From contig CACELK010000001.1 of NCBI GenBank assembly GCA_902560245.1, positions 34,959 through 98,958 of the forward strand: DNA of 64,000 bases, written 5' to 3'. Shown piece by piece: positions 1-64,000 of the stretch; positions within the stretch are counted from its first letter, which is position 1, and every line of letters starts with the position of its first letter. Source of the stretch: an uncultured Pelagibacteraceae bacterium. Its GTDB lineage: Bacteria; Pseudomonadota; Alphaproteobacteria; Pelagibacterales; Pelagibacteraceae. Both the position numbers and the translations under genes were made by a program. The notes below the pieces were generated by a model that saw nothing but the letters and a program-made list of their open reading frames with translations, ran no database searches and was not told the DNA's origin.

Positions 1-316
1 TATATAATTTTTCGTTTTTTATTTCTCTAACAATTTTAAATCTAGAAAGGCCATTTAATATAATAAGATATCTCCCATCTGTAGTCTCATTAAAGCCAAT
101 TATTTTACCAACACATCCAACATTATATAACTTATTAGGAGAATTTTTGTTTGGTTGCACCATTCCAATTAGTCTATCGTTTTTCATGCTGTCATTTATC
201 ATTTTTATATATCTTGGCTCAAAAATATTTAGCGGAACATTTGTACCAGGAAAGAATATAAAGTTAGACAAAGGGAAAACCGGAATTAAAGCTGGAAAAT
301 TTTCTTTTTTAAGCAT
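1..316 (-). CDS. LON substrate-binding (N-terminal) domain protein, partial
   Basis: Not in the ORF track because its 3' end lies outside the window. Reading the minus strand from the ATG at 316 gives 105 uninterrupted codons beginning MLKKENFPALIPVFPLSN and continuing with FFPGTNVPLNIFEPRY and GLSRFKIV. This is the typical start of the PUA-like LON N-terminal domain (Pfam LON_substr_bdg). In alphaproteobacteria such stand-alone proteins lack the ATPase and protease domains of true Lon and are thought to bind substrate or protein. Only the first part is visible, so full-length Lon cannot be strictly excluded, but the short MLKKENFPALIPVFPL start fits the stand-alone form better. Confidence 0.8.
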   Translation of the reverse strand, partial: MLKKENFPALIPVFPLSNFIFFPGTNVPLNIFEPRYIKMINDSMKNDRLIGMVQPNKNSPNKLYNVGCVGKIIGFNETTDGRYLIILNGLSRFKIVREIKNEKLY

Positions 317-367
317 TTTAGTATTATAAATATTTTAAACCAATTTTTTAGTTTTTTTCAAAATTAC

Positions 368-395
368 TTGCAATAAAAAAACGTCTATTTATAAT
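368..395 (+). promoter_or_regulatory. Sigma70-type promoter for tRNA-Gly
   Basis: TTGCAA at 368-373 and a perfect TATAAT at 390-395 are separated by 16 bases, placing a start of transcription near 402, just before the tRNA at 406. AT-rich DNA gives many chance -10 boxes, but the pair, spacing and position in front of a stable RNA gene make this one credible. Confidence 0.6.
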
Positions 396-405
396 CAATT
401 TTTAT

Positions 406-480
406 GCGGGCATAGCTCAGTGGTAGAGCGTCTCGTTGCCAACGAGAAGGTCGAGGGTTCGACCCCCTTTGCCCGCTCCA
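406..480 (+). tRNA. tRNA-Gly (anticodon GCC)
   Basis: A full cloverleaf can be drawn. The acceptor stem is gcgggca with tgcccgc. The anticodon stem tctcg/cgaga closes the loop TTGCCAA, with anticodon GCC at 438-440. The T arm contains ggttcgacc. The discriminator base is T, as expected for bacterial glycine tRNAs, and the CCA end is encoded at 478-480. Its GC content is far above the surroundings. The coding sequence for a pterin dehydratase starts only 12 bases downstream, so the two are probably transcribed together and separated by RNase processing. Confidence 0.97.
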
Positions 481-492
481 GAAAGGAAAATT

Positions 493-831
493 ATGACAGA
501 TTTATCTGATAAAAAATGTATACCATGTGAAGGTGGTATACCTCCATTTGATGTTAATGAAATACATAAATATTTAAAAAAAGTTGACGGATGGGACGTC
601 AAAGAAGATGACTCCAAAAATTTTTATCTTATAAAAGAATTTAAATTCGAGAATTTTATAAAAAGCCAAAACTTTGTAAATAAAGTTTCAGTAATTGCTG
701 AAGAAGAAGGTCATCATCCAGACATATTTTTTGGATGGGGTTATGCAAAAATTAAAATATTTACTCATGCTATAAAGGGATTAGCAGAGAGTGATTTTAT
801 ACTTGCAGCCAAAATTGACAAAGTTTCCTAA
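493..831 (+). CDS. phhB: Pterin-4a-carbinolamine dehydratase
   Basis: A 112-residue protein of the PCD/DCoH family, which dehydrates 4a-hydroxytetrahydropterins. The family signature EEEGHHPDIFF lies near residue 74, followed by the strand and helix KIKIFTHAIKGLAESDF; the histidines are the catalytic ones in this family. The track ORF begins at 436 inside the tRNA. I chose the ATG at 493 because it has a Shine-Dalgarno-like gaaagga just upstream, and the earlier residues are translated tRNA. No phenylalanine hydroxylase is in the window, so the physiological pterin partner is unknown. Its stop codon overlaps that of convergent purH by 4 bases. Confidence 0.9.
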   Translation: MTDLSDKKCIPCEGGIPPFDVNEIHKYLKKVDGWDVKEDDSKNFYLIKEFKFENFIKSQNFVNKVSVIAEEEGHHPDIFFGWGYAKIKIFTHAIKGLAESDFILAAKIDKVS

Positions 832-2369
832 TGCTTAAAATGTCTAGTTTTTGAAAAAATTAAAACAGTTCCTGTTTGATTAGCAAACTTAATTATTTCT
901 TTATCTCTAATTGAACCTGAGGGCTGAATTACAGCCGATACACCCGAATTAACTAAACTTTCGATTCCGTCCACAAACGGAAAAAAAGCATCGGAAGCAG
1001 CAACTATTTTTTTATTTTTATAAAAACTTTGAAACTTTTTCATCTTTCTTATAGCTATTTTACAACTATCATACCTACTTGGTTGCCCTGAACCTATTCC
1101 AACAGTTGAGTCTTCATTTACTAAGACTATAGCATTGGATTTAACGTATCTACAAATATTAAAAGCAAATAATAAACTCTCAAAAGTTTTTTTATTTGGT
1201 TTGATTTTTGATACAACTTTGAAATTTTTATTTAAAAATTTGTTTTTATCAATAGTTTGAACTAAATAATTATTAACATTTGAGTTAATACTTTGAGAAT
1301 TTTTTAATTTAAAACTTTCTGCATCAATTATTCTTAAATTTTTTCTTTTTTTGAGAATTTTAAGTGCATCCTTATCTATGTTATTTCCAATAATAACTTC
1401 AAAAAATATTTTATTTAGTTCAACTGCAAGTTTTTTATTAATTTTAAAGTTACATGCCACGATTCCACCAAAAGCACTTATAGGATCACATTTCAAAGCT
1501 AATTTAAAACTTTTAATATTATCCCTATTTACTGACACGCCGCATGGATTCGAATGTTTAATAATTACAGTTCCAGTATTTTTAGGTAAAGATTTAGAAA
1601 TAATTAATGCAGAGAAAATATCATTATAATTATTATAGCTTAGCTGTTTTCCACCAAGTTGTTTGATTTTTAAATTTTTTTCTCTTGAATAGATCGCTCC
1701 AGATTGGTGTGGATTTTCTCCATACCTTAATTTTTCAACTAAATTAGCGAAAAAAATCTTTCTATCAGGAAACTTATTAAAAGATATTTCATTAAAAAAA
1801 TCAGCCACGACTGCATCATAATACGCAGTTTCTGAAAATGCTTCTCGAGACATTTTTTCTCTAAATTCTAAAGAAGTGGATCCATTATTTTTATTTAGTT
1901 CATTTATTAATTCTGTGTATTGTTCAACTTTACTAACAACAGTTACAAATTTGTAATTTTTTGCTGCGGCTCTTACCATGGCAGGACCGCCAACATCAAT
2001 ATTCTCAATTATTTTTGATCGATTTTTTGAGCCTTCTAAAACTTTTTCAAATTGATAAAAATTTACAATTACTAAATCTATTTCATCAAACTTATTTTTT
2101 AATAGCTGTTTTTTGTGCAATCTATTTTTTCTTTTACTTAAAATTCCTGCGTGTATTTTTGGGTGTAACGTTTTTACTCTACCATCTAATATTTCAGGAA
2201 ATTTTGTGTAGTCTGAAACCTCAGTACATTTATACTTTAGTTTTTTTATTTCTTTAAATGTACCTCCAGAACTTATTATTTCTATATTATATTTATTTAG
2301 TGCTTTTAAAATAGAACTTAGATTCTCTTTATCCGATAATGATATTATTGCTCTTTTAATTTTTTTCAT
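828..2369 (-). CDS. purH: Bifunctional AICAR formyltransferase / IMP cyclohydrolase
   Basis: A 513-residue PurH catalysing the last two steps of IMP synthesis: formylation of AICAR with 10-formyl-THF, then ring closure. The N-terminal MGS-like cyclohydrolase domain (about residues 1-130) starts with KRAIISLSDKENL and contains ISSGGTFKEI and DGRVKTLHPKIHAGIL. The transformylase half has the conserved KHSNPCGV motif and ends in the usual TRHFKH tail. Length is normal for the family. Its ATG overlaps the stop of the upstream heparinase-like gene (TAATG), so it is the last gene of an rpe - heparinase-like - purH operon. Confidence 0.97.
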   Translation of the reverse strand: MKKIKRAIISLSDKENLSSILKALNKYNIEIISSGGTFKEIKKLKYKCTEVSDYTKFPEILDGRVKTLHPKIHAGILSKRKNRLHKKQLLKNKFDEIDLVIVNFYQFEKVLEGSKNRSKIIENIDVGGPAMVRAAAKNYKFVTVVSKVEQYTELINELNKNNGSTSLEFREKMSREAFSETAYYDAVVADFFNEISFNKFPDRKIFFANLVEKLRYGENPHQSGAIYSREKNLKIKQLGGKQLSYNNYNDIFSALIISKSLPKNTGTVIIKHSNPCGVSVNRDNIKSFKLALKCDPISAFGGIVACNFKINKKLAVELNKIFFEVIIGNNIDKDALKILKKRKNLRIIDAESFKLKNSQSINSNVNNYLVQTIDKNKFLNKNFKVVSKIKPNKKTFESLLFAFNICRYVKSNAIVLVNEDSTVGIGSGQPSRYDSCKIAIRKMKKFQSFYKNKKIVAASDAFFPFVDGIESLVNSGVSAVIQPSGSIRDKEIIKFANQTGTVLIFSKTRHFKH

Positions 2370-4000
2370 TAAATTTTAATTAAGACCCATTTTATAATCT
2401 GATTTTGATCTTGAGTCATTCCTGAAATAAATATATTTTGATTTTCTTTAAAGGAATTTTTTTTTCCAAAATATAACCCTGTTTCTAAATTTATATCGTA
2501 ATTATCACATGTAAATTTCCAACCTTCTTTATCCACTTCTATAAATATTGACTTTTTATCTTGGGTTTTCATAATTTTTGAAGAGGGCGTTAAATGAAAA
2601 CGTATCTCAAAATGTGTACTTTTGTAATTTTTTTTTCTTAAAAGATTATCAGTCCCAATGAATTTATTTTGTTCAGGATAAAACTCAATTAATCTATGAT
2701 GTACAACGCCATATTTTTTAAGATATCCATTATGAGAAGCAGCTATATTCCAATAATTTCTTTTAAAAACACTAGACTTATCAAAAATTTTAAGTCCTTT
2801 TTCAATTACGGATTTTTTATTACCTATTTTTTGTAATTTACAAGATGAACTGCTGTCAAGTATTAGAGTACTATGTGTTGCAGTAGCTTTTGAAAGCTCA
2901 TTTAGTCTATGTTTATAATTTTGAAAATATCCAGAATTACAAATTATTTTATTTTGATTTGATATAATTTCAAATGATAAAGCACCCATTTGATAATCAC
3001 TAGAAAATTTTTTTTCTGGGCTCTGTCCAACGTCCATAATCAGTGCAATTTTTTTATTTTTTTGAATAGAGTAACCACCTATTTCATGGTTTTCATTTTT
3101 AAATTTATATCCAAATTTTAATAAATAATTATCAAAGTCATCATTTTTAGACTCGTTGTTTCCATTAAATAATACACTTTTGTTTAAACCTTGAGTTATC
3201 AGTGCGTACGCATTCCCTAAATTATATATAGCTTCTTCAATATACTCTGGTACATCACTTTGTGAGTCTTTCAACCATTCTCTTATTAAAATAAAGTATT
3301 TATAATAGAAATTTAATTGTCTTATATTTCGTGTCCTTGGAAATCCGTCAGCATCTAAAGAATATTTAATTATCTTTTTTAAAAGATTTAATCCAAATTC
3401 TAAATATTTTAAATAATTTTGATAAGCTAAACCAGCAAGTATAATTGCCGAACAACCTATAACTTTATTATCTAAATTTTCTGATCTATCTATTTCGTTA
3501 ATTAAATGATTTATTTGCTTTTGTATAATTTTATTAAATTTTTCTTTATAATTTTCACTACTATCTTCATATGTCAATTTCGAGTTTGATATCCAAGCTA
3601 TGACTCTTTTTGAAAGAATATCAATTTCCCAATTTTCTGAATTATATTTGTTATTTGAATTAATCCAATTTAAAATTATTGATTGAGTAATATTTTTAGA
3701 TGATTTAAGATCTAGTGTAAAAAGCCAAAAAAAATTATGTAATTTCTCATAATCCTTTTTTTTCATATTCTTACTCTCCCAAATAGATTGTAAAGAAAAA
3801 TCTTCTATTTTATTTTTTTTTTTTTTATACTTTATTATACAATCAATTAAATCTGAGCTTGGTTTATATTCTAACTTTCGGTTTTCTGTTTTAGATATTT
3901 TTTTATTATAAATTATTGAATTTAAATAAAAATTACGAGTTTTATTTGAAAAGAAAAAAAAAAATTGATTTATATAGTTAAACGAATTTTTTAAAATCAT
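2369..4000 (-). CDS. Heparinase II/III family protein
   Basis: A 543-residue protein with the two-part layout of heparinase II/III-like proteins. The N-terminal part (roughly residues 60-280) is helical. The C-terminal part is beta-rich and contains motifs typical of the family: LIMDVGQSPEKKFSSDYQMG, LNELSKATATHSTLILD and ASHNGYLKKYGVVHHR. Characterised members are polysaccharide lyases, but the many alphaproteobacterial copies beside purH have no established substrate. No signal peptide is evident. It sits 5 bases after rpe and overlaps the purH start. No other polysaccharide-degrading gene is nearby, so a housekeeping or cell-envelope role is possible; this is inference. Confidence 0.8.
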   Translation of the reverse strand: MILKNSFNYINQFFFFFSNKTRNFYLNSIIYNKKISKTENRKLEYKPSSDLIDCIIKYKKKKNKIEDFSLQSIWESKNMKKKDYEKLHNFFWLFTLDLKSSKNITQSIILNWINSNNKYNSENWEIDILSKRVIAWISNSKLTYEDSSENYKEKFNKIIQKQINHLINEIDRSENLDNKVIGCSAIILAGLAYQNYLKYLEFGLNLLKKIIKYSLDADGFPRTRNIRQLNFYYKYFILIREWLKDSQSDVPEYIEEAIYNLGNAYALITQGLNKSVLFNGNNESKNDDFDNYLLKFGYKFKNENHEIGGYSIQKNKKIALIMDVGQSPEKKFSSDYQMGALSFEIISNQNKIICNSGYFQNYKHRLNELSKATATHSTLILDSSSSCKLQKIGNKKSVIEKGLKIFDKSSVFKRNYWNIAASHNGYLKKYGVVHHRLIEFYPEQNKFIGTDNLLRKKNYKSTHFEIRFHLTPSSKIMKTQDKKSIFIEVDKEGWKFTCDNYDINLETGLYFGKKNSFKENQNIFISGMTQDQNQIIKWVLIKI

Positions 4001-4005
4001 TCGAT

Positions 4006-4665
4006 CTAATTTATTTTTAAAGTTTCAATATTTTTTTTTATATCACCATTATTACTTTTAAAAATTGTTGTTCCAGAAACAAGTATGTTGGCCCCAGCAT
4101 TTATTACATTTTTACTATTTTCAAAATTTATTCCTCCATCAACTTCGATATCAAAATTAAGACTATCTCTTTCTTTTATTTTTTGTAAATTTTCAATTTT
4201 ACTAATAACTTCAGGCATAAATTTTTGTCCACCAAATCCAGGATAAACACTCATAACCAATACTAAGTCTATATCCTTTAAAACATTTGTTATTAAATCA
4301 ATTTTTGAATCTGGGTTTAATGATACTCCAGCTTTTTTATCTAAACTTTTTATAAGATCTATTGACTCTTTTAAATTTTCAGTAGCTTCTGGATGTATAG
4401 TTATTACATTTGCACCTGCATCAGAAAAATCTTTAATATATTTATGCACAGGAGATATCATTAAATGAACATCAAAAATTAAATTAGTATATTTTCTTAA
4501 ACTTTTAATTACTGGAGGGCCTATTGTTAGATTTGGTACAAAGTGACCGTCCATAACATCAACATGTATCATGTCCGCTCCAGCTTTTTCTAATCTTTTG
4601 ATTTCATTTCCTAGTTGACTAAAGTCAGCCGAGAGTATTGACGGAGATATTTTTATTTTTTTCAT
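4006..4665 (-). CDS. rpe: Ribulose-phosphate 3-epimerase
   Basis: A 219-residue TIM-barrel enzyme that interconverts ribulose 5-phosphate and xylulose 5-phosphate in the pentose phosphate pathway. Visible signatures are SPSILSADFSQLG at the N terminus, the metal and active-site segment MIHVDVMDGHFVPNLTIGPP, FDVHLMI, SVYPGFGGQKF in the phosphate loop region, and DIEVDGGI. Length is normal. It is the first of three tightly linked minus-strand genes ending with purH, an arrangement that joins ribose phosphate supply to purine synthesis. Confidence 0.96.
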   Translation of the reverse strand: MKKIKISPSILSADFSQLGNEIKRLEKAGADMIHVDVMDGHFVPNLTIGPPVIKSLRKYTNLIFDVHLMISPVHKYIKDFSDAGANVITIHPEATENLKESIDLIKSLDKKAGVSLNPDSKIDLITNVLKDIDLVLVMSVYPGFGGQKFMPEVISKIENLQKIKERDSLNFDIEVDGGINFENSKNVINAGANILVSGTTIFKSNNGDIKKNIETLKIN

Positions 4666-4709
4666 TAAATACTAATTAAACTAGTATCAATTTTAGTTTT
4701 TAATTTGAA

Positions 4710-5060
4710 TTATTTTTTACCAAAAATTTGGTATATTTGTGATGCAATTTCACTTTCCAGAGGAAAAGAAAGCATGCCCATTACAGAATAACCCAATAAA
4801 TATGGGAATAAGTAAAATCTAAACATGAAGAAAAACCAAGCAACGTATAGTGGAACAATTGGCCTCACTATAAAAGAGGGTGTAATTGGTTTGAATAAAT
4901 TTATCAAGGGATCTGTTAATTTAACGAAAATTTTCATAAAAAAAAACTCTGAATTCTCCCTTTGAAAAATGTTCATTGCAACCCTTCCAATCAACGTCCA
5001 CATAATCATACCCATTATGTAATCAACTAAGTATATTAAAGGATGGAAATTTGCTGACAT
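4710..5060 (-). CDS. YggT-like small membrane protein
   Basis: A 116-residue protein with two or three hydrophobic segments: one near residues 8-30, and a second hydrophobic stretch at about residues 68-95. The pattern GRVAMNIFQ ... IFVKLTDPLINLFKPITP resembles the YggT family, where a helix is followed by a TDP motif and a second helix; compare the clearer YggT gene at 16361. The family is uncharacterised, with suggested roles in membrane homeostasis or cell division. It lies just downstream of a terminator hairpin behind the symporter gene, so it needs read-through or its own promoter. The family assignment is moderately sure. Confidence 0.6.
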   Translation of the reverse strand: MSANFHPLIYLVDYIMGMIMWTLIGRVAMNIFQRENSEFFFMKIFVKLTDPLINLFKPITPSFIVRPIVPLYVAWFFFMFRFYLFPYLLGYSVMGMLSFPLESEIASQIYQIFGKK

Positions 5061-5078
5061 TTAAGATTTTAATTTGAA

Positions 5079-5108
5079 AAGGGGCGAATTTCTTCGCCCC
5101 TTAAATTA
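5079..5108 (-). terminator. Intrinsic terminator after the symporter gene
   Basis: The inverted repeat AAGGGGCGAA (5079-5088) and TTCGCCCCTT (5093-5102) forms a 10-bp stem with a 4-base loop. On the minus strand it ends in CCCCTTTTC, giving a short U-rich tail. It sits about 14 bases beyond the symporter stop codon. The plus strand has a weaker tail, so I assign it to the minus strand. It is one of only two classical terminators seen in the window. Confidence 0.8.
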
Positions 5109-5115
5109 CAATTAT

Positions 5116-6936
5116 TTAGTGTTGTTTCCCAAGTACTGTTTTACCACTAGGTATACGTACTTCATCAACCATTCTCTGAGTTGCAGCATCTGGTGCTTTA
5201 GTAATCAAACTTACTACTACCATTAATACTAAACTCACTAATGATCCAACTATTCCGAAAGTTAACTGTGTAACTCCCCAGAAACCAGGATAACCGCTAC
5301 GTACTGCAATTAGATATGCCGTACCAGCTGCTAATCCTCCTAACATTCCTGCAACTGCACCTGGTGCATTTGCTCTCTTCCACCATACTCCTAATACTAG
5401 TGGGAAGAACAATCCTGACATTGCAAAGTCAAAAGCCCAGATAACTGAACCTAAGATACCTTGAATTTCAAGAGCAGCAATAGAAGCGCCTGCAAAACCA
5501 ATTAAGAAAAGCAGCACTCTTGCAACAATTAGTCTTTTTGCAGTTTCTGCTTTAGGGTTAATGATTTTATAGTAGATGTCATGAGAAAGTGCGTTTGATA
5601 TCGCTAATACCAATCCGTCAGCCGTTGACATGGCAGCAGCCATACCTCCAGCAGCAACTAGACCCGAGATAACATAAGGTAATCCTGCGATCTCTGGCGT
5701 AGCTAATACTACCGCTTTTCCACCCATGAAGAACTCATTTAACTCAAGAGTTCCGTTTCCGTTGAAGTCACTTACGAACATCAAATTAGCTTGGTTCCAG
5801 TTTTGATACCAATCTATCGACTCAACTTCTGCAATTGATTTGCCAATAATACCAGTTGGCAAGTTTGGATCCATCAATGATAGTTTTGATAATGTAGCTA
5901 ACATTGGAGCAGAACAGTAAAGCAGGAATATAAAGAATAATGACCAACCCACTGATCTTCTTGCAGTTTTTACACTCGGAGTAGTAAAATATCTCATCAT
6001 AACGTGAGGCAATGAAGCTGTTCCAGCCATCATACAAACCGCTAATGAAATAAATTTCCAAGGTGTAGTATTAACTTCAGCATGCGCTTTAGTTATACCT
6101 GCAAGTCCTTTTGGAACTGTAGCTAAATCAGCTGCAGAATTTTTAACTGTTCCTAAACCAAATTGGCTTTCAAGTTCAGCAATTCTAGCAACTTCATCTG
6201 CTAACATAAGATGAGGGAAGAACCCTGCACCCATTTTGTTACTTATCCAGAATACTGGCAATAAGTAAGCTATAATTAGCACGATGTATTGAGCTACTTG
6301 CGTCCATGTTACCGCTCTCATTCCGCCTAGCATTGAACACATAAGTATACTTGCTAAACCTACATAAACAGCAATTCCAAATGGAATATCCAATGCTACA
6401 GAAGCAATTGTTCCTGTTGCATTAATTTGTGCTGTCACGTATGTGAATGATGCTACTGTTAAAACTATAACTGCAGATAATCTAGCTAAGTTTCCACCGT
6501 ATCTAGTACCAATAAAATCTGGCACAGTGTAACAACCAAACTTCCTTAAGTATGGTGCTAACAGTGAAGCAACTAGAACGTATCCGCCAGTCCATCCAAC
6601 TAGCAGAGCCATATATCCATAGCCTTTAAAATATATACCACCTGCCATTGCAACGAATGATGCACCAGACATCCAGTCTGCTGCAGTTGCCATTCCGTTA
6701 AAGACAGTTGGAACTTGCCTTCCAGCTACGTAATATGCATCTGTTTGCATAGTTCGAGATAGCCAACCAATTAAAGCATAGATTAAAACAGTAAACGCTA
6801 CGAAGAAAATACCTATCAACTTCGCTGACATTCCTGCTTGTTCTGCTATTGCCATTAAGATTATGAAAACTAGGAAACCTCCTGTGTAGATTCCATAAAC
6901 TTTTGGTAAGTTATCTATAAATTTTCCCTTAATCAT
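5116..6936 (-). CDS. Sodium:solute symporter, VC_2705/ActP-like subfamily
   Basis: A 606-residue inner-membrane SSS-family transporter with about 13 membrane helices. Family motifs include DAYYVAGRQVPTVFNGMATA, ADWMSGASFV, WTGGYVLVASLLAPYLRKFG, and PHVMMRYFTTPSVKTAR. The subfamily works with a small DUF4212 subunit, encoded 2 bases upstream here. The nearby acetyl-CoA synthetase makes acetate or another short organic acid a reasonable substrate, but that is inference from context. A periplasmic or cytoplasmic loop near residue 395 holds a perfect EF-hand-type loop, DFNGNGTLELNE, which suggests calcium binding. The reading frame is intact, and a strong terminator hairpin follows the gene. Confidence 0.9.
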   Translation of the reverse strand: MIKGKFIDNLPKVYGIYTGGFLVFIILMAIAEQAGMSAKLIGIFFVAFTVLIYALIGWLSRTMQTDAYYVAGRQVPTVFNGMATAADWMSGASFVAMAGGIYFKGYGYMALLVGWTGGYVLVASLLAPYLRKFGCYTVPDFIGTRYGGNLARLSAVIVLTVASFTYVTAQINATGTIASVALDIPFGIAVYVGLASILMCSMLGGMRAVTWTQVAQYIVLIIAYLLPVFWISNKMGAGFFPHLMLADEVARIAELESQFGLGTVKNSAADLATVPKGLAGITKAHAEVNTTPWKFISLAVCMMAGTASLPHVMMRYFTTPSVKTARRSVGWSLFFIFLLYCSAPMLATLSKLSLMDPNLPTGIIGKSIAEVESIDWYQNWNQANLMFVSDFNGNGTLELNEFFMGGKAVVLATPEIAGLPYVISGLVAAGGMAAAMSTADGLVLAISNALSHDIYYKIINPKAETAKRLIVARVLLFLIGFAGASIAALEIQGILGSVIWAFDFAMSGLFFPLVLGVWWKRANAPGAVAGMLGGLAAGTAYLIAVRSGYPGFWGVTQLTFGIVGSLVSLVLMVVVSLITKAPDAATQRMVDEVRIPSGKTVLGKQH

Positions 6937-6938
6937 AT

Positions 6939-7202
6939 TTAGTCACCCTCTCTTTCAGTATAACCAAATTCTTCATCAATTTTTTCTTGTCTTCCCGCAA
7001 ACCAAAAAATTAGTATTACGAAAATTCCAAGAGACCCTTGACATGTCATGTAGTACGATAACGGGTACCCAAAAGGTCTAAAATTAGATGCTTCCATTTC
7101 GGCTCCGAAGAAAAAGATGCCAATTGAGAATACAAACCAAATTGCTAATGTAACAAATAGCAAATTTCTGGTTTTTTCCCAATGTTGTGCTTGTTTTGAC
7201 AT
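6939..7202 (-). CDS. DUF4212 small subunit of sodium/substrate symporter
   Basis: An 87-residue protein with two transmembrane helices (about residues 13-33 and 48-68), separated by FFGAEMEASNFRPFGYPLSYY. The start QHWEKTRNLLFVTLAIWF and the end WFAGRQEKIDEEFG are typical of DUF4212 proteins, found immediately before VC_2705-type symporters and annotated as their small subunit. A strong Shine-Dalgarno sequence (GGGAGG on the minus strand, around 7209-7214) precedes the ATG. The two-base gap to the symporter indicates translational coupling. Confidence 0.88.
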   Translation of the reverse strand: MSKQAQHWEKTRNLLFVTLAIWFVFSIGIFFFGAEMEASNFRPFGYPLSYYMTCQGSLGIFVILIFWFAGRQEKIDEEFGYTEREGD

Positions 7203-7319
7203 TTTTTATCCTCCCTATAGGTTAAAAGTTGTGAGCATACTTATAAAATTTAATATTGAAACCCTTAAAATCTTGGTATTAGGTATGAAGTTGAGAATAA
7301 AAACAACCTGAAGTAGAAA

Positions 7320-7946
7320 ATGGCTTTAAAATATAGATTTAACCTAAAAGATATAAAACTAGAAGACTTCAAAATTTATTTATTTGCATTATTTAAAGCA
7401 TTTATACCTAAAAAAAAAATTAAAAATATTCATGACCTAAAAGAATTTATTCAAAAAAAATCAGCATGGGCGTCTCAAGTAACATTATATGGTTATTTAA
7501 AAACAAGAATGGGTACAAGATATGTTTTACATTTTGATAACGAGACACTATTAGGTTCAATTAATGAAGCTAAATGGAATATTTATTCAGTCGCATTACA
7601 GGATCTCACTTTTTATACTTTTTCATATTTGAATAGTTTTTACAATTATCAAGAAGTTGATAATGCAAAAAAAATTTATGAGACAATTTTAGATGATGAA
7701 ATTTCTAATGGAATGCCAAGCGATGTAATAGATAAAGGAAAAAAAAGTTTCGAAGAGCGTCTACAAAAAATAAATTGGAAAACTCATTTCAAATCTTTAC
7801 CATTTAATGATAGTGCGTTGGCTTTATATAAGTGGGCACCAATTGCTGAAGAACTAAAAGTTTTAGATAGAAAAATAGTTTTAAATTCAATGATCCTAAA
7901 ATGGGATAATATAAAAGAAGAATTTATTAAATTAATTAAACTTTAA
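7320..7946 (+). CDS. Conserved alphaproteobacterial protein of unknown function
   Basis: A 208-residue soluble protein with no signal peptide or membrane helix. A central block, [21 protein letters not shown] followed by [21 protein letters not shown], is familiar from uncharacterised alphaproteobacterial proteins, but I know of no assigned function. It is divergent from the DUF4212/symporter pair, with a 117-base intergenic region between them, and convergent with acetyl-CoA synthetase, whose stop codon it overlaps (shared TTAA). The neighbourhood suggests a link to acetate or organic-acid use, but nothing in the protein shows this. Confidence 0.75.
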
Positions 7947-9946
7947 GTATTTTTTCTGTTATCAACTAAGCTGTCAACAACACTTGGATCTGCTAAAGTA
8001 GTAGTATCTCCTAATTGATCATGTTCATTTGCTGCAATTTTTCTAAGAATTCTTCGCATAATTTTTCCAGATCTGGTTTTTGGAAGTCCTGGTGAAAAAT
8101 GAATTAGATCTGGGGTAGCAATTGGACCAATTTGTTTTCTAACCCAAAGTTTTAACTCCCTTTCTAAATCATAATCTTCTTTTTCACCTGCATTTAATGT
8201 GACATAACAATATAAACCATTACCCTTAATATCGTGGGGATAACCTACCACTGCAGCCTCTGCTACTTTAGGATGTGCTACAAATGCACTTTCAATTTCT
8301 GCTGTTCCTAAGTTATGGCCAGATACAATTATTACATCATCTACCCGTCCTGTAATCCAATAATATCCATCTTTGTCTCTCCTACATCCATCACCCGTAA
8401 AATATTTCCCGTCAAATTGAGAGAAATAAGTATCTATAAACCTTTGATGATCTCCATAAACTGTTCTCATTTGTCCTGGCCAAGATTGAGCTATACATAG
8501 TCTTCCTTGACACTCTCCTTTTAAAATTTCGCCCTTTTCATTAACAATAACTGGTTTGATTCCATAAAAAGGTTTAGTTGCTGAACCTGGTTTTAAATTA
8601 ATAGCTCCTGTTTGTGGACTAATAAGTATTCCACCAGTTTCTGTTTGCCACCAAGTATCAACAATAGGACATTTTGAATTTCCAACAGTTTTAAAATACC
8701 ACATCCATGCTTCTGGATTTATTGGTTCTCCAACAGTTCCTAATAGTTTTAGGGATTTTCTAGAAGTTTTTTTGAGCGGACCTTCACCTTCTCTCATAAG
8801 TGCTCTTATTGCTGTTGGTGCTGTATAAAAAATATTAACTTTATATTTATCAACAATTTGCCACCATCTAGAACTATCTGGATATGTTGGTATACCCTCA
8901 AACATAATTGTAGTTGCACCGTTAGAAAGTGGTCCATAAATTATGTAACTATGGCCTGTAATCCAACCAATATCAGCGGTACACCAATAAATATCTTTTG
9001 GTTTATAATTAAAAATATATTGATGCGTCATTGAAGCATAAACCATATACCCACCGGTAGTATGTAAAACACCTTTTGGCTTTCCAGTTGAGCCCGAAGT
9101 ATAAAGTATAAACAAAGGATCTTCAGCATTCATCTCCTCTGGTTCACAATTATTGGAAACATTTTTGATCATGTCATGATACCAAACGTCTCTTTTATTT
9201 TCCCAATTAATATAATTTCCAGTTCTTTTTATAACTATACACTTTTTAATATCTCTACATTTAGATAAAGCTTGATCTGTTATATCTTTAAGGGGTATAG
9301 TTTTTCCACCTCTAACTCCTTCATCTGCAGTAATAACAAAGTCAGACTCGCAATCGTCAATCCTTCCAGCTATAGAGTCGGGAGAAAAACCACCAAATAT
9401 TATTGAATGGATCGCTCCTATTCTTGCGCATGCTAGCATAGTAAATGCTAATTCTGGAATCATCGTAAGATATATTGTTACTCGATCACCTTTTTTAACA
9501 CCTATCTGCTTAAGTCCATTCGCAACTCTTGAAACTTCTTTATATAATTGTTTATAGGAAATTTTTTTGGTTTCTTTTGGATCGTCACCAACCCACAATA
9601 TTGCTGTTTTATCTTTTTTATCTTTTAAATGTCTATCGATACAGTTCTGAGATGCATTTAAGGTTCCGTCTTCATACCATTTAATGAAGACTTCATCTTT
9701 ACTATATTTAACATTTTTTATTTTTTTGTATGGTTTGATCCAGGTTATTCTTTTACCCTCTCTTTTCCAAAATTCCTCATTATTTTTTATTGATTTTGTA
9801 TATTTTTTTTCATATCCAGATTTATTTACTAAAGCTTTTTTAATCCATTCACTTTTTGTTTTAAATATTAATTCGCCTTTATCTTTTTTACTTTTCTTTG
9901 TATCTCTTGAATTTTTCTTTTTTTTATTTTTTCTTTTTTTTGGCAT
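7943..9946 (-). CDS. acs: Acetyl-CoA synthetase (AMP-forming)
   Basis: An ANL-family enzyme that activates acetate to acetyl-CoA through acetyl-AMP. Motifs are the P-loop-like [47 protein letters not shown], and the C-terminal [11 protein letters not shown], whose lysine is the catalytic residue and usual acetylation site. The track ORF starts at a TTG at 9961. I prefer the ATG at 9946 (667 residues), although both overlap the end of the upstream EVE gene, by 38 or 23 bases. The first 30 residues are an unusually lysine-rich extension ([11 protein letters not shown]). With the symporter pair it forms a plausible acetate uptake and activation set. Confidence 0.95.
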
Positions 9947-10370
9947 GAATTTTTTTATCAATATTACCCATCTTATTTAGAATTTTCCAGCTTTTAGAAT
10001 CAATTGGCATTACTGATAATCTGCTTTGTTTTATAAGTGATAAATGCCTTAGTTTTAAGCTTTTTTTTATATTTTCTAATCTAACAGGCTTTTTAAGCTT
10101 ATTTCTAAATTTTACTTGAACTGCAACAAATTTTTTTTCCTTATCTGTAGGATCAATAAATGCCTCTTTAACAACCTCTACCACACCAACAATTTCTTTT
10201 CCTATATTTGAATGGTAAAAAAAAGAGAGATCTCCTTTTTTCATTTGTTTTAAATTATTTGCTGCTTGATAATTTCGAACCCCATCCCATATAGATCCTT
10301 TTAAACCCTCTTTTTTTTGCTGGTCTATTGACCAGACATCAGGTTCAGATTTTAATAACCAGTACTTCAT
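9924..10370 (-). CDS. EVE domain-containing protein
   Basis: A 148-residue member of the EVE family (PUA-like fold, related to human THYN1), recognised by [45 protein letters not shown] and [19 protein letters not shown] domains bind modified bases in nucleic acids, and many bacterial copies are housekeeping genes of unknown target. The last residues are lysine-rich (HAKKKKK), and the gene end overlaps the start of acs in another frame, so the A-rich DNA codes for lysine in both proteins. It is the first gene of an EVE - acs unit. Confidence 0.9.
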
Positions 10371-10450
10371 TTTCTTATTAGCAAAGCTGTGATTTTATAA
10401 AAAACATATTTTATTTTACGCAATTTTTTATAAATTATATATTAAAAAGA

Positions 10451-12535
10451 ATGAATTCTAAATTTAAAGATGCCCTTAATTATTTTAAAAAAGGTCAATT
10501 AGATGAGTCAAAAAAAATTTTTCTAGAAATTTTAGAAAAAGAACAAAATAATTTTGATGTTTACTTTGCTTTAGGTATAATTTTTTTTAAACAAAAAGAG
10601 TATTCCAAATCAGAAAATTTTTTAAATAAAGGAATTAAAATTAAACCCAAAAATGTAGAAATATATAATTTATTGGCAATTGTATTACTTCATCTTAAAA
10701 AATTTGATTTAGCTATTGATAATTGGAATATAGCTTTAAAACTAAAACCAAATTATTTAGAGGCTTACAATAATTTAGGTAATTTATTTTTTGAGCTAGG
10801 AAGGAATGAAGAAGCTTTAAATAACTACAGAAGAGCTTTAGAGATTAATCCAGATTTTGCTGAAGCTTATAACAATCAAGGAAATGTTCTTCTAAAATTG
10901 AAAAAAATTGAAGATGCGTTAAAAAGTTATCAAAAAGCGCTAGAAATTAAGCCTGATTATGTTCAGGCCTATCATAATTGCGGTCAGGCATACTTTGAGA
11001 AAAAACAATTAGGAGAAGCACTTAAATGCTATGAAAAAGCTTTAAATTATAATCCTGATTTTGCAGAGGCATACTTTGATAAAGGAAATATTTTTGTCGA
11101 ACAAGATAATAATGAGGCGGCTATCGAATGTTTTCAAAAAGCTTTAAGACTTAAACCAGAATTTGAAAATAAACTTGGTATGATTATACATCAAAAACAA
11201 AGAATTTGCGATTGGAATACCTTAGATCAGGATATAAAAAAGATTGAAAATAAAATTTTACAGTCTGAAAAATTATCTAGTCCATTTTTCTTTCTATCTA
11301 TAAATAATTCACTAAACCTACAAAAGATTCTTGCAGAAAAATGGTTCAGAAATGAATTTGCTTTAGTCGATAATGTTTTTGAACCAAATAAAAAAAATAA
11401 AGTTAATAAAAAAATAAAAATTGGGTATTACTCCGCTGATTTTAGAGAACATGCAGTTGGCCAATTAATGGTAAATTTATTTGAATTACATGATAAATCA
11501 AAATTTGAAGTAATCGCTTTTTACTTTGGACCAATTGAGGATGATATCATCAAAAAGAGGATTCTTTTAGCATCAAATAAATTTATTGACGTAAGTTTAA
11601 AAACTGAAAAACAAATAAGTAAAATCTCAAGAGAATTAGAAATCGATATTGCTGTTGATTTAATGGGTTATACAAAAAAAAATAGATTTAAAATATTTTC
11701 AGAAAGATCAGCTCCTTTACAAGTGAGCTATCTTGGTTATCCAGGTACAACAGGCGCTAATTGTATCGATTATTTAATTGCTGATAAATTTCTAATATCG
11801 AAAAATGAAGAAAAATATTATTCTGAAAAGATAATTTATTTACCAAACTCTTATATGGTAAACAAACTCACTAAAAAAAAATCAGAGAAAATTTTAACAA
11901 GAAAAGAATTTGGCATACCTGAAGAGAGCTTTGTTTTTTGTTGTTTCAATCAAAGTTATAAAATATTACCTCAGATTTTCGATATTTGGATGAAAATATT
12001 AAAAAGGGTCGACGGTAGTGTCCTTTGGTTGTCTCAAACAAACAAAACCTCAAAAAAAAACCTTTTAAAAGAAGCTGCAACCAGAGATATCAAGTCTAAT
12101 CGAATAATATTTTCATCGCGTCTTCAAATTGTAGAAGAATATTTAGATAGATTCAGATTGGCAGATTTATTTCTTGATACATTCCCCTATACCGCACACT
12201 CAATTTGCAGTGATTCGTTAAAATCTGGATTACCAGTTTTGACGCTTAAAGGTGAAACATTTGCAAGTAGAGTTTCATCAAGTTTTTTAAAGGTTTTAGA
12301 ATTAGAAGAATTAGTTGTAAATTCTGTAAAAGAATATGAGGATAGAGCTGTCGAGCTTGCCAACGACCTGTCTAAATTAAAAAATGTAAAAAATAAATTA
12401 GATATTAATAAAAATAAATCGCCATTATTTGACACAAAACTTTTTACAAAACATATTGAACAAGCATATATAGAAATTTATAAAAAATATAATGAAAACC
12501 TAAAACCAGACACTATTTATTTAAAAAATGTATAA
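10451..12535 (+). CDS. TPR-repeat O-GlcNAc transferase-like glycosyltransferase (GT41)
   Basis: A 694-residue protein. Residues 1 to about 240 hold roughly seven tetratricopeptide repeats, for example EAYNNLGNLFFELGRNEEAL and AYHNCGQAYFEKKQLGEALK. From about residue 318 comes a glycosyltransferase family 41 domain with the markers KIGYYSADFREHAVGQLM, DLMGYTKKNR, LQVSYLGYPGTTGA, FCCFNQSYKILPQIFDIW and DLFLDTFPYTAHS. Family members move a sugar from a UDP-sugar to Ser/Thr residues. Bacterial copies may act on surface proteins or other substrates, and the target here is unknown. It stands alone, convergent with tsaD with only 8 bases between. Confidence 0.88.
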   Translation: MNSKFKDALNYFKKGQLDESKKIFLEILEKEQNNFDVYFALGIIFFKQKEYSKSENFLNKGIKIKPKNVEIYNLLAIVLLHLKKFDLAIDNWNIALKLKPNYLEAYNNLGNLFFELGRNEEALNNYRRALEINPDFAEAYNNQGNVLLKLKKIEDALKSYQKALEIKPDYVQAYHNCGQAYFEKKQLGEALKCYEKALNYNPDFAEAYFDKGNIFVEQDNNEAAIECFQKALRLKPEFENKLGMIIHQKQRICDWNTLDQDIKKIENKILQSEKLSSPFFFLSINNSLNLQKILAEKWFRNEFALVDNVFEPNKKNKVNKKIKIGYYSADFREHAVGQLMVNLFELHDKSKFEVIAFYFGPIEDDIIKKRILLASNKFIDVSLKTEKQISKISRELEIDIAVDLMGYTKKNRFKIFSERSAPLQVSYLGYPGTTGANCIDYLIADKFLISKNEEKYYSEKIIYLPNSYMVNKLTKKKSEKILTRKEFGIPEESFVFCCFNQSYKILPQIFDIWMKILKRVDGSVLWLSQTNKTSKKNLLKEAATRDIKSNRIIFSSRLQIVEEYLDRFRLADLFLDTFPYTAHSICSDSLKSGLPVLTLKGETFASRVSSSFLKVLELEELVVNSVKEYEDRAVELANDLSKLKNVKNKLDINKNKSPLFDTKLFTKHIEQAYIEIYKKYNENLKPDTIYLKNV

Positions 12536-12543
12536 ACGTTTTT

Positions 12544-13614
12544 CTATAATTTTACACCTGCTCCTTTCAAAAAAATTGCTTTTTCATCTAATGCCCATCT
12601 TGGTTTTGCCGGGAAGTCTAATTTATTGAACTGTTTTTTTTTAAATTTTTCTAAACCAACCATGGCTATCATGGCAGCATTATCACCGCATAAGTTTATT
12701 GGAGGAAAAATTGACTCAAAATTTTCCTCAATACATAAATTTTTTAAAACATTTCTTATTTTTTTATTTGCAGCAACTCCTCCAGCTACCACAAATTTAT
12801 TACCTTCCATATTCGACTTTTTAAATTCTTGAAATGCTATCTTACTTTTTTTATATAATATTTCTTCAATAGTTTTTTGAAAAGACGCAGCCAGATCATA
12901 TTTTTCTTTTTTAGTTTTTATTTTTTTTGAAATTTTTAAAACTGCGGTTTTAAGGCCTGAAAAAGATAAGTTGCAGCCTCCTCTATTAATTATTGGTTTT
13001 GGTAAATTAAATTTGTAAGGATTTCCTTTTTTTGCACACTCTTCTAACTTAGGACCTCCAGGAAACCCAATTCCAATTAATTTTGCAGTTTTATCAAAAG
13101 CTTCACCAACAGCATCGTCAATTGTAGTTCCTAATCTTTTGTATTTTCCTAAATTTTCTACGCTCAGGAATTGGCTATGACCGCCTGAAATCAAAAGAAG
13201 TAAGTAGGGATAATTGAGATTTGAATTTAACTTAGGGCTTAAAGCATGTCCTTCAAGATGATTTACGGCTATAAAAGGTTTTTTTAAAGAGGAAGCAACA
13301 GCTTTCCCAAAGTTCAAACCTACTGACAAACAAACAATGAGTCCAGGACCAGCTGTAACTGCAACAGCATCTAAATTTTTCATTTTAATACCACTATCAA
13401 TAATTGCTTTTTGAGTTATTAAGTCAATTTTTTCTGCGTGAGCTCTTGCTGCAAGTTCTGGAACAACTCCACCAAATTTTCTGTGAATTTCAAATTGACT
13501 TGATACTATATTAGATAAAATTTTTATTTCTCCATGGTCATTTTCTTGTATTACTGCTGCGGCAGTTTCGTCACAGCTTGTTTCAATACCTAAAATAATC
13601 AGTTTTTTTTTCAT
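12544..13614 (-). CDS. tsaD: tRNA N6-adenosine threonylcarbamoyltransferase
   Basis: TsaD (formerly Gcp) transfers the threonylcarbamoyl group to A37 of ANN-decoding tRNAs, working with TsaB and TsaE. The sequence shows LGIETSCDETAAAV, the metal-binding HxxxH in NHLEGHALSP, LLLISGGHSQF, GEAFDKTAKLIG, and FVVAGGVAANK. The track ORF begins at 13632, adding MRLSNL. I prefer the ATG at 13614 because MKKKLIILGIETSCDET is the usual family start, giving 356 residues. It is divergent from hemC, an arrangement common in alphaproteobacteria. Confidence 0.96.
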   Translation of the reverse strand: MKKKLIILGIETSCDETAAAVIQENDHGEIKILSNIVSSQFEIHRKFGGVVPELAARAHAEKIDLITQKAIIDSGIKMKNLDAVAVTAGPGLIVCLSVGLNFGKAVASSLKKPFIAVNHLEGHALSPKLNSNLNYPYLLLLISGGHSQFLSVENLGKYKRLGTTIDDAVGEAFDKTAKLIGIGFPGGPKLEECAKKGNPYKFNLPKPIINRGGCNLSFSGLKTAVLKISKKIKTKKEKYDLAASFQKTIEEILYKKSKIAFQEFKKSNMEGNKFVVAGGVAANKKIRNVLKNLCIEENFESIFPPINLCGDNAAMIAMVGLEKFKKKQFNKLDFPAKPRWALDEKAIFLKGAGVKL

Positions 13615-13660
13615 TAAATTACTTAATCTCAATGTAAGATACTGATTATAAACAAATTAA

Positions 13661-14575
13661 ATGAAAAGCAAAAAAATTATTATTGGTTCTCGTGGCAGTA
13701 AATTAGCATTGATTTATGCCGAAAGGGCTAAAAATGAAATTTTAAAAATTTCAAAAAAGTGCGACATTGAAATAAAAAAAATAACAACAAAAGGAGATGT
13801 TGTTCAAGACAAAAGACTTTCAGACACTGGAGGAAAAGGATTATTTTGTAAATTAATTGAAGAAGAATTAATAAATAAAAAAATAGATATTGCTGTTCAC
13901 GCTTTGAAAGATCTTCCATCTGAACAAACGAAAGGTTTAATTACCGACTGTTTCTTAGAAAGAAATGATCCAAGAGAGATTTTAATTAGTAAAAATAATT
14001 TGAGTCTTCAAAAAATTAGCGCTGGTTCTGTAGTTGGTACATCTTCATTTAGAAGAGAGTTTCAGTTAAAAAAAATCAGAAAAGATTTAAGATATAAAGT
14101 TATTAGGGGAAACGTTGATACTAGAATTGAAAAATTGAATAGAAATCTTTTTGATGCAATAATTTTATCTTATGCTGGGGTTAAATTTTTAAATTTAACG
14201 GATCACATTTCCCAAATTTTCTCAACATCAGAAATTATTCCTAGCGCAGGCCAAGGTGTTATTGCATTACAATGTAGAAAAAATGACTATGAAATTAGAA
14301 ATTTATTAAATAAAGTAAATCATAAAAAAACACATGATTGTATGCAGGCTGAGAGGAGTGTACTTAAAATTCTAGAAGGAGATTGTGAAACAGCTGTTGG
14401 AGCTTTTGCTCAAATTGATAGAGATAAAATTTTCTTAGAAGCAGAATTATTTTCTTTGGACGGCAAACAAAGATTTTATATTAAATCATCAAAAGATAAA
14501 AATTTAGCAACCAAACTTGGAGAAGAAGTTGGAAAAATGCTTAAAAAACAATCTAAAAACTCGTATAAAAAATAA
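13661..14575 (+). CDS. hemC: Hydroxymethylbilane synthase (porphobilinogen deaminase)
   Basis: A 304-residue enzyme polymerising four porphobilinogens into hydroxymethylbilane during heme synthesis. Motifs are IIGSRGSKLALIYAERA, TTKGDVVQDKRL, VHALKDLPSE, NDPREILIS, GTSSFRREFQLKK, VIRGNVDTRIEKL, and LEGDCETAVGAFA, which contains the cysteine that anchors the dipyrromethane cofactor. It is 2 bases from hemD, so the two form an operon that continues into MscS, YggT and folD with gaps under 10 bases. Heme made here could serve the cytochrome c maturation genes at 23-27 kb. Confidence 0.97.
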   Translation: MKSKKIIIGSRGSKLALIYAERAKNEILKISKKCDIEIKKITTKGDVVQDKRLSDTGGKGLFCKLIEEELINKKIDIAVHALKDLPSEQTKGLITDCFLERNDPREILISKNNLSLQKISAGSVVGTSSFRREFQLKKIRKDLRYKVIRGNVDTRIEKLNRNLFDAIILSYAGVKFLNLTDHISQIFSTSEIIPSAGQGVIALQCRKNDYEIRNLLNKVNHKKTHDCMQAERSVLKILEGDCETAVGAFAQIDRDKIFLEAELFSLDGKQRFYIKSSKDKNLATKLGEEVGKMLKKQSKNSYKK

Positions 14576-14577
14576 TT

Positions 14578-15276
14578 ATGCATATTTTGTTAACTAGACC
14601 TCTAGAAGATTGCCAAGAAATCATGATAAAGTTTCAAAAACTCGGTCATAAAGTATCACATATGCCGTTAATAAATATTGAAAAAAAAGAATACGAAGAA
14701 ATTAATTTTGAGGATTTTAAAGCTATAATTTTTACAAGCGCTAATGCGATAAAATTTTTGAATTTAAAAAAAATAAACAAAAAAATTAACTGTTTTTGCG
14801 TAGGTAGTTCAACCGAAAAAAAAGCTAGAGGTTTTGGATTTCAAAATACTTTCTCTGCTGGCGGAAATGTAAATAACTTGAAAGAAATTATTTTACAAAA
14901 TCTAAATACACATGATGGAAAATTGCTTTATGTAAGTGGAGAAATAGTTTCAAATGAACTTGACAAAGAACTAATTTCTGAAGGTTATGATGTGAAGAGA
15001 TTAATAAATTATAAGACTTATCATTTAGAGAATATTAATGAAGATTTTATAGAAAAAATTAAAATCAATTTGCCAAATATTGTTTATATATACTCGCAAA
15101 ATAGTGCTTTGAGTTTTTTGAATTTAATTAAGAAATATAACTTAGTAAATATTTGGCTAGATACTAATTTGATGTGTATTAGTGAAAAAACCTCTTCAGT
15201 TTTGAATGAAATTAAATGGAAAAAAATTTTTATTTTTAATCCTGGCGAAGAGGAATTTTTGCTATATAAAATTTAA
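14578..15276 (+). CDS. hemD: Uroporphyrinogen-III synthase
   Basis: A 232-residue protein of the fast-diverging HemD family. It begins with the typical ILLTRPLEDCQEIMIKFQKLGH, with LTRP as the family start motif, and contains FKAIIFTSANAIKFL, CVGSSTEKKARGFGF and YVSGEIVSNELDKELISEGYDV. HemD closes and inverts ring D of hydroxymethylbilane to make uroporphyrinogen III. Position directly after hemC strongly supports the call, since sequence conservation in this family is weak. Length is slightly short but normal. Confidence 0.92.
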   Translation: MHILLTRPLEDCQEIMIKFQKLGHKVSHMPLINIEKKEYEEINFEDFKAIIFTSANAIKFLNLKKINKKINCFCVGSSTEKKARGFGFQNTFSAGGNVNNLKEIILQNLNTHDGKLLYVSGEIVSNELDKELISEGYDVKRLINYKTYHLENINEDFIEKIKINLPNIVYIYSQNSALSFLNLIKKYNLVNIWLDTNLMCISEKTSSVLNEIKWKKIFIFNPGEEEFLLYKI

Positions 15277-15278
15277 TT

Positions 15279-16364
15279 ATGGAAATTTTTAATAATTTTA
15301 AAGACCTTTTTTTATCTGTATGGAATAAGGGCATACTTGGAGTTGATATATTTCAAATATTAATTGGAGTTGGAATATTTCTTATATTTTTAATTTTCAG
15401 GGGAATAATTGGTAAAATTATTATTAAAAAATTAGAAAGTATAACAAAAAAAACAAGCAACAAATTAGACGACACTTTTGTACTAGCAATGGAGGGGCCC
15501 GCAAGATTTTTTCCAATAGTTTTAGGTTTTTTTATTGCAAGTTATTACATGCCATTTTCAGAAGATAATAGAGAAATTGTTGACACAATAAACAGAACGC
15601 TTATCACTATTTTTATTTTTTGGGTAATGCATCAAATTATAGAACCAATCTCTTATATTTTAAGTGGTTTGGGCAAAGTTTTAACTAGAGAACTAATAGG
15701 TTGGATAATTAAATCTTTAAAAATTTTAATTTTTATCCTTGGCGTGGCTGCAGTTCTTGAGCTTTGGGGAATAAAAATAGGTCCAATAATAGCAGGGCTA
15801 GGTTTATTCGGTGTTGCTGTTGCTTTAGGAGCGCAAGATTTATTTAAAAATTTAATTTCTGGAATATTGGTTTTAGTTGAAAAGAGATTTAAAATTGGAG
15901 ACTGGATTCTTGTTGAAGATATAATAGAGGGGATTGTTGAAAAAATTGGTTTTAGATCAACAGTTATTAGAAAGTTTGATAAATCAATTGCAATTATTCC
16001 AAATTTTCAATTTGCAGAAAATGCAGTAATTAATATAAGCCAGACTACAAATTGGATCATTAGTTGGATAATTAATTTACAGTACGATACTACCGTTGAT
16101 CAGCTGAAATCTATAAGAAATGAAATTGAGAAATATATAAAGGAAAATGAAGATTACAAGCCAGAACTTGGTTATGCTGTCAGGATAGATAAGTTTGCAG
16201 ATAGCTCGATAGATATGTATATACGTTGCTTTACCAAAACAGATGATTGGGAGGAATGGTTAGCCGTAAAAGAAAGACTTGCTATTTCTATAAAGCAAAT
16301 TGTAGAAAAAAATAGAGCCTCTTTTGCTTTTCCAAGTCAGTCTATCTACGTTGAGAAAAAATGA
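15279..16364 (+). CDS. Small-conductance mechanosensitive channel (MscS family)
   Basis: A 361-residue inner-membrane protein with about five predicted helices, at roughly residues 20-42, 78-90, 105-125, 143-163 and 170-200. The pore helix and beta domain carry family motifs: GLGLFGVAVALGAQDLFKNLI, then LVEKRFKIGDWILVEDI, EGIVEKIGFRSTVIRKFD, and IIPNFQFAENAVINIS. MscS channels release solutes on osmotic downshock. The gene is 2 bases after hemD and overlaps the following yggT by 4 bases (ATGA), so it is embedded in the hemCD - folD operon without an obvious metabolic link. Confidence 0.93.
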   Translation: MEIFNNFKDLFLSVWNKGILGVDIFQILIGVGIFLIFLIFRGIIGKIIIKKLESITKKTSNKLDDTFVLAMEGPARFFPIVLGFFIASYYMPFSEDNREIVDTINRTLITIFIFWVMHQIIEPISYILSGLGKVLTRELIGWIIKSLKILIFILGVAAVLELWGIKIGPIIAGLGLFGVAVALGAQDLFKNLISGILVLVEKRFKIGDWILVEDIIEGIVEKIGFRSTVIRKFDKSIAIIPNFQFAENAVINISQTTNWIISWIINLQYDTTVDQLKSIRNEIEKYIKENEDYKPELGYAVRIDKFADSSIDMYIRCFTKTDDWEEWLAVKERLAISIKQIVEKNRASFAFPSQSIYVEKK

Positions 16365-16651
16365 TTGCTATTTTTTACTTAGTCCTCCAAATTTTAAAAT
16401 TATATTCATATGTTGTAATAGCAAATGTTATCATTAGTTGGTTGATTGCTTTCAATGTTTTAAACACACAAAATAGATTTGTTTATTCAATTTTAGAATT
16501 TACTTATCGTTTAACTGATCCGATTTTAAATAAAATTCGACGTTTTTTACCAAATTTAGGTAATCTTGATATATCTCCAATTATATTACTTTTATTGATT
16601 TGGTTTATAGAAATGTGTATGAAGCTCTACATAGCGCCAATAATATTTTAG
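16361..16651 (+). CDS. YggT family membrane protein
   Basis: A 96-residue protein with two membrane helices (about residues 10-30 and 68-90) and the classic YggT pattern: VVIANVIISWLIAFNVLN, then LTDPILNKIRRFLPNLGNLDISPIILL. The family is widespread in bacteria, often near division or osmoprotection genes, but without a defined biochemical role. Its ATG overlaps the stop codon of the MscS gene and folD follows after 6 bases. Association with a mechanosensitive channel hints at a membrane-stress role; that is inference. Confidence 0.88.
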   Translation: MIAIFYLVLQILKLYSYVVIANVIISWLIAFNVLNTQNRFVYSILEFTYRLTDPILNKIRRFLPNLGNLDISPIILLLLIWFIEMCMKLYIAPIIF

Positions 16652-16657
16652 TAAATT

Positions 16658-17503
16658 ATGATTTTAATTGATGGCAAAAAAGAAGCAGCTGAACTTAGGG
16701 AAAAGTTAAAGCAAGAGGTTTTTGAACTTAAATCTAAATATAATAAAGTTCCTGGATTGACTGTAATTTTAATTGGTGAATTAGCACCCAGCAAGATTTA
16801 TGTTAAAAATAAAGAAAAATCAGCTAATGAAGTTGGTTTAAAGTCTGAGGTAATTAGATATCCAGCAACAGTTGATGAAAAAACAGTTTTAAATAAAATT
16901 GAAGAACTAAATAACGATGAAAGCGTTTCAGGCATATTAGTCCAGCTTCCTCTTCCAAAACATATTGATAAGCAAAAAGTTATTGAAAAAATTCTACCGA
17001 GTAAAGATGTCGATGGATTCCATCCTATGAATGTTGGAAATTTATCTTCAGGATATGAGAGTTCTGTTCCTTGTACTCCTCTTGGATGTTATTTGCTAAT
17101 TAAAAAAATCGAGCCAAACTTAAATGGAAAAAAAGCTGTTGTTGTAGGAAGGTCAAATTTAAATGGAAAGCCAATGACACAACTTCTACTCAAAGAAAAT
17201 TGTACAGTTACAATTACACATTCTAAAACAAAAAATTTGAAAAGTGAGTGTTTAAAAGGCGATATAATTGTTGCAGCAGTTGGAATACCCGAGCTTGTCA
17301 AAGGAGATTGGGTAAAAAAAGATGCAATAGTAATTGATGTTGGTATTAATAAAACCGATAAAGGTATTGTTGGAGATGTTGCATTTGAAGAAGTTTCAAA
17401 AAATGCTAAAGCTTTAACACCTGTTCCTGGGGGTGTTGGACCGATGACTATAGCTTGCCTACTTAAAAATACTATTGAGTGTTTTAAAAGGGTCCAGAAA
17501 TAA
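16658..17503 (+). CDS. folD: Bifunctional methylenetetrahydrofolate dehydrogenase / cyclohydrolase
   Basis: A 281-residue FolD converting 5,10-methylene-THF to 10-formyl-THF through NADP-linked oxidation and hydrolysis. Motifs include IYVKNKEKSANEVGL with the catalytic lysine, GILVQLPLPKHID, PSKDVDGFHPMNVG, CTPLGC, VVVGRSNLNGKPM for nucleotide binding, and ALTPVPGGVGPMT. It links to purine synthesis (PurH uses 10-formyl-THF) and to the methyl-THF made by DmdA at 50 kb, whose one-carbon unit would be oxidised through this enzyme. It is the last gene of the hemC-hemD-mscS-yggT-folD run, ending 1 base from convergent psiE. Confidence 0.97.
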   Translation: MILIDGKKEAAELREKLKQEVFELKSKYNKVPGLTVILIGELAPSKIYVKNKEKSANEVGLKSEVIRYPATVDEKTVLNKIEELNNDESVSGILVQLPLPKHIDKQKVIEKILPSKDVDGFHPMNVGNLSSGYESSVPCTPLGCYLLIKKIEPNLNGKKAVVVGRSNLNGKPMTQLLLKENCTVTITHSKTKNLKSECLKGDIIVAAVGIPELVKGDWVKKDAIVIDVGINKTDKGIVGDVAFEEVSKNAKALTPVPGGVGPMTIACLLKNTIECFKRVQK

Positions 17504-17504
17504 A

Positions 17505-17888
17505 TTATTTTCTTTTATTTTTAGGTTTAATTCCAAGTTTGTCACTATGTCTTAATCTCAAAATTACAATTGCTGATGCAATTAAAGCTATAGCAACAGC
17601 TTCGTAAACTAACCCAGAAGGATCCATTTCTTTTCCCTGTAAAATAATAAATCGAGATAGTGCAGTAATAGCAATTAACAATGGAAGTGTAATACTAATT
17701 GATTGTTGACTCCAAAAAACTCTAACCATTGCTAAAACTTCTAGATATAGAAACATTAAAAGCAGGTCTGCTAATGTAACAGACTGATTTATATACATTG
17801 TTTTAATTTCTATTCCAACAGCAATAACCGTACTGATCAAAATTATTGTTAGAAGGCCGAGTTGTAAATTTTTTGTAATATTTTCCAT
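17505..17888 (-). CDS. PsiE family membrane protein
   Basis: A 127-residue protein with four hydrophobic helices and the phosphate-starvation-inducible PsiE pattern: LLLMFLYLEVLAMVRVFW in the middle and LVYEAVAIALIASAIVILRLR near the end. PsiE is induced by phosphate limitation in E. coli, but its biochemical function is unknown. No Pho box could be recognised upstream in the 75-base gap (17889-17963), which otherwise shows nothing but AT-rich sequence and a weak 4-bp hairpin. The call rests on sequence pattern; regulation by phosphate here is not shown. Confidence 0.8.
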   Translation of the reverse strand: MENITKNLQLGLLTIILISTVIAVGIEIKTMYINQSVTLADLLLMFLYLEVLAMVRVFWSQQSISITLPLLIAITALSRFIILQGKEMDPSGLVYEAVAIALIASAIVILRLRHSDKLGIKPKNKRK

Positions 17889-17963
17889 TATATAAATAAT
17901 TATTTATATACATTAATTTTTATTAAATACTAGCATTGTTGACGCAACTATTTTTAGTGAATT

Positions 17964-19145
17964 TTATAGTTTTTTTTTATGAAAATTAATAAATCTTTCG
18001 ATATTTGACTTATTAAAAGTTTTATTTTCTTCAAATGAAACCTTCTTCATAGAATAAGCAGAGCTTTTTGTTTGTCTTGAAATAATTGTTACATTTCCTT
18101 TATACAACTTTAATTTTATCAAACCATTTACTTTATTTTTATTTAAATCTACAATTTTTTGAATTTTATATCTTTCTTTTGAAAACCAGTATCCATTGTA
18201 AATTAACTCTGCATAACGCGGCATAACTTGATCTTTCTTATGCATTGTTTTTTTGTCTAAAGTAACAGACTCAATTGCTCTATGTGCTATCATTAATATG
18301 GTTCCGCCTGGAGTTTCATATACACCTCTAGATTTTATTCCAATAAATCTATTTTCGACCAAATCAACTCTTCCAATTCCATTTTTTCCTGCAAGACTAT
18401 TTAATTTTTCTAAAAGTTTTCCTGGCGATAATTTTTTTCCATTTACGGTAAAAGGGTCTCCATTTTTAAAACCAACACTAACAATTGTTTGCTTATTAGG
18501 AGATTTTTCAAGAGAGGCAGTTCTTTGAAATATGTACTCTGGAGCTGGATTTTTTGGATTTTCTAAAACTTTTCCTTCAGTTGAAGTATGAAAAATATTA
18601 TCATCTACTGAAAATGGTGGTGATCCTTTCTTATCTTTTGGAATAGTAATACTTTTTTTTTTAGCATATTTAATTAAATCGGTTCTAGAATTTAAGTCCC
18701 ATTCTCGCCAAGGAGCAATTATTTTTATTTTAGGTCCAAAATAGTGATAGCCTAACTCAAATCTAACTTGATCATTTCCTTTGCCTGTAGATCCATGCGA
18801 TACAGCATAAGCTTTAAATTTTTTTGCAATTGCTATTTGTCTCTTAGCAATCAAGGGTCTAGCTATTGAAGTTCCAAGCAAATAAACTCCTTCGTATATA
18901 GCATGACCTCTTAACATTGGAAAAACATAATCTTTAACAAAAATATTTTTAAGATCATCGATAATAATTTTTTTAACACCTAATTTTTTTGCGTTTTTAT
19001 ATATTTTGCTTTTATTAATTTTCTGGCCAATATCTGCTGTATAGCAAATTACTTCAGCGCTATAGTTTTCTTGCAGCCACTTTAATATTATAGATGTATC
19101 TAAACCTCCCGAATAAGCGAGAACAATCCTTTTTTTAGATTTCAT
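17964..19145 (-). CDS. argG: Argininosuccinate synthase
   Basis: A 393-residue enzyme joining citrulline and aspartate with ATP in arginine synthesis. The N-terminal pyrophosphatase loop is VLAYSGGLDTSIILKWL. It is followed by GTSIARPLIAKRQIAIA, AVSHGSTGKGNDQVRFE, IIAPWREWDLNSRTDLI and SVDDNIFHTSTEGKVLE, all typical. Length is normal. It lies 8 bases downstream of the IalB-like gene and on the same strand as that gene and the aldo/keto reductase, so it may be co-transcribed although the functions appear unrelated. Confidence 0.97.
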   Translation of the reverse strand: MKSKKRIVLAYSGGLDTSIILKWLQENYSAEVICYTADIGQKINKSKIYKNAKKLGVKKIIIDDLKNIFVKDYVFPMLRGHAIYEGVYLLGTSIARPLIAKRQIAIAKKFKAYAVSHGSTGKGNDQVRFELGYHYFGPKIKIIAPWREWDLNSRTDLIKYAKKKSITIPKDKKGSPPFSVDDNIFHTSTEGKVLENPKNPAPEYIFQRTASLEKSPNKQTIVSVGFKNGDPFTVNGKKLSPGKLLEKLNSLAGKNGIGRVDLVENRFIGIKSRGVYETPGGTILMIAHRAIESVTLDKKTMHKKDQVMPRYAELIYNGYWFSKERYKIQKIVDLNKNKVNGLIKLKLYKGNVTIISRQTKSSAYSMKKVSFEENKTFNKSNIERFINFHKKKL

Positions 19146-19153
19146 TTATTTTT

Positions 19154-19660
19154 TTAACTACAGCTTTTTTTTGCGGAATTGTAAGCTTTGGTAAATCCTA
19201 ACAGAGAGTAATGATCAATAGTTTGTGAACCTTTTTGATTGTAACCAGTAACCATAATTCTTGATCCTCTTTTCATGGTCTTAACCATTTTTTTTTCTTT
19301 TTTGTTGTCTGCTATCCAAGCAAAACTATCTTGAGATATATCAAATTTATATTTGTATTTTCCTGACCTGGCAATAATTGAATTTTTATTATTATATTCA
19401 TAACCTGAAGTGATACTTATCTCATCAGAAATTTTCTCGCTAGGTCTGAAGGTAACAAAAAGTCTTGCTTCGCGAGAGTTTGTTTTTGGTGCCTGCAGAA
19501 CTGGCAAAGATTGAGCAAAACATATTTTTCCATTTTCATTTTTTACAACGTATGCCTCCCAATCTTTTACCTTTAATATTTTCTTTACCTCTTCTGAATT
19601 TGCAAAACCTGCAATAGTTAAAAAAAATAGTACGGCGAAAATATTTTTAATCAGGGACAT
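19154..19660 (-). CDS. Invasion-associated locus B (IalB)-like secreted protein
   Basis: A 168-residue protein with an N-terminal signal peptide (MSLIKNIFAVLFFLTIAGFANS). The mature part follows the alphaproteobacterial IalB family pattern: WEAYVVKNENGKICFAQS, RLFVTFRPSEKISDEISI with GYEY, FAWIADNKKEKKMVKTMKRG, and TIDHYSLLGFTKAYNSAKKSC. Two cysteines near the ends could form a disulfide. IalB was named in Bartonella, but most homologues belong to free-living bacteria and their function is unknown. The start overlaps the end of the aldo/keto reductase by 10 bases. Confidence 0.82.
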   Translation of the reverse strand: MSLIKNIFAVLFFLTIAGFANSEEVKKILKVKDWEAYVVKNENGKICFAQSLPVLQAPKTNSREARLFVTFRPSEKISDEISITSGYEYNNKNSIIARSGKYKYKFDISQDSFAWIADNKKEKKMVKTMKRGSRIMVTGYNQKGSQTIDHYSLLGFTKAYNSAKKSCS

Positions 19661-20688
19661 GGATTTGGATAAAGTTTTTGAATTTCATTAATTTCTTTAA
19701 TAATTTCATTAGATAATTTTACATTTACACTTTCTATATCAGTTTTCAACTGATCCATTGTAGTTGCGCCAATAATTACACTTGTTACAAATGGCTGAAT
19801 TTCACAAAATTTTAGAGACATTTGAGCCATATTAATATTATTTTTTTTTGATATTTGATAATAGGCTTCAACAGCCTTTTCTGCATTTGGTTTATTATAT
19901 CTAGTCCAAAAATCACCATCATGATCTAATCTTGATTTTCTTGGAATCCTATTATTTCTATATTTTCCTGATAAATATCCTATTGCCAAAGGTGAGTATG
20001 CTAACAAACCTATTTTATCGCGAATAGAAATTTCAGCTAAACCAACTTCATACGTCCTATTTAATAAATTATATGGATTTTGTACCGACATCATTCTTGG
20101 AAGATTTTTTTCTTTTGAAATTTCAAGAAATTTATTAGTTCCCCATGGTGTCTCATTTGATAAACCAATGTATCTTATTTTTCCATCATCGATAAATTTT
20201 TTTAAATTTCCTAAAATATCCTCAAATTTATTCCAGTTGCTACTATCATTATGCTCATACCCAAGTCGGCCAAACATATTAGTATTTCTTTCAGGCCAAT
20301 GTAATTGATAAAGATCAACATAATCAGTTTGCAATCTCTTTAAACTTCCTTCTAATGCCGCTGTAATATTTTTTATTCCATACTGATTACCCCCACCTCT
20401 TACATAAGATCTCATAGGACCACAAACCTTTGTAGCCAAAATTACTTTGTCTCTTTTTTTTGTTTTTTTAAACCAATTTCCTATAATTAATTCTGTATGA
20501 CCAAATGTTTCAGGTTTTGGAGGTATTGAATATAATTCAGCAGTATCCCAAAAATTTACTCCTTCACTTAAGGCATAGTCCATTTGCTCAAATGCCTCAT
20601 CTTCAGTATTTTGTTCCCCCCAGGTCATTGTGCCGAGACATATTGTACTTACATTTAAGTCAGTATTTCCTAGTTTTTTGTAATTCAT
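19651..20688 (-). CDS. Aldo/keto reductase (Tas-like)
   Basis: A 345-residue NADPH-dependent oxidoreductase with a TIM-barrel fold. Motifs are LGNTDLNVSTICLGTMTWGEQ, NFWDTAELYSIPP with the catalytic Asp and Tyr, VILATKVCG with the Lys, DLYQLHWPERNTNMFG with the His, GLLAYSPLAIGYLSGKY, and a C-terminal VIIGATTMDQLKTDIES cofactor region. The TMTWGEQN and HWPER details match the Tas/YajO-like group rather than plain aldose reductases. The natural substrate is unknown. It is the first of three minus-strand genes, divergent from the Bax-inhibitor gene. Confidence 0.9.
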   Translation of the reverse strand: MNYKKLGNTDLNVSTICLGTMTWGEQNTEDEAFEQMDYALSEGVNFWDTAELYSIPPKPETFGHTELIIGNWFKKTKKRDKVILATKVCGPMRSYVRGGGNQYGIKNITAALEGSLKRLQTDYVDLYQLHWPERNTNMFGRLGYEHNDSSNWNKFEDILGNLKKFIDDGKIRYIGLSNETPWGTNKFLEISKEKNLPRMMSVQNPYNLLNRTYEVGLAEISIRDKIGLLAYSPLAIGYLSGKYRNNRIPRKSRLDHDGDFWTRYNKPNAEKAVEAYYQISKKNNINMAQMSLKFCEIQPFVTSVIIGATTMDQLKTDIESVNVKLSNEIIKEINEIQKLYPNPCP

Positions 20689-20714
20689 AAAAATTTAACA
20701 TTCATTTTGACTTC

Positions 20715-20743
20715 TTGATAATTTATTAAAAAATTACTATATA
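20715..20743 (+). promoter_or_regulatory. Candidate promoter for the Bax-inhibitor-1 gene
   Basis: TTGATA (20715-20720), a 17-base spacer and TATATA (20738-20743) lie just before the ATG at 20750, so transcription could start at or near the initiation codon and yield a nearly leaderless message. No Shine-Dalgarno sequence is seen before this ATG, which agrees. Chance matches are common in such AT-rich DNA. Confidence 0.35.
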
Positions 20744-20749
20744 TAATTT

Positions 20750-21505
20750 ATGGATTTAAACAGACAAAATATTTTTCAAGCAACAACTGCTAAAAAAACT
20801 GTAGTTTGGGATGAGGGTCTCAGATCATACATGCTAAAGGTCTATAACTACATGGCGACTGGTGTACTTCTTACTGGAATAATTGCTCTTTTGTCATTCA
20901 AAATTTCTGTTGTTACAGATGCTAACGGTGTTATTAGTGGTTTCACAAGTTTTGGAAATGCATTATTTTTTTCAGGTCTAAAGTGGGTAGTTATGTTAGC
21001 TCCACTTGGAATTGTTTTTTATATGAGTTTTGGAATTAATAAAATGAGCTCAGCTAAAGCGCAGACAGTTTTTTGGATTTTTGCAGCATTAATGGGCTTA
21101 TCATTATCGTGGATACTTTTAGTTTATACTGGAGTGAGCGTAGCAAGAGTATTTTTTATCAGCTCTGCAACATTCGGAGCAATGAGCATTTATGGATATA
21201 CAACAAAGAGAGATCTTACTAAACTAGGATCTTTTTTATTTATGGGACTAATTGGAATTATAATCGCTTCATTGGTTAATATATTTTTAAAATCTTCTAT
21301 GATGTATTTTGTAATATCGATTTTGGGAGTATTAATTTTTGTTGGTTTAACCGCATATGATACTCAAAAGATCAAAAACATGTATTCGTCATCTGATAGC
21401 GGTGAAATAATTGGTAAAAAAGCTGTTATGGGTGCTTTAACACTTTATTTAGACTTTATAAATCTGTTTATAATGCTTTTAAGACTTTTCGGTCAAAGAA
21501 GATAA
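20750..21505 (+). CDS. Bax inhibitor-1 / YccA family membrane protein
   Basis: A 251-residue protein with about seven hydrophobic helices. The N-terminal segment LRSYMLKVYNYMATGVLLTG, the middle SSATFGAMSIYGYTTKRDLTK and the C-terminal GLTAYDTQKIKNMY ... GALTLYLDFINLFIMLLRLFG are characteristic of bacterial BI-1/YccA (TMBIM) proteins. These act as pH-sensitive calcium leak channels or as modulators of the FtsH protease, depending on the member; the role here is undetermined. It stands as a single plus-strand gene between divergent aldo/keto reductase and convergent DUF2794, with 3 bases to the latter. Confidence 0.92.
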   Translation: MDLNRQNIFQATTAKKTVVWDEGLRSYMLKVYNYMATGVLLTGIIALLSFKISVVTDANGVISGFTSFGNALFFSGLKWVVMLAPLGIVFYMSFGINKMSSAKAQTVFWIFAALMGLSLSWILLVYTGVSVARVFFISSATFGAMSIYGYTTKRDLTKLGSFLFMGLIGIIIASLVNIFLKSSMMYFVISILGVLIFVGLTAYDTQKIKNMYSSSDSGEIIGKKAVMGALTLYLDFINLFIMLLRLFGQRR

Positions 21506-21508
21506 TTT

Positions 21509-21853
21509 TTAACCAGCAAGCTTTTTCCAATTAATATTATTTAGCATAGAATAAAGATTATTAGAATTTTTTATTATATTTCCCCTTGAGTCAGTCAATA
21601 AATATTTTAGGTTTTTGCTACTTGGTCTAAAGTTTTTACAAATTTTATATATTGCATTTTCTGTAGCATTTTTAAAAACACTAAAACCAACTTGTCGATT
21701 TGATGTTGTAAGTCCATAGTCTTTCCAAGAACCCTTAGAAACCATTTTTGCGTATAAATTTAGTATAATTTTTAACTCATTTTTATCGAAAAAAAAATTT
21801 TGTTCAAAATTTTTTGATGAATTATTAATTACTAATTTTAAATTTCTACTCAT
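21509..21853 (-). CDS. DUF2794 domain-containing protein
   Basis: A 114-residue soluble protein. The pattern FFDKNELKIILNLYAKMVSKGSWKDYGL ... VGFSVFKNATENAIYKI and a glycine-containing tail GNIIKNSNNLYSMLN matches DUF2794, a family confined to alphaproteobacteria with no known function. Its start overlaps the end of the septation protein A gene by 8 bases, so the two are translated from one message. Confidence 0.82.
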   Translation of the reverse strand: MSRNLKLVINNSSKNFEQNFFFDKNELKIILNLYAKMVSKGSWKDYGLTTSNRQVGFSVFKNATENAIYKICKNFRPSSKNLKYLLTDSRGNIIKNSNNLYSMLNNINWKKLAG

Positions 21854-22397
21854 TTATTTTATATTTGGTTATAAGAGGTACTTGAAAGGCAGTAAAAATA
21901 AATGTTATTGGTAATAAACCCCAAACTTTAAAATTTACCCAAAATTCCTCTGACTGCGTTCTCCAGACAAATTCATTTAATAAAGCAATTGCAAAAAAAA
22001 AATACATCCATCTTTGATTTAAAAGATTCCAACCTTCTTTAGACAAAGATATAGATTTACCAATTATTTTTTTTAAAATAGGTTCTTCAGTAAAAAATTT
22101 TCCAAAAAGCAATGTTAAACCAAAGAGAATATTAATTATTGTAGGTTTAATGTAAATAAAGATTGCATTATTAAAATATATTGTAAGACCACCAAAAAAA
22201 GTTATTAAAACTCCACTTATTAAAGGAACGAATGGTATTTTTTTTTCAATAAGCCAAACAATAGCTAATGAAATAAGGGTTGCAATTATAAATGGTGGTA
22301 TTGCTACTCGTAGATCTTTATCGCTGTTATAGTAAAAAAAGAAAAAGACTACCAACGGTCCAAAATCTGTGACAAATTTAACAAATGATTTATTCAC
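21846..22397 (-). CDS. yciB: Inner membrane-spanning protein YciB / septation protein A
   Basis: A 183-residue protein with five or six membrane helices. It shows the family signatures KFVTDFGPLVVFFFFYYNS near the start, LTIYFNNAIFIYIKPTIIN, and RWMYFFFAIALLNEFVWR followed by FWVNFKVWGLLPITFIFTAFQ. Members (IspZ, YciB) are involved in cell-envelope elongation and septation. In many alphaproteobacteria the gene neighbours ftsY; here ftsY is 16 kb away. It is followed by overlapping DUF2794 and is divergent from hspQ. Confidence 0.93.
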   Translation of the reverse strand: MNKSFVKFVTDFGPLVVFFFFYYNSDKDLRVAIPPFIIATLISLAIVWLIEKKIPFVPLISGVLITFFGGLTIYFNNAIFIYIKPTIINILFGLTLLFGKFFTEEPILKKIIGKSISLSKEGWNLLNQRWMYFFFAIALLNEFVWRTQSEEFWVNFKVWGLLPITFIFTAFQVPLITKYKINE

Positions 22398-22440
22398 TAA
22401 TAGATATTAACATAATTAAGAAACTTTTATAATTTTTTTA

Positions 22441-22470
22441 TTGATTTTTTTATTTAAATACACATATAAT
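22441..22470 (+). promoter_or_regulatory. Candidate sigma70 promoter of hspQ
   Basis: TTGATT (22441-22446) and a perfect TATAAT (22465-22470) are 18 bases apart. The hspQ ATG is at 22478, only 7 bases after the -10 box, which would give a leaderless or nearly leaderless transcript; there is no Shine-Dalgarno sequence in those 7 bases. No clear heat-shock (sigma32) promoter consensus was noticed. Confidence 0.5.
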
Positions 22471-22477
22471 TTGATTA

Positions 22478-22798
22478 ATGGCAATTCAGAAAGCAAAATT
22501 TTCCATAGGCGATGTAGTTAAACATAAACACTTTGATTTTAGAGGTGTTATTTACGACGTTGACTTTGAATTTAATAATTCCGAGGAATGGTATCAATCT
22601 ATTCCAAAAAACGTTAGACCGAGAAAAGATCAGCCTTTTTATCATTTGCTTGCAGAGAATGATGAAATAACTTACGAAGCTTATGTTTCAGAGCAAAATC
22701 TATTAAGTGATAACTCTGATGAGCCTATAAAACATCCTTTAATTAATGAAATATTTTCAGGAAGAAAAGGATCTAGCTATTTTAAGCAATCCAATTAG
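22478..22798 (+). CDS. hspQ: Heat shock protein HspQ
   Basis: A 106-residue protein of the HspQ/YccV family, related to hemimethylated-DNA-binding domains. It contains AKFSIGDVVKHKHFDFRGVIYDVDFEFNN, EEWYQSI, RPRKDQPFYHLLAE, YVSEQNLLSD and HPLINEIFSG, all family hallmarks. In enterobacteria HspQ is an adaptor and enhancer for the Lon protease. The start follows a -10 box by only 7 bases. A gap of about 180 bases with a hairpin element follows the gene. Confidence 0.93.
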   Translation: MAIQKAKFSIGDVVKHKHFDFRGVIYDVDFEFNNSEEWYQSIPKNVRPRKDQPFYHLLAENDEITYEAYVSEQNLLSDNSDEPIKHPLINEIFSGRKGSSYFKQSN

Positions 22799-22870
22799 TT
22801 AAAAGTCACTTTTTAAACACAATTATCGCAAATCTTAGACATATCATTACTCTAAACTGACCTTATTCTG

Positions 22871-22933
22871 ATCAGGAATGCAAACGTTTCCCTTATATTA
22901 TCTCCCTCAGCATTCCTGATTGGAATTTTTTTT
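22871..22933 (+). other. Hairpin element followed by a T-run (candidate terminator or small RNA)
   Basis: The 181-base gap between hspQ and ccmC holds a perfect 11-bp inverted repeat, ATCAGGAATGC (22871-22881) and GCATTCCTGAT (22910-22920), extendable by two G-T pairs. It encloses 28 bases and is followed by eight T residues (22926-22933). The loop can form a competing GGAA/TTCC stem with the left arm. The structure resembles an intrinsic terminator with an unusually long loop and could also be the 3' end of a small RNA starting upstream. No reading frame of note lies in the rest of the gap. Confidence 0.55.
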
Positions 22934-22979
22934 AAATATCCATTAAAAAAATTGATTTCTTAATATATAAAATCTTGAA

Positions 22980-23687
22980 ATGTTAAACTTATTAAGTCCA
23001 GGAAAAATATTTGAAATTTCTTCGAAATCTACAAAATATGTATTTGTAGTTTTTATAATTGTTTTAACTATTGGTTTGACCGAGTCTTTATTTTTATCGC
23101 CAGAGGACTATAAGCAAAGTCACTCAGTAAGAATTATGTATGTTCACGTACCTGCAGCTTGGACATCAATAGGAATATTTACGGTTGTAGCTTTCTTATC
23201 GATAGGTATTTTTATTTTTAAAAATAAAAATTTTTTTTTAATAACAAAAAGTTTAGTACCGTCAGGTTTTATTTTTAGTATAATCGCTTTAGTTACAGGT
23301 TCAATTTGGGGGAAGCCAACATGGGGTACTTGGTGGGCGTGGGACGCGAGGATTACCTCAATGTTAATTCTTTCATTATTTTATTTTATGTATTTATTAT
23401 CTTGGAGAATTATAAGTGACCAAGAAAAAGCAATTAAAATAAGTTCTTTGATTGCAATAATAGGTGCAATAAATATTCCAATAATAAAATTCTCTGTTAA
23501 TTGGTGGAATACTTTGCACCAAGGTCCATCTATAAAAATTATTGGTGAAACTTCTATCCATTCGTCCATGTTAATTCCACTAGGTATTATGACTGCGGCA
23601 TTTGCCCTGCTCTCTTTGTTAATTTTTTTGATGAAATTTAATACGGAAATGATAAGGATAAAGAATAAAGGATTAGATAGATTGTGA
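22980..23687 (+). CDS. ccmC: Heme exporter protein CcmC
   Basis: A 235-residue membrane protein with six helices and the tryptophan-rich WWD motif WGKPTWGTWWAWDARITS, flanked by conserved histidines in YVHVPAAW and SVNWWNTLHQG and in TSIHSSML. CcmC presents heme to CcmE in the periplasm during System I cytochrome c maturation. It opens the ccmCDEFGH run. The ATP-binding CcmA and CcmB, which in many genomes precede ccmC, are not here. CcmD overlaps its end by 4 bases. Confidence 0.95.
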   Translation: MLNLLSPGKIFEISSKSTKYVFVVFIIVLTIGLTESLFLSPEDYKQSHSVRIMYVHVPAAWTSIGIFTVVAFLSIGIFIFKNKNFFLITKSLVPSGFIFSIIALVTGSIWGKPTWGTWWAWDARITSMLILSLFYFMYLLSWRIISDQEKAIKISSLIAIIGAINIPIIKFSVNWWNTLHQGPSIKIIGETSIHSSMLIPLGIMTAAFALLSLLIFLMKFNTEMIRIKNKGLDRL

Positions 23688-23917
23688 TGAATGAAATATT
23701 TTTAATGAATGGGTATGGAGTATACGTTTGGTTAGCTTATTTATTTACTCTTTTAAGTTTTACTTCATTATATTTGATAACTAAAATTCAACTTTTGAAA
23801 GAACAAAGAAAATATATTGCTAAATTTGGTTCGCTGAGCAGAGCAAAAAGTGTCATTGCTAAAGAACAAAAACTAAATAAAGAAATACTTGTTAATACTT
23901 TAATCTCTAAAATTTAA
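23684..23917 (+). CDS. ccmD: Heme exporter protein CcmD
   Basis: A 77-residue protein with one membrane helix. It begins with the family pattern MNGYGVYVWLAYLFTLLSF (after MNEIFL) and then a basic cytoplasmic tail. CcmD is a small factor that helps release holo-CcmE from the CcmABC complex. It is somewhat longer than most CcmD proteins (about 50-60 residues), mainly through a C-terminal extension rich in lysine. The call depends on position between ccmC and ccmE as well as on the NGYGVYVW start. Confidence 0.88.
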   Translation: MMNEIFLMNGYGVYVWLAYLFTLLSFTSLYLITKIQLLKEQRKYIAKFGSLSRAKSVIAKEQKLNKEILVNTLISKI

Positions 23918-23932
23918 CTTTAAAATCCAAAC

Positions 23933-24349
23933 ATGGTTAAAAAAGTTAAATTAAGAATAGTTTTTTTATTAAGTCTTATTTTATCAATAGTTTTGTCTGT
24001 TTACTTAATTTTAAAAGCTTTAGAAAAAGATGTAGTTTACTTTCTTTCACCTTCCGATGTAAAAAATTTAGAAAAAATCGCCTCAAAAAAAGTTAGGGTA
24101 GGCGGTATGGTTAAAGATAAATCAATAGATATAAATTCAGATAGAATTAATTTTGTTGTAACTGATTTTAAAAATGAGATTAATGTTAGTTATTCAGGAT
24201 CAGTTCCAAACTTATTTTCTGAAAATAAAGGAGTGGTAGTAGAGGGTTTTTTGCAAGACAGAAATTATTTGAAAGCAGTAAAAATTTTGGCAAAGCATGA
24301 CGAAAATTATATGCCACCAGAAGTAAAAGAAGCTCTTGGAGGAAAATAA
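23933..24349 (+). CDS. ccmE: Cytochrome c-type biogenesis protein CcmE (heme chaperone)
   Basis: A 138-residue periplasmic protein anchored by an N-terminal helix ([21 protein letters not shown]). It shows [50 protein letters not shown] and, near the end, [20 protein letters not shown]. In this motif the histidine covalently binds heme and the tyrosine is the axial ligand. The motif is intact, so the protein should be a functional heme carrier. The 3' end overlaps or abuts the ccmF start region. Confidence 0.95.
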
Positions 24350-24350
24350 A

Positions 24351-26231
24351 TTGATAGTAAACTACATAGGTTTTTATTCTTTAGTATTGGGACTTTTTAG
24401 TTCTATTTTAATCTTTGTATTATCAATAAGAAGTTACATATTAAAAATTTTAGATAAACGTATTTTTTCGGTTTCTTTTTTACAACTTTTTTTTGTTTTA
24501 ACTAGTTTTACAAGTCTAATAATTTGTTTTCTTATATCTGATTTTGGTAACGAAACTGTTTTTAATAATTCTCATTCAAATAAACCTATTTTTTATAAAA
24601 TATCTGGTACTTGGGGCAATCATGAGGGAAGTTTACTACTTTGGTTACTTGTTCTAACTTTATTCTTATTTTTATTTATACTTAAGTCTAAAAATGAATT
24701 AAAAAGTTATCGATGTTTAACTTTAGTGTTTCAACAAATAATAATTATTGGATTTTTTTTATTTGTTTTAATTACTTCAAATCCTTTTAACTATTTATTT
24801 CCTGTACCACTAGAGGGACTTGGTTTAAATCCTATACTTCAAGACCCAGCGCTAGCAATACATCCACCAATTTTATACCTAGGCTATGTAGGTTCTTCAT
24901 TGATATTTTCGGCAACACTTGCAGCTGTTATTGAAAACTATGTTTCAAAAGAATGGGCAAAAAATATTAAAATTTGGATTTTAATTTCTTGGATTTTTTT
25001 AACTTTAGGAATCGCATTAGGGTCAATTTGGGCATATTACGAACTTGGTTGGGGTGGTTTTTGGTTTTGGGACCCAGTTGAAAATGTATCATTAATGCCA
25101 TGGATTTGTTTAACTGCTTTATTACACTGTATTTTAGTTCTTGAAAAAAGGGATCTTTTAAAATCTTGGGCCGTAATTTTATCTATTGGGACTTTTACTT
25201 TAAGTATGTGTGGAACATTCTTAGTAAGATCGGGAATACTAAATTCAGTACATACATTTGCAAATGATCCTTCAAGAGGTATTTTTATTTTATCTTTTTT
25301 ATTTTTTCTAATTTTAATGTCTTTAGCTATTTTTTTTATCTTTTTTAAAGAAGAAAAAAAAAATTATCATAAAATTTATTTTTTAAGTAAAGAAGTTTCA
25401 ATTATAATTAACAACTGGTTTTTAATGTATTTTTTATCTGTTGTATTAATAGGGACTCTATATCCTATTTTTTTAGAAGTTATAATAGACCATAAAATAT
25501 CAGTTGGACCACCATTTTATAATAAATTAATAATTCCATTTTTAATTCTTTTTCTAATTTTTATGTCTTTTGCTCCGGGTGTAAAATGGATTAGAGAAAA
25601 TAATATTAAAAAAGAATTTAAACTTTTAATTTTATTTATTATTTCTTTGTTGACATCTTTTTTTATTTACGATTTGTTAGGAAAAAAAAGCTTAATTAAT
25701 ACTGTTCTGCTTTCAGCTTCATTATATTTGTTTTTAATTACAATTAAAGACTTCTTTTCAAAAGAATTACTTAATCTTCCACAAAAAATATCTCACTTGG
25801 GTTTCAGTATGTTGATATTAAGTATTATATTAAATAGTATTTTATCAAACGAAATTACTATTAACTTAAAGGTCGGTGAAAAATTTTCTTTTAAAAATGA
25901 AAACATTTATTTTGAGTCGCTACAAAATGAGAAAAACAAAAACTATCAGGCTGTGGTTGGCATTTTTAAAATTGAAGATGAAAAAAAAAATATTTATCAG
26001 TTTCAACCAGAACTTAGAATTTATGATCAGCCAGAGATAATTACAAGTGAAGCAGATATTAAAATGTCTTTGTTTACTGATAAATTTTTAGTTATGAATA
26101 AAATTAAAGGAAATGAATATTTTAATGTAAGATATCAAATAAAACCTTTTATGCTCTGGATATGGGTGTCGTCACTGTTACTGACCGTAGGTGCATTTTT
26201 AAGTTTATACAGAAGATTGTATGAAAAATAA
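24351..26231 (+). CDS. ccmF: Cytochrome c-type biogenesis protein CcmF (heme lyase subunit)
   Basis: A polytopic membrane protein of about 626 residues that receives heme from CcmE and attaches it to apocytochrome c together with CcmH. It contains SGTWGNHEGSLLLWLLV, LNPILQDPALAIHPPILYLGY, and the WWD motif WGGFWFWDPVENVSLMPW, plus conserved histidines. The track begins the ORF at a TTG at 24336. I prefer the TTG at 24351 because a strong GGAGG (24338-24342) sits about 8 bases upstream of it, giving the start MIVNYIGFYSL. Both starts are non-ATG, and the gene begins right after the ccmE stop. Confidence 0.93.
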   Translation: MIVNYIGFYSLVLGLFSSILIFVLSIRSYILKILDKRIFSVSFLQLFFVLTSFTSLIICFLISDFGNETVFNNSHSNKPIFYKISGTWGNHEGSLLLWLLVLTLFLFLFILKSKNELKSYRCLTLVFQQIIIIGFFLFVLITSNPFNYLFPVPLEGLGLNPILQDPALAIHPPILYLGYVGSSLIFSATLAAVIENYVSKEWAKNIKIWILISWIFLTLGIALGSIWAYYELGWGGFWFWDPVENVSLMPWICLTALLHCILVLEKRDLLKSWAVILSIGTFTLSMCGTFLVRSGILNSVHTFANDPSRGIFILSFLFFLILMSLAIFFIFFKEEKKNYHKIYFLSKEVSIIINNWFLMYFLSVVLIGTLYPIFLEVIIDHKISVGPPFYNKLIIPFLILFLIFMSFAPGVKWIRENNIKKEFKLLILFIISLLTSFFIYDLLGKKSLINTVLLSASLYLFLITIKDFFSKELLNLPQKISHLGFSMLILSIILNSILSNEITINLKVGEKFSFKNENIYFESLQNEKNKNYQAVVGIFKIEDEKKNIYQFQPELRIYDQPEIITSEADIKMSLFTDKFLVMNKIKGNEYFNVRYQIKPFMLWIWVSSLLLTVGAFLSLYRRLYEK

Positions 26232-26742
26232 ATTCCTGATAATTACATTGTTATTATTTTTAATTTTCTGTTTTTTTGTGTTTTTTAAAAGCTTAGAAAC
26301 CTCAAGTATTTATGTTCCTGAAAAAATTGAAACTAAAAATTTACCTAATTTCATATCTAGAGATTTATTTTCTGAAAAAGAAATTTCATCTAATGAAATA
26401 TTTCAGGGAAGCGATTATTATATTTTAAATATTTGGGCCAGCTGGTGTGCCCCATGCAAAAAGGAACATCCACAATTAATGCAATTGAGCAAAAATCCCT
26501 CAATAAAAATGATTGGTTTAAACTATAAAGACAATCCAAAAAAAGCAAAAAAATTTCTAAATGATCTTGGAAATCCTTTTTTAGTAAATTTAGTAGATAA
26601 AAGTGGAATTATTTCTATTGAATTTGGCGGTTATGGAATACCAGAAACTTTTTTAATTAATAAAAATAAAAAAATAATTAAAACTTTTATCGGATATTTA
26701 ACAGATGAGTCGATAATACAAATTAATCAAATTGTAAAATGA
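26221..26742 (+). CDS. ccmG: Thiol:disulfide interchange protein CcmG/DsbE
   Basis: A 173-residue membrane-anchored thioredoxin-like protein: an N-terminal helix (about residues 5-25), then a thioredoxin fold with active-site NIWASWCAPCKKEHP and the downstream cis-proline loop GGYGIPETFLI. CcmG reduces apocytochrome c or CcmH in the periplasm during heme attachment. It overlaps ccmF by 11 bases and ccmH by 4 bases (ATGA), so the message is continuous. Confidence 0.94.
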   Translation: MKNKFLIITLLLFLIFCFFVFFKSLETSSIYVPEKIETKNLPNFISRDLFSEKEISSNEIFQGSDYYILNIWASWCAPCKKEHPQLMQLSKNPSIKMIGLNYKDNPKKAKKFLNDLGNPFLVNLVDKSGIISIEFGGYGIPETFLINKNKKIIKTFIGYLTDESIIQINQIVK

Positions 26743-27110
26743 AGTTTACTAAAACAATTTTTTTATTATTTTTTTTGATGAGTTTATTCTCAGAAAGCTT
26801 AGCCAATAAAGATGATCAACTAATTTACAAGATTTCAAAAAATTTAAGATGCATAATATGTCAAGGCCAGTCTATTTATGATTCTCAATCAGATTTTGCA
26901 TTGAGCATGAAACTTCTTATTAAAAAAAAAATTGAAGAGGGTAAAAGTGAACAGGAGATTTATGAATTTCTTAAAGAAAAATATGGTGAATGGATAGTAT
27001 ACGACACTAGTTTAGACAAAAAAACGTTTATTCTATGGGGATTGCCGGTATTGTTATTTTTTTTAGGAGGTGCAATAATAATTAAAAAATTAGTTTTTAG
27101 AAAGATTTAG
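26739..27110 (+). CDS. ccmH: Cytochrome c-type biogenesis protein CcmH
   Basis: A 123-residue protein with a signal peptide, the redox motif LRCIICQGQSIYDSQSDFA, a helical EGKSEQEIYEFLKEKYGEWIVYD segment and a C-terminal membrane helix (LPVLLFFLGGAIIIKKLVF). The LRCxxC cysteines receive apocytochrome thiols. This is the short CcmH form; the TPR-containing CcmI part seen fused or adjacent in many proteobacteria is missing here. The next gene starts 30 bases downstream and is unrelated. Confidence 0.94.
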   Translation: MKFTKTIFLLFFLMSLFSESLANKDDQLIYKISKNLRCIICQGQSIYDSQSDFALSMKLLIKKKIEEGKSEQEIYEFLKEKYGEWIVYDTSLDKKTFILWGLPVLLFFLGGAIIIKKLVFRKI

Positions 27111-27140
27111 CTATATAAATAAATATATAAAATAAAAAAT

Positions 27141-27665
27141 ATGAAATTTAAATTTGTAGATAAACTTTTAATATTTGCTAATGTTTTTTTAATTTTAATG
27201 CTTCCTTTGAAAAGTGAAGAATTAAATAAAATAAATAGTGGTCATGAATTTAATATATTTACAGGCATGTTTGACTTTAGCGATGATGGAAAAAGATCAA
27301 CTATTCTTGGATTTCAACACCAGAATGAAAATTTAGTAAGAGATAGTTTTTTTGGAACACTCTCACCTGTAACAGGCGCTTTGATTACACAAGATAGCGC
27401 GACATACTTTTATACTGGAGTTCAAGCAATGTATAAAGTTGGAGGTATTAATATCACACCTAGTTTTACGCCTGGGATATATAATCAAGGTGATGGCAAA
27501 GATCTAGGACATATGGTAGAATTTAAAAGTGAAGTACAATTATCATTAGAATTACCAAAAGAAAGTCAATTTGGTTTTTCTTATAACCATATTTCTAATG
27601 CAAGTTTAGGAGATAAAAATCCTGGGGCAAATAGTTATATGTTCAATTTTCTTAAAAAGTTTTAA
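27141..27665 (+). CDS. PagL-like acyloxyacyl hydrolase (lipid A 3-O-deacylase family)
   Basis: A 174-residue protein with a probable N-terminal signal (about residues 1-25) and alternating beta-strand pattern, as in a small outer-membrane barrel. The C-terminal stretch FSYNHISNASLGDKNPGANSY matches the PagL signature, in which His and Ser of HxS form the catalytic pair, followed by the NPG motif and a final aromatic residue (FLKKF). PagL removes the 3-O-linked acyl chain of lipid A. Enzyme activity is inferred from the motif only. It follows the ccm genes and precedes the hydroxyacid dehydrogenases by 9 bases. Confidence 0.78.
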   Translation: MKFKFVDKLLIFANVFLILMLPLKSEELNKINSGHEFNIFTGMFDFSDDGKRSTILGFQHQNENLVRDSFFGTLSPVTGALITQDSATYFYTGVQAMYKVGGINITPSFTPGIYNQGDGKDLGHMVEFKSEVQLSLELPKESQFGFSYNHISNASLGDKNPGANSYMFNFLKKF

Positions 27666-27674
27666 AAAATTTCA

Positions 27675-28826
27675 ATGAATTTAAAAGATTGTCACAATTT
27701 TAGTGATTTTAGAAAATTAGCAAAACAAAAATTACCGTCACCTATATTTCACTATATAGATGGTGCAGCAGATGATGAAATAACTTACGCTAGAAATACA
27801 AGTGCTTTTGATGATGTCGATTTAGTTCCGAATGTTTTAAGAGGAGTTGAAGATGTTGATTTATCAACTACAATCTTTGGTAAAAAACTAGATTTACCTT
27901 TTTATCTTTCACCAACAGCTTTACAAAGACTTTTTCACTATGATGGAGAAAGAGCAGTAGGAAAAGCTGCTCAAAAATTTAATACAATGTTTGGTGTTTC
28001 GGCTTTAGCTACTGTTAGTGTAGAGGAAATATCCTCGATGATAGATACTCCAAAAATGTTTCAGTTTTATTTTCATAAAGATAGGGGTCTAAATGACTCT
28101 TGTTTGGAAAGAGCAAAGGCAGCTAAATTTGATGTTATGGCTTTAACAGTAGATACAATAACAGGAGGTAATCGTGAAAGAGATTTAAGGACTGGTTTTA
28201 CATCTCCTCCTAAACTAACTTTATCAAGTTTGTTTAGTTTCGCAATAAAACCAATGTGGGGAATAAATTATTTAACTAAAGGTAAGTTTGAATTACCTCA
28301 TCTTCAAGATTATGTAAAAGAAGGTACTGATACCAATACCTCAATCGGAAATTATTTTTCCACAATGTTAGATCAATCTATGAACTGGAAAGATGCTGAA
28401 AAACTTTGCGCTCAATGGGGTGGACATTTTGCGCTGAAAGGGGTGATGAGTGTCGAGGATGCTAAGAGAGCGGTTGATATTGGATGTACAGGTATAATGG
28501 TTTCAAATCATGGAGGAAGACAACTTGATGGATCAAGATCTCCATTTGATCAACTTGCCGAGATTGTGGATGCAGTCGGAGATAAACTTGACGTAATTTG
28601 CGAAGGTGGAATTCATAGAGGGACTCATATGCTTAAAGCGTTATCACTAGGCGCTAAGGCTTGTTCTGGTGGAAGATTGTATCTCTACGCTTTAGCTGCA
28701 GGCGGGCAACCAGGTGTTGAGAGAGCTATTGAGAAATATAAGGCTGAATTAGTGAGAGATATGAAATTAATGGGTTGTACTAAAATTAGTGATCTGAACA
28801 GAGATAATTTAAGATTCAGAAGATAG
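27675..28826 (+). CDS. FMN-dependent alpha-hydroxy acid dehydrogenase, paralogue 1 (LldD-like)
   Basis: A 383-residue TIM-barrel flavoenzyme of the L-lactate dehydrogenase / glycolate oxidase family. Active-site residues are present: Tyr in FHYIDGAADDE, Tyr in MFQFYFHKDRG, Asp in ALTVDTITGGNRERD, Lys in ALKGVMSVEDA, and the catalytic His-Arg in SNHGGRQLDG. In the FMN phosphate site the usual DGGxRRG is CEGGIHRG, an unusual change. The GNRERD segment resembles cytochrome-linked L-lactate dehydrogenases. The substrate could be lactate, glycolate or another 2-hydroxyacid. A close paralogue follows with a one-base overlap. Confidence 0.9.
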   Translation: MNLKDCHNFSDFRKLAKQKLPSPIFHYIDGAADDEITYARNTSAFDDVDLVPNVLRGVEDVDLSTTIFGKKLDLPFYLSPTALQRLFHYDGERAVGKAAQKFNTMFGVSALATVSVEEISSMIDTPKMFQFYFHKDRGLNDSCLERAKAAKFDVMALTVDTITGGNRERDLRTGFTSPPKLTLSSLFSFAIKPMWGINYLTKGKFELPHLQDYVKEGTDTNTSIGNYFSTMLDQSMNWKDAEKLCAQWGGHFALKGVMSVEDAKRAVDIGCTGIMVSNHGGRQLDGSRSPFDQLAEIVDAVGDKLDVICEGGIHRGTHMLKALSLGAKACSGGRLYLYALAAGGQPGVERAIEKYKAELVRDMKLMGCTKISDLNRDNLRFRR

Positions 28827-29977
28827 TGAGTTTAAAAAATTGTCATAACTTTGAGGATTTTAGAAAACTTGCTAAAAAAAAATTACCTTCACCAATTTTT
28901 GATTATATTGATGGTGGTTCAGATGATGAAACTACACTAAGAAGAAACACGGAGTCATTTAATGACTGTGATTTGGTTCCTAATATTCTTGCTAGTGTTG
29001 GTAATCCAGATTTATCAACTTCTTTATTCGGTAGAAAAATTGATATGCCTATCTTTCTTTCGCCTGCTGCGATGCAAAGACTTTATCACCATGAGGGAGA
29101 TATAGCCTCTGCAAGAGCTGCAGATAAATTTGGAACTTTTTACAGTATGTCCTCTATGGGCAATAATACTATTGAAGAAGTTTCTAATATTTCAAGTGGC
29201 CCAAAATTATTTCAATTATATGTTCACAAAGACAGATCGATTTCAGATGATTTAATTGAAAGATCAAGAAGATCTGGATTTGATGCAATGTGTTTGACTG
29301 TGGATACCCTTGTAGCAGGGAATAGAGAAAGAGACCATAGATCAGGATTTACAACACCACCAAAACTAACTCTTAAAAGTTTAATGAGTTTTATTATGCG
29401 ACCTGAGTGGGTGTTTAATTATTTAACTCATAAAAAATTTGAATTATCCAATGTTGCCAAAAAAACAGAAAAAGGAACAAATATTGCAAAATCAGTAATG
29501 GAATATATTAACGAGCAATACGATCCAGCAATGAGCTGGAAAGATGCAGAGTACTGCGTAAAAAAATGGAATGGTCCTTTCGCGCTAAAAGGTGTTATGT
29601 CAGTAGATGATGCAAAAAAAGCTATTGATATTGGTTGCAGCGCTATAATGATTTCAAATCATGGTGGTAGGCAATTAGATGGATCAAGATCACCTTTTGA
29701 CCAAGTAAAAGCAATCTCTGATGCAGTCGGTGATAAATTAGAAATCATATTGGATGGAGGAGTTAGAAGAGGTACTCACGTATTAAAGGCTTTAGCGGCC
29801 GGAGCTAAAGCATGTAGCTTTGGTAAAATGTTTTTATTTTCTTTAGCAGCCGGTGGTCAAAAAGGAGTCGAGAAACTTCTTCAAAACATGCAGGATGAAA
29901 TTAGAAGAAATATGGTGTTGATGGGTTGTAAGAATCTTAAAGAAATTGATTCATCAAAAATAATATATAGAAAATAA
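28826..29977 (+). CDS. FMN-dependent alpha-hydroxy acid dehydrogenase, paralogue 2 (LldD-like)
   Basis: A 383-residue paralogue of the preceding gene, equal in length and collinear throughout (both start with a LKNCHNF- or LKDCHNF-type sequence). It starts at a GTG sharing one base with the upstream TAG stop (TAGTG). Catalytic residues are intact, including SNHGGRQLDG and the normal FMN-site DGGVRRG. The later GR pair that normally contacts the FMN phosphate reads SFGKM, an Arg-to-Lys change. Tandem duplication followed by divergence is the simplest origin; the two could have different substrates or form a hetero-oligomer. Confidence 0.9.
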   Translation: MSLKNCHNFEDFRKLAKKKLPSPIFDYIDGGSDDETTLRRNTESFNDCDLVPNILASVGNPDLSTSLFGRKIDMPIFLSPAAMQRLYHHEGDIASARAADKFGTFYSMSSMGNNTIEEVSNISSGPKLFQLYVHKDRSISDDLIERSRRSGFDAMCLTVDTLVAGNRERDHRSGFTTPPKLTLKSLMSFIMRPEWVFNYLTHKKFELSNVAKKTEKGTNIAKSVMEYINEQYDPAMSWKDAEYCVKKWNGPFALKGVMSVDDAKKAIDIGCSAIMISNHGGRQLDGSRSPFDQVKAISDAVGDKLEIILDGGVRRGTHVLKALAAGAKACSFGKMFLFSLAAGGQKGVEKLLQNMQDEIRRNMVLMGCKNLKEIDSSKIIYRK

Positions 29978-29978
29978 A

Positions 29979-31142
29979 ATGCGACTTGCAAAAAATATTG
30001 AAAAGCTTGGGACAGAAACCGCTTTTAAAATTTTAGCTGAGGCAAAAAAACTAGAAGCCGATGGAAAGAAAATAATTCATTTAAGTGTAGGTCAGCCAGA
30101 TTTTAAATCACCCAAACATGTTGTAGATGCAGCAAAAAAAGCCTTAGATGAAGGTCATCACGGATATGTTCTACCAAATGGAATAATTGAGTGTAGACAA
30201 GCTGTTACAAGAAAGATTAAAAAACTTTATAATGCAGAAATTGATCCAGAAAGAGTAATTATTATGCCTGGAGCAAAGCCAACAATGTACTATGCAATAA
30301 CATTGTTTGGAGAACCAGGTGCAGAAATCATATATCCTGATCCAGGTTTTCCCATATATGAGTCGATGATAAATTACACAGGAGCAAAAGCAGTTCCGAT
30401 AGATATGCTTGAGAACAAAGATTTTTCTATAAATCCAAAAAAAATATTATCATTAATCAATGAAAATACTCGATTAATAATATTAAATAATCCAAATAAT
30501 CCAACAGGAGCATTTACTGAAAAAAATAAAATAGATGAACTGGCAGAGGGTTTAAAAAAATTTCCAAATGTTGCTATTTTAAGCGATGAAATTTATTCTA
30601 GACAAATTTTTGATGGGAAAAAAATGCCATCTTTTTTTGATTATCCAGATTTATATGACAGATTAATTGTACTAGATGGATGGAGTAAAGCCTACTCAAT
30701 GACCGGCTGGCGTTTAGGATGGGCTGTTTGGCCTGAAAAACTAATTGAACAAGTAATAAAGTTTTGTGTGAACAATCATTCATGCGTAAACGCCGCTATT
30801 CAATTCGGTGGTATTGCCGCCCTTGATGGCCCAGATGATTCTATAAACTTCATGATGGAAAAATTTACAAAAAGAAGAAAATTAATTTGTGAAGGATTAA
30901 ATAGTATTAAAGGTATAGAATGTGTTTTGCCTGGCGGTGCATTTTATGCTTTCCCCAATGTTGGTGAAACAGGGATGAATGGAGAAGAATTTGCAAAAAG
31001 ATGCCTTCATGAAGCTGGGGTTGCAATTGTGCCAGGAACTTCGTTTGGTAAAAAAGCTAATGATTATGTTAGGTTTAGTTTTGCTGCATCACAAGACAAT
31101 ATCTCTGAGGCAATTGAAAACATTAAAAAAATGCTTAGTTAA
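29979..31142 (+). CDS. Pyridoxal-phosphate-dependent aminotransferase (class I/II)
   Basis: A 387-residue aminotransferase of fold type I. Motifs include KIIHLSVGQPDFKSPKHVV, MPGAKPTMYYAI, the NNPNNPTGAF loop, SDEIYSRQIF, and LDGWSKAYSMTGWRLGW with the PLP-binding lysine, followed by the substrate arginine in DYVRFSFA. It resembles aspartate-type aminotransferases, but the amino donor is not evident. It lies 1 base after the second hydroxyacid dehydrogenase, so it may aminate the oxoacids those enzymes produce. Confidence 0.88.
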   Translation: MRLAKNIEKLGTETAFKILAEAKKLEADGKKIIHLSVGQPDFKSPKHVVDAAKKALDEGHHGYVLPNGIIECRQAVTRKIKKLYNAEIDPERVIIMPGAKPTMYYAITLFGEPGAEIIYPDPGFPIYESMINYTGAKAVPIDMLENKDFSINPKKILSLINENTRLIILNNPNNPTGAFTEKNKIDELAEGLKKFPNVAILSDEIYSRQIFDGKKMPSFFDYPDLYDRLIVLDGWSKAYSMTGWRLGWAVWPEKLIEQVIKFCVNNHSCVNAAIQFGGIAALDGPDDSINFMMEKFTKRRKLICEGLNSIKGIECVLPGGAFYAFPNVGETGMNGEEFAKRCLHEAGVAIVPGTSFGKKANDYVRFSFAASQDNISEAIENIKKMLS

Positions 31143-31184
31143 TTAGTCGTATATTTTACTTTTATTTTTTAATAATATATTTCA

Positions 31185-32558
31185 ATGAATTTAAATCTTC
31201 AAAACCAACTTAAAAAAATTCTTGATGATAGATTTTCTCAATCAGAGTCAACAAGAGCAAATTATGCTAGAGGTGAGGATACATTTGATCCTGTGCTCTC
31301 GCAGGCAGTAGTTTTTCCTGAAACTAATGAAGAAGTCTCTCAAATCTTAAAATTATGTAATGAAAATAAAGTACCAGTAGTTCCATTTGGAACCGGAACT
31401 TCTTTAGAGGGTCATGCAGTAGGAAATGATAAAGGAATAACAATTTCACTTGAAAAAATGAATAAAGTATTAGTCGTAAACATTGGGGACTTTGATTGTA
31501 GAGTTCAAGCTTGCGTGACCAGAGAGCAGCTTAATGAACATCTACGAGAAGATGGTGTTTTTTTTCCAATAGATCCCGGTGCGAATGCTGCTATAGGTGG
31601 AATGGCTTCTACATCTGCTTCAGGAACAATGGCAGTTAAATATGGTACTATGAAGTCGGTAATAACCGGATTGACAGTTATTTTACCAAATGGAGATATA
31701 ATAAATACTGGAGGTAGAGCAAAAAAAACATCGGCAGGATACAATCTAACAAATTTATTTATTGGATCAGAGGGAACTTTAGGAATTATAACAGAAGTTC
31801 AATTAAGATTATCACCTATTCCAGAAAATATAATTAGTGCTGTTTGTCAATTTCAAGAGCTTGAGAATGCAGTAAAGACAGCTCAAGAGGTGATCCAATA
31901 TGGAATACCTATAGCAAGAATTGAATTGCTTAACAAAGATCAAATGGACATAAGTATTAATTACTCAAAATTAGAGGATTTAAAACCTTTACCAACATTA
32001 TTTTTCGAGTTTCATGGCGATGAAATTTCTAACAAAGAGCAAATTAAAATTGTAGATGAACTATCAAAAAATAATGGAGGGAGTGATTTTAAGTGGGCTG
32101 ATACATTAGAAAAAAGAAATAAAATGTGGAGAGCAAGATGGGATGCTTGGTACTCTGTTAAAGCACTTATAAATAATGGACGAGTATACACAACTGATAT
32201 TTGTGTTCCAATTTCTAAAATTACTGAATGTGTTAAGTTTGCCGAGACAGAGGTTAAAAAACTTGGATTAAGAGGTCCAATGGTTGGTCATTTAGGTGAT
32301 GGAAATTTCCATGTTATGCTTCCATATGATCCTTCAAAGAAAGGGGCGTATGAAAAAATTAAAAAATTTAATGATATCTTGATTAAAAAAAGTCTTGAGT
32401 CTGAGGGAACAATTACCGGAGAACATGGAATTGGACTGCATAAAAAAAAATACTTAATGGAACAACACGCAGATAATCTACCTTTGATGAAATCCATTAA
32501 AAGAACTATTGATCCAAATAATATTATGAATCCTGGAAAAATATTCGATTTAAATTAA
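31185..32558 (+). CDS. FAD-linked D-2-hydroxyacid dehydrogenase (GlcD / D-lactate dehydrogenase type)
   Basis: A 457-residue flavoprotein with an N-terminal FAD-binding PCMH domain (VPVVPFGTGTSLEGHAVG, FPIDPGANAAIGGMASTSAS, NLFIGSEGTLGIITEVQLRL) and a C-terminal FAD-oxidase domain with GHLGDGNFHVMLPYD and EHGIGLHKKKYLM. Family members oxidise D-lactate, glycolate or related D-2-hydroxyacids and pass electrons to cytochrome c or quinone. It carries no GlcE/GlcF partners here, so a single-subunit D-lactate dehydrogenase-like enzyme is more likely than the glycolate oxidase complex. With the FMN enzymes upstream, both stereoisomers of a hydroxyacid could be used. Confidence 0.88.
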   Translation: MNLNLQNQLKKILDDRFSQSESTRANYARGEDTFDPVLSQAVVFPETNEEVSQILKLCNENKVPVVPFGTGTSLEGHAVGNDKGITISLEKMNKVLVVNIGDFDCRVQACVTREQLNEHLREDGVFFPIDPGANAAIGGMASTSASGTMAVKYGTMKSVITGLTVILPNGDIINTGGRAKKTSAGYNLTNLFIGSEGTLGIITEVQLRLSPIPENIISAVCQFQELENAVKTAQEVIQYGIPIARIELLNKDQMDISINYSKLEDLKPLPTLFFEFHGDEISNKEQIKIVDELSKNNGGSDFKWADTLEKRNKMWRARWDAWYSVKALINNGRVYTTDICVPISKITECVKFAETEVKKLGLRGPMVGHLGDGNFHVMLPYDPSKKGAYEKIKKFNDILIKKSLESEGTITGEHGIGLHKKKYLMEQHADNLPLMKSIKRTIDPNNIMNPGKIFDLN

Positions 32559-32577
32559 TTACGCTAATCATTACTAC

Positions 32578-32626
32578 TCTGAGTTGAAAATAATTTAGAA
32601 TTAGACTAATTAGCACGGGACTCAGA
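32578..32626 (+). other. Inverted repeat in the leader of the TRAP operon
   Basis: The 121-base gap before dctP has a 7-bp inverted repeat, TCTGAGT (32578-32584) and ACTCAGA (32620-32626), around 35 bases that contain mutually exclusive short stems (TAATT/AATTA and ATTAG/CTAAT). It could be an RNA switch, an operator or a processing site. No riboswitch family is recognised. A good Shine-Dalgarno sequence (AAGAGGAG) precedes the dctP ATG. Confidence 0.35.
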
Positions 32627-32679
32627 AAAACTTATGTGATTTAATTATCAAGTTAATTAACTAAGAGGAGAAATAAATC

Positions 32680-33858
32680 ATGATTAAAAAAAAGAAGTCA
32701 GCGAAGTCTTTAATTACTTCAAGACGTAAATTTTTTAAGAAAGCAGCTACTGCTGGTGCTGTGATAGCTGGAGGTGCTCTTTTAGCAGGTTGTGACCAGC
32801 AACAAGGTGGCTTTGGCGGAAGAGGGAAAAAAGTTACTCTCAAAATGCAAGCGGCATGGCCAAGCGGCGCAAACATTTTTTTTGAAATGGCTGGCGATTA
32901 TGCAAGAATGGTTGAAGAAATGTCAGGTGGAGAACTCAAAATTGATTTGCAACCAGTTGGCTCAGTTGTAAAAACATCTGAAATTGGTCAAGCAGTAAGT
33001 GATGGTACACTAGACATGGGACATTGGGTTACAGCATATTGGTATGGTAAAAATCCAGCTGCTTCCTTGTTCGGAACAGGTCCATCTTACGGATTATCAT
33101 CCCAAGAAGTAATGGGTTGGATTGAATACGGCGGAGGTAGAGCTTTGTATGAAGAAACTTTGAAAAAAGTTGGCTTCGACTATGTAGGTTACTTCCATAT
33201 GCCAATGCCAGCGCAGCCTTTTGGATGGTTTAAGAAAAATGTGACAAACGTTTCTGATGTAACAGGTATGAAATATAGAACCGTTGGATTGGCTACGAAC
33301 GTACTTACAGCAATGGGTATGGTGGTAAGACAACTTCCAGGTGGAGAAATACAACCAGCTATGAAAACTGGTCTTATTGATGCTGCTGAGTTTAATAACC
33401 CAACATCAGACTCACAATTTGGTATGCAGGATGTATCCAAGCATTATCATTTAGGAAGTTTTCACCAATCTCAGGAAATGTTTGAAATTTGTATCAATAA
33501 AAAAAGACTAAATAGTTTATCACCAAGACACCAAGCAATCTTAAAGTACGCTGCTGGTAGTGCAAATAGTGATAACTACTTTAAAGCTTTAGTTCGTTAT
33601 TCTGCAGATTTAAGCAAGCTGATGAATGAGCATGGTGTTAATGTTTATCAGACTTCTGATGCAATTCTTTCTGAACAATTGAAAGGATGGGATAAAGTAG
33701 TTGGTGAATTTTCTGCGAAAGATCCATTCTTCAAGAAAATTGTAGATTCACAGAAGAAATATGCAAAAACAGTAATGAAATATCTTCTTATGAATCAACC
33801 AAACTACAGGTTGGCTTATGAGAATGAGTTTGGATCTTTAGGCAACGTAAAGATTTAA
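32680..33858 (+). CDS. dctP: TRAP transporter substrate-binding protein (TakP-like DctP)
   Basis: A 392-residue secreted binding protein. The N terminus has a twin-arginine motif (SRRKFFKK), a hydrophobic stretch and a lipobox-like LLAGC, so it may be a Tat-exported lipoprotein. The mature part follows the 2-oxoacid-binding TakP type: WPSGANIFFEMAGDYARM, GTLDMGHWVTAYWYGKNPAA, GWIEYGGGRALYEE, PAQPFGWFKKN, GMKYRTVGLATNVL and QLPGGEIQPAMKTGLIDAAE. Relatives bind pyruvate, lactate or other 2-oxo/hydroxy acids. It fits the dehydrogenases upstream. A strong terminator follows, separating it from the permease genes. Confidence 0.92.
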   Translation: MIKKKKSAKSLITSRRKFFKKAATAGAVIAGGALLAGCDQQQGGFGGRGKKVTLKMQAAWPSGANIFFEMAGDYARMVEEMSGGELKIDLQPVGSVVKTSEIGQAVSDGTLDMGHWVTAYWYGKNPAASLFGTGPSYGLSSQEVMGWIEYGGGRALYEETLKKVGFDYVGYFHMPMPAQPFGWFKKNVTNVSDVTGMKYRTVGLATNVLTAMGMVVRQLPGGEIQPAMKTGLIDAAEFNNPTSDSQFGMQDVSKHYHLGSFHQSQEMFEICINKKRLNSLSPRHQAILKYAAGSANSDNYFKALVRYSADLSKLMNEHGVNVYQTSDAILSEQLKGWDKVVGEFSAKDPFFKKIVDSQKKYAKTVMKYLLMNQPNYRLAYENEFGSLGNVKI

Positions 33859-33879
33859 ATATTTTAAAATATTATAGAA

Positions 33880-33914
33880 AATGGGGGTTTATTATAACCC
33901 CCATTTTTTTTTAG
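33880..33914 (+). terminator. Intrinsic terminator between dctP and dctQ
   Basis: The stem AATGGGGGTT with AACCCCCATT and a short AT loop is followed by nine T residues. It is the strongest terminator in the window and lies 22 bases after dctP. Placed inside the TRAP gene set, it would leave dctP abundant and allow only part of the transcription to reach dctQM, as the higher need for the binding protein would suggest. Confidence 0.92.
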
Positions 33915-33948
33915 ACTAATTTCTATTGTGTTGTATGTTTAAGTCTTT

Positions 33949-34512
33949 ATGAAAAAATACATAAATTTTATTGATCAACTTAGCATTAAAGTAGGTAAAT
34001 CTTTTTCTTGGTGTATACTTATTTTATGCCTCGGAACTTGTTATGAAGTAGTAATGGCATATGCATTCAATAAGCCGACCTTATGGAACTTTGATTTTAG
34101 TCTTCAAATGTATGGTGCAATATTTATGATGGCAGGCGCATACACTTTGGCTACAGCGGCACATGTAAGAGGAGATGTATTGTATAGATTGATGAAACCA
34201 ACTAAACAAGCAAGATTAGATTTAGTTTTATATATCGTATTTTTTTTCCCAGGTGTACTTGCTTTAACGTTTTACGGTTTTGATTACGCTGCTTTAGCAT
34301 GGCGTGTACAAGAAACAAGTTGGAGTAGCCCTGCCCAAATACAAATTTATATGGCAAAGTCATTAATTCCACTTTCAGGATTTTTTTTAACTTTACAGGG
34401 TATCAGTGAAGTAATGAAATGCTTAATTTGCATTAAAGAAAAACAGTGGCCAGAGAGAATTGTTGTTTCTATGGAGACAGAGCAATTGCTAATGAAGAAT
34501 CAAGGAAAGTAA
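33949..34512 (+). CDS. dctQ: TRAP transporter small permease (DctQ)
   Basis: A 187-residue membrane protein with four helices (about residues 18-38, 55-75, 93-113, 135-157). It includes a conserved pattern typical of DctQ (TLATAAHVRGDVLYRLM before the third helix, where many members have HVRVDVLY). DctQ bridges the binding protein to the large permease, forming the sodium-driven TRAP complex. It lies 4 bases before dctM. Transcription may come from read-through of the dctP terminator or an unnoticed promoter in the 90-base gap. Confidence 0.9.
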   Translation: MKKYINFIDQLSIKVGKSFSWCILILCLGTCYEVVMAYAFNKPTLWNFDFSLQMYGAIFMMAGAYTLATAAHVRGDVLYRLMKPTKQARLDLVLYIVFFFPGVLALTFYGFDYAALAWRVQETSWSSPAQIQIYMAKSLIPLSGFFLTLQGISEVMKCLICIKEKQWPERIVVSMETEQLLMKNQGK

Positions 34513-34516
34513 CGTC

Positions 34517-35878
34517 ATGTATTTCTATATACCCGATCCAGCAGTAGCTATGATTATGCTCGTATTCTTTTTAGGTGCAGTATTATTAGGATTCCCTATT
34601 GCTTTTACTCTAATGGCAGTAGGTATAGGTTTTGGGTATTACGCTTATTTTGATTGGGCGTTGATGGAACATTTGTTTGATAATAGAATTTTTAAATTGT
34701 TTGTTCAAAACACTTACACGGTCATGGATAATAATGTTTTGACTGCTGTACCCTTATTTTTGTTCATGGGATATTTAGTAGAAAGAGCAGGAATAGTATC
34801 AAGATTATTTTTTGCTATCAGACTAGCTTCACATAAACTTCCTGCCTCAATGGCTGTGGCAGCTCTTATAACTTGTGCGTTATTTTCAACAGCAACTGGG
34901 ATTATTGGTGCTGTTGTTACTCTAATGGGATTATTGGCATGGCCAGCTATGATAAAAGCTGGATATGACAAAAAATTCTCATCCGGAGTAATTTGTGCAG
35001 GAGGATGTCTTGGAATACTTATTCCACCAAGTATTATGTTAATAGTTTATTCTGTAATTGCTCAACTATCTCCTTTGAGACTGTTCGCAGCTGCAATATT
35101 TCCGGGTCTTCTACTAGCATTTCTATATATTTTATATTCTGTATCATTGGCACTTATAAATCCTAAGGTTGCTCCTAAACCAAGTAAAGAGGAAATACCT
35201 CCAATAGGAAAAATTATTAAAGAGGTTTTCGTATCATTTGTTCCTCTTTTTACGTTAATATTACTTGTATTAGGCACTATTTTAGCAGGTTTGGCTACTC
35301 CAGCAGAAGCAGCTGCTGTAGGCGCTTTTGGTTCAATTGTACTAGCATTTTTTTACAAAACATTAAAATGGGACAATTTCAAAGATGCAGTTTTTCTTAC
35401 AGCAAAAACTTCAGCTATGATTATGTGGTTGTTTGTAGGTTCTTGGACATTTGCATCTGTTTTTTCTTATTTAGGAGGGCATGAGGTTTTTGAACATTTT
35501 TTCAAATCGATTGACATGGCGCCATGGCAATTTTTAGTTTTGACACAATTAATTATTTTTTTATTAGGATGGCCTTTAGAATGGACAGAGATTTTAATAA
35601 TTTTCGTTCCAATTTTTTTACCTTTAGTCGAATTTTTTGGTGTCAACCCATATTTATTTGCAATGTTAATTGCCTTAAACCTTCAAACATCTTTTTTAAC
35701 CCCGCCCATGGCAATGTCAGCTTATTATCTTAAAGGTGTTCAATCACAAAATGTAGAATTAATGGAAATTTTTAAAGGGATAATTCCATTCTTAGGCATT
35801 GTTATATTCGCGATGGTTTTAATGTATATTTTTCCTGAGATTGCTTTGTGGTTACCAGAAAAACTATTTGCAGACTAA
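34517..35878 (+). CDS. dctM: TRAP transporter large permease (DctM)
   Basis: A 453-residue inner-membrane protein with about 12 helices. Characteristic segments are FLGAVLLGFPIAFTLMAVG, LTAVPLFLFMGYLVERAGI, FSTATGIIGAVVTLMGLLAWPAM, GCLGILIPPSIMLIVY (conserved PPS), ATPAEAAAVGAFGS and LQTSFLTPPMAMSAYYLKG. DctM is the sodium-coupled translocation channel of TRAP systems. It ends one base before the amidase start, so the operon continues. Confidence 0.95.
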   Translation: MYFYIPDPAVAMIMLVFFLGAVLLGFPIAFTLMAVGIGFGYYAYFDWALMEHLFDNRIFKLFVQNTYTVMDNNVLTAVPLFLFMGYLVERAGIVSRLFFAIRLASHKLPASMAVAALITCALFSTATGIIGAVVTLMGLLAWPAMIKAGYDKKFSSGVICAGGCLGILIPPSIMLIVYSVIAQLSPLRLFAAAIFPGLLLAFLYILYSVSLALINPKVAPKPSKEEIPPIGKIIKEVFVSFVPLFTLILLVLGTILAGLATPAEAAAVGAFGSIVLAFFYKTLKWDNFKDAVFLTAKTSAMIMWLFVGSWTFASVFSYLGGHEVFEHFFKSIDMAPWQFLVLTQLIIFLLGWPLEWTEILIIFVPIFLPLVEFFGVNPYLFAMLIALNLQTSFLTPPMAMSAYYLKGVQSQNVELMEIFKGIIPFLGIVIFAMVLMYIFPEIALWLPEKLFAD

Positions 35879-35879
35879 C

Positions 35880-37214
35880 ATGGATATTTTAAATTTATCC
35901 GTACGTCAAATTGTAGAAAAAATCAAAAATGCTGAGATAACATCCGTAGAACTTTGCAAATTATACATAGAGAGAATTAAAAAATTCGAAAAAGATATTA
36001 AAGCTTGGGCTCATTTCGATGAAAAAATATTATTAGAAAAAGCTCACGAGTCTGATGAGTTTAGGAAATCTGGTAATGCTCTTGGACCCTTGCATGGGGT
36101 TCCAGTTGCCTTAAAAGATATTGTGGGCACTTATGATATGCCTACTGAATGCGGAACCCCTATAAGAAAAGGAAAATCAGCATCTCAAAATGCAGAAATT
36201 GTAGATTTACTAAAATCTTCTGGTGCTTTAATAATGGGGAAAACAGCTACATCAGAATTAGCTTTTTTAAGCCCCCCAAAAACAAGAAATCCCCATGATT
36301 ACAATAGAACACCAGGTGGATCATCTAGTGGATCAGCAGCAGTAATAGCATCTCACATGGCACCACTTTCTATTGGATCTCAGACTGGGGGATCTATTAT
36401 CAGACCAGCATCTTATTGTGGGGTTGTTGGATATAAACCTTCATATGGTCTCATATCTAGAAACGGTGTACTTAGAACTTCCTCTAAACTAGATCATATT
36501 GGTGTTTTTGGAAAAAAAGTTGAGGATGTTGCACTGTTAGCAAAAATTTTGATAAAAAAAGACTCTTATGATGAAGCTTCAGTGCATTATTCTTCAGAAC
36601 ATTTATTAACTGAATGTTTGAAAGACCCAATTTATGAACCGAAGTTTATTTTTTATAAAACAAAAAGTTGGAATAAGGTTGATAAGAAGTCTAGAGAATC
36701 TTTTGAATTTTTTATTAAATCATTTAAAAAAAATATAGAAATATTTGATACACCATCCTATTTTGAAAGAATATCGAAATATCATAAATTAATTCATGAA
36801 GTGGATTTAGCGAATAATTTTAGCGATTATTATAAAAACTATAGAAAAAAACTCTCAAAAGAAATGATAAATGCTATTCAAAATGGAATGAAGCACTCAG
36901 CGAAGGAGTATGCAGAAGCTATAGACTTTATGAAAAGAAGTTATGATTCTTATAAAGAAGTTTTTGAAGATTACTACGCTGTACTCACACCATCAAGCAC
37001 TGGTGTAGCTGACAAAGGTCTTAAAAGTACAGGTTCAGCAGATTTTAATAGAGTTTGGTCATTTCTAGGCACTCCTTCAATATCTCTTCCTTTACTTCAA
37101 GGGGAAAATAATTTACCATTAGGAATTCAAATGGTAGGCGCCAAATATGACGATCATAGGTTTTTAAGCACTGCTAGATGGCTAGAGACAAAATCAGAGG
37201 AGTATAATGAATAA
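35880..37214 (+). CDS. Amidase (amidase signature family)
   Basis: A 444-residue hydrolase of the amidase signature family. The Ser-cisSer-Lys triad is visible: Lys in PVALKDIVGTYD, cis-Ser in PGGSSSGSAAVIASH, and nucleophile Ser in IGSQTGGSIIRPASYCGVVGYK. The track ORF starts at 35841, but that start lies inside dctM. I chose the ATG at 35880, one base after the dctM stop. The protein lacks the GatA tail and is not accompanied by gatB/C, so it is more likely a small-molecule amidase than the tRNA amidotransferase. The substrate may be an amide imported by the TRAP system; this is inference. Confidence 0.85.
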   Translation: MDILNLSVRQIVEKIKNAEITSVELCKLYIERIKKFEKDIKAWAHFDEKILLEKAHESDEFRKSGNALGPLHGVPVALKDIVGTYDMPTECGTPIRKGKSASQNAEIVDLLKSSGALIMGKTATSELAFLSPPKTRNPHDYNRTPGGSSSGSAAVIASHMAPLSIGSQTGGSIIRPASYCGVVGYKPSYGLISRNGVLRTSSKLDHIGVFGKKVEDVALLAKILIKKDSYDEASVHYSSEHLLTECLKDPIYEPKFIFYKTKSWNKVDKKSRESFEFFIKSFKKNIEIFDTPSYFERISKYHKLIHEVDLANNFSDYYKNYRKKLSKEMINAIQNGMKHSAKEYAEAIDFMKRSYDSYKEVFEDYYAVLTPSSTGVADKGLKSTGSADFNRVWSFLGTPSISLPLLQGENNLPLGIQMVGAKYDDHRFLSTARWLETKSEEYNE

Positions 37215-37383
37215 ATTAATTTCAATAATTGGAATATCATTTTCCCTTTTCTTTTTGATTGGGTTAGCAACTACATTAACCAGGTCTCCAATGATAACTT
37301 TTCTAGACGTACTTCCAGTTTATATCATTATGGGAATAGCTATCACTTTTATGATATATGAAGCTTTTTTTGATAAAAAATAA
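37207..37383 (+). CDS. Small two-helix membrane protein (58 residues)
   Basis: Absent from the track, apparently because it is below 60 residues. ATG at 37207 overlaps the last 8 bases of the amidase gene, and the frame runs 59 codons to TAA at 37381-37383. The product, beginning MNKLISIIGISFSLFFLIG and ending YEAFFDKK, has two hydrophobic helices (about residues 4-23 and 36-53) joined by TTLTRSPMITFLDVLP. The overlap with the preceding gene and the otherwise empty position support a real gene. I do not recognise a family. A role as an accessory subunit is possible but unproven. Confidence 0.65.
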   Translation: MNKLISIIGISFSLFFLIGLATTLTRSPMITFLDVLPVYIIMGIAITFMIYEAFFDKK

Positions 37384-37410
37384 TTAAATATTTTTAAATT
37401 AAAAAAAAGA

Positions 37411-38205
37411 ATGAATTTAAATTATATATTTATTCTAGTTTTTGTAATTTATTTTGTTACCGGTATCTCAATTTATTTCTTACAAAGAAAACTTCTTTAT
37501 CATCCCGCAGTTGATAATTATTTGAATGAAAAAAACCTAAATCACAAAATTCAAAAAATTTATGTAAAATCAGATAATGATTTAATTGGATGGTATCATA
37601 AAAAAAATAAAAACTTCAAAACTTTACTTTTTTTTCATGGCAATGCAGGTAGACTTGAAAATAGAATTTATAAACTTAATGAAATTTCAAATCTAGATCT
37701 AAACTATCTTATTGTTGCCTATAGAGGATTTAGTGGAAATGGTGGCAGACCTAGCGAGCTTGGCTTGTATAAAGATGCTAATCAGTCAAAAAAATGGTTA
37801 AATCAAAACGGAGTAAGGGATGAAGATATAATCCTGTATGGAGAATCTTTAGGTACTGCGATTGCCATAGATCTGGGTCAGAACTTCAAACTATCTGGAA
37901 TAATATTAGAGTCACCATTTATATCAATGACAAAATTAGCAAAAAAATATTACCCATTTTTGCCAATTAATTTATTATTAAAAGATAAATACGAAAACTT
38001 AAAAAAAATTAAAAATATTAATTTTCCAGTTTTGGTAATGCATGGAAAAAAAGACAAAATTGTACCATTTTCAATGGGAAAGACTATTTTTGAAAATGCT
38101 AATAAACCAAAATATAGTTATTTTAACGACTTTGATGATCATATGATGGAGTATAATCAAGATCTTATCAATTCCATTGAAAATTTTGTAGAACAGTTAA
38201 GTTAG
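37411..38205 (+). CDS. Alpha/beta hydrolase, membrane-anchored (BEM46/ABHD-like)
   Basis: A 264-residue serine hydrolase with an N-terminal membrane helix (about residues 4-24, FILVFVIYFVTGISIYF), followed by QRKLLYHP, LLFFHGNAGRLENRI with the oxyanion HGN motif, the nucleophile elbow YGESLGTAIAID, VMHGKKDKIVPF and DDHMMEY containing the likely catalytic His. The architecture fits the BEM46/ABHD13-type family of unknown substrate. It ends with a 4-base stop overlap with ftsY on the other strand. Confidence 0.87.
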   Translation: MNLNYIFILVFVIYFVTGISIYFLQRKLLYHPAVDNYLNEKNLNHKIQKIYVKSDNDLIGWYHKKNKNFKTLLFFHGNAGRLENRIYKLNEISNLDLNYLIVAYRGFSGNGGRPSELGLYKDANQSKKWLNQNGVRDEDIILYGESLGTAIAIDLGQNFKLSGIILESPFISMTKLAKKYYPFLPINLLLKDKYENLKKIKNINFPVLVMHGKKDKIVPFSMGKTIFENANKPKYSYFNDFDDHMMEYNQDLINSIENFVEQLS

Positions 38206-39119
38206 TTTGTACCAATAAAAGCATCAGCAAATTTTTCTGCCTCAAAAATTTGTAAATCGTCTTCTTTTTCACCAAGCCCTAAAGCAACAATTGGTAATTT
38301 ATATTTCTTAGCTACAGCTATTAAAATTCCGCCTTTTGCGGTTCCATCAAGTTTTGTCATAATTAAACCTGTTATTGGAATTATTTTATTAAACTCCTCC
38401 ACTTGATTTATTACATTTTGCCCAGAAGTTGCATCTAAAATCAATAATACTTCGTGTGGAGCATTTGGATCAATTTTTTTAGTAACGTTTGCAATTTTTT
38501 TATATTCTTCCATTAAATTTTTTTTATTTTGTAATCTTCCAGCAGTATCTATTAAAACATGAGTAAATTTATCTTTCATAGCTTCATCGACTGCTTTAAA
38601 TGCTACGGACGCAGGATCAGAACCTTGTGAAGATTTAATTATACTTACATCTATTTTTTTAGCCCAGTTTTCTAACTGCTCAATTGCTGCAGCCCTAAAA
38701 GTATCAGATGCTGAAAAAATAACTTTATTGCCGTTAGATTTCAAAATTTTTCCTATTTTTCCAATTGTGGTTGTTTTTCCTACTCCATTAACACCAGAAA
38801 CAAGAACTGCATTTAAATCAGTTTTATTAGTAAAAAAATCTTTTTTTTCTAGTGGAGACATCAAATCAATTATATATTTTTTGAGAAGTAAATTAATTTC
38901 ATCCACTTTATTTTTATTTGGATCAATTTTTTTTTCTGCAATTATTTTTTTAATTTCCTCAGATGGAATAATACCCACATCTGATTTTATCAAAAATTCT
39001 TCAATTTCATCTAGTGTTTTGTCATCAAGTTCTTTTTTGACAATTATTTCCTTTAGTCCAGAAGCAAAAGTAGAAGCACTTTTTTTAAATCCTAACTTAA
39101 ATTTCTCAAAAATACCCAT
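38202..39119 (-). CDS. ftsY: Signal recognition particle receptor FtsY
   Basis: A 305-residue SRP-receptor GTPase. The NG domain shows GVNGVGKTTTIGKIG (P-loop), SDTFRAAAIEQLENWA, LIDTAGRLQNKKNL, and MTKLDGTAKGGILIA. The N-terminal acidic A domain found in E. coli FtsY is nearly absent, as is common in alphaproteobacteria. FtsY docks Ffh-bound ribosomes at the membrane. Its partner ffh lies only about 1 kb away on the other strand. It shares one base with the end of dapF. Confidence 0.96.
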   Translation of the reverse strand: MGIFEKFKLGFKKSASTFASGLKEIIVKKELDDKTLDEIEEFLIKSDVGIIPSEEIKKIIAEKKIDPNKNKVDEINLLLKKYIIDLMSPLEKKDFFTNKTDLNAVLVSGVNGVGKTTTIGKIGKILKSNGNKVIFSASDTFRAAAIEQLENWAKKIDVSIIKSSQGSDPASVAFKAVDEAMKDKFTHVLIDTAGRLQNKKNLMEEYKKIANVTKKIDPNAPHEVLLILDATSGQNVINQVEEFNKIIPITGLIMTKLDGTAKGGILIAVAKKYKLPIVALGLGEKEDDLQIFEAEKFADAFIGTN

Positions 39120-39937
39120 TATAATTTTATTTTAATTTCCTTAATATCTGAAACTGGACCCGTCATAGATATAATTCCATCATATTCAATATTTAAAAAA
39201 CCTTCTTTGAAATGAATATTGTTGTTATTGCCAGCAATTTTTTTTTCAAAAGCAACAACACCTGTTGCACAAGCAGCTGTCCCGCATGCTTTAGTTTGTC
39301 CAGCTCCACGCTCCCAAACATTTATCAAGATGTTAGTACTATCTTTTATTTGTGCAAATGTAACATTTATTCTTTCTGGGAATAATTGATGGTTTTCAAT
39401 TAATGGTCCAATTTGTTTTAGGTTATATTTATTACAATCCTCAACAAAAAAAACTATATGTGGATTCCCCACATTTAATGCATAACCATCTTTAAATTCT
39501 TCATTTCCAATTTTTAGATTTATATTTTTACAATCTATATTTTTTGATAAAGGAATTTTTTGCCAATTAAAAATAGGATCACCCATTACAATTCTAACAC
39601 TATTTTCAGAAATTTTTTGAGCTTTTAAAACTCTATTACCAGCTAATACTGCAGTATGTTCTATTTTTTTTTCATCACATATAAGTTTTGCAACGCATCT
39701 ACTTCCATTACCGCAAGCCTCAACTTCTTCACCATCAGAATTAAATATTGTAATGGGAATATAATTTGGAGCTTCAGGATTTATCTCATCAAGAAATATT
39801 AATTGGTCAAAACCAATATTATCTCTTTTTCCTAACTCAACAATTTTTTCTTTAACAATAGAAATTGGATTTTTTCTTCTATCAATGATAAGAAAATCAT
39901 TACCTAAACCATCCATTTTAAAAGCTTTAAATTCCAT
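39119..39937 (-). CDS. dapF: Diaminopimelate epimerase
   Basis: A 272-residue enzyme interconverting LL- and meso-diaminopimelate for lysine and peptidoglycan synthesis. It starts KMDGLGNDFLIIDRR and carries the two active-site cysteines in EACGNGSRCVAKL (around residue 76) and TKACGTAACATGVVAF (around residue 218). Conserved NVGNPHIVFFV and WERGAGQT are also present. In many alphaproteobacteria mtaB lies between dapF and ftsY; here the two abut directly with one shared base. Confidence 0.97.
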   Translation of the reverse strand: MEFKAFKMDGLGNDFLIIDRRKNPISIVKEKIVELGKRDNIGFDQLIFLDEINPEAPNYIPITIFNSDGEEVEACGNGSRCVAKLICDEKKIEHTAVLAGNRVLKAQKISENSVRIVMGDPIFNWQKIPLSKNIDCKNINLKIGNEEFKDGYALNVGNPHIVFFVEDCNKYNLKQIGPLIENHQLFPERINVTFAQIKDSTNILINVWERGAGQTKACGTAACATGVVAFEKKIAGNNNNIHFKEGFLNIEYDGIISMTGPVSDIKEIKIKL

Positions 39938-39961
39938 ATATTTTTATGTTTATCTTATTTA

Positions 39962-39967
39962 TTGACA
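39962..39967 (+). promoter_or_regulatory. Possible -35 box upstream of the ffh leader RNA
   Basis: A perfect TTGACA lies 19 bases before the start of the structured ffh leader. No well-spaced -10 box follows: TATTAT at 39979 is only 11 bases away. The promoter is therefore uncertain, but a start near 39985-39991 would put the whole RNA structure in the transcript. Confidence 0.3.
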
Positions 39968-39985
39968 TTTTGAACCTCTATTATA

Positions 39986-40083
39986 GGTTATCGGAATTTC
40001 CGCAAATACAGCTTTTTGCGGTGTCTTTGGAAACAAAGAGATCGACACCAGTCAGCGAGGGTTCGCCCACTGGTGCGATAGCT
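39986..40083 (+). ncRNA. Structured ffh leader RNA (cis-regulatory candidate, 'ffh motif' type)
   Basis: The 159-base gap before ffh contains a GC-rich block that folds into a multibranched RNA. The closing stem pairs GTTATCG (39987-39993) with CGATAGC (40076-40082). Inside are CCGCAAA/TTTGCGG (40000-40021), a hairpin TCTTTG-GAAA-CAAAGA (40024-40039) with a GNRA tetraloop, and CACCAGT/ACTGGTG (40046-40075) capped by GGG-TTCG-CCC. Segment GTGTC/GACAC could form an alternative pairing. A structured element before the SRP protein gene was described in Pelagibacter by a marine RNA-motif study (Meyer et al. 2009, recalled from memory); this probably is that motif. It is not the SRP RNA, as the conserved apical loop is missing. 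Confidence 0.8.
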
Positions 40084-40096
40084 GCTGGATGAAATT

Positions 40097-41455
40097 ATGT
40101 TTGAAAATTTGACAAATAAATTTGAAGAAGTTTTTTCTTCTCTAAAGAAAGCACCTTCACTTGATGAAAAGCAAGTTGATGAGGGTATGAGAGGTATTAG
40201 ACAAGCCTTATTAGAAGCAGATGTATCTCTAGATGTTGCTAAAAATTTCATTGAGAGCGTTAAACCAAAAGCGCTAGGTCAACAAATAATTAGATCTACG
40301 TCACCCGGCCAAATGGTTATCAAAATAGTTTATGATGAGCTAGTTAAATTACTAGGTGAAAAAAATGAAGAAATTAACTTAAATGCTGTTCCTCCAGTTC
40401 CAATGATGTTAGTAGGACTTCAGGGTTCAGGAAAAACAACTACTACAGCTAAACTAGCTAAATTTTTAGAAATTAATAAAAAAAAGAAAATTATGATGGT
40501 CAGTCTGGATGTTTATAGGCCAGCTGCACAAGAACAATTAAAATCTCTAGGTGAACAAAATAATATAATAACATTACCCGTCATTGAAGGACAATTACCT
40601 GCAGATATATGCAGACGAGCAATGAGCGCTGCTAATTTAAATGGATCAGAAATAATTTTATTCGATACAGCGGGTAGAACACAAATTGATCTTCAAATGA
40701 TGAGTGAAATTAAACAAATAGAAAATATAATTAAACCTTCAGAAACATTTCTTGTAGCAGATTCTCTCACTGGTCAAGTAGCCGCCGAGGTAGCAAAAGA
40801 ATTTAAAAATACTGTAAATTTAACTGGAATAATTCTAACTAGAGCAGATGGTGACGCGAGAGGTGGAGCAGCTGTTAGTATGAAATATGTATCACAGGTA
40901 CCAATAAAGTTTTTGGGAGTAGGAGAAAAAATAGATAATATTGAAGTATTTCATCCGGATCGTATTGCAAACAGAATTTTAGGTATGGGTGATGTTGTTT
41001 CTTTAGTAGAAAAAGCAGCTCAGGACCTTGGAGAAGAAAATATTAAAAAAGCTGAGGAAAATTTAAAAAAAGGACAATTTTCATTAGAAGATTATTTAAC
41101 TCAATTAAGACAAATGAAAAAAATGGGAGGAATAGAAGGTGTTATGTCTTTTTTACCTGGTGTTTCTAAAATTAAATCTCAAATGGACGCTGCAGGAGTT
41201 GATGAAAAAATTATAACTAAAAATGAAGCAATAATATTATCTATGACTAAAAAAGAAAGAGAAGATCCAAAAATAATTAATGGATCTCGAAAAAAAAGAA
41301 TTGCTAATGGCTCTGGAACTGATGCAGCCACTATCAATAAATTGCTAAAGCAATTTAAAATGATGTCTGAAATGATGAAAAAGATGTCAAAAGGAAATCT
41401 GAAAGGTATGACTGACAAAGGAATACCGCCAGAGCTTTTTAATCAATTAAAATAA
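40097..41455 (+). CDS. ffh: Signal recognition particle protein Ffh
   Basis: A 452-residue SRP54-type GTPase. The NG domain shows GLQGSGKTTTTAKLA, SLDVYRPAAQEQLKSLG, LFDTAGRTQIDLQMM and LTRADGDARGGAAVS, the last a variant of the usual TKLDGDARGG found also in other alphaproteobacteria. The methionine-rich M domain binds SRP RNA and signal peptides (FLPGVSKIKSQM, SRKKRIANGSGT, FKMMSEMMKKMSKGN). It is preceded by the structured leader at 39986-40083, followed by rpsP 13 bases on, and faces away from dapF. Confidence 0.97.
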   Translation: MFENLTNKFEEVFSSLKKAPSLDEKQVDEGMRGIRQALLEADVSLDVAKNFIESVKPKALGQQIIRSTSPGQMVIKIVYDELVKLLGEKNEEINLNAVPPVPMMLVGLQGSGKTTTTAKLAKFLEINKKKKIMMVSLDVYRPAAQEQLKSLGEQNNIITLPVIEGQLPADICRRAMSAANLNGSEIILFDTAGRTQIDLQMMSEIKQIENIIKPSETFLVADSLTGQVAAEVAKEFKNTVNLTGIILTRADGDARGGAAVSMKYVSQVPIKFLGVGEKIDNIEVFHPDRIANRILGMGDVVSLVEKAAQDLGEENIKKAEENLKKGQFSLEDYLTQLRQMKKMGGIEGVMSFLPGVSKIKSQMDAAGVDEKIITKNEAIILSMTKKEREDPKIINGSRKKRIANGSGTDAATINKLLKQFKMMSEMMKKMSKGNLKGMTDKGIPPELFNQLK

Positions 41456-41468
41456 TGAAAGGTAAAAA

Positions 41469-41885
41469 ATGTTAAAGTTAAGATTATCAATGGGTGGAAC
41501 AAAAAAGAGACCAGTATATAAAATAGTTGTTGCGGATAGTAGATTTTCAAGAGATGGAAGATTTATAGAAAAACTTGGTTTTTTTAATCCTTTATTACCA
41601 AAAGATAAAAAAGAAAGGGTTGGTTTAGAAACAGATAGAATTAAATATTGGTTAGGACAAGGAGCGCAGCCTACAATTAGAGTTGCGAGAATTCTTGGAG
41701 AAAATCAATTAATGCCAATGCCGGCAAAAGGTAATAATCCACAAAAAGCCATACCTAAGAAGGATAGAAAGAAAAAAGATGAAAAAGCTGCTTCAGGTGA
41801 AGCACCTAAGGAAGAAGCAAAAAAAGCAGAAGCACCTAAGGAAGAAGCAAAAAAAGCAGAAGCACCTAAGGAAGAAAAAAAATAA
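41469..41885 (+). CDS. rpsP: Ribosomal protein bS16 with repeated acidic/basic tail
   Basis: A 138-residue S16. The N-terminal 80 or so residues are the normal protein ([52 protein letters not shown]). The C-terminal tail, about 45 residues rich in Lys, Glu, Ala and Pro, contains the repeating unit [10 protein letters not shown]. It is encoded by a 30-base tandem repeat (41799-41877). Such tails vary among alphaproteobacteria. An AAAGG-type Shine-Dalgarno sequence precedes the ATG. It is followed 3 bases later by trmD; rimM, usually between them, is absent. Confidence 0.96.
41799..41877 (+). repeat. 30-base tandem repeat in rpsP
   Basis: GAAGCACCTAAGGAAGAAGC followed by AAAAAAAGCA makes the 30-base unit. 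Two identical copies (41799-41828 and 41829-41858) and a partial third of about 18 bases (41859-41877) lie in the 3' end of rpsP and code for [10 protein letters not shown] in frame. Exact identity implies recent slippage or duplication. Confidence 0.95.
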
Positions 41886-41888
41886 TTT

Positions 41889-42575
41889 ATGTGGCAAGTA
41901 CAAGTATTTACTCTTTACCCCGAAACTTTCCCTGGTCCATTATCAAAAGGACTTTATGGAAAAGCTTTAGAAAAGAAAAAATGGAATTTAAAAGTTGTAA
42001 ATATAAGAGATTCTGCTGAGGATAAACACAAAACTGTTGATGATGCACCTTTTGGCGGAGGTGCTGGAATGCTTTTAAAAGCAGATATTTTAGCAAAGTC
42101 TATTGATAATAATTTGAAAGATGAAAGTAGAATTTTTTATTTATCTCCAAAGGGTAAAAAATTTGATCAAAAATTTGCAAAAGAACTTTCTAAAGAGAAA
42201 TCAATCAATTTAATTTGTGGAAATTTTGAAGGTGTAGATGAAAGGATTTTATCTACAAGAAATATTGAGGAAATAAGTATTGGAGACTTTATTTTATCCG
42301 GCGGCGAGTCAGCTGCTTTTGTGATAATTGACTCAATTTTAAGATTAATTCCTGGTGTACTTGGAAATGACTTATCTAAACAGGATGAAAGCTTTGAAAA
42401 CGGTCTTTTAGAATATCCCCAGTATACTAAACCACAGATTTGGGAGAAAAAAGCTGTTCCAGATGTATTATTATCTGGAGATCATGCTAAAATTAAAGAC
42501 TGGCGTTTGTCTCAATCTGAGGCTATAACACGCGTCCGAAGACCAGATTTATGGGAAAAATATAAAAAGAACTAA
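41889..42575 (+). CDS. trmD: tRNA (guanine-N1)-methyltransferase
   Basis: A 228-residue SPOUT methyltransferase that methylates G37 of tRNAs reading CNN codons, using SAM. The sequence has [89 protein letters not shown] (trefoil-knot SAM site) and YPQYTKP ... [12 protein letters not shown]. Length is normal. It sits in the classic rpsP - trmD - rplS order, although rimM is missing. Confidence 0.97.
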
Positions 42576-42591
42576 ATTGATAAACACTATA

Positions 42592-43107
42592 ATGAAAACT
42601 ATAGAAGAAATTAATAGATCAAATGTTAAAAAAATTCAGGCTGAAAAAAAGCTGCCTCAATTTTTTCCAGGAGATATTATCAAAGTAGGAGTTAGAATAA
42701 CTGAAGGAAAAAGAGATAGAATTCAGTATTTTGAAGGTGTGTGTATCGCTAAGAAAAGTCGAAATATTAATTCATCATTTACAGTGAGAAAGATTTCTTT
42801 TGGAGAAGGTGTTGAACGAACTTTTGCTTTGTATAGTCCTATTGTTGACTCAATTAAAGTTATAAGATCTGGAGAGGTAAGAAGAGCTAAATTATATTAT
42901 TTAAGAGACAGAACTGGAAAATCTGCGAGAATAGCTGAAAAAATAAGAAAAAATATAGGAATTGAAGTAAATGTTAAAAGCGAAACAACAACTGAGGAAA
43001 ATTTACAGCAGACTGAAGTAAAAAATGATATAAAAGAGAATGAGCAAGAGAAAATTAAAGAGGAAACTTCAAAAAATAAAGAAGAAAGTTTAAAAGAAAA
43101 AAAATAA
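42592..43107 (+). CDS. rplS: Ribosomal protein bL19 with extended charged tail
   Basis: The track ORF starts at a TTG (42577). I chose the ATG at 42592, giving [11 protein letters not shown] and 171 residues. The core (to about residue 120) is typical L19: [80 protein letters not shown]. The C-terminal 45-50 residues form a Glu/Lys/Asn-rich, probably disordered tail, making the protein longer than the usual 115-130 residues. L19 lies at the 30S-50S interface. Confidence 0.95.
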
Positions 43108-43117
43108 ATTTTTTTCA

Positions 43118-44521
43118 ATGCCGCATACACTTTACGATAAAATTTGGAACGATCATTTAGTTCATGAACAAGATGACGGTACAGCATTATTATTTGTTGA
43201 TAGACATTTAATTCATGAGGTAACAAGTCCACAGGCTTTTGAGGGTTTACGAAATTCAAAAAGAAAAGTGAGACAGCCATCTCTAACTTTAGCTGTAGCA
43301 GATCATAACGTACCAACTACAGATAGATCAAAAGGAATATCGGACCAAGAATCAAAAATTCAGGTAGAAACTTTAGAAGCAAACTGTAAGGAATTTGGAA
43401 TAAAACTTTTTGGAATGAATGATAAGAGGCAAGGAATTGTACACGTAACAGGTCCAGAACAAGGATTTACACAACCAGGAACAGTAATAGTTTGCGGGGA
43501 CAGTCACACAGCCACTCATGGTGCATTCGGTTCACTAGCTTTTGGAATCGGAACCTCAGAAGTAGAACATGTTCTTGCAACACAAACATTAGTTCAGAAA
43601 AAAGCAAAAAATTTTAGAATAAATGTTAATGGAAAGCTTCCATTAGGAGTAACATCAAAAGATGTAATTTTACAAATAATTGGAAAAATAGGGACAGCCG
43701 GTGGAACAGGTTGTGTAATAGAATATGCGGGAGATTTGATTAGATCTTTAAGTGTAGAGCAAAGAATGACTATTTGTAATATGACGATCGAAGGTGGAGC
43801 ACGAGCTGGGTTAATAGAACCAGATGAAAAAATATTTAATTATTTAAAAGGGAGACCTATGTCACCTAAAGGGGATACTTGGGATAAAGCAGTTGAAGTT
43901 TGGAGTAATTTAAATTCAGATAATGATTCTCATTTTGACAAAGAAGTAAGCTTAACTGCAGAAGAAATTATTCCAATGGTTACTTGGGGCACCTCTCCCC
44001 AAGATGTTATAACAATTGAAGGAAAGGTTCCAAATCCAAATACAGAAAAAGATCTTGATAAGAAAAGTTCAATTGAAAGATCTTTAAAGTATATGGGCTT
44101 GAAGCCAGACACACTAGCAAAGGACATAAAAATTGATAAAGTTTTCATTGGAAGTTGTACAAATGGAAGAATTGAGGATTTAAGAGAAGCTGCAAAAATA
44201 TTAAAAAATAAAAAAAAAGCTTCCCATGTTCATGCCATGGTAGTCCCTGGTTCAGGTTTAGTTAAACAACAAGCAGAGCAAGAGGGTTTAGATAAAATTT
44301 TTATAAACTCAGGTTTTGAATGGAGAGAACCTGGTTGTTCTATGTGTTTAGCAATGAATGCAGATAAATTAAAGCCCGAAGAAAGATGTGCATCTACCTC
44401 TAATAGAAATTTTGAAGGAAGACAAGGCAGAGGCGGCAGAACACATTTAGTAAGCCCAGGCATGGCTGCAGCTGCAGCGATATCTGGTAATTTAGATGAT
44501 GTTAGAAAGTATCAAAATTAA
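43118..44521 (+). CDS. leuC: 3-isopropylmalate dehydratase large subunit
   Basis: A 467-residue aconitase-family protein that with LeuD isomerises 2-isopropylmalate to 3-isopropylmalate in leucine synthesis. It begins [20 protein letters not shown]. The 4Fe-4S cluster cysteines lie in [15 protein letters not shown] (one Cys) and [11 protein letters not shown] (two). Other motifs are [27 protein letters not shown] and [19 protein letters not shown]. It starts an operon with leuD and leuB, with gaps of zero bases and an overlap. The rplS gene ends 10 bases upstream. Confidence 0.97.
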
Positions 44522-45127
44522 ATGCAAAAGTTTATTTCTCTAAAAAGCATTCCATCATATTTACCTATTGTAAATATAGACACAGACATGATTATACCAA
44601 AGCAGTTTTTAAAAACTATTAAAAGAACAGGTTTGGGAAAAAATCTTTTTTTTGAATTAAGATATGATGAAACAGGAAAAGAAATTCCAGACTTTATCTT
44701 AAACAAAAAACCATTTTGTAATTCCAACATATTAATCACAGGAAAAAATTTTGGGTGTGGTTCTTCAAGGGAACACGCACCTTGGGCACTATTAGATTTT
44801 GGAATTACTTGTATTATTAGTTCTAGTTATGCTGACATTTTTTATAATAACTGTTTTAAAAATGGAATTTTACCAATTGTTTTAAATGAGGATAAAATAA
44901 AGGATTTATCAGAATACTCTAATAGAAAAGAGGAGATCTCAGTCAACTTAGCGGATCAAAAAATTATATATGGAAACAACGAAATTTTATTTGAGATAGA
45001 CCCATTTAAAAAAAAATGTTTATTAGAGGGTCTAGATGACATTGCCTTATCTCTTGAAAAATCTGATAAAATAAAATGCTTCGAAAATAAAATTAAAAAT
45101 CAAAGACCCTGGATATTTAATGATTAA
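44522..45127 (+). CDS. leuD: 3-isopropylmalate dehydratase small subunit
   Basis: A 201-residue swivel-domain protein pairing with LeuC. Signatures are [40 protein letters not shown] (active-site loop) and [15 protein letters not shown]. It begins immediately after the leuC stop and overlaps leuB by 8 bases, indicating translational coupling. Confidence 0.97.
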
Positions 45128-46226
45128 AGTAAAAAAAAGAAAAATTTTACTTTTACCTGGGGATGGAATTGGACCTGAGGTAATAAACGAGGTTAAAAAA
45201 GTTATCAAATGGCTTAACTCAAAAAAGTCTCTAGATTTTGAAATTGATGAAGATTTAGCAGGAGGAGCTTCTTATGACAAACATGGAACTCCAATAACGG
45301 ATGAAGTGTTTTACAAAGCTCTTGAGAGTGAAGTTGTCATGTTAGGAGCAGTAGGTGGACCTAAATGGGATAATCTGGAATTTTCAAAAAAACCTGAGAG
45401 AGCATTATTAAAATTAAGAAAAGAGTTGAAATTATTTGCAAACTTAAGACCCGCAATATGTTTTAAACAATTGGTTGATGCATCTACTCTTAAACCTGAA
45501 ATTGTCTCTGGCTTAGATATTATGATTGTAAGAGAATTGACAGGAGGAATATATTTTGGAGAACCAAGAGGGATTAAACCTATAGATAATGGAGAAAGAA
45601 AAGGCATTAACACACATACTTATACTAGCAGTGAAATTATTAGAGTAGCAAGGGTCGCTTTTGATTTAGCTAAAAAAAGATCTAATAGAGTTACTTCGTG
45701 TGAGAAATCTAATGTTATGGAAGCAGGACAACTTTGGAAAGAAGAGGTTCAAACTTTACATGATGCAGAATACAAAGAAGTAGAACTAAATCACATGTTA
45801 GCAGATAACTGTTCTATGCAATTATTAAGAAATCCAAAACAATTTGATGTCATAGTAACTGATAATCTTTTCGGAGACATGCTTTCTGACCAAGCATCAA
45901 TGTTAACAGGCTCATTAGGACTTTTACCATCAGCATCTCTTGGTGCAAAAAATAAAGATGGTGAAATGAGAGCCATGTATGAGCCAATACATGGCTCAGC
46001 TCCAGATATAGCTGGAAAAGGATTGGCAAATCCAATTGCAACAATTTTAAGTTTTGCAATGGCATTAAGATATTCTTTAAATTTAGATAAAGAGGCAGAT
46101 AATTTGGAAAAAGCGGTCCAAGATGTGCTTAATGAAGGTTTAAGAACAAAAGATATAGTTGCAAAGGGAAAAAAAGAAGTATCCACTGTTCAAATGGGGG
46201 ATGCGATTATTTCAAAATTGAAATAA
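45120..46226 (+). CDS. leuB: 3-isopropylmalate dehydrogenase
   Basis: A 368-residue NAD-dependent enzyme that oxidatively decarboxylates 3-isopropylmalate. Motifs include [56 protein letters not shown], and [27 protein letters not shown], with the NAD-site [19 protein letters not shown]. It completes leuCDB. The DMSP cluster begins 25 bases further on the same strand. Confidence 0.97.
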
Positions 46227-46251
46227 TTTGTATTTTAATTAAAATAAGATT

Positions 46252-48018
46252 ATGCCAACTTATAATGCACCTGTTGAAGATATGCTTTTTTTATATGAAA
46301 AGCTTAGAGACAATAAAAATTATAATGAGATTGATAAATATAAAGAAGTCACAACTGATCTTGTAAAAAATATTTTAGAGGAGGCAGCAAAAATTAATCA
46401 AAATTTAATTTTACCTCTTGCAAAAGCTGGAGATGAAAATCCAACAGTGTTAGAAAATGGTGTTGTAAGGACACCCCCTGGTTACAAAGAGGCATATAAA
46501 AAATTTATTGAAGATGGATGGACATCATTATCTTGTGATCCAAAATATGGTGGACAAGGTATGCCAAAAACTGTGAGTGCATTTTTTGATGAAATGCTAT
46601 CATCAGCCAGCTTAGCATTTAAGCTCTATAGCGAACTAACCCTTGGTGCATATAATTGTATAAATCACCACGCTACGGATGAAATTAAAAATAAATATCT
46701 TCCAAAAATGGTTGAAGGTAAATGGAGCGGGACAATGTGTTTAACTGAACCAGTATGTGGAACAGACTTAGGTTTACTTAAGACAAAAGCAGTAGAGCAA
46801 TCAGATGGAACATATAAAATCACAGGTCAAAAAATATTTATTACATCAGGCGATCATGATTTAACAGAAAATATTATTCATTTAGTAATCGCAAGAGCAT
46901 CAGACTCACCTAAGGGCACTAAAGGAATCAGTTTATTTTTAGTTCCAAAATTTATTGTCAAAGAGGACGGATCGATCGGCACTAGAAATGGAATATCGAC
47001 TGGTTCAATAGAAACTAAAATGGGAATTAAAGGTTCAGCAACATGTGTTTTAAACTTTGATGAGGCAACGGGATATATGATTGGTCCTAAAAATAAAGGA
47101 TTGAGTCAAATGTTTACAATGATGAATTTAGAGAGAATTGTGGTTGGAATTCAAGGCCTAGGTATTTCTGAAATTGCGTACCAAAACTCATTGATCTATG
47201 CGAAAGAGAGAAAGCAAGGAAAAAGTACAAAAAATCAGTCACCAAATGGAAACGCAGACTTAATTATTGAGCATGCAGATATAAGGAAAACTTTATTAAA
47301 TATGAAATCTATAATTGAGGGAGAGAGAGCTCTGTGCTTTTGGTTATCACAACAAACAGAAGTGAGTTTAAACCATAGCGACCAGAAAATAAAACAAGAC
47401 GCCACAGATATGGTTTCATTAATGACTCCTGTTGTTAAATCATTATTTTCAGATTTAGGGATGGAAATTACAAGTGATGCAATGCAAATATACGGAGGGT
47501 ATGGATACACTAAAGATCAAGGTATTGAACAATTATACAGGGATAATAGAATAACTCCCATATACGAAGGAACAAACTCCGTTCAAGCAATAGATTTAGT
47601 ATTCAGAAAACTAGTTAATCAAAACGGAGATATAATTGACAAGTATATTAGTATGATTAAAGGTGACTTAAATAAAAATAATAAAGACTTAAGCTCTTTT
47701 GTAACCAAGTTAGAAGTTTACATTGATAAATTAAGCAAATTTTCAAATTGGATGAAAGATAAAATAAAAACCTCAAAAGATGATGCAAATGCTGCTTCAA
47801 ATGATTATTTGAGAGTTCTTGGCTATGTTGCAATTGGTTATTCGTGGTTAAAGGTTTTAGAAGTGAGTTACAAAGATTATTCGAATAATAAAGACTTTTA
47901 TGAAGATAAAATACAAACAGCAAATTTTTATTTCAATAGAGTTTTACCTAGAGTAGAAAGCCATTATTTATCTGCAACAACAGGCAGTAAATATATAATG
48001 GATTTTAAATTTAATTAA
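46252..48018 (+). CDS. dmdC: 3-methylmercaptopropionyl-CoA dehydrogenase
   Basis: A 588-residue acyl-CoA dehydrogenase of the long class with a C-terminal extension. It shows MPTYNAPVEDMLFLYEKL at the start (a usual DmdC beginning), GTMCLTEPVCGTDLGLLKT and KIFITSGDHDL (FAD-binding middle domain), YGGYGYTKDQGIEQLYRDNR and PIYEGTNSVQAIDLVFRK. In DmdC enzymes a Glu of the latter region serves as base. The product oxidises methylmercaptopropionyl-CoA to methylthioacryloyl-CoA. The call rests on close pattern agreement and the dmdB/dmdA neighbours; a generic acyl-CoA dehydrogenase is the alternative. Confidence 0.88.
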   Translation: MPTYNAPVEDMLFLYEKLRDNKNYNEIDKYKEVTTDLVKNILEEAAKINQNLILPLAKAGDENPTVLENGVVRTPPGYKEAYKKFIEDGWTSLSCDPKYGGQGMPKTVSAFFDEMLSSASLAFKLYSELTLGAYNCINHHATDEIKNKYLPKMVEGKWSGTMCLTEPVCGTDLGLLKTKAVEQSDGTYKITGQKIFITSGDHDLTENIIHLVIARASDSPKGTKGISLFLVPKFIVKEDGSIGTRNGISTGSIETKMGIKGSATCVLNFDEATGYMIGPKNKGLSQMFTMMNLERIVVGIQGLGISEIAYQNSLIYAKERKQGKSTKNQSPNGNADLIIEHADIRKTLLNMKSIIEGERALCFWLSQQTEVSLNHSDQKIKQDATDMVSLMTPVVKSLFSDLGMEITSDAMQIYGGYGYTKDQGIEQLYRDNRITPIYEGTNSVQAIDLVFRKLVNQNGDIIDKYISMIKGDLNKNNKDLSSFVTKLEVYIDKLSKFSNWMKDKIKTSKDDANAASNDYLRVLGYVAIGYSWLKVLEVSYKDYSNNKDFYEDKIQTANFYFNRVLPRVESHYLSATTGSKYIMDFKFN

Positions 48019-48023
48019 AGAAA

Positions 48024-49652
48024 ATGAGCCATTACGAGAAAAATCTTGACAAAAATAATGCAAATTTCGTTCCATTAACACCTCTATCTTTTTTATTAAG
48101 AGCTAAAGATATTTATCCAAATTATGAAGCAATAGTTTATGAAGATAGAAAATATACTTGGAGTGAAGTGTATAAAAGATGTGTAAAATTTGCTAGTGCA
48201 CTAAGTAAAATTGGTATTTCCAAAGGTGATACGGTCTCTTTTTTAGCCTTTAATACTCCAGAGATTTTTGAAGCTCATTACTCTGTGCCAATGACAGGAG
48301 GGGTATTAAATACAATTAATATTAGGTTAGATGCTAAGACTATTGCTTACATCTTAAACCATAGCGATGCTAAAGTTTTAGTAGTTGATAGACAATTACA
48401 CATGGAGGTAAAAAAAGCATTAAGCACTCTCAAAAAAAAAATTACAATAATTGATATAAACGATAAATTTGCTGATCAATCGAAATTGGAAAAAATTGGG
48501 GACTTAGAATATGAGGAATTTTTAAATACAGGCGATGAAAATTTTAAATGGGAAATGCCAGATGATGAGTGGCAAGCAATCTCATTAAGTTATACTTCAG
48601 GAACAACAGGCAATCCTAAAGGAGTTGTTTATCATCATAGAGGAGCTTATTTAATGTCAACAGGAAGTGCGACTGCGTGGAATATGCCTAACAGATTAAA
48701 TTTTCTGACGGTTGTCCCAATGTTTCACTGTAATGGATGGTGTTATCCGTGGACAGTACCAATGCTTAATGGAAGAACAATTTGTCTTAGAGCCATTGAT
48801 ATAAAAAAAATTTTTGAACTTATAGATAAGTATAATGTATCCCACTTTGGAGGAGCTCCTATAGTATTGAATATGATAACAGGTGCACCAGAGAGTGAGC
48901 GTAAAAAACTTAAAAATAAGGTTTATGTATTAACAGCTGGTGCTCCACCACCAAGCATTATATTTAAAAAAATGAAAAGTCTTGGATTTGAAGTAATGCA
49001 TGTTTATGGGTTAACAGAAACTTATGGACACGTAACACAATGTGCTTGGAATGAGGAATGGAATAGTTTAGATGAGGAAAAGCAAAATGAAATAAAAGCT
49101 AGGCAAGGAGTCAGATATCCAAATACTGAAGGTGTTACAATTATGAATCCAGAGACAATGAAGGAAGTTCCAAGAGATGGGAAAACTATAGGTGAAATAA
49201 TGATTAGAGGAAATGTAGTTATGAAAGGATATTTCAAGGATAAGGAAGCTACAGAAAAAGCCATGAAAGATGGTTGGTTTCATACAGGTGATTTAGCAGT
49301 TATGCATCCTGATGGTTATGCAAAGATACAAGATAGATCTAAAGATATAATTATTTCAGGTGGCGAAAATATTTCCTCTATTGAAATAGAAAATACTTTA
49401 GCAAAGCATCCATCTGTATCTATTGCAGCTGTTGTTGCAAAACCTGATGAAAAATGGGGCGAAGTACCTTGTGCTTTCATTGAAATGGTAAAAGATAAAC
49501 CAGTTACAGAAAAAGAATTAATAAATTTTTGCAAAGAGACCCTTGCAGGTTTTAAAGTTCCAAAAAAAGTTGAATTTTGTGAATTGCCAAAAACATCAAC
49601 AGGAAAAATCCAAAAATTTGAGTTAAGAAAAAAGGCCAAGGAGTTAAACTGA
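48024..49652 (+). CDS. dmdB: 3-methylmercaptopropionyl-CoA ligase
   Basis: A 542-residue ANL-family acyl-CoA synthetase. Motifs are ISLSYTSGTTGNPKGVVYHH, VVPMFHCNGWCYPWT, VYGLTETYGHVTQC, GWFHTGDLAVMHPDGYAKI, and C-terminal LPKTSTGKIQKFELR with the catalytic lysine. The pattern is that of medium-chain acyl-CoA ligases including DmdB, which activates methylmercaptopropionate with CoA and ATP. It lies 5 bases after dmdC, supporting the function. The stop codon overlaps a possible CTG start of the next gene. Confidence 0.88.
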   Translation: MSHYEKNLDKNNANFVPLTPLSFLLRAKDIYPNYEAIVYEDRKYTWSEVYKRCVKFASALSKIGISKGDTVSFLAFNTPEIFEAHYSVPMTGGVLNTINIRLDAKTIAYILNHSDAKVLVVDRQLHMEVKKALSTLKKKITIIDINDKFADQSKLEKIGDLEYEEFLNTGDENFKWEMPDDEWQAISLSYTSGTTGNPKGVVYHHRGAYLMSTGSATAWNMPNRLNFLTVVPMFHCNGWCYPWTVPMLNGRTICLRAIDIKKIFELIDKYNVSHFGGAPIVLNMITGAPESERKKLKNKVYVLTAGAPPPSIIFKKMKSLGFEVMHVYGLTETYGHVTQCAWNEEWNSLDEEKQNEIKARQGVRYPNTEGVTIMNPETMKEVPRDGKTIGEIMIRGNVVMKGYFKDKEATEKAMKDGWFHTGDLAVMHPDGYAKIQDRSKDIIISGGENISSIEIENTLAKHPSVSIAAVVAKPDEKWGEVPCAFIEMVKDKPVTEKELINFCKETLAGFKVPKKVEFCELPKTSTGKIQKFELRKKAKELN

Positions 49653-49696
49653 ACTTAAACGTCGATAATAAAGACGTATTCATATCTACCAGTGGT

Positions 49697-50431
49697 ATGG
49701 ATATTGATCCAAAAAAACCATCAATACTTTTGATGCACGGAAGTGGACTTACACATATAGTTTGGTCCCTTCATGAACAGTTTTATTCAGCAAATGGATT
49801 TAATGTTTTATCAATTGATCTACCTGGACATGGGGACTCAGAAGGACCTTCATTAAAATCTATTGAGGAAATGTCTGATTGGGTAAAAAAAATGATGGAA
49901 ACATTGGATATTTCAAAAATAAGTTTTATGGGACATTCACAAGGTGCACTAGTAGGAATTGATTTTGCCTCAAGATATCCTGAGCATATAGATAAATTAA
50001 TTTTAGTTGCAGGGTCAAATAAAATGCCTGTTAACAAAGATCTTATCGACTTAGCAGAGGCTGGAGATGAAAAAGCAGTGCTGTTAATGATGAAATGGGG
50101 TTATGAGGGTTCAAAAGCATTTATAGGAGGAAACCCAGTAAAAAAAATTGTGAACTCAGCAAGAGCAATTAGGGAAGTTTTAGCTGTAGACTTAAATGCC
50201 TGTAATAATTATAAGGATGGCGAAAATGCGATTAAAAAAATAAATTGTTTAACTTTATGTATTTTTGGAGATTTAGATAAAATGGTTCCGATGAAGGTTG
50301 GAGTTAAAATGTCAGAACAAATAAAAAATTCTGAAGTAAAGATAATTTCTAATTGTGGACATATGATTTTATTTGAAAAAGCTTTTGAAATGAGAAAATT
50401 AGTTAACGAATTCATAAAAAAAAGTAAATGA
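49697..50431 (+). CDS. Alpha/beta hydrolase of the DMSP cluster
   Basis: A hydrolase of at least 244 residues. Visible motifs are [18 protein letters not shown] (oxyanion HG), [11 protein letters not shown], nucleophile elbow [23 protein letters not shown] with an acid residue, and [11 protein letters not shown] with the catalytic His. The ATG at 49697 lacks a Shine-Dalgarno sequence. In-frame upstream codons give NLNVDNKDVFISTSG, which looks like the usual start of such hydrolases, and the only available upstream start is a CTG at 49649 preceded by AAGGAG. It overlaps dmdA by 4 bases, so a role in DMSP or thioester metabolism is likely, but no activity is established. Confidence 0.8.
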
Positions 50432-51537
50432 AAAACTATTTTATTGCTAAATCAAGAAGACTAAGAAGTACTCCTTATACTTCAAGAATTGAGAAACAAG
50501 GAGTTACTGCATATTCGATTTATAATCATATGCTTCTGCCAGCTGCTTTTGGATCGTTAGAGGACTCATATCATCATTTAAAAGAACATGTTCAAATTTG
50601 GGATGTAGCTGGTGAAAGACAAGTTGAAATTTCAGGAAAGGATTCAGCAAAATTAGTTCAACTAATGACGTGTAGAGATCTTTCAAAATCTAAAATAGGT
50701 AGATGTTACTATTGCCCAATAATTGACGATAACGCAGGAATGATTAATGATCCTGTAATTTTAAAGCTACAAGAAGATAGATGGTGGATTTCGATAGCAG
50801 ACTCTGATGTAATATTATTTGCAAAAGGATTAGCAATTGGAAACAATTTAAATGTAAAAATTTTTGAACCAAATGTTGATATAATGGCAGTACAGGGTCC
50901 GAAATCATTTAAGTTGATGGAAAAAATATTTGGAGAAAAAATAACAAAAATGAAATTTTTTGGTTTTGATTACTTTAATTTTGACGGAGCAAAACATCTA
51001 ATTGCAAGATCTGGTTGGTCAAAACAAGGTGGTTATGAAATTTATGTAGAAAATACTAAGTCTGGATTAGCCTTATACGACAAACTTTTTGAAGAGGGTA
51101 AAGAATTAAATGTTAAACCAGGTTGCCCAAATTTAATAGAAAGGATTGAAAGTGCATTGCTATCTTATGGTAATGATATGGATAATGACGATAATCCTTT
51201 AGAATGTGGTTTAGATAAATATGTTAGTTTAGATACAGAGATAAATTTTCTAGGAAAAGATAAATTAAAACAAATAAAGAAAAATGGTTTAATCAAAAAA
51301 TTAATGGGTGTAATAATCGAAGCAAAAGAAATCAATGTATCTAAATCCATAGAACTACTTGATAAAGATAACCTAAAAATAGGTGAGCTTAGATCAGGTG
51401 TTTATTCACCACATTTTAAAAAAGTTATTGGTATCGCTATGATAAATAAACCTTATTATAACCTTTCCCAAACATTTAAAATCTCAATAAATGGAACTAT
51501 TTTCGAGGGAAAAGTTTGCGATTTACCTTTCATTTAG
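50428..51537 (+). CDS. dmdA: Dimethylsulfoniopropionate demethylase
   Basis: A 369-residue glycine-cleavage-T-like protein. Its start [20 protein letters not shown] and other segments ([97 protein letters not shown]) agree closely with the Pelagibacter DmdA as I remember it. They differ from GcvT, which lacks the SRRLRSTPY head. DmdA transfers a methyl group from DMSP to tetrahydrofolate, giving methylmercaptopropionate and 5-methyl-THF. The preceding dmdC, dmdB and hydrolase genes handle the product. Regulation was not apparent. Confidence 0.96.
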
Positions 51538-51552
51538 TATAACTAAATCACA

Positions 51553-52563
51553 ATGAATATAGCAATAGTAGGAGCAACAGGAAATGTTGGAAGAAAAATC
51601 ATAGAAGTACTAGAGAATAAAAATTTTCCTATTTCCGAACTGTATTTGATTGCCTCCTCTAAAAGTGCAGGACAAAAAATAAATTTTAAAGATAAGACTC
51701 ACACAGTAATAGATTTAGAAAAATTTGATTTTTCAAAAGTAAAAATAACTTTTTTTGCAGCGGGAAGCTCAGTAGCGGAAAAATGGGCTCCGATGGCAGC
51801 AAAAAAAACAATTGTAATTGATAACTCAAAATATTTTAGAAAAGATCCCGAAATACCTTTGGTTGTTCCTGAGGTGAATTCAAAAGATTTATCCAATTTT
51901 AAAAATAAAAATATAATAGCAAATGCTAATTGCTCAGTGATACCTATGGTTGTTGTTTTAAAACCTTTACATGATCTTTATAATATAAAAAGAATAGTTG
52001 CCTCAACATACCAATCGGTCTCAGGTGTTGGAAAAGCTGGAATGGATGAACTTTTGTCCCAAACAAAAGAATATTTTGAAGGCAAAAAAATTGTATCCCA
52101 AAATTTTACAAAACAAATAGCGTTTAATGCAATTCCACATATTGATAGTTTTTTAGAAAATGGGTCAACCAAAGAAGAACAAAAAAATCATGATGAGGTT
52201 AAAAAAATTTTAGATAAAAAAATTAATATTACGTCTACTTGTGTTAGAATTCCTGTTTTAGTTTCACATTCAATAAGTGTAAATGTAGAATTTCATAAAG
52301 ATTATAATTTAGGTGAAATAAAGAGTATTTTATCTAAATCACCAGGTTGTAAAGTCATAGATGAACAAAAAGATGGAGGTTATGTTACTCCTGTAGAGGC
52401 AGAAAATAAATATGAAACATTTATTTCTAGAATAAGAAAAGATTCTTCTCAGGCTAATTCTATAAATTTATGGATTGTTTGTGATAATTTACTTAAAGGT
52501 GCCGCATTAAATGCAGTTGAAATTGCAGAAAGTTTAATTAAACAGAACTTACATGACAGATAA
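51553..52563 (+). CDS. asd: Aspartate-semialdehyde dehydrogenase
   Basis: A 336-residue enzyme making aspartate semialdehyde for lysine, threonine and methionine synthesis. It has IAIVGATGNVGRKIIEVLE (NADP-binding), SAGSSVAEKWAPMAAKK-type sequence, NANCSVIPMVVVLKPLHD containing the active-site Cys, VASTYQSVSGVGKAGMDEL, and RIPVLVSHSISVNVEF with the conserved His region. It follows dmdA by 15 bases and overlaps sdhC by 11 bases. Confidence 0.97.
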   Translation: MNIAIVGATGNVGRKIIEVLENKNFPISELYLIASSKSAGQKINFKDKTHTVIDLEKFDFSKVKITFFAAGSSVAEKWAPMAAKKTIVIDNSKYFRKDPEIPLVVPEVNSKDLSNFKNKNIIANANCSVIPMVVVLKPLHDLYNIKRIVASTYQSVSGVGKAGMDELLSQTKEYFEGKKIVSQNFTKQIAFNAIPHIDSFLENGSTKEEQKNHDEVKKILDKKINITSTCVRIPVLVSHSISVNVEFHKDYNLGEIKSILSKSPGCKVIDEQKDGGYVTPVEAENKYETFISRIRKDSSQANSINLWIVCDNLLKGAALNAVEIAESLIKQNLHDR

Positions 52564-52936
52564 AAACCCTTTATCGCCGCACATTCAAATTTATAATTGG
52601 CATATATCATCTTTAGTTTCAATTTCTCATAGAATAACAGGAATAATAAATATTATTATTATTTCCTTAGTATGTTTTTGGGTGGCCTTTCTACTTTTAG
52701 GTAATGCAAATTATGATTTTATTCAAAAATTTTTTGAAAGTTATTTTGGAAAATTTTTTATTATAGGTGCTATTTGGTCATTTACTTTTCAAATTTTAAG
52801 TGAGATCAGACATATATTTTGGGACTTAGGATTTGGTTTTGAGATAAAAACTTCAAATATTACCGGCTTATCAGTTATTTTTGGATCATTTATTTTGACA
52901 GCTATAATTTTTATTTTAGGAAGGAATTTATTTTAA
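52553..52936 (+). CDS. sdhC: Succinate dehydrogenase cytochrome b556 subunit
   Basis: A 127-residue three-helix membrane subunit. Motifs NPLSPHIQIYNWHISSLVSISHRITGI (quinone and heme-ligand region) and EIRHIFWDLGFGFEI (second-helix His) are standard for SdhC. It anchors the SdhAB dimer and binds heme b with SdhD. It overlaps asd at the start and sdhD at the end (TAATG). Confidence 0.96.
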   Translation: MTDKNPLSPHIQIYNWHISSLVSISHRITGIINIIIISLVCFWVAFLLLGNANYDFIQKFFESYFGKFFIIGAIWSFTFQILSEIRHIFWDLGFGFEIKTSNITGLSVIFGSFILTAIIFILGRNLF

Positions 52937-53265
52937 TGATTAATGCAACAAAAAAATGGATTTTTTTAAAAATAAGTTCTGTTGTACTTATTCCATTAAT
53001 GTTATGGTTTATAATTAGTTTAGTATCATTCTACGATAAAAACTATGACGAAGTATTATTTTTCTTCACTAGCCAACCAACTAAGTTTTTATTTTCATTA
53101 TTTATAGTTTTTGCATATTTTTACTCTGCGCTAAGTATTAGCGAGGTTTTTGAAGACTATATTGAAAGTGAAAAATTAAAAAATGTCGCAAACAAATTAC
53201 TCTTTTTATTTGCTATACTAATACCTATATCTACTTTACTAATATTATTTAAACTAAGTCTATGA
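52936..53265 (+). CDS. sdhD: Succinate dehydrogenase hydrophobic membrane anchor subunit
   Basis: A 109-residue protein with three helices at about residues 12-32, 48-70 and 84-106. SdhD sequences are poorly conserved; the call rests on location between sdhC and sdhA, size, helix count and the W-H-like quinone region being partly replaced (the usual heme-binding His is not evident in [17 protein letters not shown], where a His would be expected). It overlaps sdhA by 4 bases (ATGA). Confidence 0.88.
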
Positions 53266-55037
53266 GTAAATATAAAATTATAGAACATGAATATGATGTT
53301 GTTGTCTTAGGCGCTGGTGGCGCAGGTTTGAGAGCAGCTGTAGGGCTAAGTGAGGCTGGTTTAAAAACTGCTTGTATATCAAAAGTATTTCCAACTCGAA
53401 GCCACACATCAGCAGCTCAAGGAGGAATTTCTGCAGCATTAGGCAATATGGGAGAGGATGACTGGAGATGGCACATGTACGATACTGTAAAAGGATCCGA
53501 TTGGTTAGGAGACCAAGACTGTATTGAATATTTATGCAAAGAGGCACCAAGAGCTGTTTTGGAGTTAGAAAAATATGGTGTTCCATTTAGCAGAACCGAA
53601 GATGGTAAAATTTATCAAAGACCATTTGGTGGAATGACTAAAAATTATGGAAATGAAACTGTGCAAAGAACTTGTGCAGCAGCAGATAGAACAGGTCATG
53701 CTATACTACACACCATGTATGGACAGGCTTTAAAACATAATACAGAATTTTTTATTGAATATTTTGCTTTAGATTTACTGATGAAAAATGGAGAATGTAA
53801 AGGTTTAATAGCATGGAATTTAAACGATGGAACTATTCATAGATTTAGATCACATATCACAATTATAGCTACAGGCGGATATGGCAAAACTTACTATTCT
53901 TCAACATCTGCTCACACATGCACAGGTGATGGAAATGCTATGGTATTGAGAGCCGGTTTACCTTTACAGGATATGGAGTTTGTTCAATTTCATCCAACAG
54001 GAATTTATGGTCATGGAACCTTAATTTCTGAAGGCGTTAGAGGTGAAGGTGGATATTTATTAAACTCTAAAGGAGAAAGATTTATGGAACGCTATGCTCC
54101 TAAAGCAAAAGATTTAGCATCTAGAGATGTAGTAAGCAGATCAATAGCTGTAGAAATAAACGAAGGAAGAGGAGTGGGAAAAGAAAAAGACCATGTGCAT
54201 CTTCATTTAAACCATTTAGATCCAAAAGTAATAGAGGAAAGGCTTCCAGGAATATCCGAGTCTTCAAGATTATTTGCTGATGTTGATGTTACTAAAGAAC
54301 CAATACCAGTAGTACCTACAGTGCATTATAATATGGGTGGAATTCCTACTAACTACAAAGCCGAAGTTTTAACATTAAATGGATCTGATAAAATTGTTCC
54401 TGGACTAATGGCAATTGGAGAAGCAGCCTGTGTTTCAGTCCATGGTGCGAATAGATTAGGCTCTAACTCATTGATTGATTTAGTTGTTTTTGGAAGAGCA
54501 GCAGCTAAAAGAGCATCTGAAATTGTGAAACCTGGATCACCTCATGAAGAAATACCTGAATCTGAAACAGACAAATGTTTAGATAGATTTGAAAAGTTAA
54601 GAAATGGCAATGGAAGCAATAGAACTGCAGATTTAAGATTAGCTATGCAAAAAACTATGCAGTCAAAATGTGCAGTTTTTAGAACTGAAAAAACTTTAAA
54701 AGAAGGTGTGGAAGAAATAAGAAAGCCCTATGAAGGCATGGAGTCTATTTCAGTAAAAGATAAATCACTAATTTTTAATACCGACCTAGTGGAAACTCTT
54801 GAATTCGATAATTTAATAAGACAGGCTATTGTCACTATAGACTCCGCTTATGAACGAAAAGAAAGCAGAGGAGCTCACGCAAGAGAGGATCATCCTAAAA
54901 GGGATGATAATAATTTTATGAAACATACTTTATCTTGGTGTGAAGGAAGTAAGACGAAGATTGCATACAGAGACGTTCACAGATCAACTTTAAGTAATGA
55001 TGTCCAATACTTTCCACCGCAAGAAAGAGTATATTAA
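53262..55037 (+). CDS. sdhA: Succinate dehydrogenase flavoprotein subunit
   Basis: A 591-residue FAD subunit of complex II. Features include the dinucleotide fold [20 protein letters not shown], the covalent FAD-binding His in [40 protein letters not shown], and the active-site [15 protein letters not shown]. It oxidises succinate to fumarate and links the TCA cycle to the quinone pool. Part of sdhCDAB. Confidence 0.97.
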
Positions 55038-55810
55038 TGGTACAAATAAATTTACCTCAAAATTCTAAAGTTCAAAAAGGCAAATATTATAAAGATCAAA
55101 CAGGTTCAAAAAATATCAGAAAAGTTAATATTTATAGATGGGACCCTTCTACAGGGGAGAATCCTCGAATCGACACTTACGAAGTAGATATGGATAATTG
55201 CCCTTCGAAAGTATTAGATTTATTAAATAAGATTAAAAATGAAATTGACCCTTCAATTGCTTATAGAAGATCATGTGCTCATGGAGTCTGCGGCTCTTGT
55301 GCTATGAATATGGATGGAAAAAATGGACTAGCATGTACAAAACCACATAAAGAAATCAAAGGGGATATAAATATATATCCATTACCACATTTAAAAGTTC
55401 AAAAGGATTTGATCGGTGACTTAAGCACATTATATAAACAATACGCATCCGTAGAACCTTGGTTAAAAAATTCAAAAAAAGATGAAGGTAAAGAGAATAT
55501 ACAATCAATAGAAGATAGATCAAAATTAGACGGTCTTTACGAGTGTATAATGTGTGCCTGTTGTTCGACTTCTTGCCCAAGTTATTGGTGGAATGGAGAT
55601 AAATATCTCGGTCCAGCTGTCTTACTTCAAGCCTATAGATGGATAATTGATAGTAGGGATGAGGAAAGAAAAGAGAGGCTCAAAAAAGTTGCAGATGAAC
55701 TAAAGCTCTATAGATGTCATACTATTATGAATTGTACTAATGCTTGTCCAAAAGGATTAAATCCAGCAAAAGCAATTGCATCTATAAAGAAAATGCTTGC
55801 AACAAGTTAA
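55037..55810 (+). CDS. sdhB: Succinate dehydrogenase iron-sulfur subunit
   Basis: A 257-residue electron-transfer subunit with cysteine clusters for 2Fe-2S ([15 protein letters not shown] plus ACT), 4Fe-4S ([16 protein letters not shown]) and 3Fe-4S ([15 protein letters not shown]). It starts one base from sdhA's end (TAATG). It is followed 24 bases later by mmsA. Confidence 0.97.
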
Positions 55811-55834
55811 TTACTTATTTAAATAATTTTAGCA

Positions 55835-57328
55835 ATGAATTTAATACAGCATTTTGTGAATGGTGAACTTACGTCTGGTTTGTCTAAAAAAAAAGGAAAA
55901 GTTTTTAATCCTGCGACAGGAGAACAAAAATCAGAAGTACTATTAGCAAATAGATCTGATTTAAATAATGCAGCTGATATTGCAAAGAAAGCATTCGAGA
56001 CGTGGTCACTTAAACCTGCTCTTCAAAGAGCCAGAATTATGTTTAAATTTAAAGAATTAATTGAAGAAAATTCTGAAGAAATTACTGAATTAATAGTTTC
56101 TGAACATGGAAAAGTTTATGAGGATGCAAAAGGTTCTTTAACCAGAGGATTAGAAGTAGTAGAGTTTGCGTGTGGTATTCCTCAACTTCTTAAAGGAGAA
56201 TTTTCAGAAAATGTTGGAACAAATGTTGATAGTTGGTCAATGCGCCAACCACTAGGAGTGGTTGCTGGAATAACTCCATTCAATTTTCCAGCCATGGTAC
56301 CTATGTGGATGTTCCCAATAGCAATTGCATGTGGAAATACATTCATTTTGAAACCTTCTGAAAAAGACCCATCTTGTTCAATTAAATTGGCTCAATTATT
56401 GAAAGAAGCTGGACTTCCTGATGGGGTATTCAATGTTATTAATGGCGACAAAGAAGCCGTAGATGCAATTTTAGAAAATAAAGAAATTAAAGCAGTAAGT
56501 TTTGTAGGCTCAACACCTATAGCAAAATATATTTACGAAAACTCAGCTAAAAACGAAAAAAGAGTTCAGGCGTTAGGTGGTGCAAAGAATCATTTAGTTG
56601 TTATGCCTGATTGTGATTTAGATGACGCAGTTAATGGATTAATGGGTGCAGCTTATGGATCTGCGGGCGAAAGATGTATGGCCCAGTCAGTAGCAGTAGC
56701 TGTAGGAAATATTGGAGACGAGCTAGTATCTCGTTTATCTAAAAAAGCAGAAACATTAAAAGTGGGTCCTGGAATGGATAAGAATTCTGAAATGGGTCCG
56801 TTGATCACAAAAGAACATTTAGAAAAGGTGAAAGGATATGTTGATTTAGGCGTTAAAGAAGGTGCGGACCTAGTTGTAGATGGAAGAAATTTAAAATTAC
56901 AAGGATACGAAAATGGTTTTTTTATTGGTGGGTGCTTATTTGATAACGTAAAAAGAGATATGAGAATTTATAAAGAAGAAATATTTGGACCTGTCTTATC
57001 AGTGTTAAGAGTTAAAACTTTTGAGGAAGCAACTAAACTCATTAATGAACATGAGTATGGGAATGGAGTTAGTATATATACTAGAGATGGTGATGCTGGT
57101 AGAACTTTTGCTAGCAAAATCCAAGTAGGTATGGTTGGTATCAATGTGCCAATACCTGTTCCAATGGCATTCCATAGTTTTGGCGGTTGGAAGAGATCAC
57201 TATTCGGCGATAGTGCAATGCATGGAACTGAAGGAGTAAGATTTTATACTAAGCTTAAAACTATAACATCAAGATGGCCATCTGGTATAAGATCAAATGC
57301 AGAATTTGTTATGCCAACTATGAAATAA
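55835..57328 (+). CDS. mmsA: Methylmalonate-semialdehyde dehydrogenase (CoA-acylating)
   Basis: A 497-residue aldehyde dehydrogenase family protein. Motifs [64 protein letters not shown], and the catalytic Cys in [11 protein letters not shown] are of the MmsA type. It converts methylmalonate or malonate semialdehyde to propionyl- or acetyl-CoA. It sits inside the TCA operon between sdhB and mdh, an unusual place. In this genome it could process malonate semialdehyde from other pathways, but no upstream enzyme is beside it. Confidence 0.93.
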
Positions 57329-57332
57329 AAAA

Positions 57333-58295
57333 ATGAAAAAAATATCTTTAATTGGTGCTGGACAAATTGGTGGCACTTTAGCTCATTTAATTGGTTTGAA
57401 AGAACTGGCTTCAGAAGTTATTCTTTTTGATGTTGCTAGCGGTATAGCTAAAGGAAAAGCTTTAGATATTGCGCAATCCTCATCAGTAGATGGATTTAAT
57501 GTTAAATTTTTAGGTACTGATAAATATGAAGATATAAAAAATTCAGATGTAATAATTATTACAGCTGGAGTTCCTAGAAAACCAGGCATGAGTAGAGACG
57601 ATCTATTAGGTATAAATCTAAAAATCATTAAACAAGTCGCACAAGGCGTTAAACAACATGCACCTAATGCTTTTGTAATATGTATTACAAATCCCTTGGA
57701 TGTTATGGTTATGGCTTTTCAAAAATATTCAAATTTGCCTACAAATAAAGTAGTTGGGATGGCAGGAATTTTAGATAGTTCAAGATTTAAATTATTTTTA
57801 TCATTAGAGCTAAAAGTTCCTGTAAAAGAAATTGAGGCAATGGTGATGGGAGGCCACGGAGATACAATGGTCCCCTTGCCTAGATTTACAAAAATTTCTG
57901 GAAAACCATTATTAGATTTAGTTAAAGAGGGCAAATTATCTTCTAATAGATTAGAAGAGATAAATCAAAGAACAAGAGATGGAGGTGCTGAGATCGTTAA
58001 GTTTTTAGAGAAAGGATCCGCATTTTATGCACCAGCGGCATCAGGAGTCCAGATGGCTGAAGTTTATTTAAAAGATGAAAAAAAATTGTTACCTTGTGCT
58101 GCCTACCTTAATGGTGAATATGGTATTAACAATATTTATGCAGGAGTACCTGTTATAATTGGTAAATCAGGAGTAGAAAAAATTAATGAAATAAAACTTG
58201 ATGATAAAGAAAAAAAAGAGTTTTTGAATTCAATTGAGGCTGTAAAAAAATTATGGGAAGCTGCATCTAAAATAGATCCAGATCTCTCTAAATAA
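57333..58295 (+). CDS. mdh: Malate dehydrogenase (LDH-like)
   Basis: A 320-residue NAD-dependent malate dehydrogenase. The NAD fold [30 protein letters not shown] with a conserved substrate-binding arginine, [13 protein letters not shown], and [15 protein letters not shown] with the catalytic His are as in alphaproteobacterial LDH-like MDH. It shares its last base with sucC's ATG region (TAATG), so it begins the conserved mdh-sucCDAB unit. Confidence 0.97.
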
Positions 58296-59455
58296 TGAAT
58301 ATACACGAACACCAGGCAAAACAAATTTTAAAAAAATATGGAGCAACTGTTCCTAACGGAGTTTTTGGACTAACAGTTGAAGAATTAGTTGAAAAATCAA
58401 AATCATTGAAAACTAATAAATTTATTTTAAAAGCACAAATTCATGCAGGGGGCAGAGGTAAAGCTGGCGGTATAAAAATACTTGATAGTATTGAAGAATT
58501 AATAAAGGCATCAAAAGAAATGATGGGTAAAAAACTCGTTACTCATCAGACAGGTCCCGAAGGTAAGGTTGTCAGAAGATTATATGTGGAGGAGGCTTCT
58601 AAAATAGAGAAAGAATTCTATTTATCTTGTTTAGTTGACAGAGCTAGTTCAAAAATTGCATTTATCTCAAGCGATCAGGGAGGAGTAGATATAGAGGAGG
58701 TAGCAAAAAAAAATCCAGAAAAAATTAATACTACAAAAATTGATTATTCTAAAGAAATTTCAAATGAAGACTGTGAAAATATTATAAGAATCTTTACTTT
58801 AAAAAATAAAGAAAAAGAGCAAGCAAAAAATTTAATAAAGGCAATTTACAAAATGTTTGTAAGTACTGATGCTAGTATGGTTGAAATTAATCCTTTAATT
58901 TTGACAGAGGAAGGAAATATAGTTTGTTTAGACGCAAAAGTTAACTTTGATGATAATGCCTTGTTTAAACATCCTGAGATAGCTGATCTTAGAGATTTGA
59001 GTGAAGAAGATCCAATTGAAATAGAAGCGAGTAAACATGATTTGTCTTATATTAAATTAGATGGAAGTATAGGATGCATGGTCAATGGTGCTGGCTTAGC
59101 TATGGCTACAATGGATATTATAAAACTTTATGGAGAAGAACCTGCTAATTTTTTAGATGTTGGAGGCGGAGCATCTAAAGAAAAAGTAACAGAAGCACTT
59201 AAGTTAATTCTCTCAGATAAAAATGTTAAAGGGATTTTAATAAATATTTTTGGAGGGATTATGAGATGTGATGTACTTGCAGAAGGTGTAGTAAATGCAG
59301 CAAAAGATATTAATATTAATGTTCCTCTTGTAGTGAGGTTAGCAGGAACAAATTTTAAAGAAGGAAAAAAAATTTTAGATAATTCAGGATTAAAACTAAT
59401 TTCAGCCGCAAATTTAGATGATGCAGCAAAAAAAATTGTTGAGGCTATAAAATAA
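58295..59455 (+). CDS. sucC: Succinyl-CoA synthetase beta subunit
   Basis: A 386-residue ATP-grasp protein. Signatures are [77 protein letters not shown] and [15 protein letters not shown]. With SucD it makes ATP or GTP from succinyl-CoA. It follows mdh and precedes sucD by 1 base. Confidence 0.97.
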
Positions 59456-59456
59456 A

Positions 59457-60332
59457 ATGTCAATTCTAGTTAATAAAAATACAAAAGTAATTTGCCAAGG
59501 TTTTACTGGATCTCATGGCACATTTCATTCTCAACAAGCAATTGATTATGGAACAAATTTAGTAGGCGGTGTTACTCCGAAAAAAGGAGGACAAGTACAT
59601 CTAGATCGGCCTGTTTTTAATACTGTTGAAGAAGCAAAAAATCAAACTGGTGCTAACGCAAGCATGATTTACGTTCCTGCTAAATTTGCTGCATCTGCAA
59701 TAATCGAAGCAATTGAATCGTCTATAGAGATCATAGTTTGTGTTACCGAAGGAATACCAGTTCAAGATATGCTTAAAGTTAAATTAAAATTAATGAACTC
59801 AAAAAGTAGATTAATAGGACCTAATTGCCCAGGAATAATTACTCCTGATGAATGTAAAATTGGGATTATGCCTGGAATTATCCACAAGAAAGGGAGCGTA
59901 GGTATTGTTTCAAGGTCAGGCACTTTAACTTATGAAGCAGTTGCTCAAACTACAGAAAATGGATTAGGTCAATCATCATGTATCGGCATTGGTGGAGATC
60001 CTATAAATGGAACAAGTTTTATTGATTGTTTAGATTTATTTTTGAAGGATGATGAAACTAAATCAATTTTAATGATTGGTGAAATAGGTGGAAATTCTGA
60101 GGAAGATGCGTCTGAATTCTTAAAAAATCATAAAATTAAAAAACCAATAGTTGGTTTTATTGCTGGAATCACGGCCCCTCCTGGAAAGAGGATGGGTCAT
60201 GCGGGAGCTATTATCTCAGGAGGTAAAGGAACAGCTCAAGATAAAATAAATAAAATGAAAGAATGTGGAATAACAATAGCTGAATCACCAGCAGAAATGG
60301 GCAAAACTTTATTAAATAAATTGTCTAATTGA
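59457..60332 (+). CDS. sucD: Succinyl-CoA synthetase alpha subunit
   Basis: A 291-residue CoA-binding partner of SucC. It shows [83 protein letters not shown], and the active-site phosphohistidine loop [18 protein letters not shown]. The 36-base gap after it has no obvious promoter, so sucA probably continues the transcript. Confidence 0.97.
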
Positions 60333-60368
60333 AAAACTAATCACAGCTAATATAATAGAATAATATTA

Positions 60369-63242
60369 ATGTCCTCTTCAAAAAATATAGAGTTTGAGCA
60401 AACTTCGTTTTTAAGTAAATCAAATAGTGCATTTATCGAAGATATGTATCTTAAATACATAGAAAAAGATCCAAACCTTCCTGAAAGCTGGAAAAAATAT
60501 TTTGAAACTTTAGGCGAGGATCTTGATTTAATTATTAGAGAAATTGAAGGACCAAGTTGGAATAAAAATAGAAAAAAAATTAACTTACAAAAAAAATCTC
60601 ATGAAAATAAAAACTTTTATAATAATGAGGAAATTGAAAAAGATAAGGCGGATTCTATAAGAGCAATAGCCTTAATAAGAGCTTATAGAATTAGGGGTCA
60701 TTTGATTGCGAATTTAGATCCCCTAGAAATGATGGAGAGAAAATATCTTCACGAATTACACCCATCAGACCATGGATTTAATAAGGAAGATTATGATAAG
60801 AAAATTTTTCTTCATTCTTACATGGAGAAAGGATACTCAACAGTTAATGAAATAATATCTAACTTAAAAAGAATTTATTGCTCAACTATTGGCGTAGAGT
60901 ATATGCATATATCTGATCCAATAGAAAAAGTTTGGTTTAGAAATAGGATGGAGAAAGAGGAAAATCGGATTAATTTCACAAATAATGGAAAAAAAGCAAT
61001 ATTAAATAAAATTATTCAGGCCGAAGGATTTGAAAAGTTTTTAGCAAAAAAATACGTAGGTACAAAAAGATTTGGATTAGATGGAGCTGAATCTTTAATT
61101 CCAGCGATGGAGCAAATTATTAAGAGAGGAGGTCAATTAGGGGTTAAAGAAATTAAAATTGGTATGCCACATAGGGGAAGACTAAATGTATTAGCCAATG
61201 TATTACAAAAATCTTATAAAAGAATATTTAATGAATTTGCTGGTGAAATTTCCAGCAACTTAGAAGATTCAGCTGGTGATGTAAAATACCATTTAGGAGC
61301 ATCTTCAAACAGAGTGTTTGATAGTAATCCAGTTCATGTAAGTTTAACAGATAATCCTTCACACTTAGAGGCTGTGGATCCAGTCGTGCTTGGACAAACA
61401 AGAGCAAAACAATTTTTTCATCAAGATTTAAATAGAAAAAAAGTAATTCCTATATTAATTCATGGTGATGCAGCTTTTGCAGGGCAAGGTGTAGTAGCAG
61501 AATGTTTTGCAATGTCAGGTTTACCTGGTCATAATACTGGAGGAACTATACATATTATTGTAAATAACCAGATTGGTTTTACTACAAGCCCAAGATTCGC
61601 AAGATCAAGCCCATATCCTTCCGATTTAGGAAAAGTTGTTGATGCACCAATTTTGCATTGCAACGGTGATGACCCCGAAGCCGTTACGCATTGTGCAAAA
61701 GTTGCCATTGAGTTTAGACAAGAGTTTAACAAAGATGTTGTTATAGATATGATTTGTTATAGGAGATTTGGTCATAATGAAGGGGATGAACCTTCATTCA
61801 CTCAACCTCTTATGTATAAAAAAATTAGAAACCACCCCACTACATTAAATGTTTATGGAAACAGATTAATTCAAGAAGGAACTATAAATTCTGATGAGTT
61901 TAATAAAATGAAAAATGATTTCAAAAATCTTCTCGAAGAACAATATAAAACAGCAAAGGACTATAAACCTAAAATAGAATGGTATGAGGGAACTTGGTCA
62001 AGATACAAACCTGAAAAAGGCAAAGATAAAAGAGGTAAAAGCGGTGTAGATTTATCTAAAATTGAAAAAATTTCAGATAAAATTAACAGTATTCCATCAA
62101 CAGTGAAAGTTCACAAAACTATTTCTAAAATTTTAGAACAGAGAAAACAATCAGTTATAAGTAAAAAAAAAATAGACTGGTCAACAGCTGAGGCTCTAGC
62201 ATTTGGTACGTTGCTTGAGGAAGGATTTCCTGTAAGACTTGTTGGCCAAGACTCTGGAAGAGGTACATTTAGTCAAAGACATTCTGTTTTAAGAAATCAA
62301 GACGATAATTCACGTTATATTCCTTTAAATAATATTTCAAAAAATCAAAAAAAATTTGAGGTAGTTGATAGCTTTTTGTCAGAATTAGCTGTTTTAGGAT
62401 TTGAATATGGTTACAGTTTAGTTGAACCAAGCACTTTAACTATTTGGGAGGCGCAATTTGGTGATTTTGCAAATGGTGCTCAAATAATTATTGATCAATT
62501 TATTGCATCAGGAGAAAGAAAATGGTCTAGAGCAAGTGGACTTGTAATGCTTTTACCACATGGATATGAAGGCCAAGGACCAGAACATTCATCAGCAAGA
62601 TTAGAAAGATTTCTCCAACTATGTGCACAAGATAACTTGCAGGTTATGAACTGCACAACTCCTGCAAATTATTTTCATGCCTTAAGACGTCAAATTCATA
62701 GAGATTTTAGAAAACCATTAGTTATTATGACCCCAAAATCTTTATTGAGAAATAAATTGTGTACTTCAAAATTAGATGACTTTGGCAACAAAAATTCATT
62801 CCATAGAGTCTTATGGGATCATGCAATCGATCCTAATGAGACTGATTTTATAAAGTTGAAAAAAAGCGAAAAAATTAAAAAAGTTATACTGTGCTCTGGC
62901 AAAGTCTACTTTGATCTATTAGAGGCAAGAGAAAAAAATAAAAAAGATGATATTGTAATATTTAGAATAGAGCAGCTATATCCTTTTCCAGTGAAACCAT
63001 TAGTTAAAGAAATTGCTAGATATGCTAAAAATGCAAAATTTTACTGGTGTCAAGAAGAGCCTAAAAACATGGGCGCATGGCTTTTAGTGCGAGATTATAT
63101 TCAATGGACATTAAATCATATACGAGCTAAACATAATCAAATCATGTATATTGGTAGAAATCCTGCAGCATCTCCAGCTACTGGATATGCAAAAAGGCAT
63201 ATAAAGCAACAAAGAGAAATAATAGAAAAGGTCTTTGAATAG
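60369..63242 (+). CDS. sucA: 2-oxoglutarate dehydrogenase E1 component
   Basis: A 957-residue thiamine-diphosphate enzyme decarboxylating 2-oxoglutarate in the OGDH complex. The N-terminal region SAFIEDMYLKYIEKDPNLPESW is the usual E1o start. Later motifs are RGHLIANLDPL, MPHRGRLNVLANVL, HGDAAFAGQGVVAECFAMS, GGTIHIIVNNQIGFTT, RRFGHNEGDEP, and the C-terminal LPHGYEGQGPEHSSARLER. Length is normal. It precedes sucB by 3 bases. Confidence 0.97.
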   Translation: MSSSKNIEFEQTSFLSKSNSAFIEDMYLKYIEKDPNLPESWKKYFETLGEDLDLIIREIEGPSWNKNRKKINLQKKSHENKNFYNNEEIEKDKADSIRAIALIRAYRIRGHLIANLDPLEMMERKYLHELHPSDHGFNKEDYDKKIFLHSYMEKGYSTVNEIISNLKRIYCSTIGVEYMHISDPIEKVWFRNRMEKEENRINFTNNGKKAILNKIIQAEGFEKFLAKKYVGTKRFGLDGAESLIPAMEQIIKRGGQLGVKEIKIGMPHRGRLNVLANVLQKSYKRIFNEFAGEISSNLEDSAGDVKYHLGASSNRVFDSNPVHVSLTDNPSHLEAVDPVVLGQTRAKQFFHQDLNRKKVIPILIHGDAAFAGQGVVAECFAMSGLPGHNTGGTIHIIVNNQIGFTTSPRFARSSPYPSDLGKVVDAPILHCNGDDPEAVTHCAKVAIEFRQEFNKDVVIDMICYRRFGHNEGDEPSFTQPLMYKKIRNHPTTLNVYGNRLIQEGTINSDEFNKMKNDFKNLLEEQYKTAKDYKPKIEWYEGTWSRYKPEKGKDKRGKSGVDLSKIEKISDKINSIPSTVKVHKTISKILEQRKQSVISKKKIDWSTAEALAFGTLLEEGFPVRLVGQDSGRGTFSQRHSVLRNQDDNSRYIPLNNISKNQKKFEVVDSFLSELAVLGFEYGYSLVEPSTLTIWEAQFGDFANGAQIIIDQFIASGERKWSRASGLVMLLPHGYEGQGPEHSSARLERFLQLCAQDNLQVMNCTTPANYFHALRRQIHRDFRKPLVIMTPKSLLRNKLCTSKLDDFGNKNSFHRVLWDHAIDPNETDFIKLKKSEKIKKVILCSGKVYFDLLEAREKNKKDDIVIFRIEQLYPFPVKPLVKEIARYAKNAKFYWCQEEPKNMGAWLLVRDYIQWTLNHIRAKHNQIMYIGRNPAASPATGYAKRHIKQQREIIEKVFE

Positions 63243-63245
63243 ATT

Positions 63246-64000
63246 ATGAGTGAAAAAATTTTAGTTCCAGAATTAGGAGAAAGCATAACTGAGGCGACCG
63301 TCTCCAAATGGCTTAAAAGTGCAGGAGATAGCGTTGAAGCAGACGAACCGATTGTCGAACTTGAAACAGACAAAGTTAATTTAGAGGTTCCTTCTCCTGT
63401 TAATGGAACATTAGGTAAAATAAGTGCAAAAGAAGGAGATGTAGTTGAGGTGGGGTCTACTTTAGGTCATATTAATTCAGGATCAAATATTCAAACTTCT
63501 GATATTTCAAAAAATGAAGAAGCTAAAAAAAAAGATAACAATGTTATCAAAATTGATGTTGAAAAAAAAACTGAAACAAAAGAAATAAAAATTCAAAGTG
63601 AAGAAGAAGACAAAGATGAATTTGAACATTCGCAGGATCAAGTTTCTCCATCTATCGACGAGGATACATTGGTTTTGACAAATGAGGTTGAGGAAAAAAT
63701 AGAAGTTGAGCGTAATCTCTCACCAGCAGTTAGAAAAATAGTTTCTGAAAAAAAAATTGATATCCAAAAAGTTAAAGGAACAGGAAAAGATGGAAGAGTA
63801 TTAAAAGGAGATTTAATTAATCTAATGGGAGTTAATCCTGGACCATCAGAGAGAAAAATCAAATATGGTCAAGAAGAAAGAATAAAAATGACAAGGTTAA
63901 GGCAAACAATAGCCAAAAGATTAAAACAAGCACAGGAGAATGCTGCTTTACTTACAACATTTAACGAAGTGGATATGACAAACATAGTTGAAATGAGAAA
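63246..64000 (+). CDS. sucB: Dihydrolipoyllysine succinyltransferase (OGDH E2), partial
   Basis: Not in the track because it runs off the window end. The ATG at 63246 opens a frame of 251 complete codons to the edge: KILVPELGESITEATVSKW, then VELETDKVNLEVPSPV with the lipoylated lysine. A long charged, Glu/Lys-rich linker follows, then the peripheral-subunit-binding domain LSPAVRKIVSEKKIDIQKVKG and TGKDGRVLKGDLI. The start of the catalytic core is MTRLRQTIAKRLKQAQENAA. The rest, including the active-site HxxxD motif, lies beyond the window. Confidence 0.95.
   Translation, partial: MSEKILVPELGESITEATVSKWLKSAGDSVEADEPIVELETDKVNLEVPSPVNGTLGKISAKEGDVVEVGSTLGHINSGSNIQTSDISKNEEAKKKDNNVIKIDVEKKTETKEIKIQSEEEDKDEFEHSQDQVSPSIDEDTLVLTNEVEEKIEVERNLSPAVRKIVSEKKIDIQKVKGTGKDGRVLKGDLINLMGVNPGPSERKIKYGQEERIKMTRLRQTIAKRLKQAQENAALLTTFNEVDMTNIVEMR

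Follow-up and report, generated by a model that had tools for sequence, protein, structure and literature searches.

The ffh RNA motif of Alphaproteobacteria as a candidate ribosomal-protein leader of the rpsP operon

What does the structured RNA in front of ffh, the gene of the SRP protein, respond to? Working from Pelagibacter, Meyer et al. 2009 (PMC2704228) drew it as one bulged hairpin ahead of ffh that covaries convincingly and holds two C residues that hardly ever vary. They detected its transcript in marine metatranscriptome small-RNA data, did not find the motif in Rhodospirillales or Caulobacterales, noted no likeness to the part of 4.5S RNA that is bound by Ffh, and left its function open. 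Rfam has listed the family for years as RF01793, typed as an sRNA; no function is attached to it, and its name suggests a role in protein targeting. Our search for experiments on the motif in the literature found only the 2009 study and a Mesorhizobium prediction table. A preliminary description of the stretch of DNA analyzed here (64,000 nucleotides, hereafter the window) placed a structured RNA at 39986-40083, directly ahead of ffh, and proposed that it might sense SRP RNA or Ffh itself.

Rfam matches only two families in the whole window, RF01793 ('ffh') and RF00005 (tRNA). With 56.7 bits the RF01793 match clears the gathering score of 35, which bears out the proposed identity with the motif of Meyer et al., and its end at 40083 lies 14 nt ahead of the ffh ATG at 40097, as first described. 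With gene names assigned from the protein sequences, the locus is laid out as follows.

40031-40083, forward strand: Rfam RF01793 'ffh' match
40076-40096, forward strand: spacer of 21 nt, without a U-run, from hairpin P3 (below) to the ffh start codon
40097-41455, forward strand: ffh, the first operon gene in SAR11 (ORF of 452 aa)
41469-41885, forward strand: rpsP, ribosomal protein S16 (ORF of 138 aa)
41889-42575, forward strand: trmD (ORF of 228 aa)
42577-43107, forward strand: rplS, ribosomal protein L19 (ORF with a TTG start)

The true start of rplS is probably an ATG a few codons inside the ORF. Upstream of ffh, dapF and ftsY lie on the opposite strand. Elsewhere the operon headed by the motif reads ffh-rpsP-(rimM)-trmD-rplS; rimM is absent between rpsP and trmD in the window. 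The S16 encoded here has a tail of repeats, of low complexity and rich in A, E, K and P; one member of the PS1 family described below has an S16 whose low-complexity tail differs, being rich in A, P, E and V.

We compared the element across 159 loci from SAR11 and other Alphaproteobacteria; the loci behind our models were gathered with RF01793 and share its bias towards the last hairpin, P3. The claim of a structured RNA was confirmed by folding: positions 39986-40083 reach -39.4 kcal/mol, where shuffles average -24.1 (z -4.7) and none of 200 does as well. Three consecutive hairpins make up the fold, and all three form also when folding begins at the predicted transcription start.

40000-40021, forward strand: hairpin P1, CCGCAAA / TTTGCGG, covarying
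40024-40039, forward strand: hairpin P2, TCTTTG-GAAA-CAAAGA, covarying
40046-40075, forward strand: hairpin P3, the covarying core, CACCAGT / ACTGGTG with inner stem GCGA / TCGC

Covariation backs P1, P2 and P3 alike. Two-sided changes occur at all seven modeled pairs of P1 (75 distinct sequences) and all six of P2, in both cases on an alignment fitted to the model, and these two hairpins keep their shape while their sequence varies. Across P1-P3 together, two-sided changes are seen in 20 of 24 pairs and 97.6% of cells are paired, a figure that leans towards the structure because the alignment was fitted to it; slid controls give ~40%. P3 shows two-sided changes at 11 of its 12 pairs (77 distinct sequences), with a covariation score of 0.445 versus 0.155 in shuffles, and sliding its partner strand by a single column lowers the pairing from 94% to 25-31%. 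Within P3 the mismatch C53.C68 is C.C in 79 of 80 unique sequences and the inner stem GCG/CGC is near-invariant, while the position beside the mismatch (A54.C67) is mostly A.C and also occurs as C-G, A.A, G-U and U-A. A basal extension of P3, AUCG/CGAU, was set aside as lineage-specific, its inner three pairs being present in about half of the sequences or fewer.

The preliminary description had made the standing of the element depend on covariation in its stems; the three hairpins covary strongly, and the element stands. So does its hairpin with a GAAA loop, which is P2. The GGG-UUCG-CCC cap that had been drawn on another hairpin is excluded by the covarying pairing GCGA/UCGC, which leaves the loop GGGU. 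As for the proposed switch through GTGTC/GACAC, the extended pairing GGTGTC/GACACC is complete in all 39 close SAR11 relatives and in none of 19 other sequences, and is thus confined to the genus.

The hairpins had also been described as enclosed by a seven-pair stem in a multibranched element. Only the three hairpins survive from this picture; the closing stem is unconserved and coincides with a predicted promoter.

39962-39967, forward strand: -35 element TTGACA of the predicted leader promoter, invariant in the SAR11 alignment
39984-39989, forward strand: -10 element TAGGTT, its TA invariant in the SAR11 alignment
39986-39993, forward strand: 5′ arm of the claimed closing stem, which would pair with 40076-40083; not upheld as a conserved helix

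The minimum-energy fold shows the stem with eight pairs rather than seven, and the helix itself is unconserved even within SAR11: all of its pairs are kept by only 2 of 39 close SAR11 sequences and by none of the 19 others, its cells pair in 54% of cases over these 58 sequences (a level reached by 499 of 500 shuffles), and its covariation, the score of which all 500 shuffles reach, is lower than that of shuffled columns. Because its 5′ arm overlaps the -10 element, this arm should lie upstream of the transcript, which is predicted to start near 39996. The promoter, TTGACA-N16-TAGGTT in the window, has the 16-nt spacer seen in SAR11. TTGAC is found no more than 130 nt upstream of P3 in 136/136 unique loci, and the fuller pattern TTGAC-N15-19-TA in 130 of the 136 versus ~5 in shuffles, with TAGTTT and TAGGTT as the commonest -10 boxes. 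Judged from this comparative pattern, on which the claim rests, the putative leader promoter is conserved across Alphaproteobacteria; a generic promoter scan of the window called no promoter, because the -10 element is far from consensus.

To follow the motif beyond the reach of RF01793 we trained a broader covariance model, R2, on 77 sequences. Of 385 alphaproteobacterial genomes, R2 is positive in 240, most of the genomes surveyed being drafts, and RF01793 in 106; the latter thus misses more than half of the motif family. Counted over the class rather than by order, positive genomes are more than twice as many with R2, which may bear on the absences from Rhodospirillales and Caulobacterales reported by Meyer et al. 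Across a 398-genome sample of the phylum all R2 matches are alphaproteobacterial except a marginal one (G795, E 9e-4), which has neither ffh nor rpsP nearby and was taken as chance.

Wherever it could be checked in Alphaproteobacteria, the motif is tied to the rpsP operon. Motif and rpsP share a contig in 74 genomes, and in all 74 rpsP follows the motif in the same orientation, normally behind ffh; in three more genomes the two are on different contigs. To check R2 hits or their neighboring contig we fetched 39 loci, and ffh followed by rpsP was found in all 38 that are alphaproteobacterial. Conversely, 75 of 80 named rpsP loci carry the motif, with ffh within 400 nt in 69, ffh further downstream in three, and the motif before rpsP in the remaining three, which belong to PS1. 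Four genomes of one family, f24 (G122, G254, G352 and G431), have a gap of 3.3-5.1 kb between motif and rpsP with ffh beside the motif; other genes appear to have been inserted between ffh and rpsP.

The PS1 family (f51; 18 genomes), to which named marine bacteria of the PS1 clade and the 'OCS116 cluster' belong, separates the motif from ffh. Four of its genomes place the motif before a gene starting MSVKIRLARGG or MAVKIRLARGG, which is rpsP, as confirmed by tblastn and PF00886. Gene order matches the window except that ffh is missing: dapF lies divergently upstream and, in loci read far enough, trmD and rplS come downstream. RF01793 exceeds its gathering score in 14 of the 18 genomes, and in these as well as in the three named loci the motif always stands directly before rpsP. 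None of the four genomes has a match to Ffh (TIGR00959), and none of the 18 has the SRP54 GTPase domain, which covers both Ffh and FtsY, above the cut-off (14 of 14 controls were positive); the search left one sub-threshold match of 41 residues. A search for SRP RNA was likewise negative in all 18, even at E<=1. Missing contigs do not explain these absences, since SecY is present in all six of the near-complete genomes of the family. Thus, this marine family appears from its genomes to have lost the SRP pathway, a loss that, should a closed genome confirm it, would be remarkable in bacteria that are not known to be tied to a host. Its P3 hairpins are nonetheless fully paired in all nine distinct forms, with the C.C mismatch intact and two pairs varying by compensation, so the hairpin appears to be still under selection. 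The evidence probably reflects one loss event in one clade, and it indicates that the motif is independent of Ffh and SRP RNA.

In bacteria, control of a ribosomal-protein operon commonly runs through a 5′ leader to which one of the encoded proteins binds. The motif sits 5′ of a ribosomal-protein operon in many genomes (the 74 genomes and 38 loci above), and it stays with the ribosomal-protein genes where ffh has been lost, as seen in one clade only. Because it persists where neither Ffh nor SRP RNA was found, and rpsP invariably follows it, the element is read most simply as a leader that controls this ribosomal-protein operon, presumably by autoregulation; the probability of a ribosomal-protein leader we put at about one half. 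S16 would be the preferred ligand, because rpsP is the first ribosomal-protein gene after the leader and the very first gene in PS1, although we hold its binding, proposed from gene order, with somewhat less confidence than the leader itself. According to this proposal, the ffh-rpsP-trmD-rplS operon would be transcribed from its own conserved promoter with a 5′ leader of consecutive hairpins P1-P2-P3; once S16 (or a different ribosomal protein encoded there) is in excess over free rRNA, it would bind this leader, most likely at P3 with its invariant C.C mismatch, and the bound leader would lower expression of the operon. Leaders of this kind often, though not necessarily, resemble the rRNA site of their protein, and a comparison of the motif with E. 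coli 16S and 23S rRNA, the sole rRNA compared, gave no rRNA-like site above chance; a match of UCAGCG in 16S helix 17 is short and within chance and was dropped.

How the bound leader would act may differ among lineages. P3 ends 21 nt before the ffh ATG in SAR11 without a U-run, for which reason the bound protein would there most simply block loading of the 30S subunit, a steric block of translation. How far P3 lies from the first start codon differs from lineage to lineage, so a single direct translation block cannot be the mechanism everywhere. Outside SAR11 and PS1, a U-run of at least four follows P3 in 35 of 87 loci versus 4.3 expected, and in none of 45 SAR11 leaders. P3 together with such a U-run resembles an intrinsic terminator, and in many other Alphaproteobacteria it may act as a conditional one. 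We offer, more tentatively again, the wider proposal that RF01793 is misnamed and represents an S16 (or L19) leader found throughout Alphaproteobacteria, which would place Ffh synthesis under ribosomal-protein control with an output that differs by lineage (translation block in SAR11, conditional termination at P3 in many others). If true, the supply of SRP protein would be tied to ribosome production through one leader in most Alphaproteobacteria.

One competing explanation keeps the leader and changes its ligand. Since nearly all genomes carry the genes of L19 and TrmD in this operon as well, the genetics used here cannot separate those two proteins from S16, and rplS and trmD lie downstream in every locus read far enough, PS1 included; they are the last genes of the operon, however, and it is rpsP that comes to stand nearest the leader once ffh is gone, which makes either of them an unlikely ligand. 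RimM is unlikely too, because the operon has no rimM in the window or, judging by spacing, in one PS1 genus. Alternatively, the ligand could be the product of the adjacent ffh, as the preliminary description had it: Ffh unbound by 4.5S RNA would bind the leader and repress ffh, or free SRP RNA would be sensed. The position of the motif immediately ahead of ffh in most Alphaproteobacteria speaks for this idea, as does the string GUCAG that the 5′ strand of P3 shares with SRP RNA helix 8; against it, the opposite strand appears to lack the loop residues of SRP RNA. Meyer et al. (PMC2704228) saw no likeness to the Ffh site, and the motif persists, with compensatory change, in PS1 bacteria in which neither Ffh nor FtsY nor SRP RNA was detected. 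We consider sensing of Ffh or SRP RNA highly improbable.

There are two further explanations. The RNA might act in trans as a transcript of ~80-100 nt ending at P3, with ffh or rpsP transcribed by read-through; the strong conserved promoter, the U-run in 35 of the 87 loci, and the transcript in the metatranscriptome small-RNA data of Meyer et al. (PMC2704228) all fit such a molecule. However, the 45 SAR11 loci have no U-run, attenuation would also yield short transcripts, and the motif is confined to this operon in every genome checked, a linkage that a trans-acting RNA does not need; we give this explanation little weight. The other would be a passive 5′ untranslated region whose hairpins, without any ligand, stabilize the mRNA or serve as a processing site. 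Hairpins at the 5′ end often do stabilize mRNA, and the way in which P1 and P2 hold their shape through sequence change would suit this role, but the invariant C.C mismatch and the near-invariant GCG/CGC inner stem of P3 exceed what stability needs, and we think a passive role improbable. The preferred reading, a ribosomal-protein leader, with S16 or L19 binding P3, lends itself to a direct test, since the natural deletion in PS1 separates the RNA from ffh.

Compared with the published and Rfam structure of RF01793, the element described here shares the position before ffh, a bulged covarying hairpin and two opposed near-invariant C residues. It differs in that the known structure is one hairpin, whereas P1, P2 and a promoter precede it here and are conserved. 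SRP RNA (4.5S; RF00169), the partner RNA of the protein encoded beside the motif, is a separate molecule: the Rfam search of the window gave no RF00169 match at the element, and among 101 relatives searched SRP RNA was matched in 76, at a separate locus. That the motif is a diverged SRP RNA was rejected, as relatives have SRP RNA elsewhere and the motif outlives its loss. RF00169 is unmatched in the source genome, which is 84% complete, and SRP RNA scores below threshold in several members of the source genus; the missing match probably reflects the incomplete assembly or a diverged SRP RNA. A near analog is the S16 leader candidate of Flavobacteria, a structured RNA upstream of rpsP proposed by Eckert and Weinberg 2020 (PMC7247131) to bind S16. 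We liken the two by position and proposed ligand and claim no common origin. The Flavobacteria candidate belongs to another phylum and stands directly before rpsP-rimM, without ffh.
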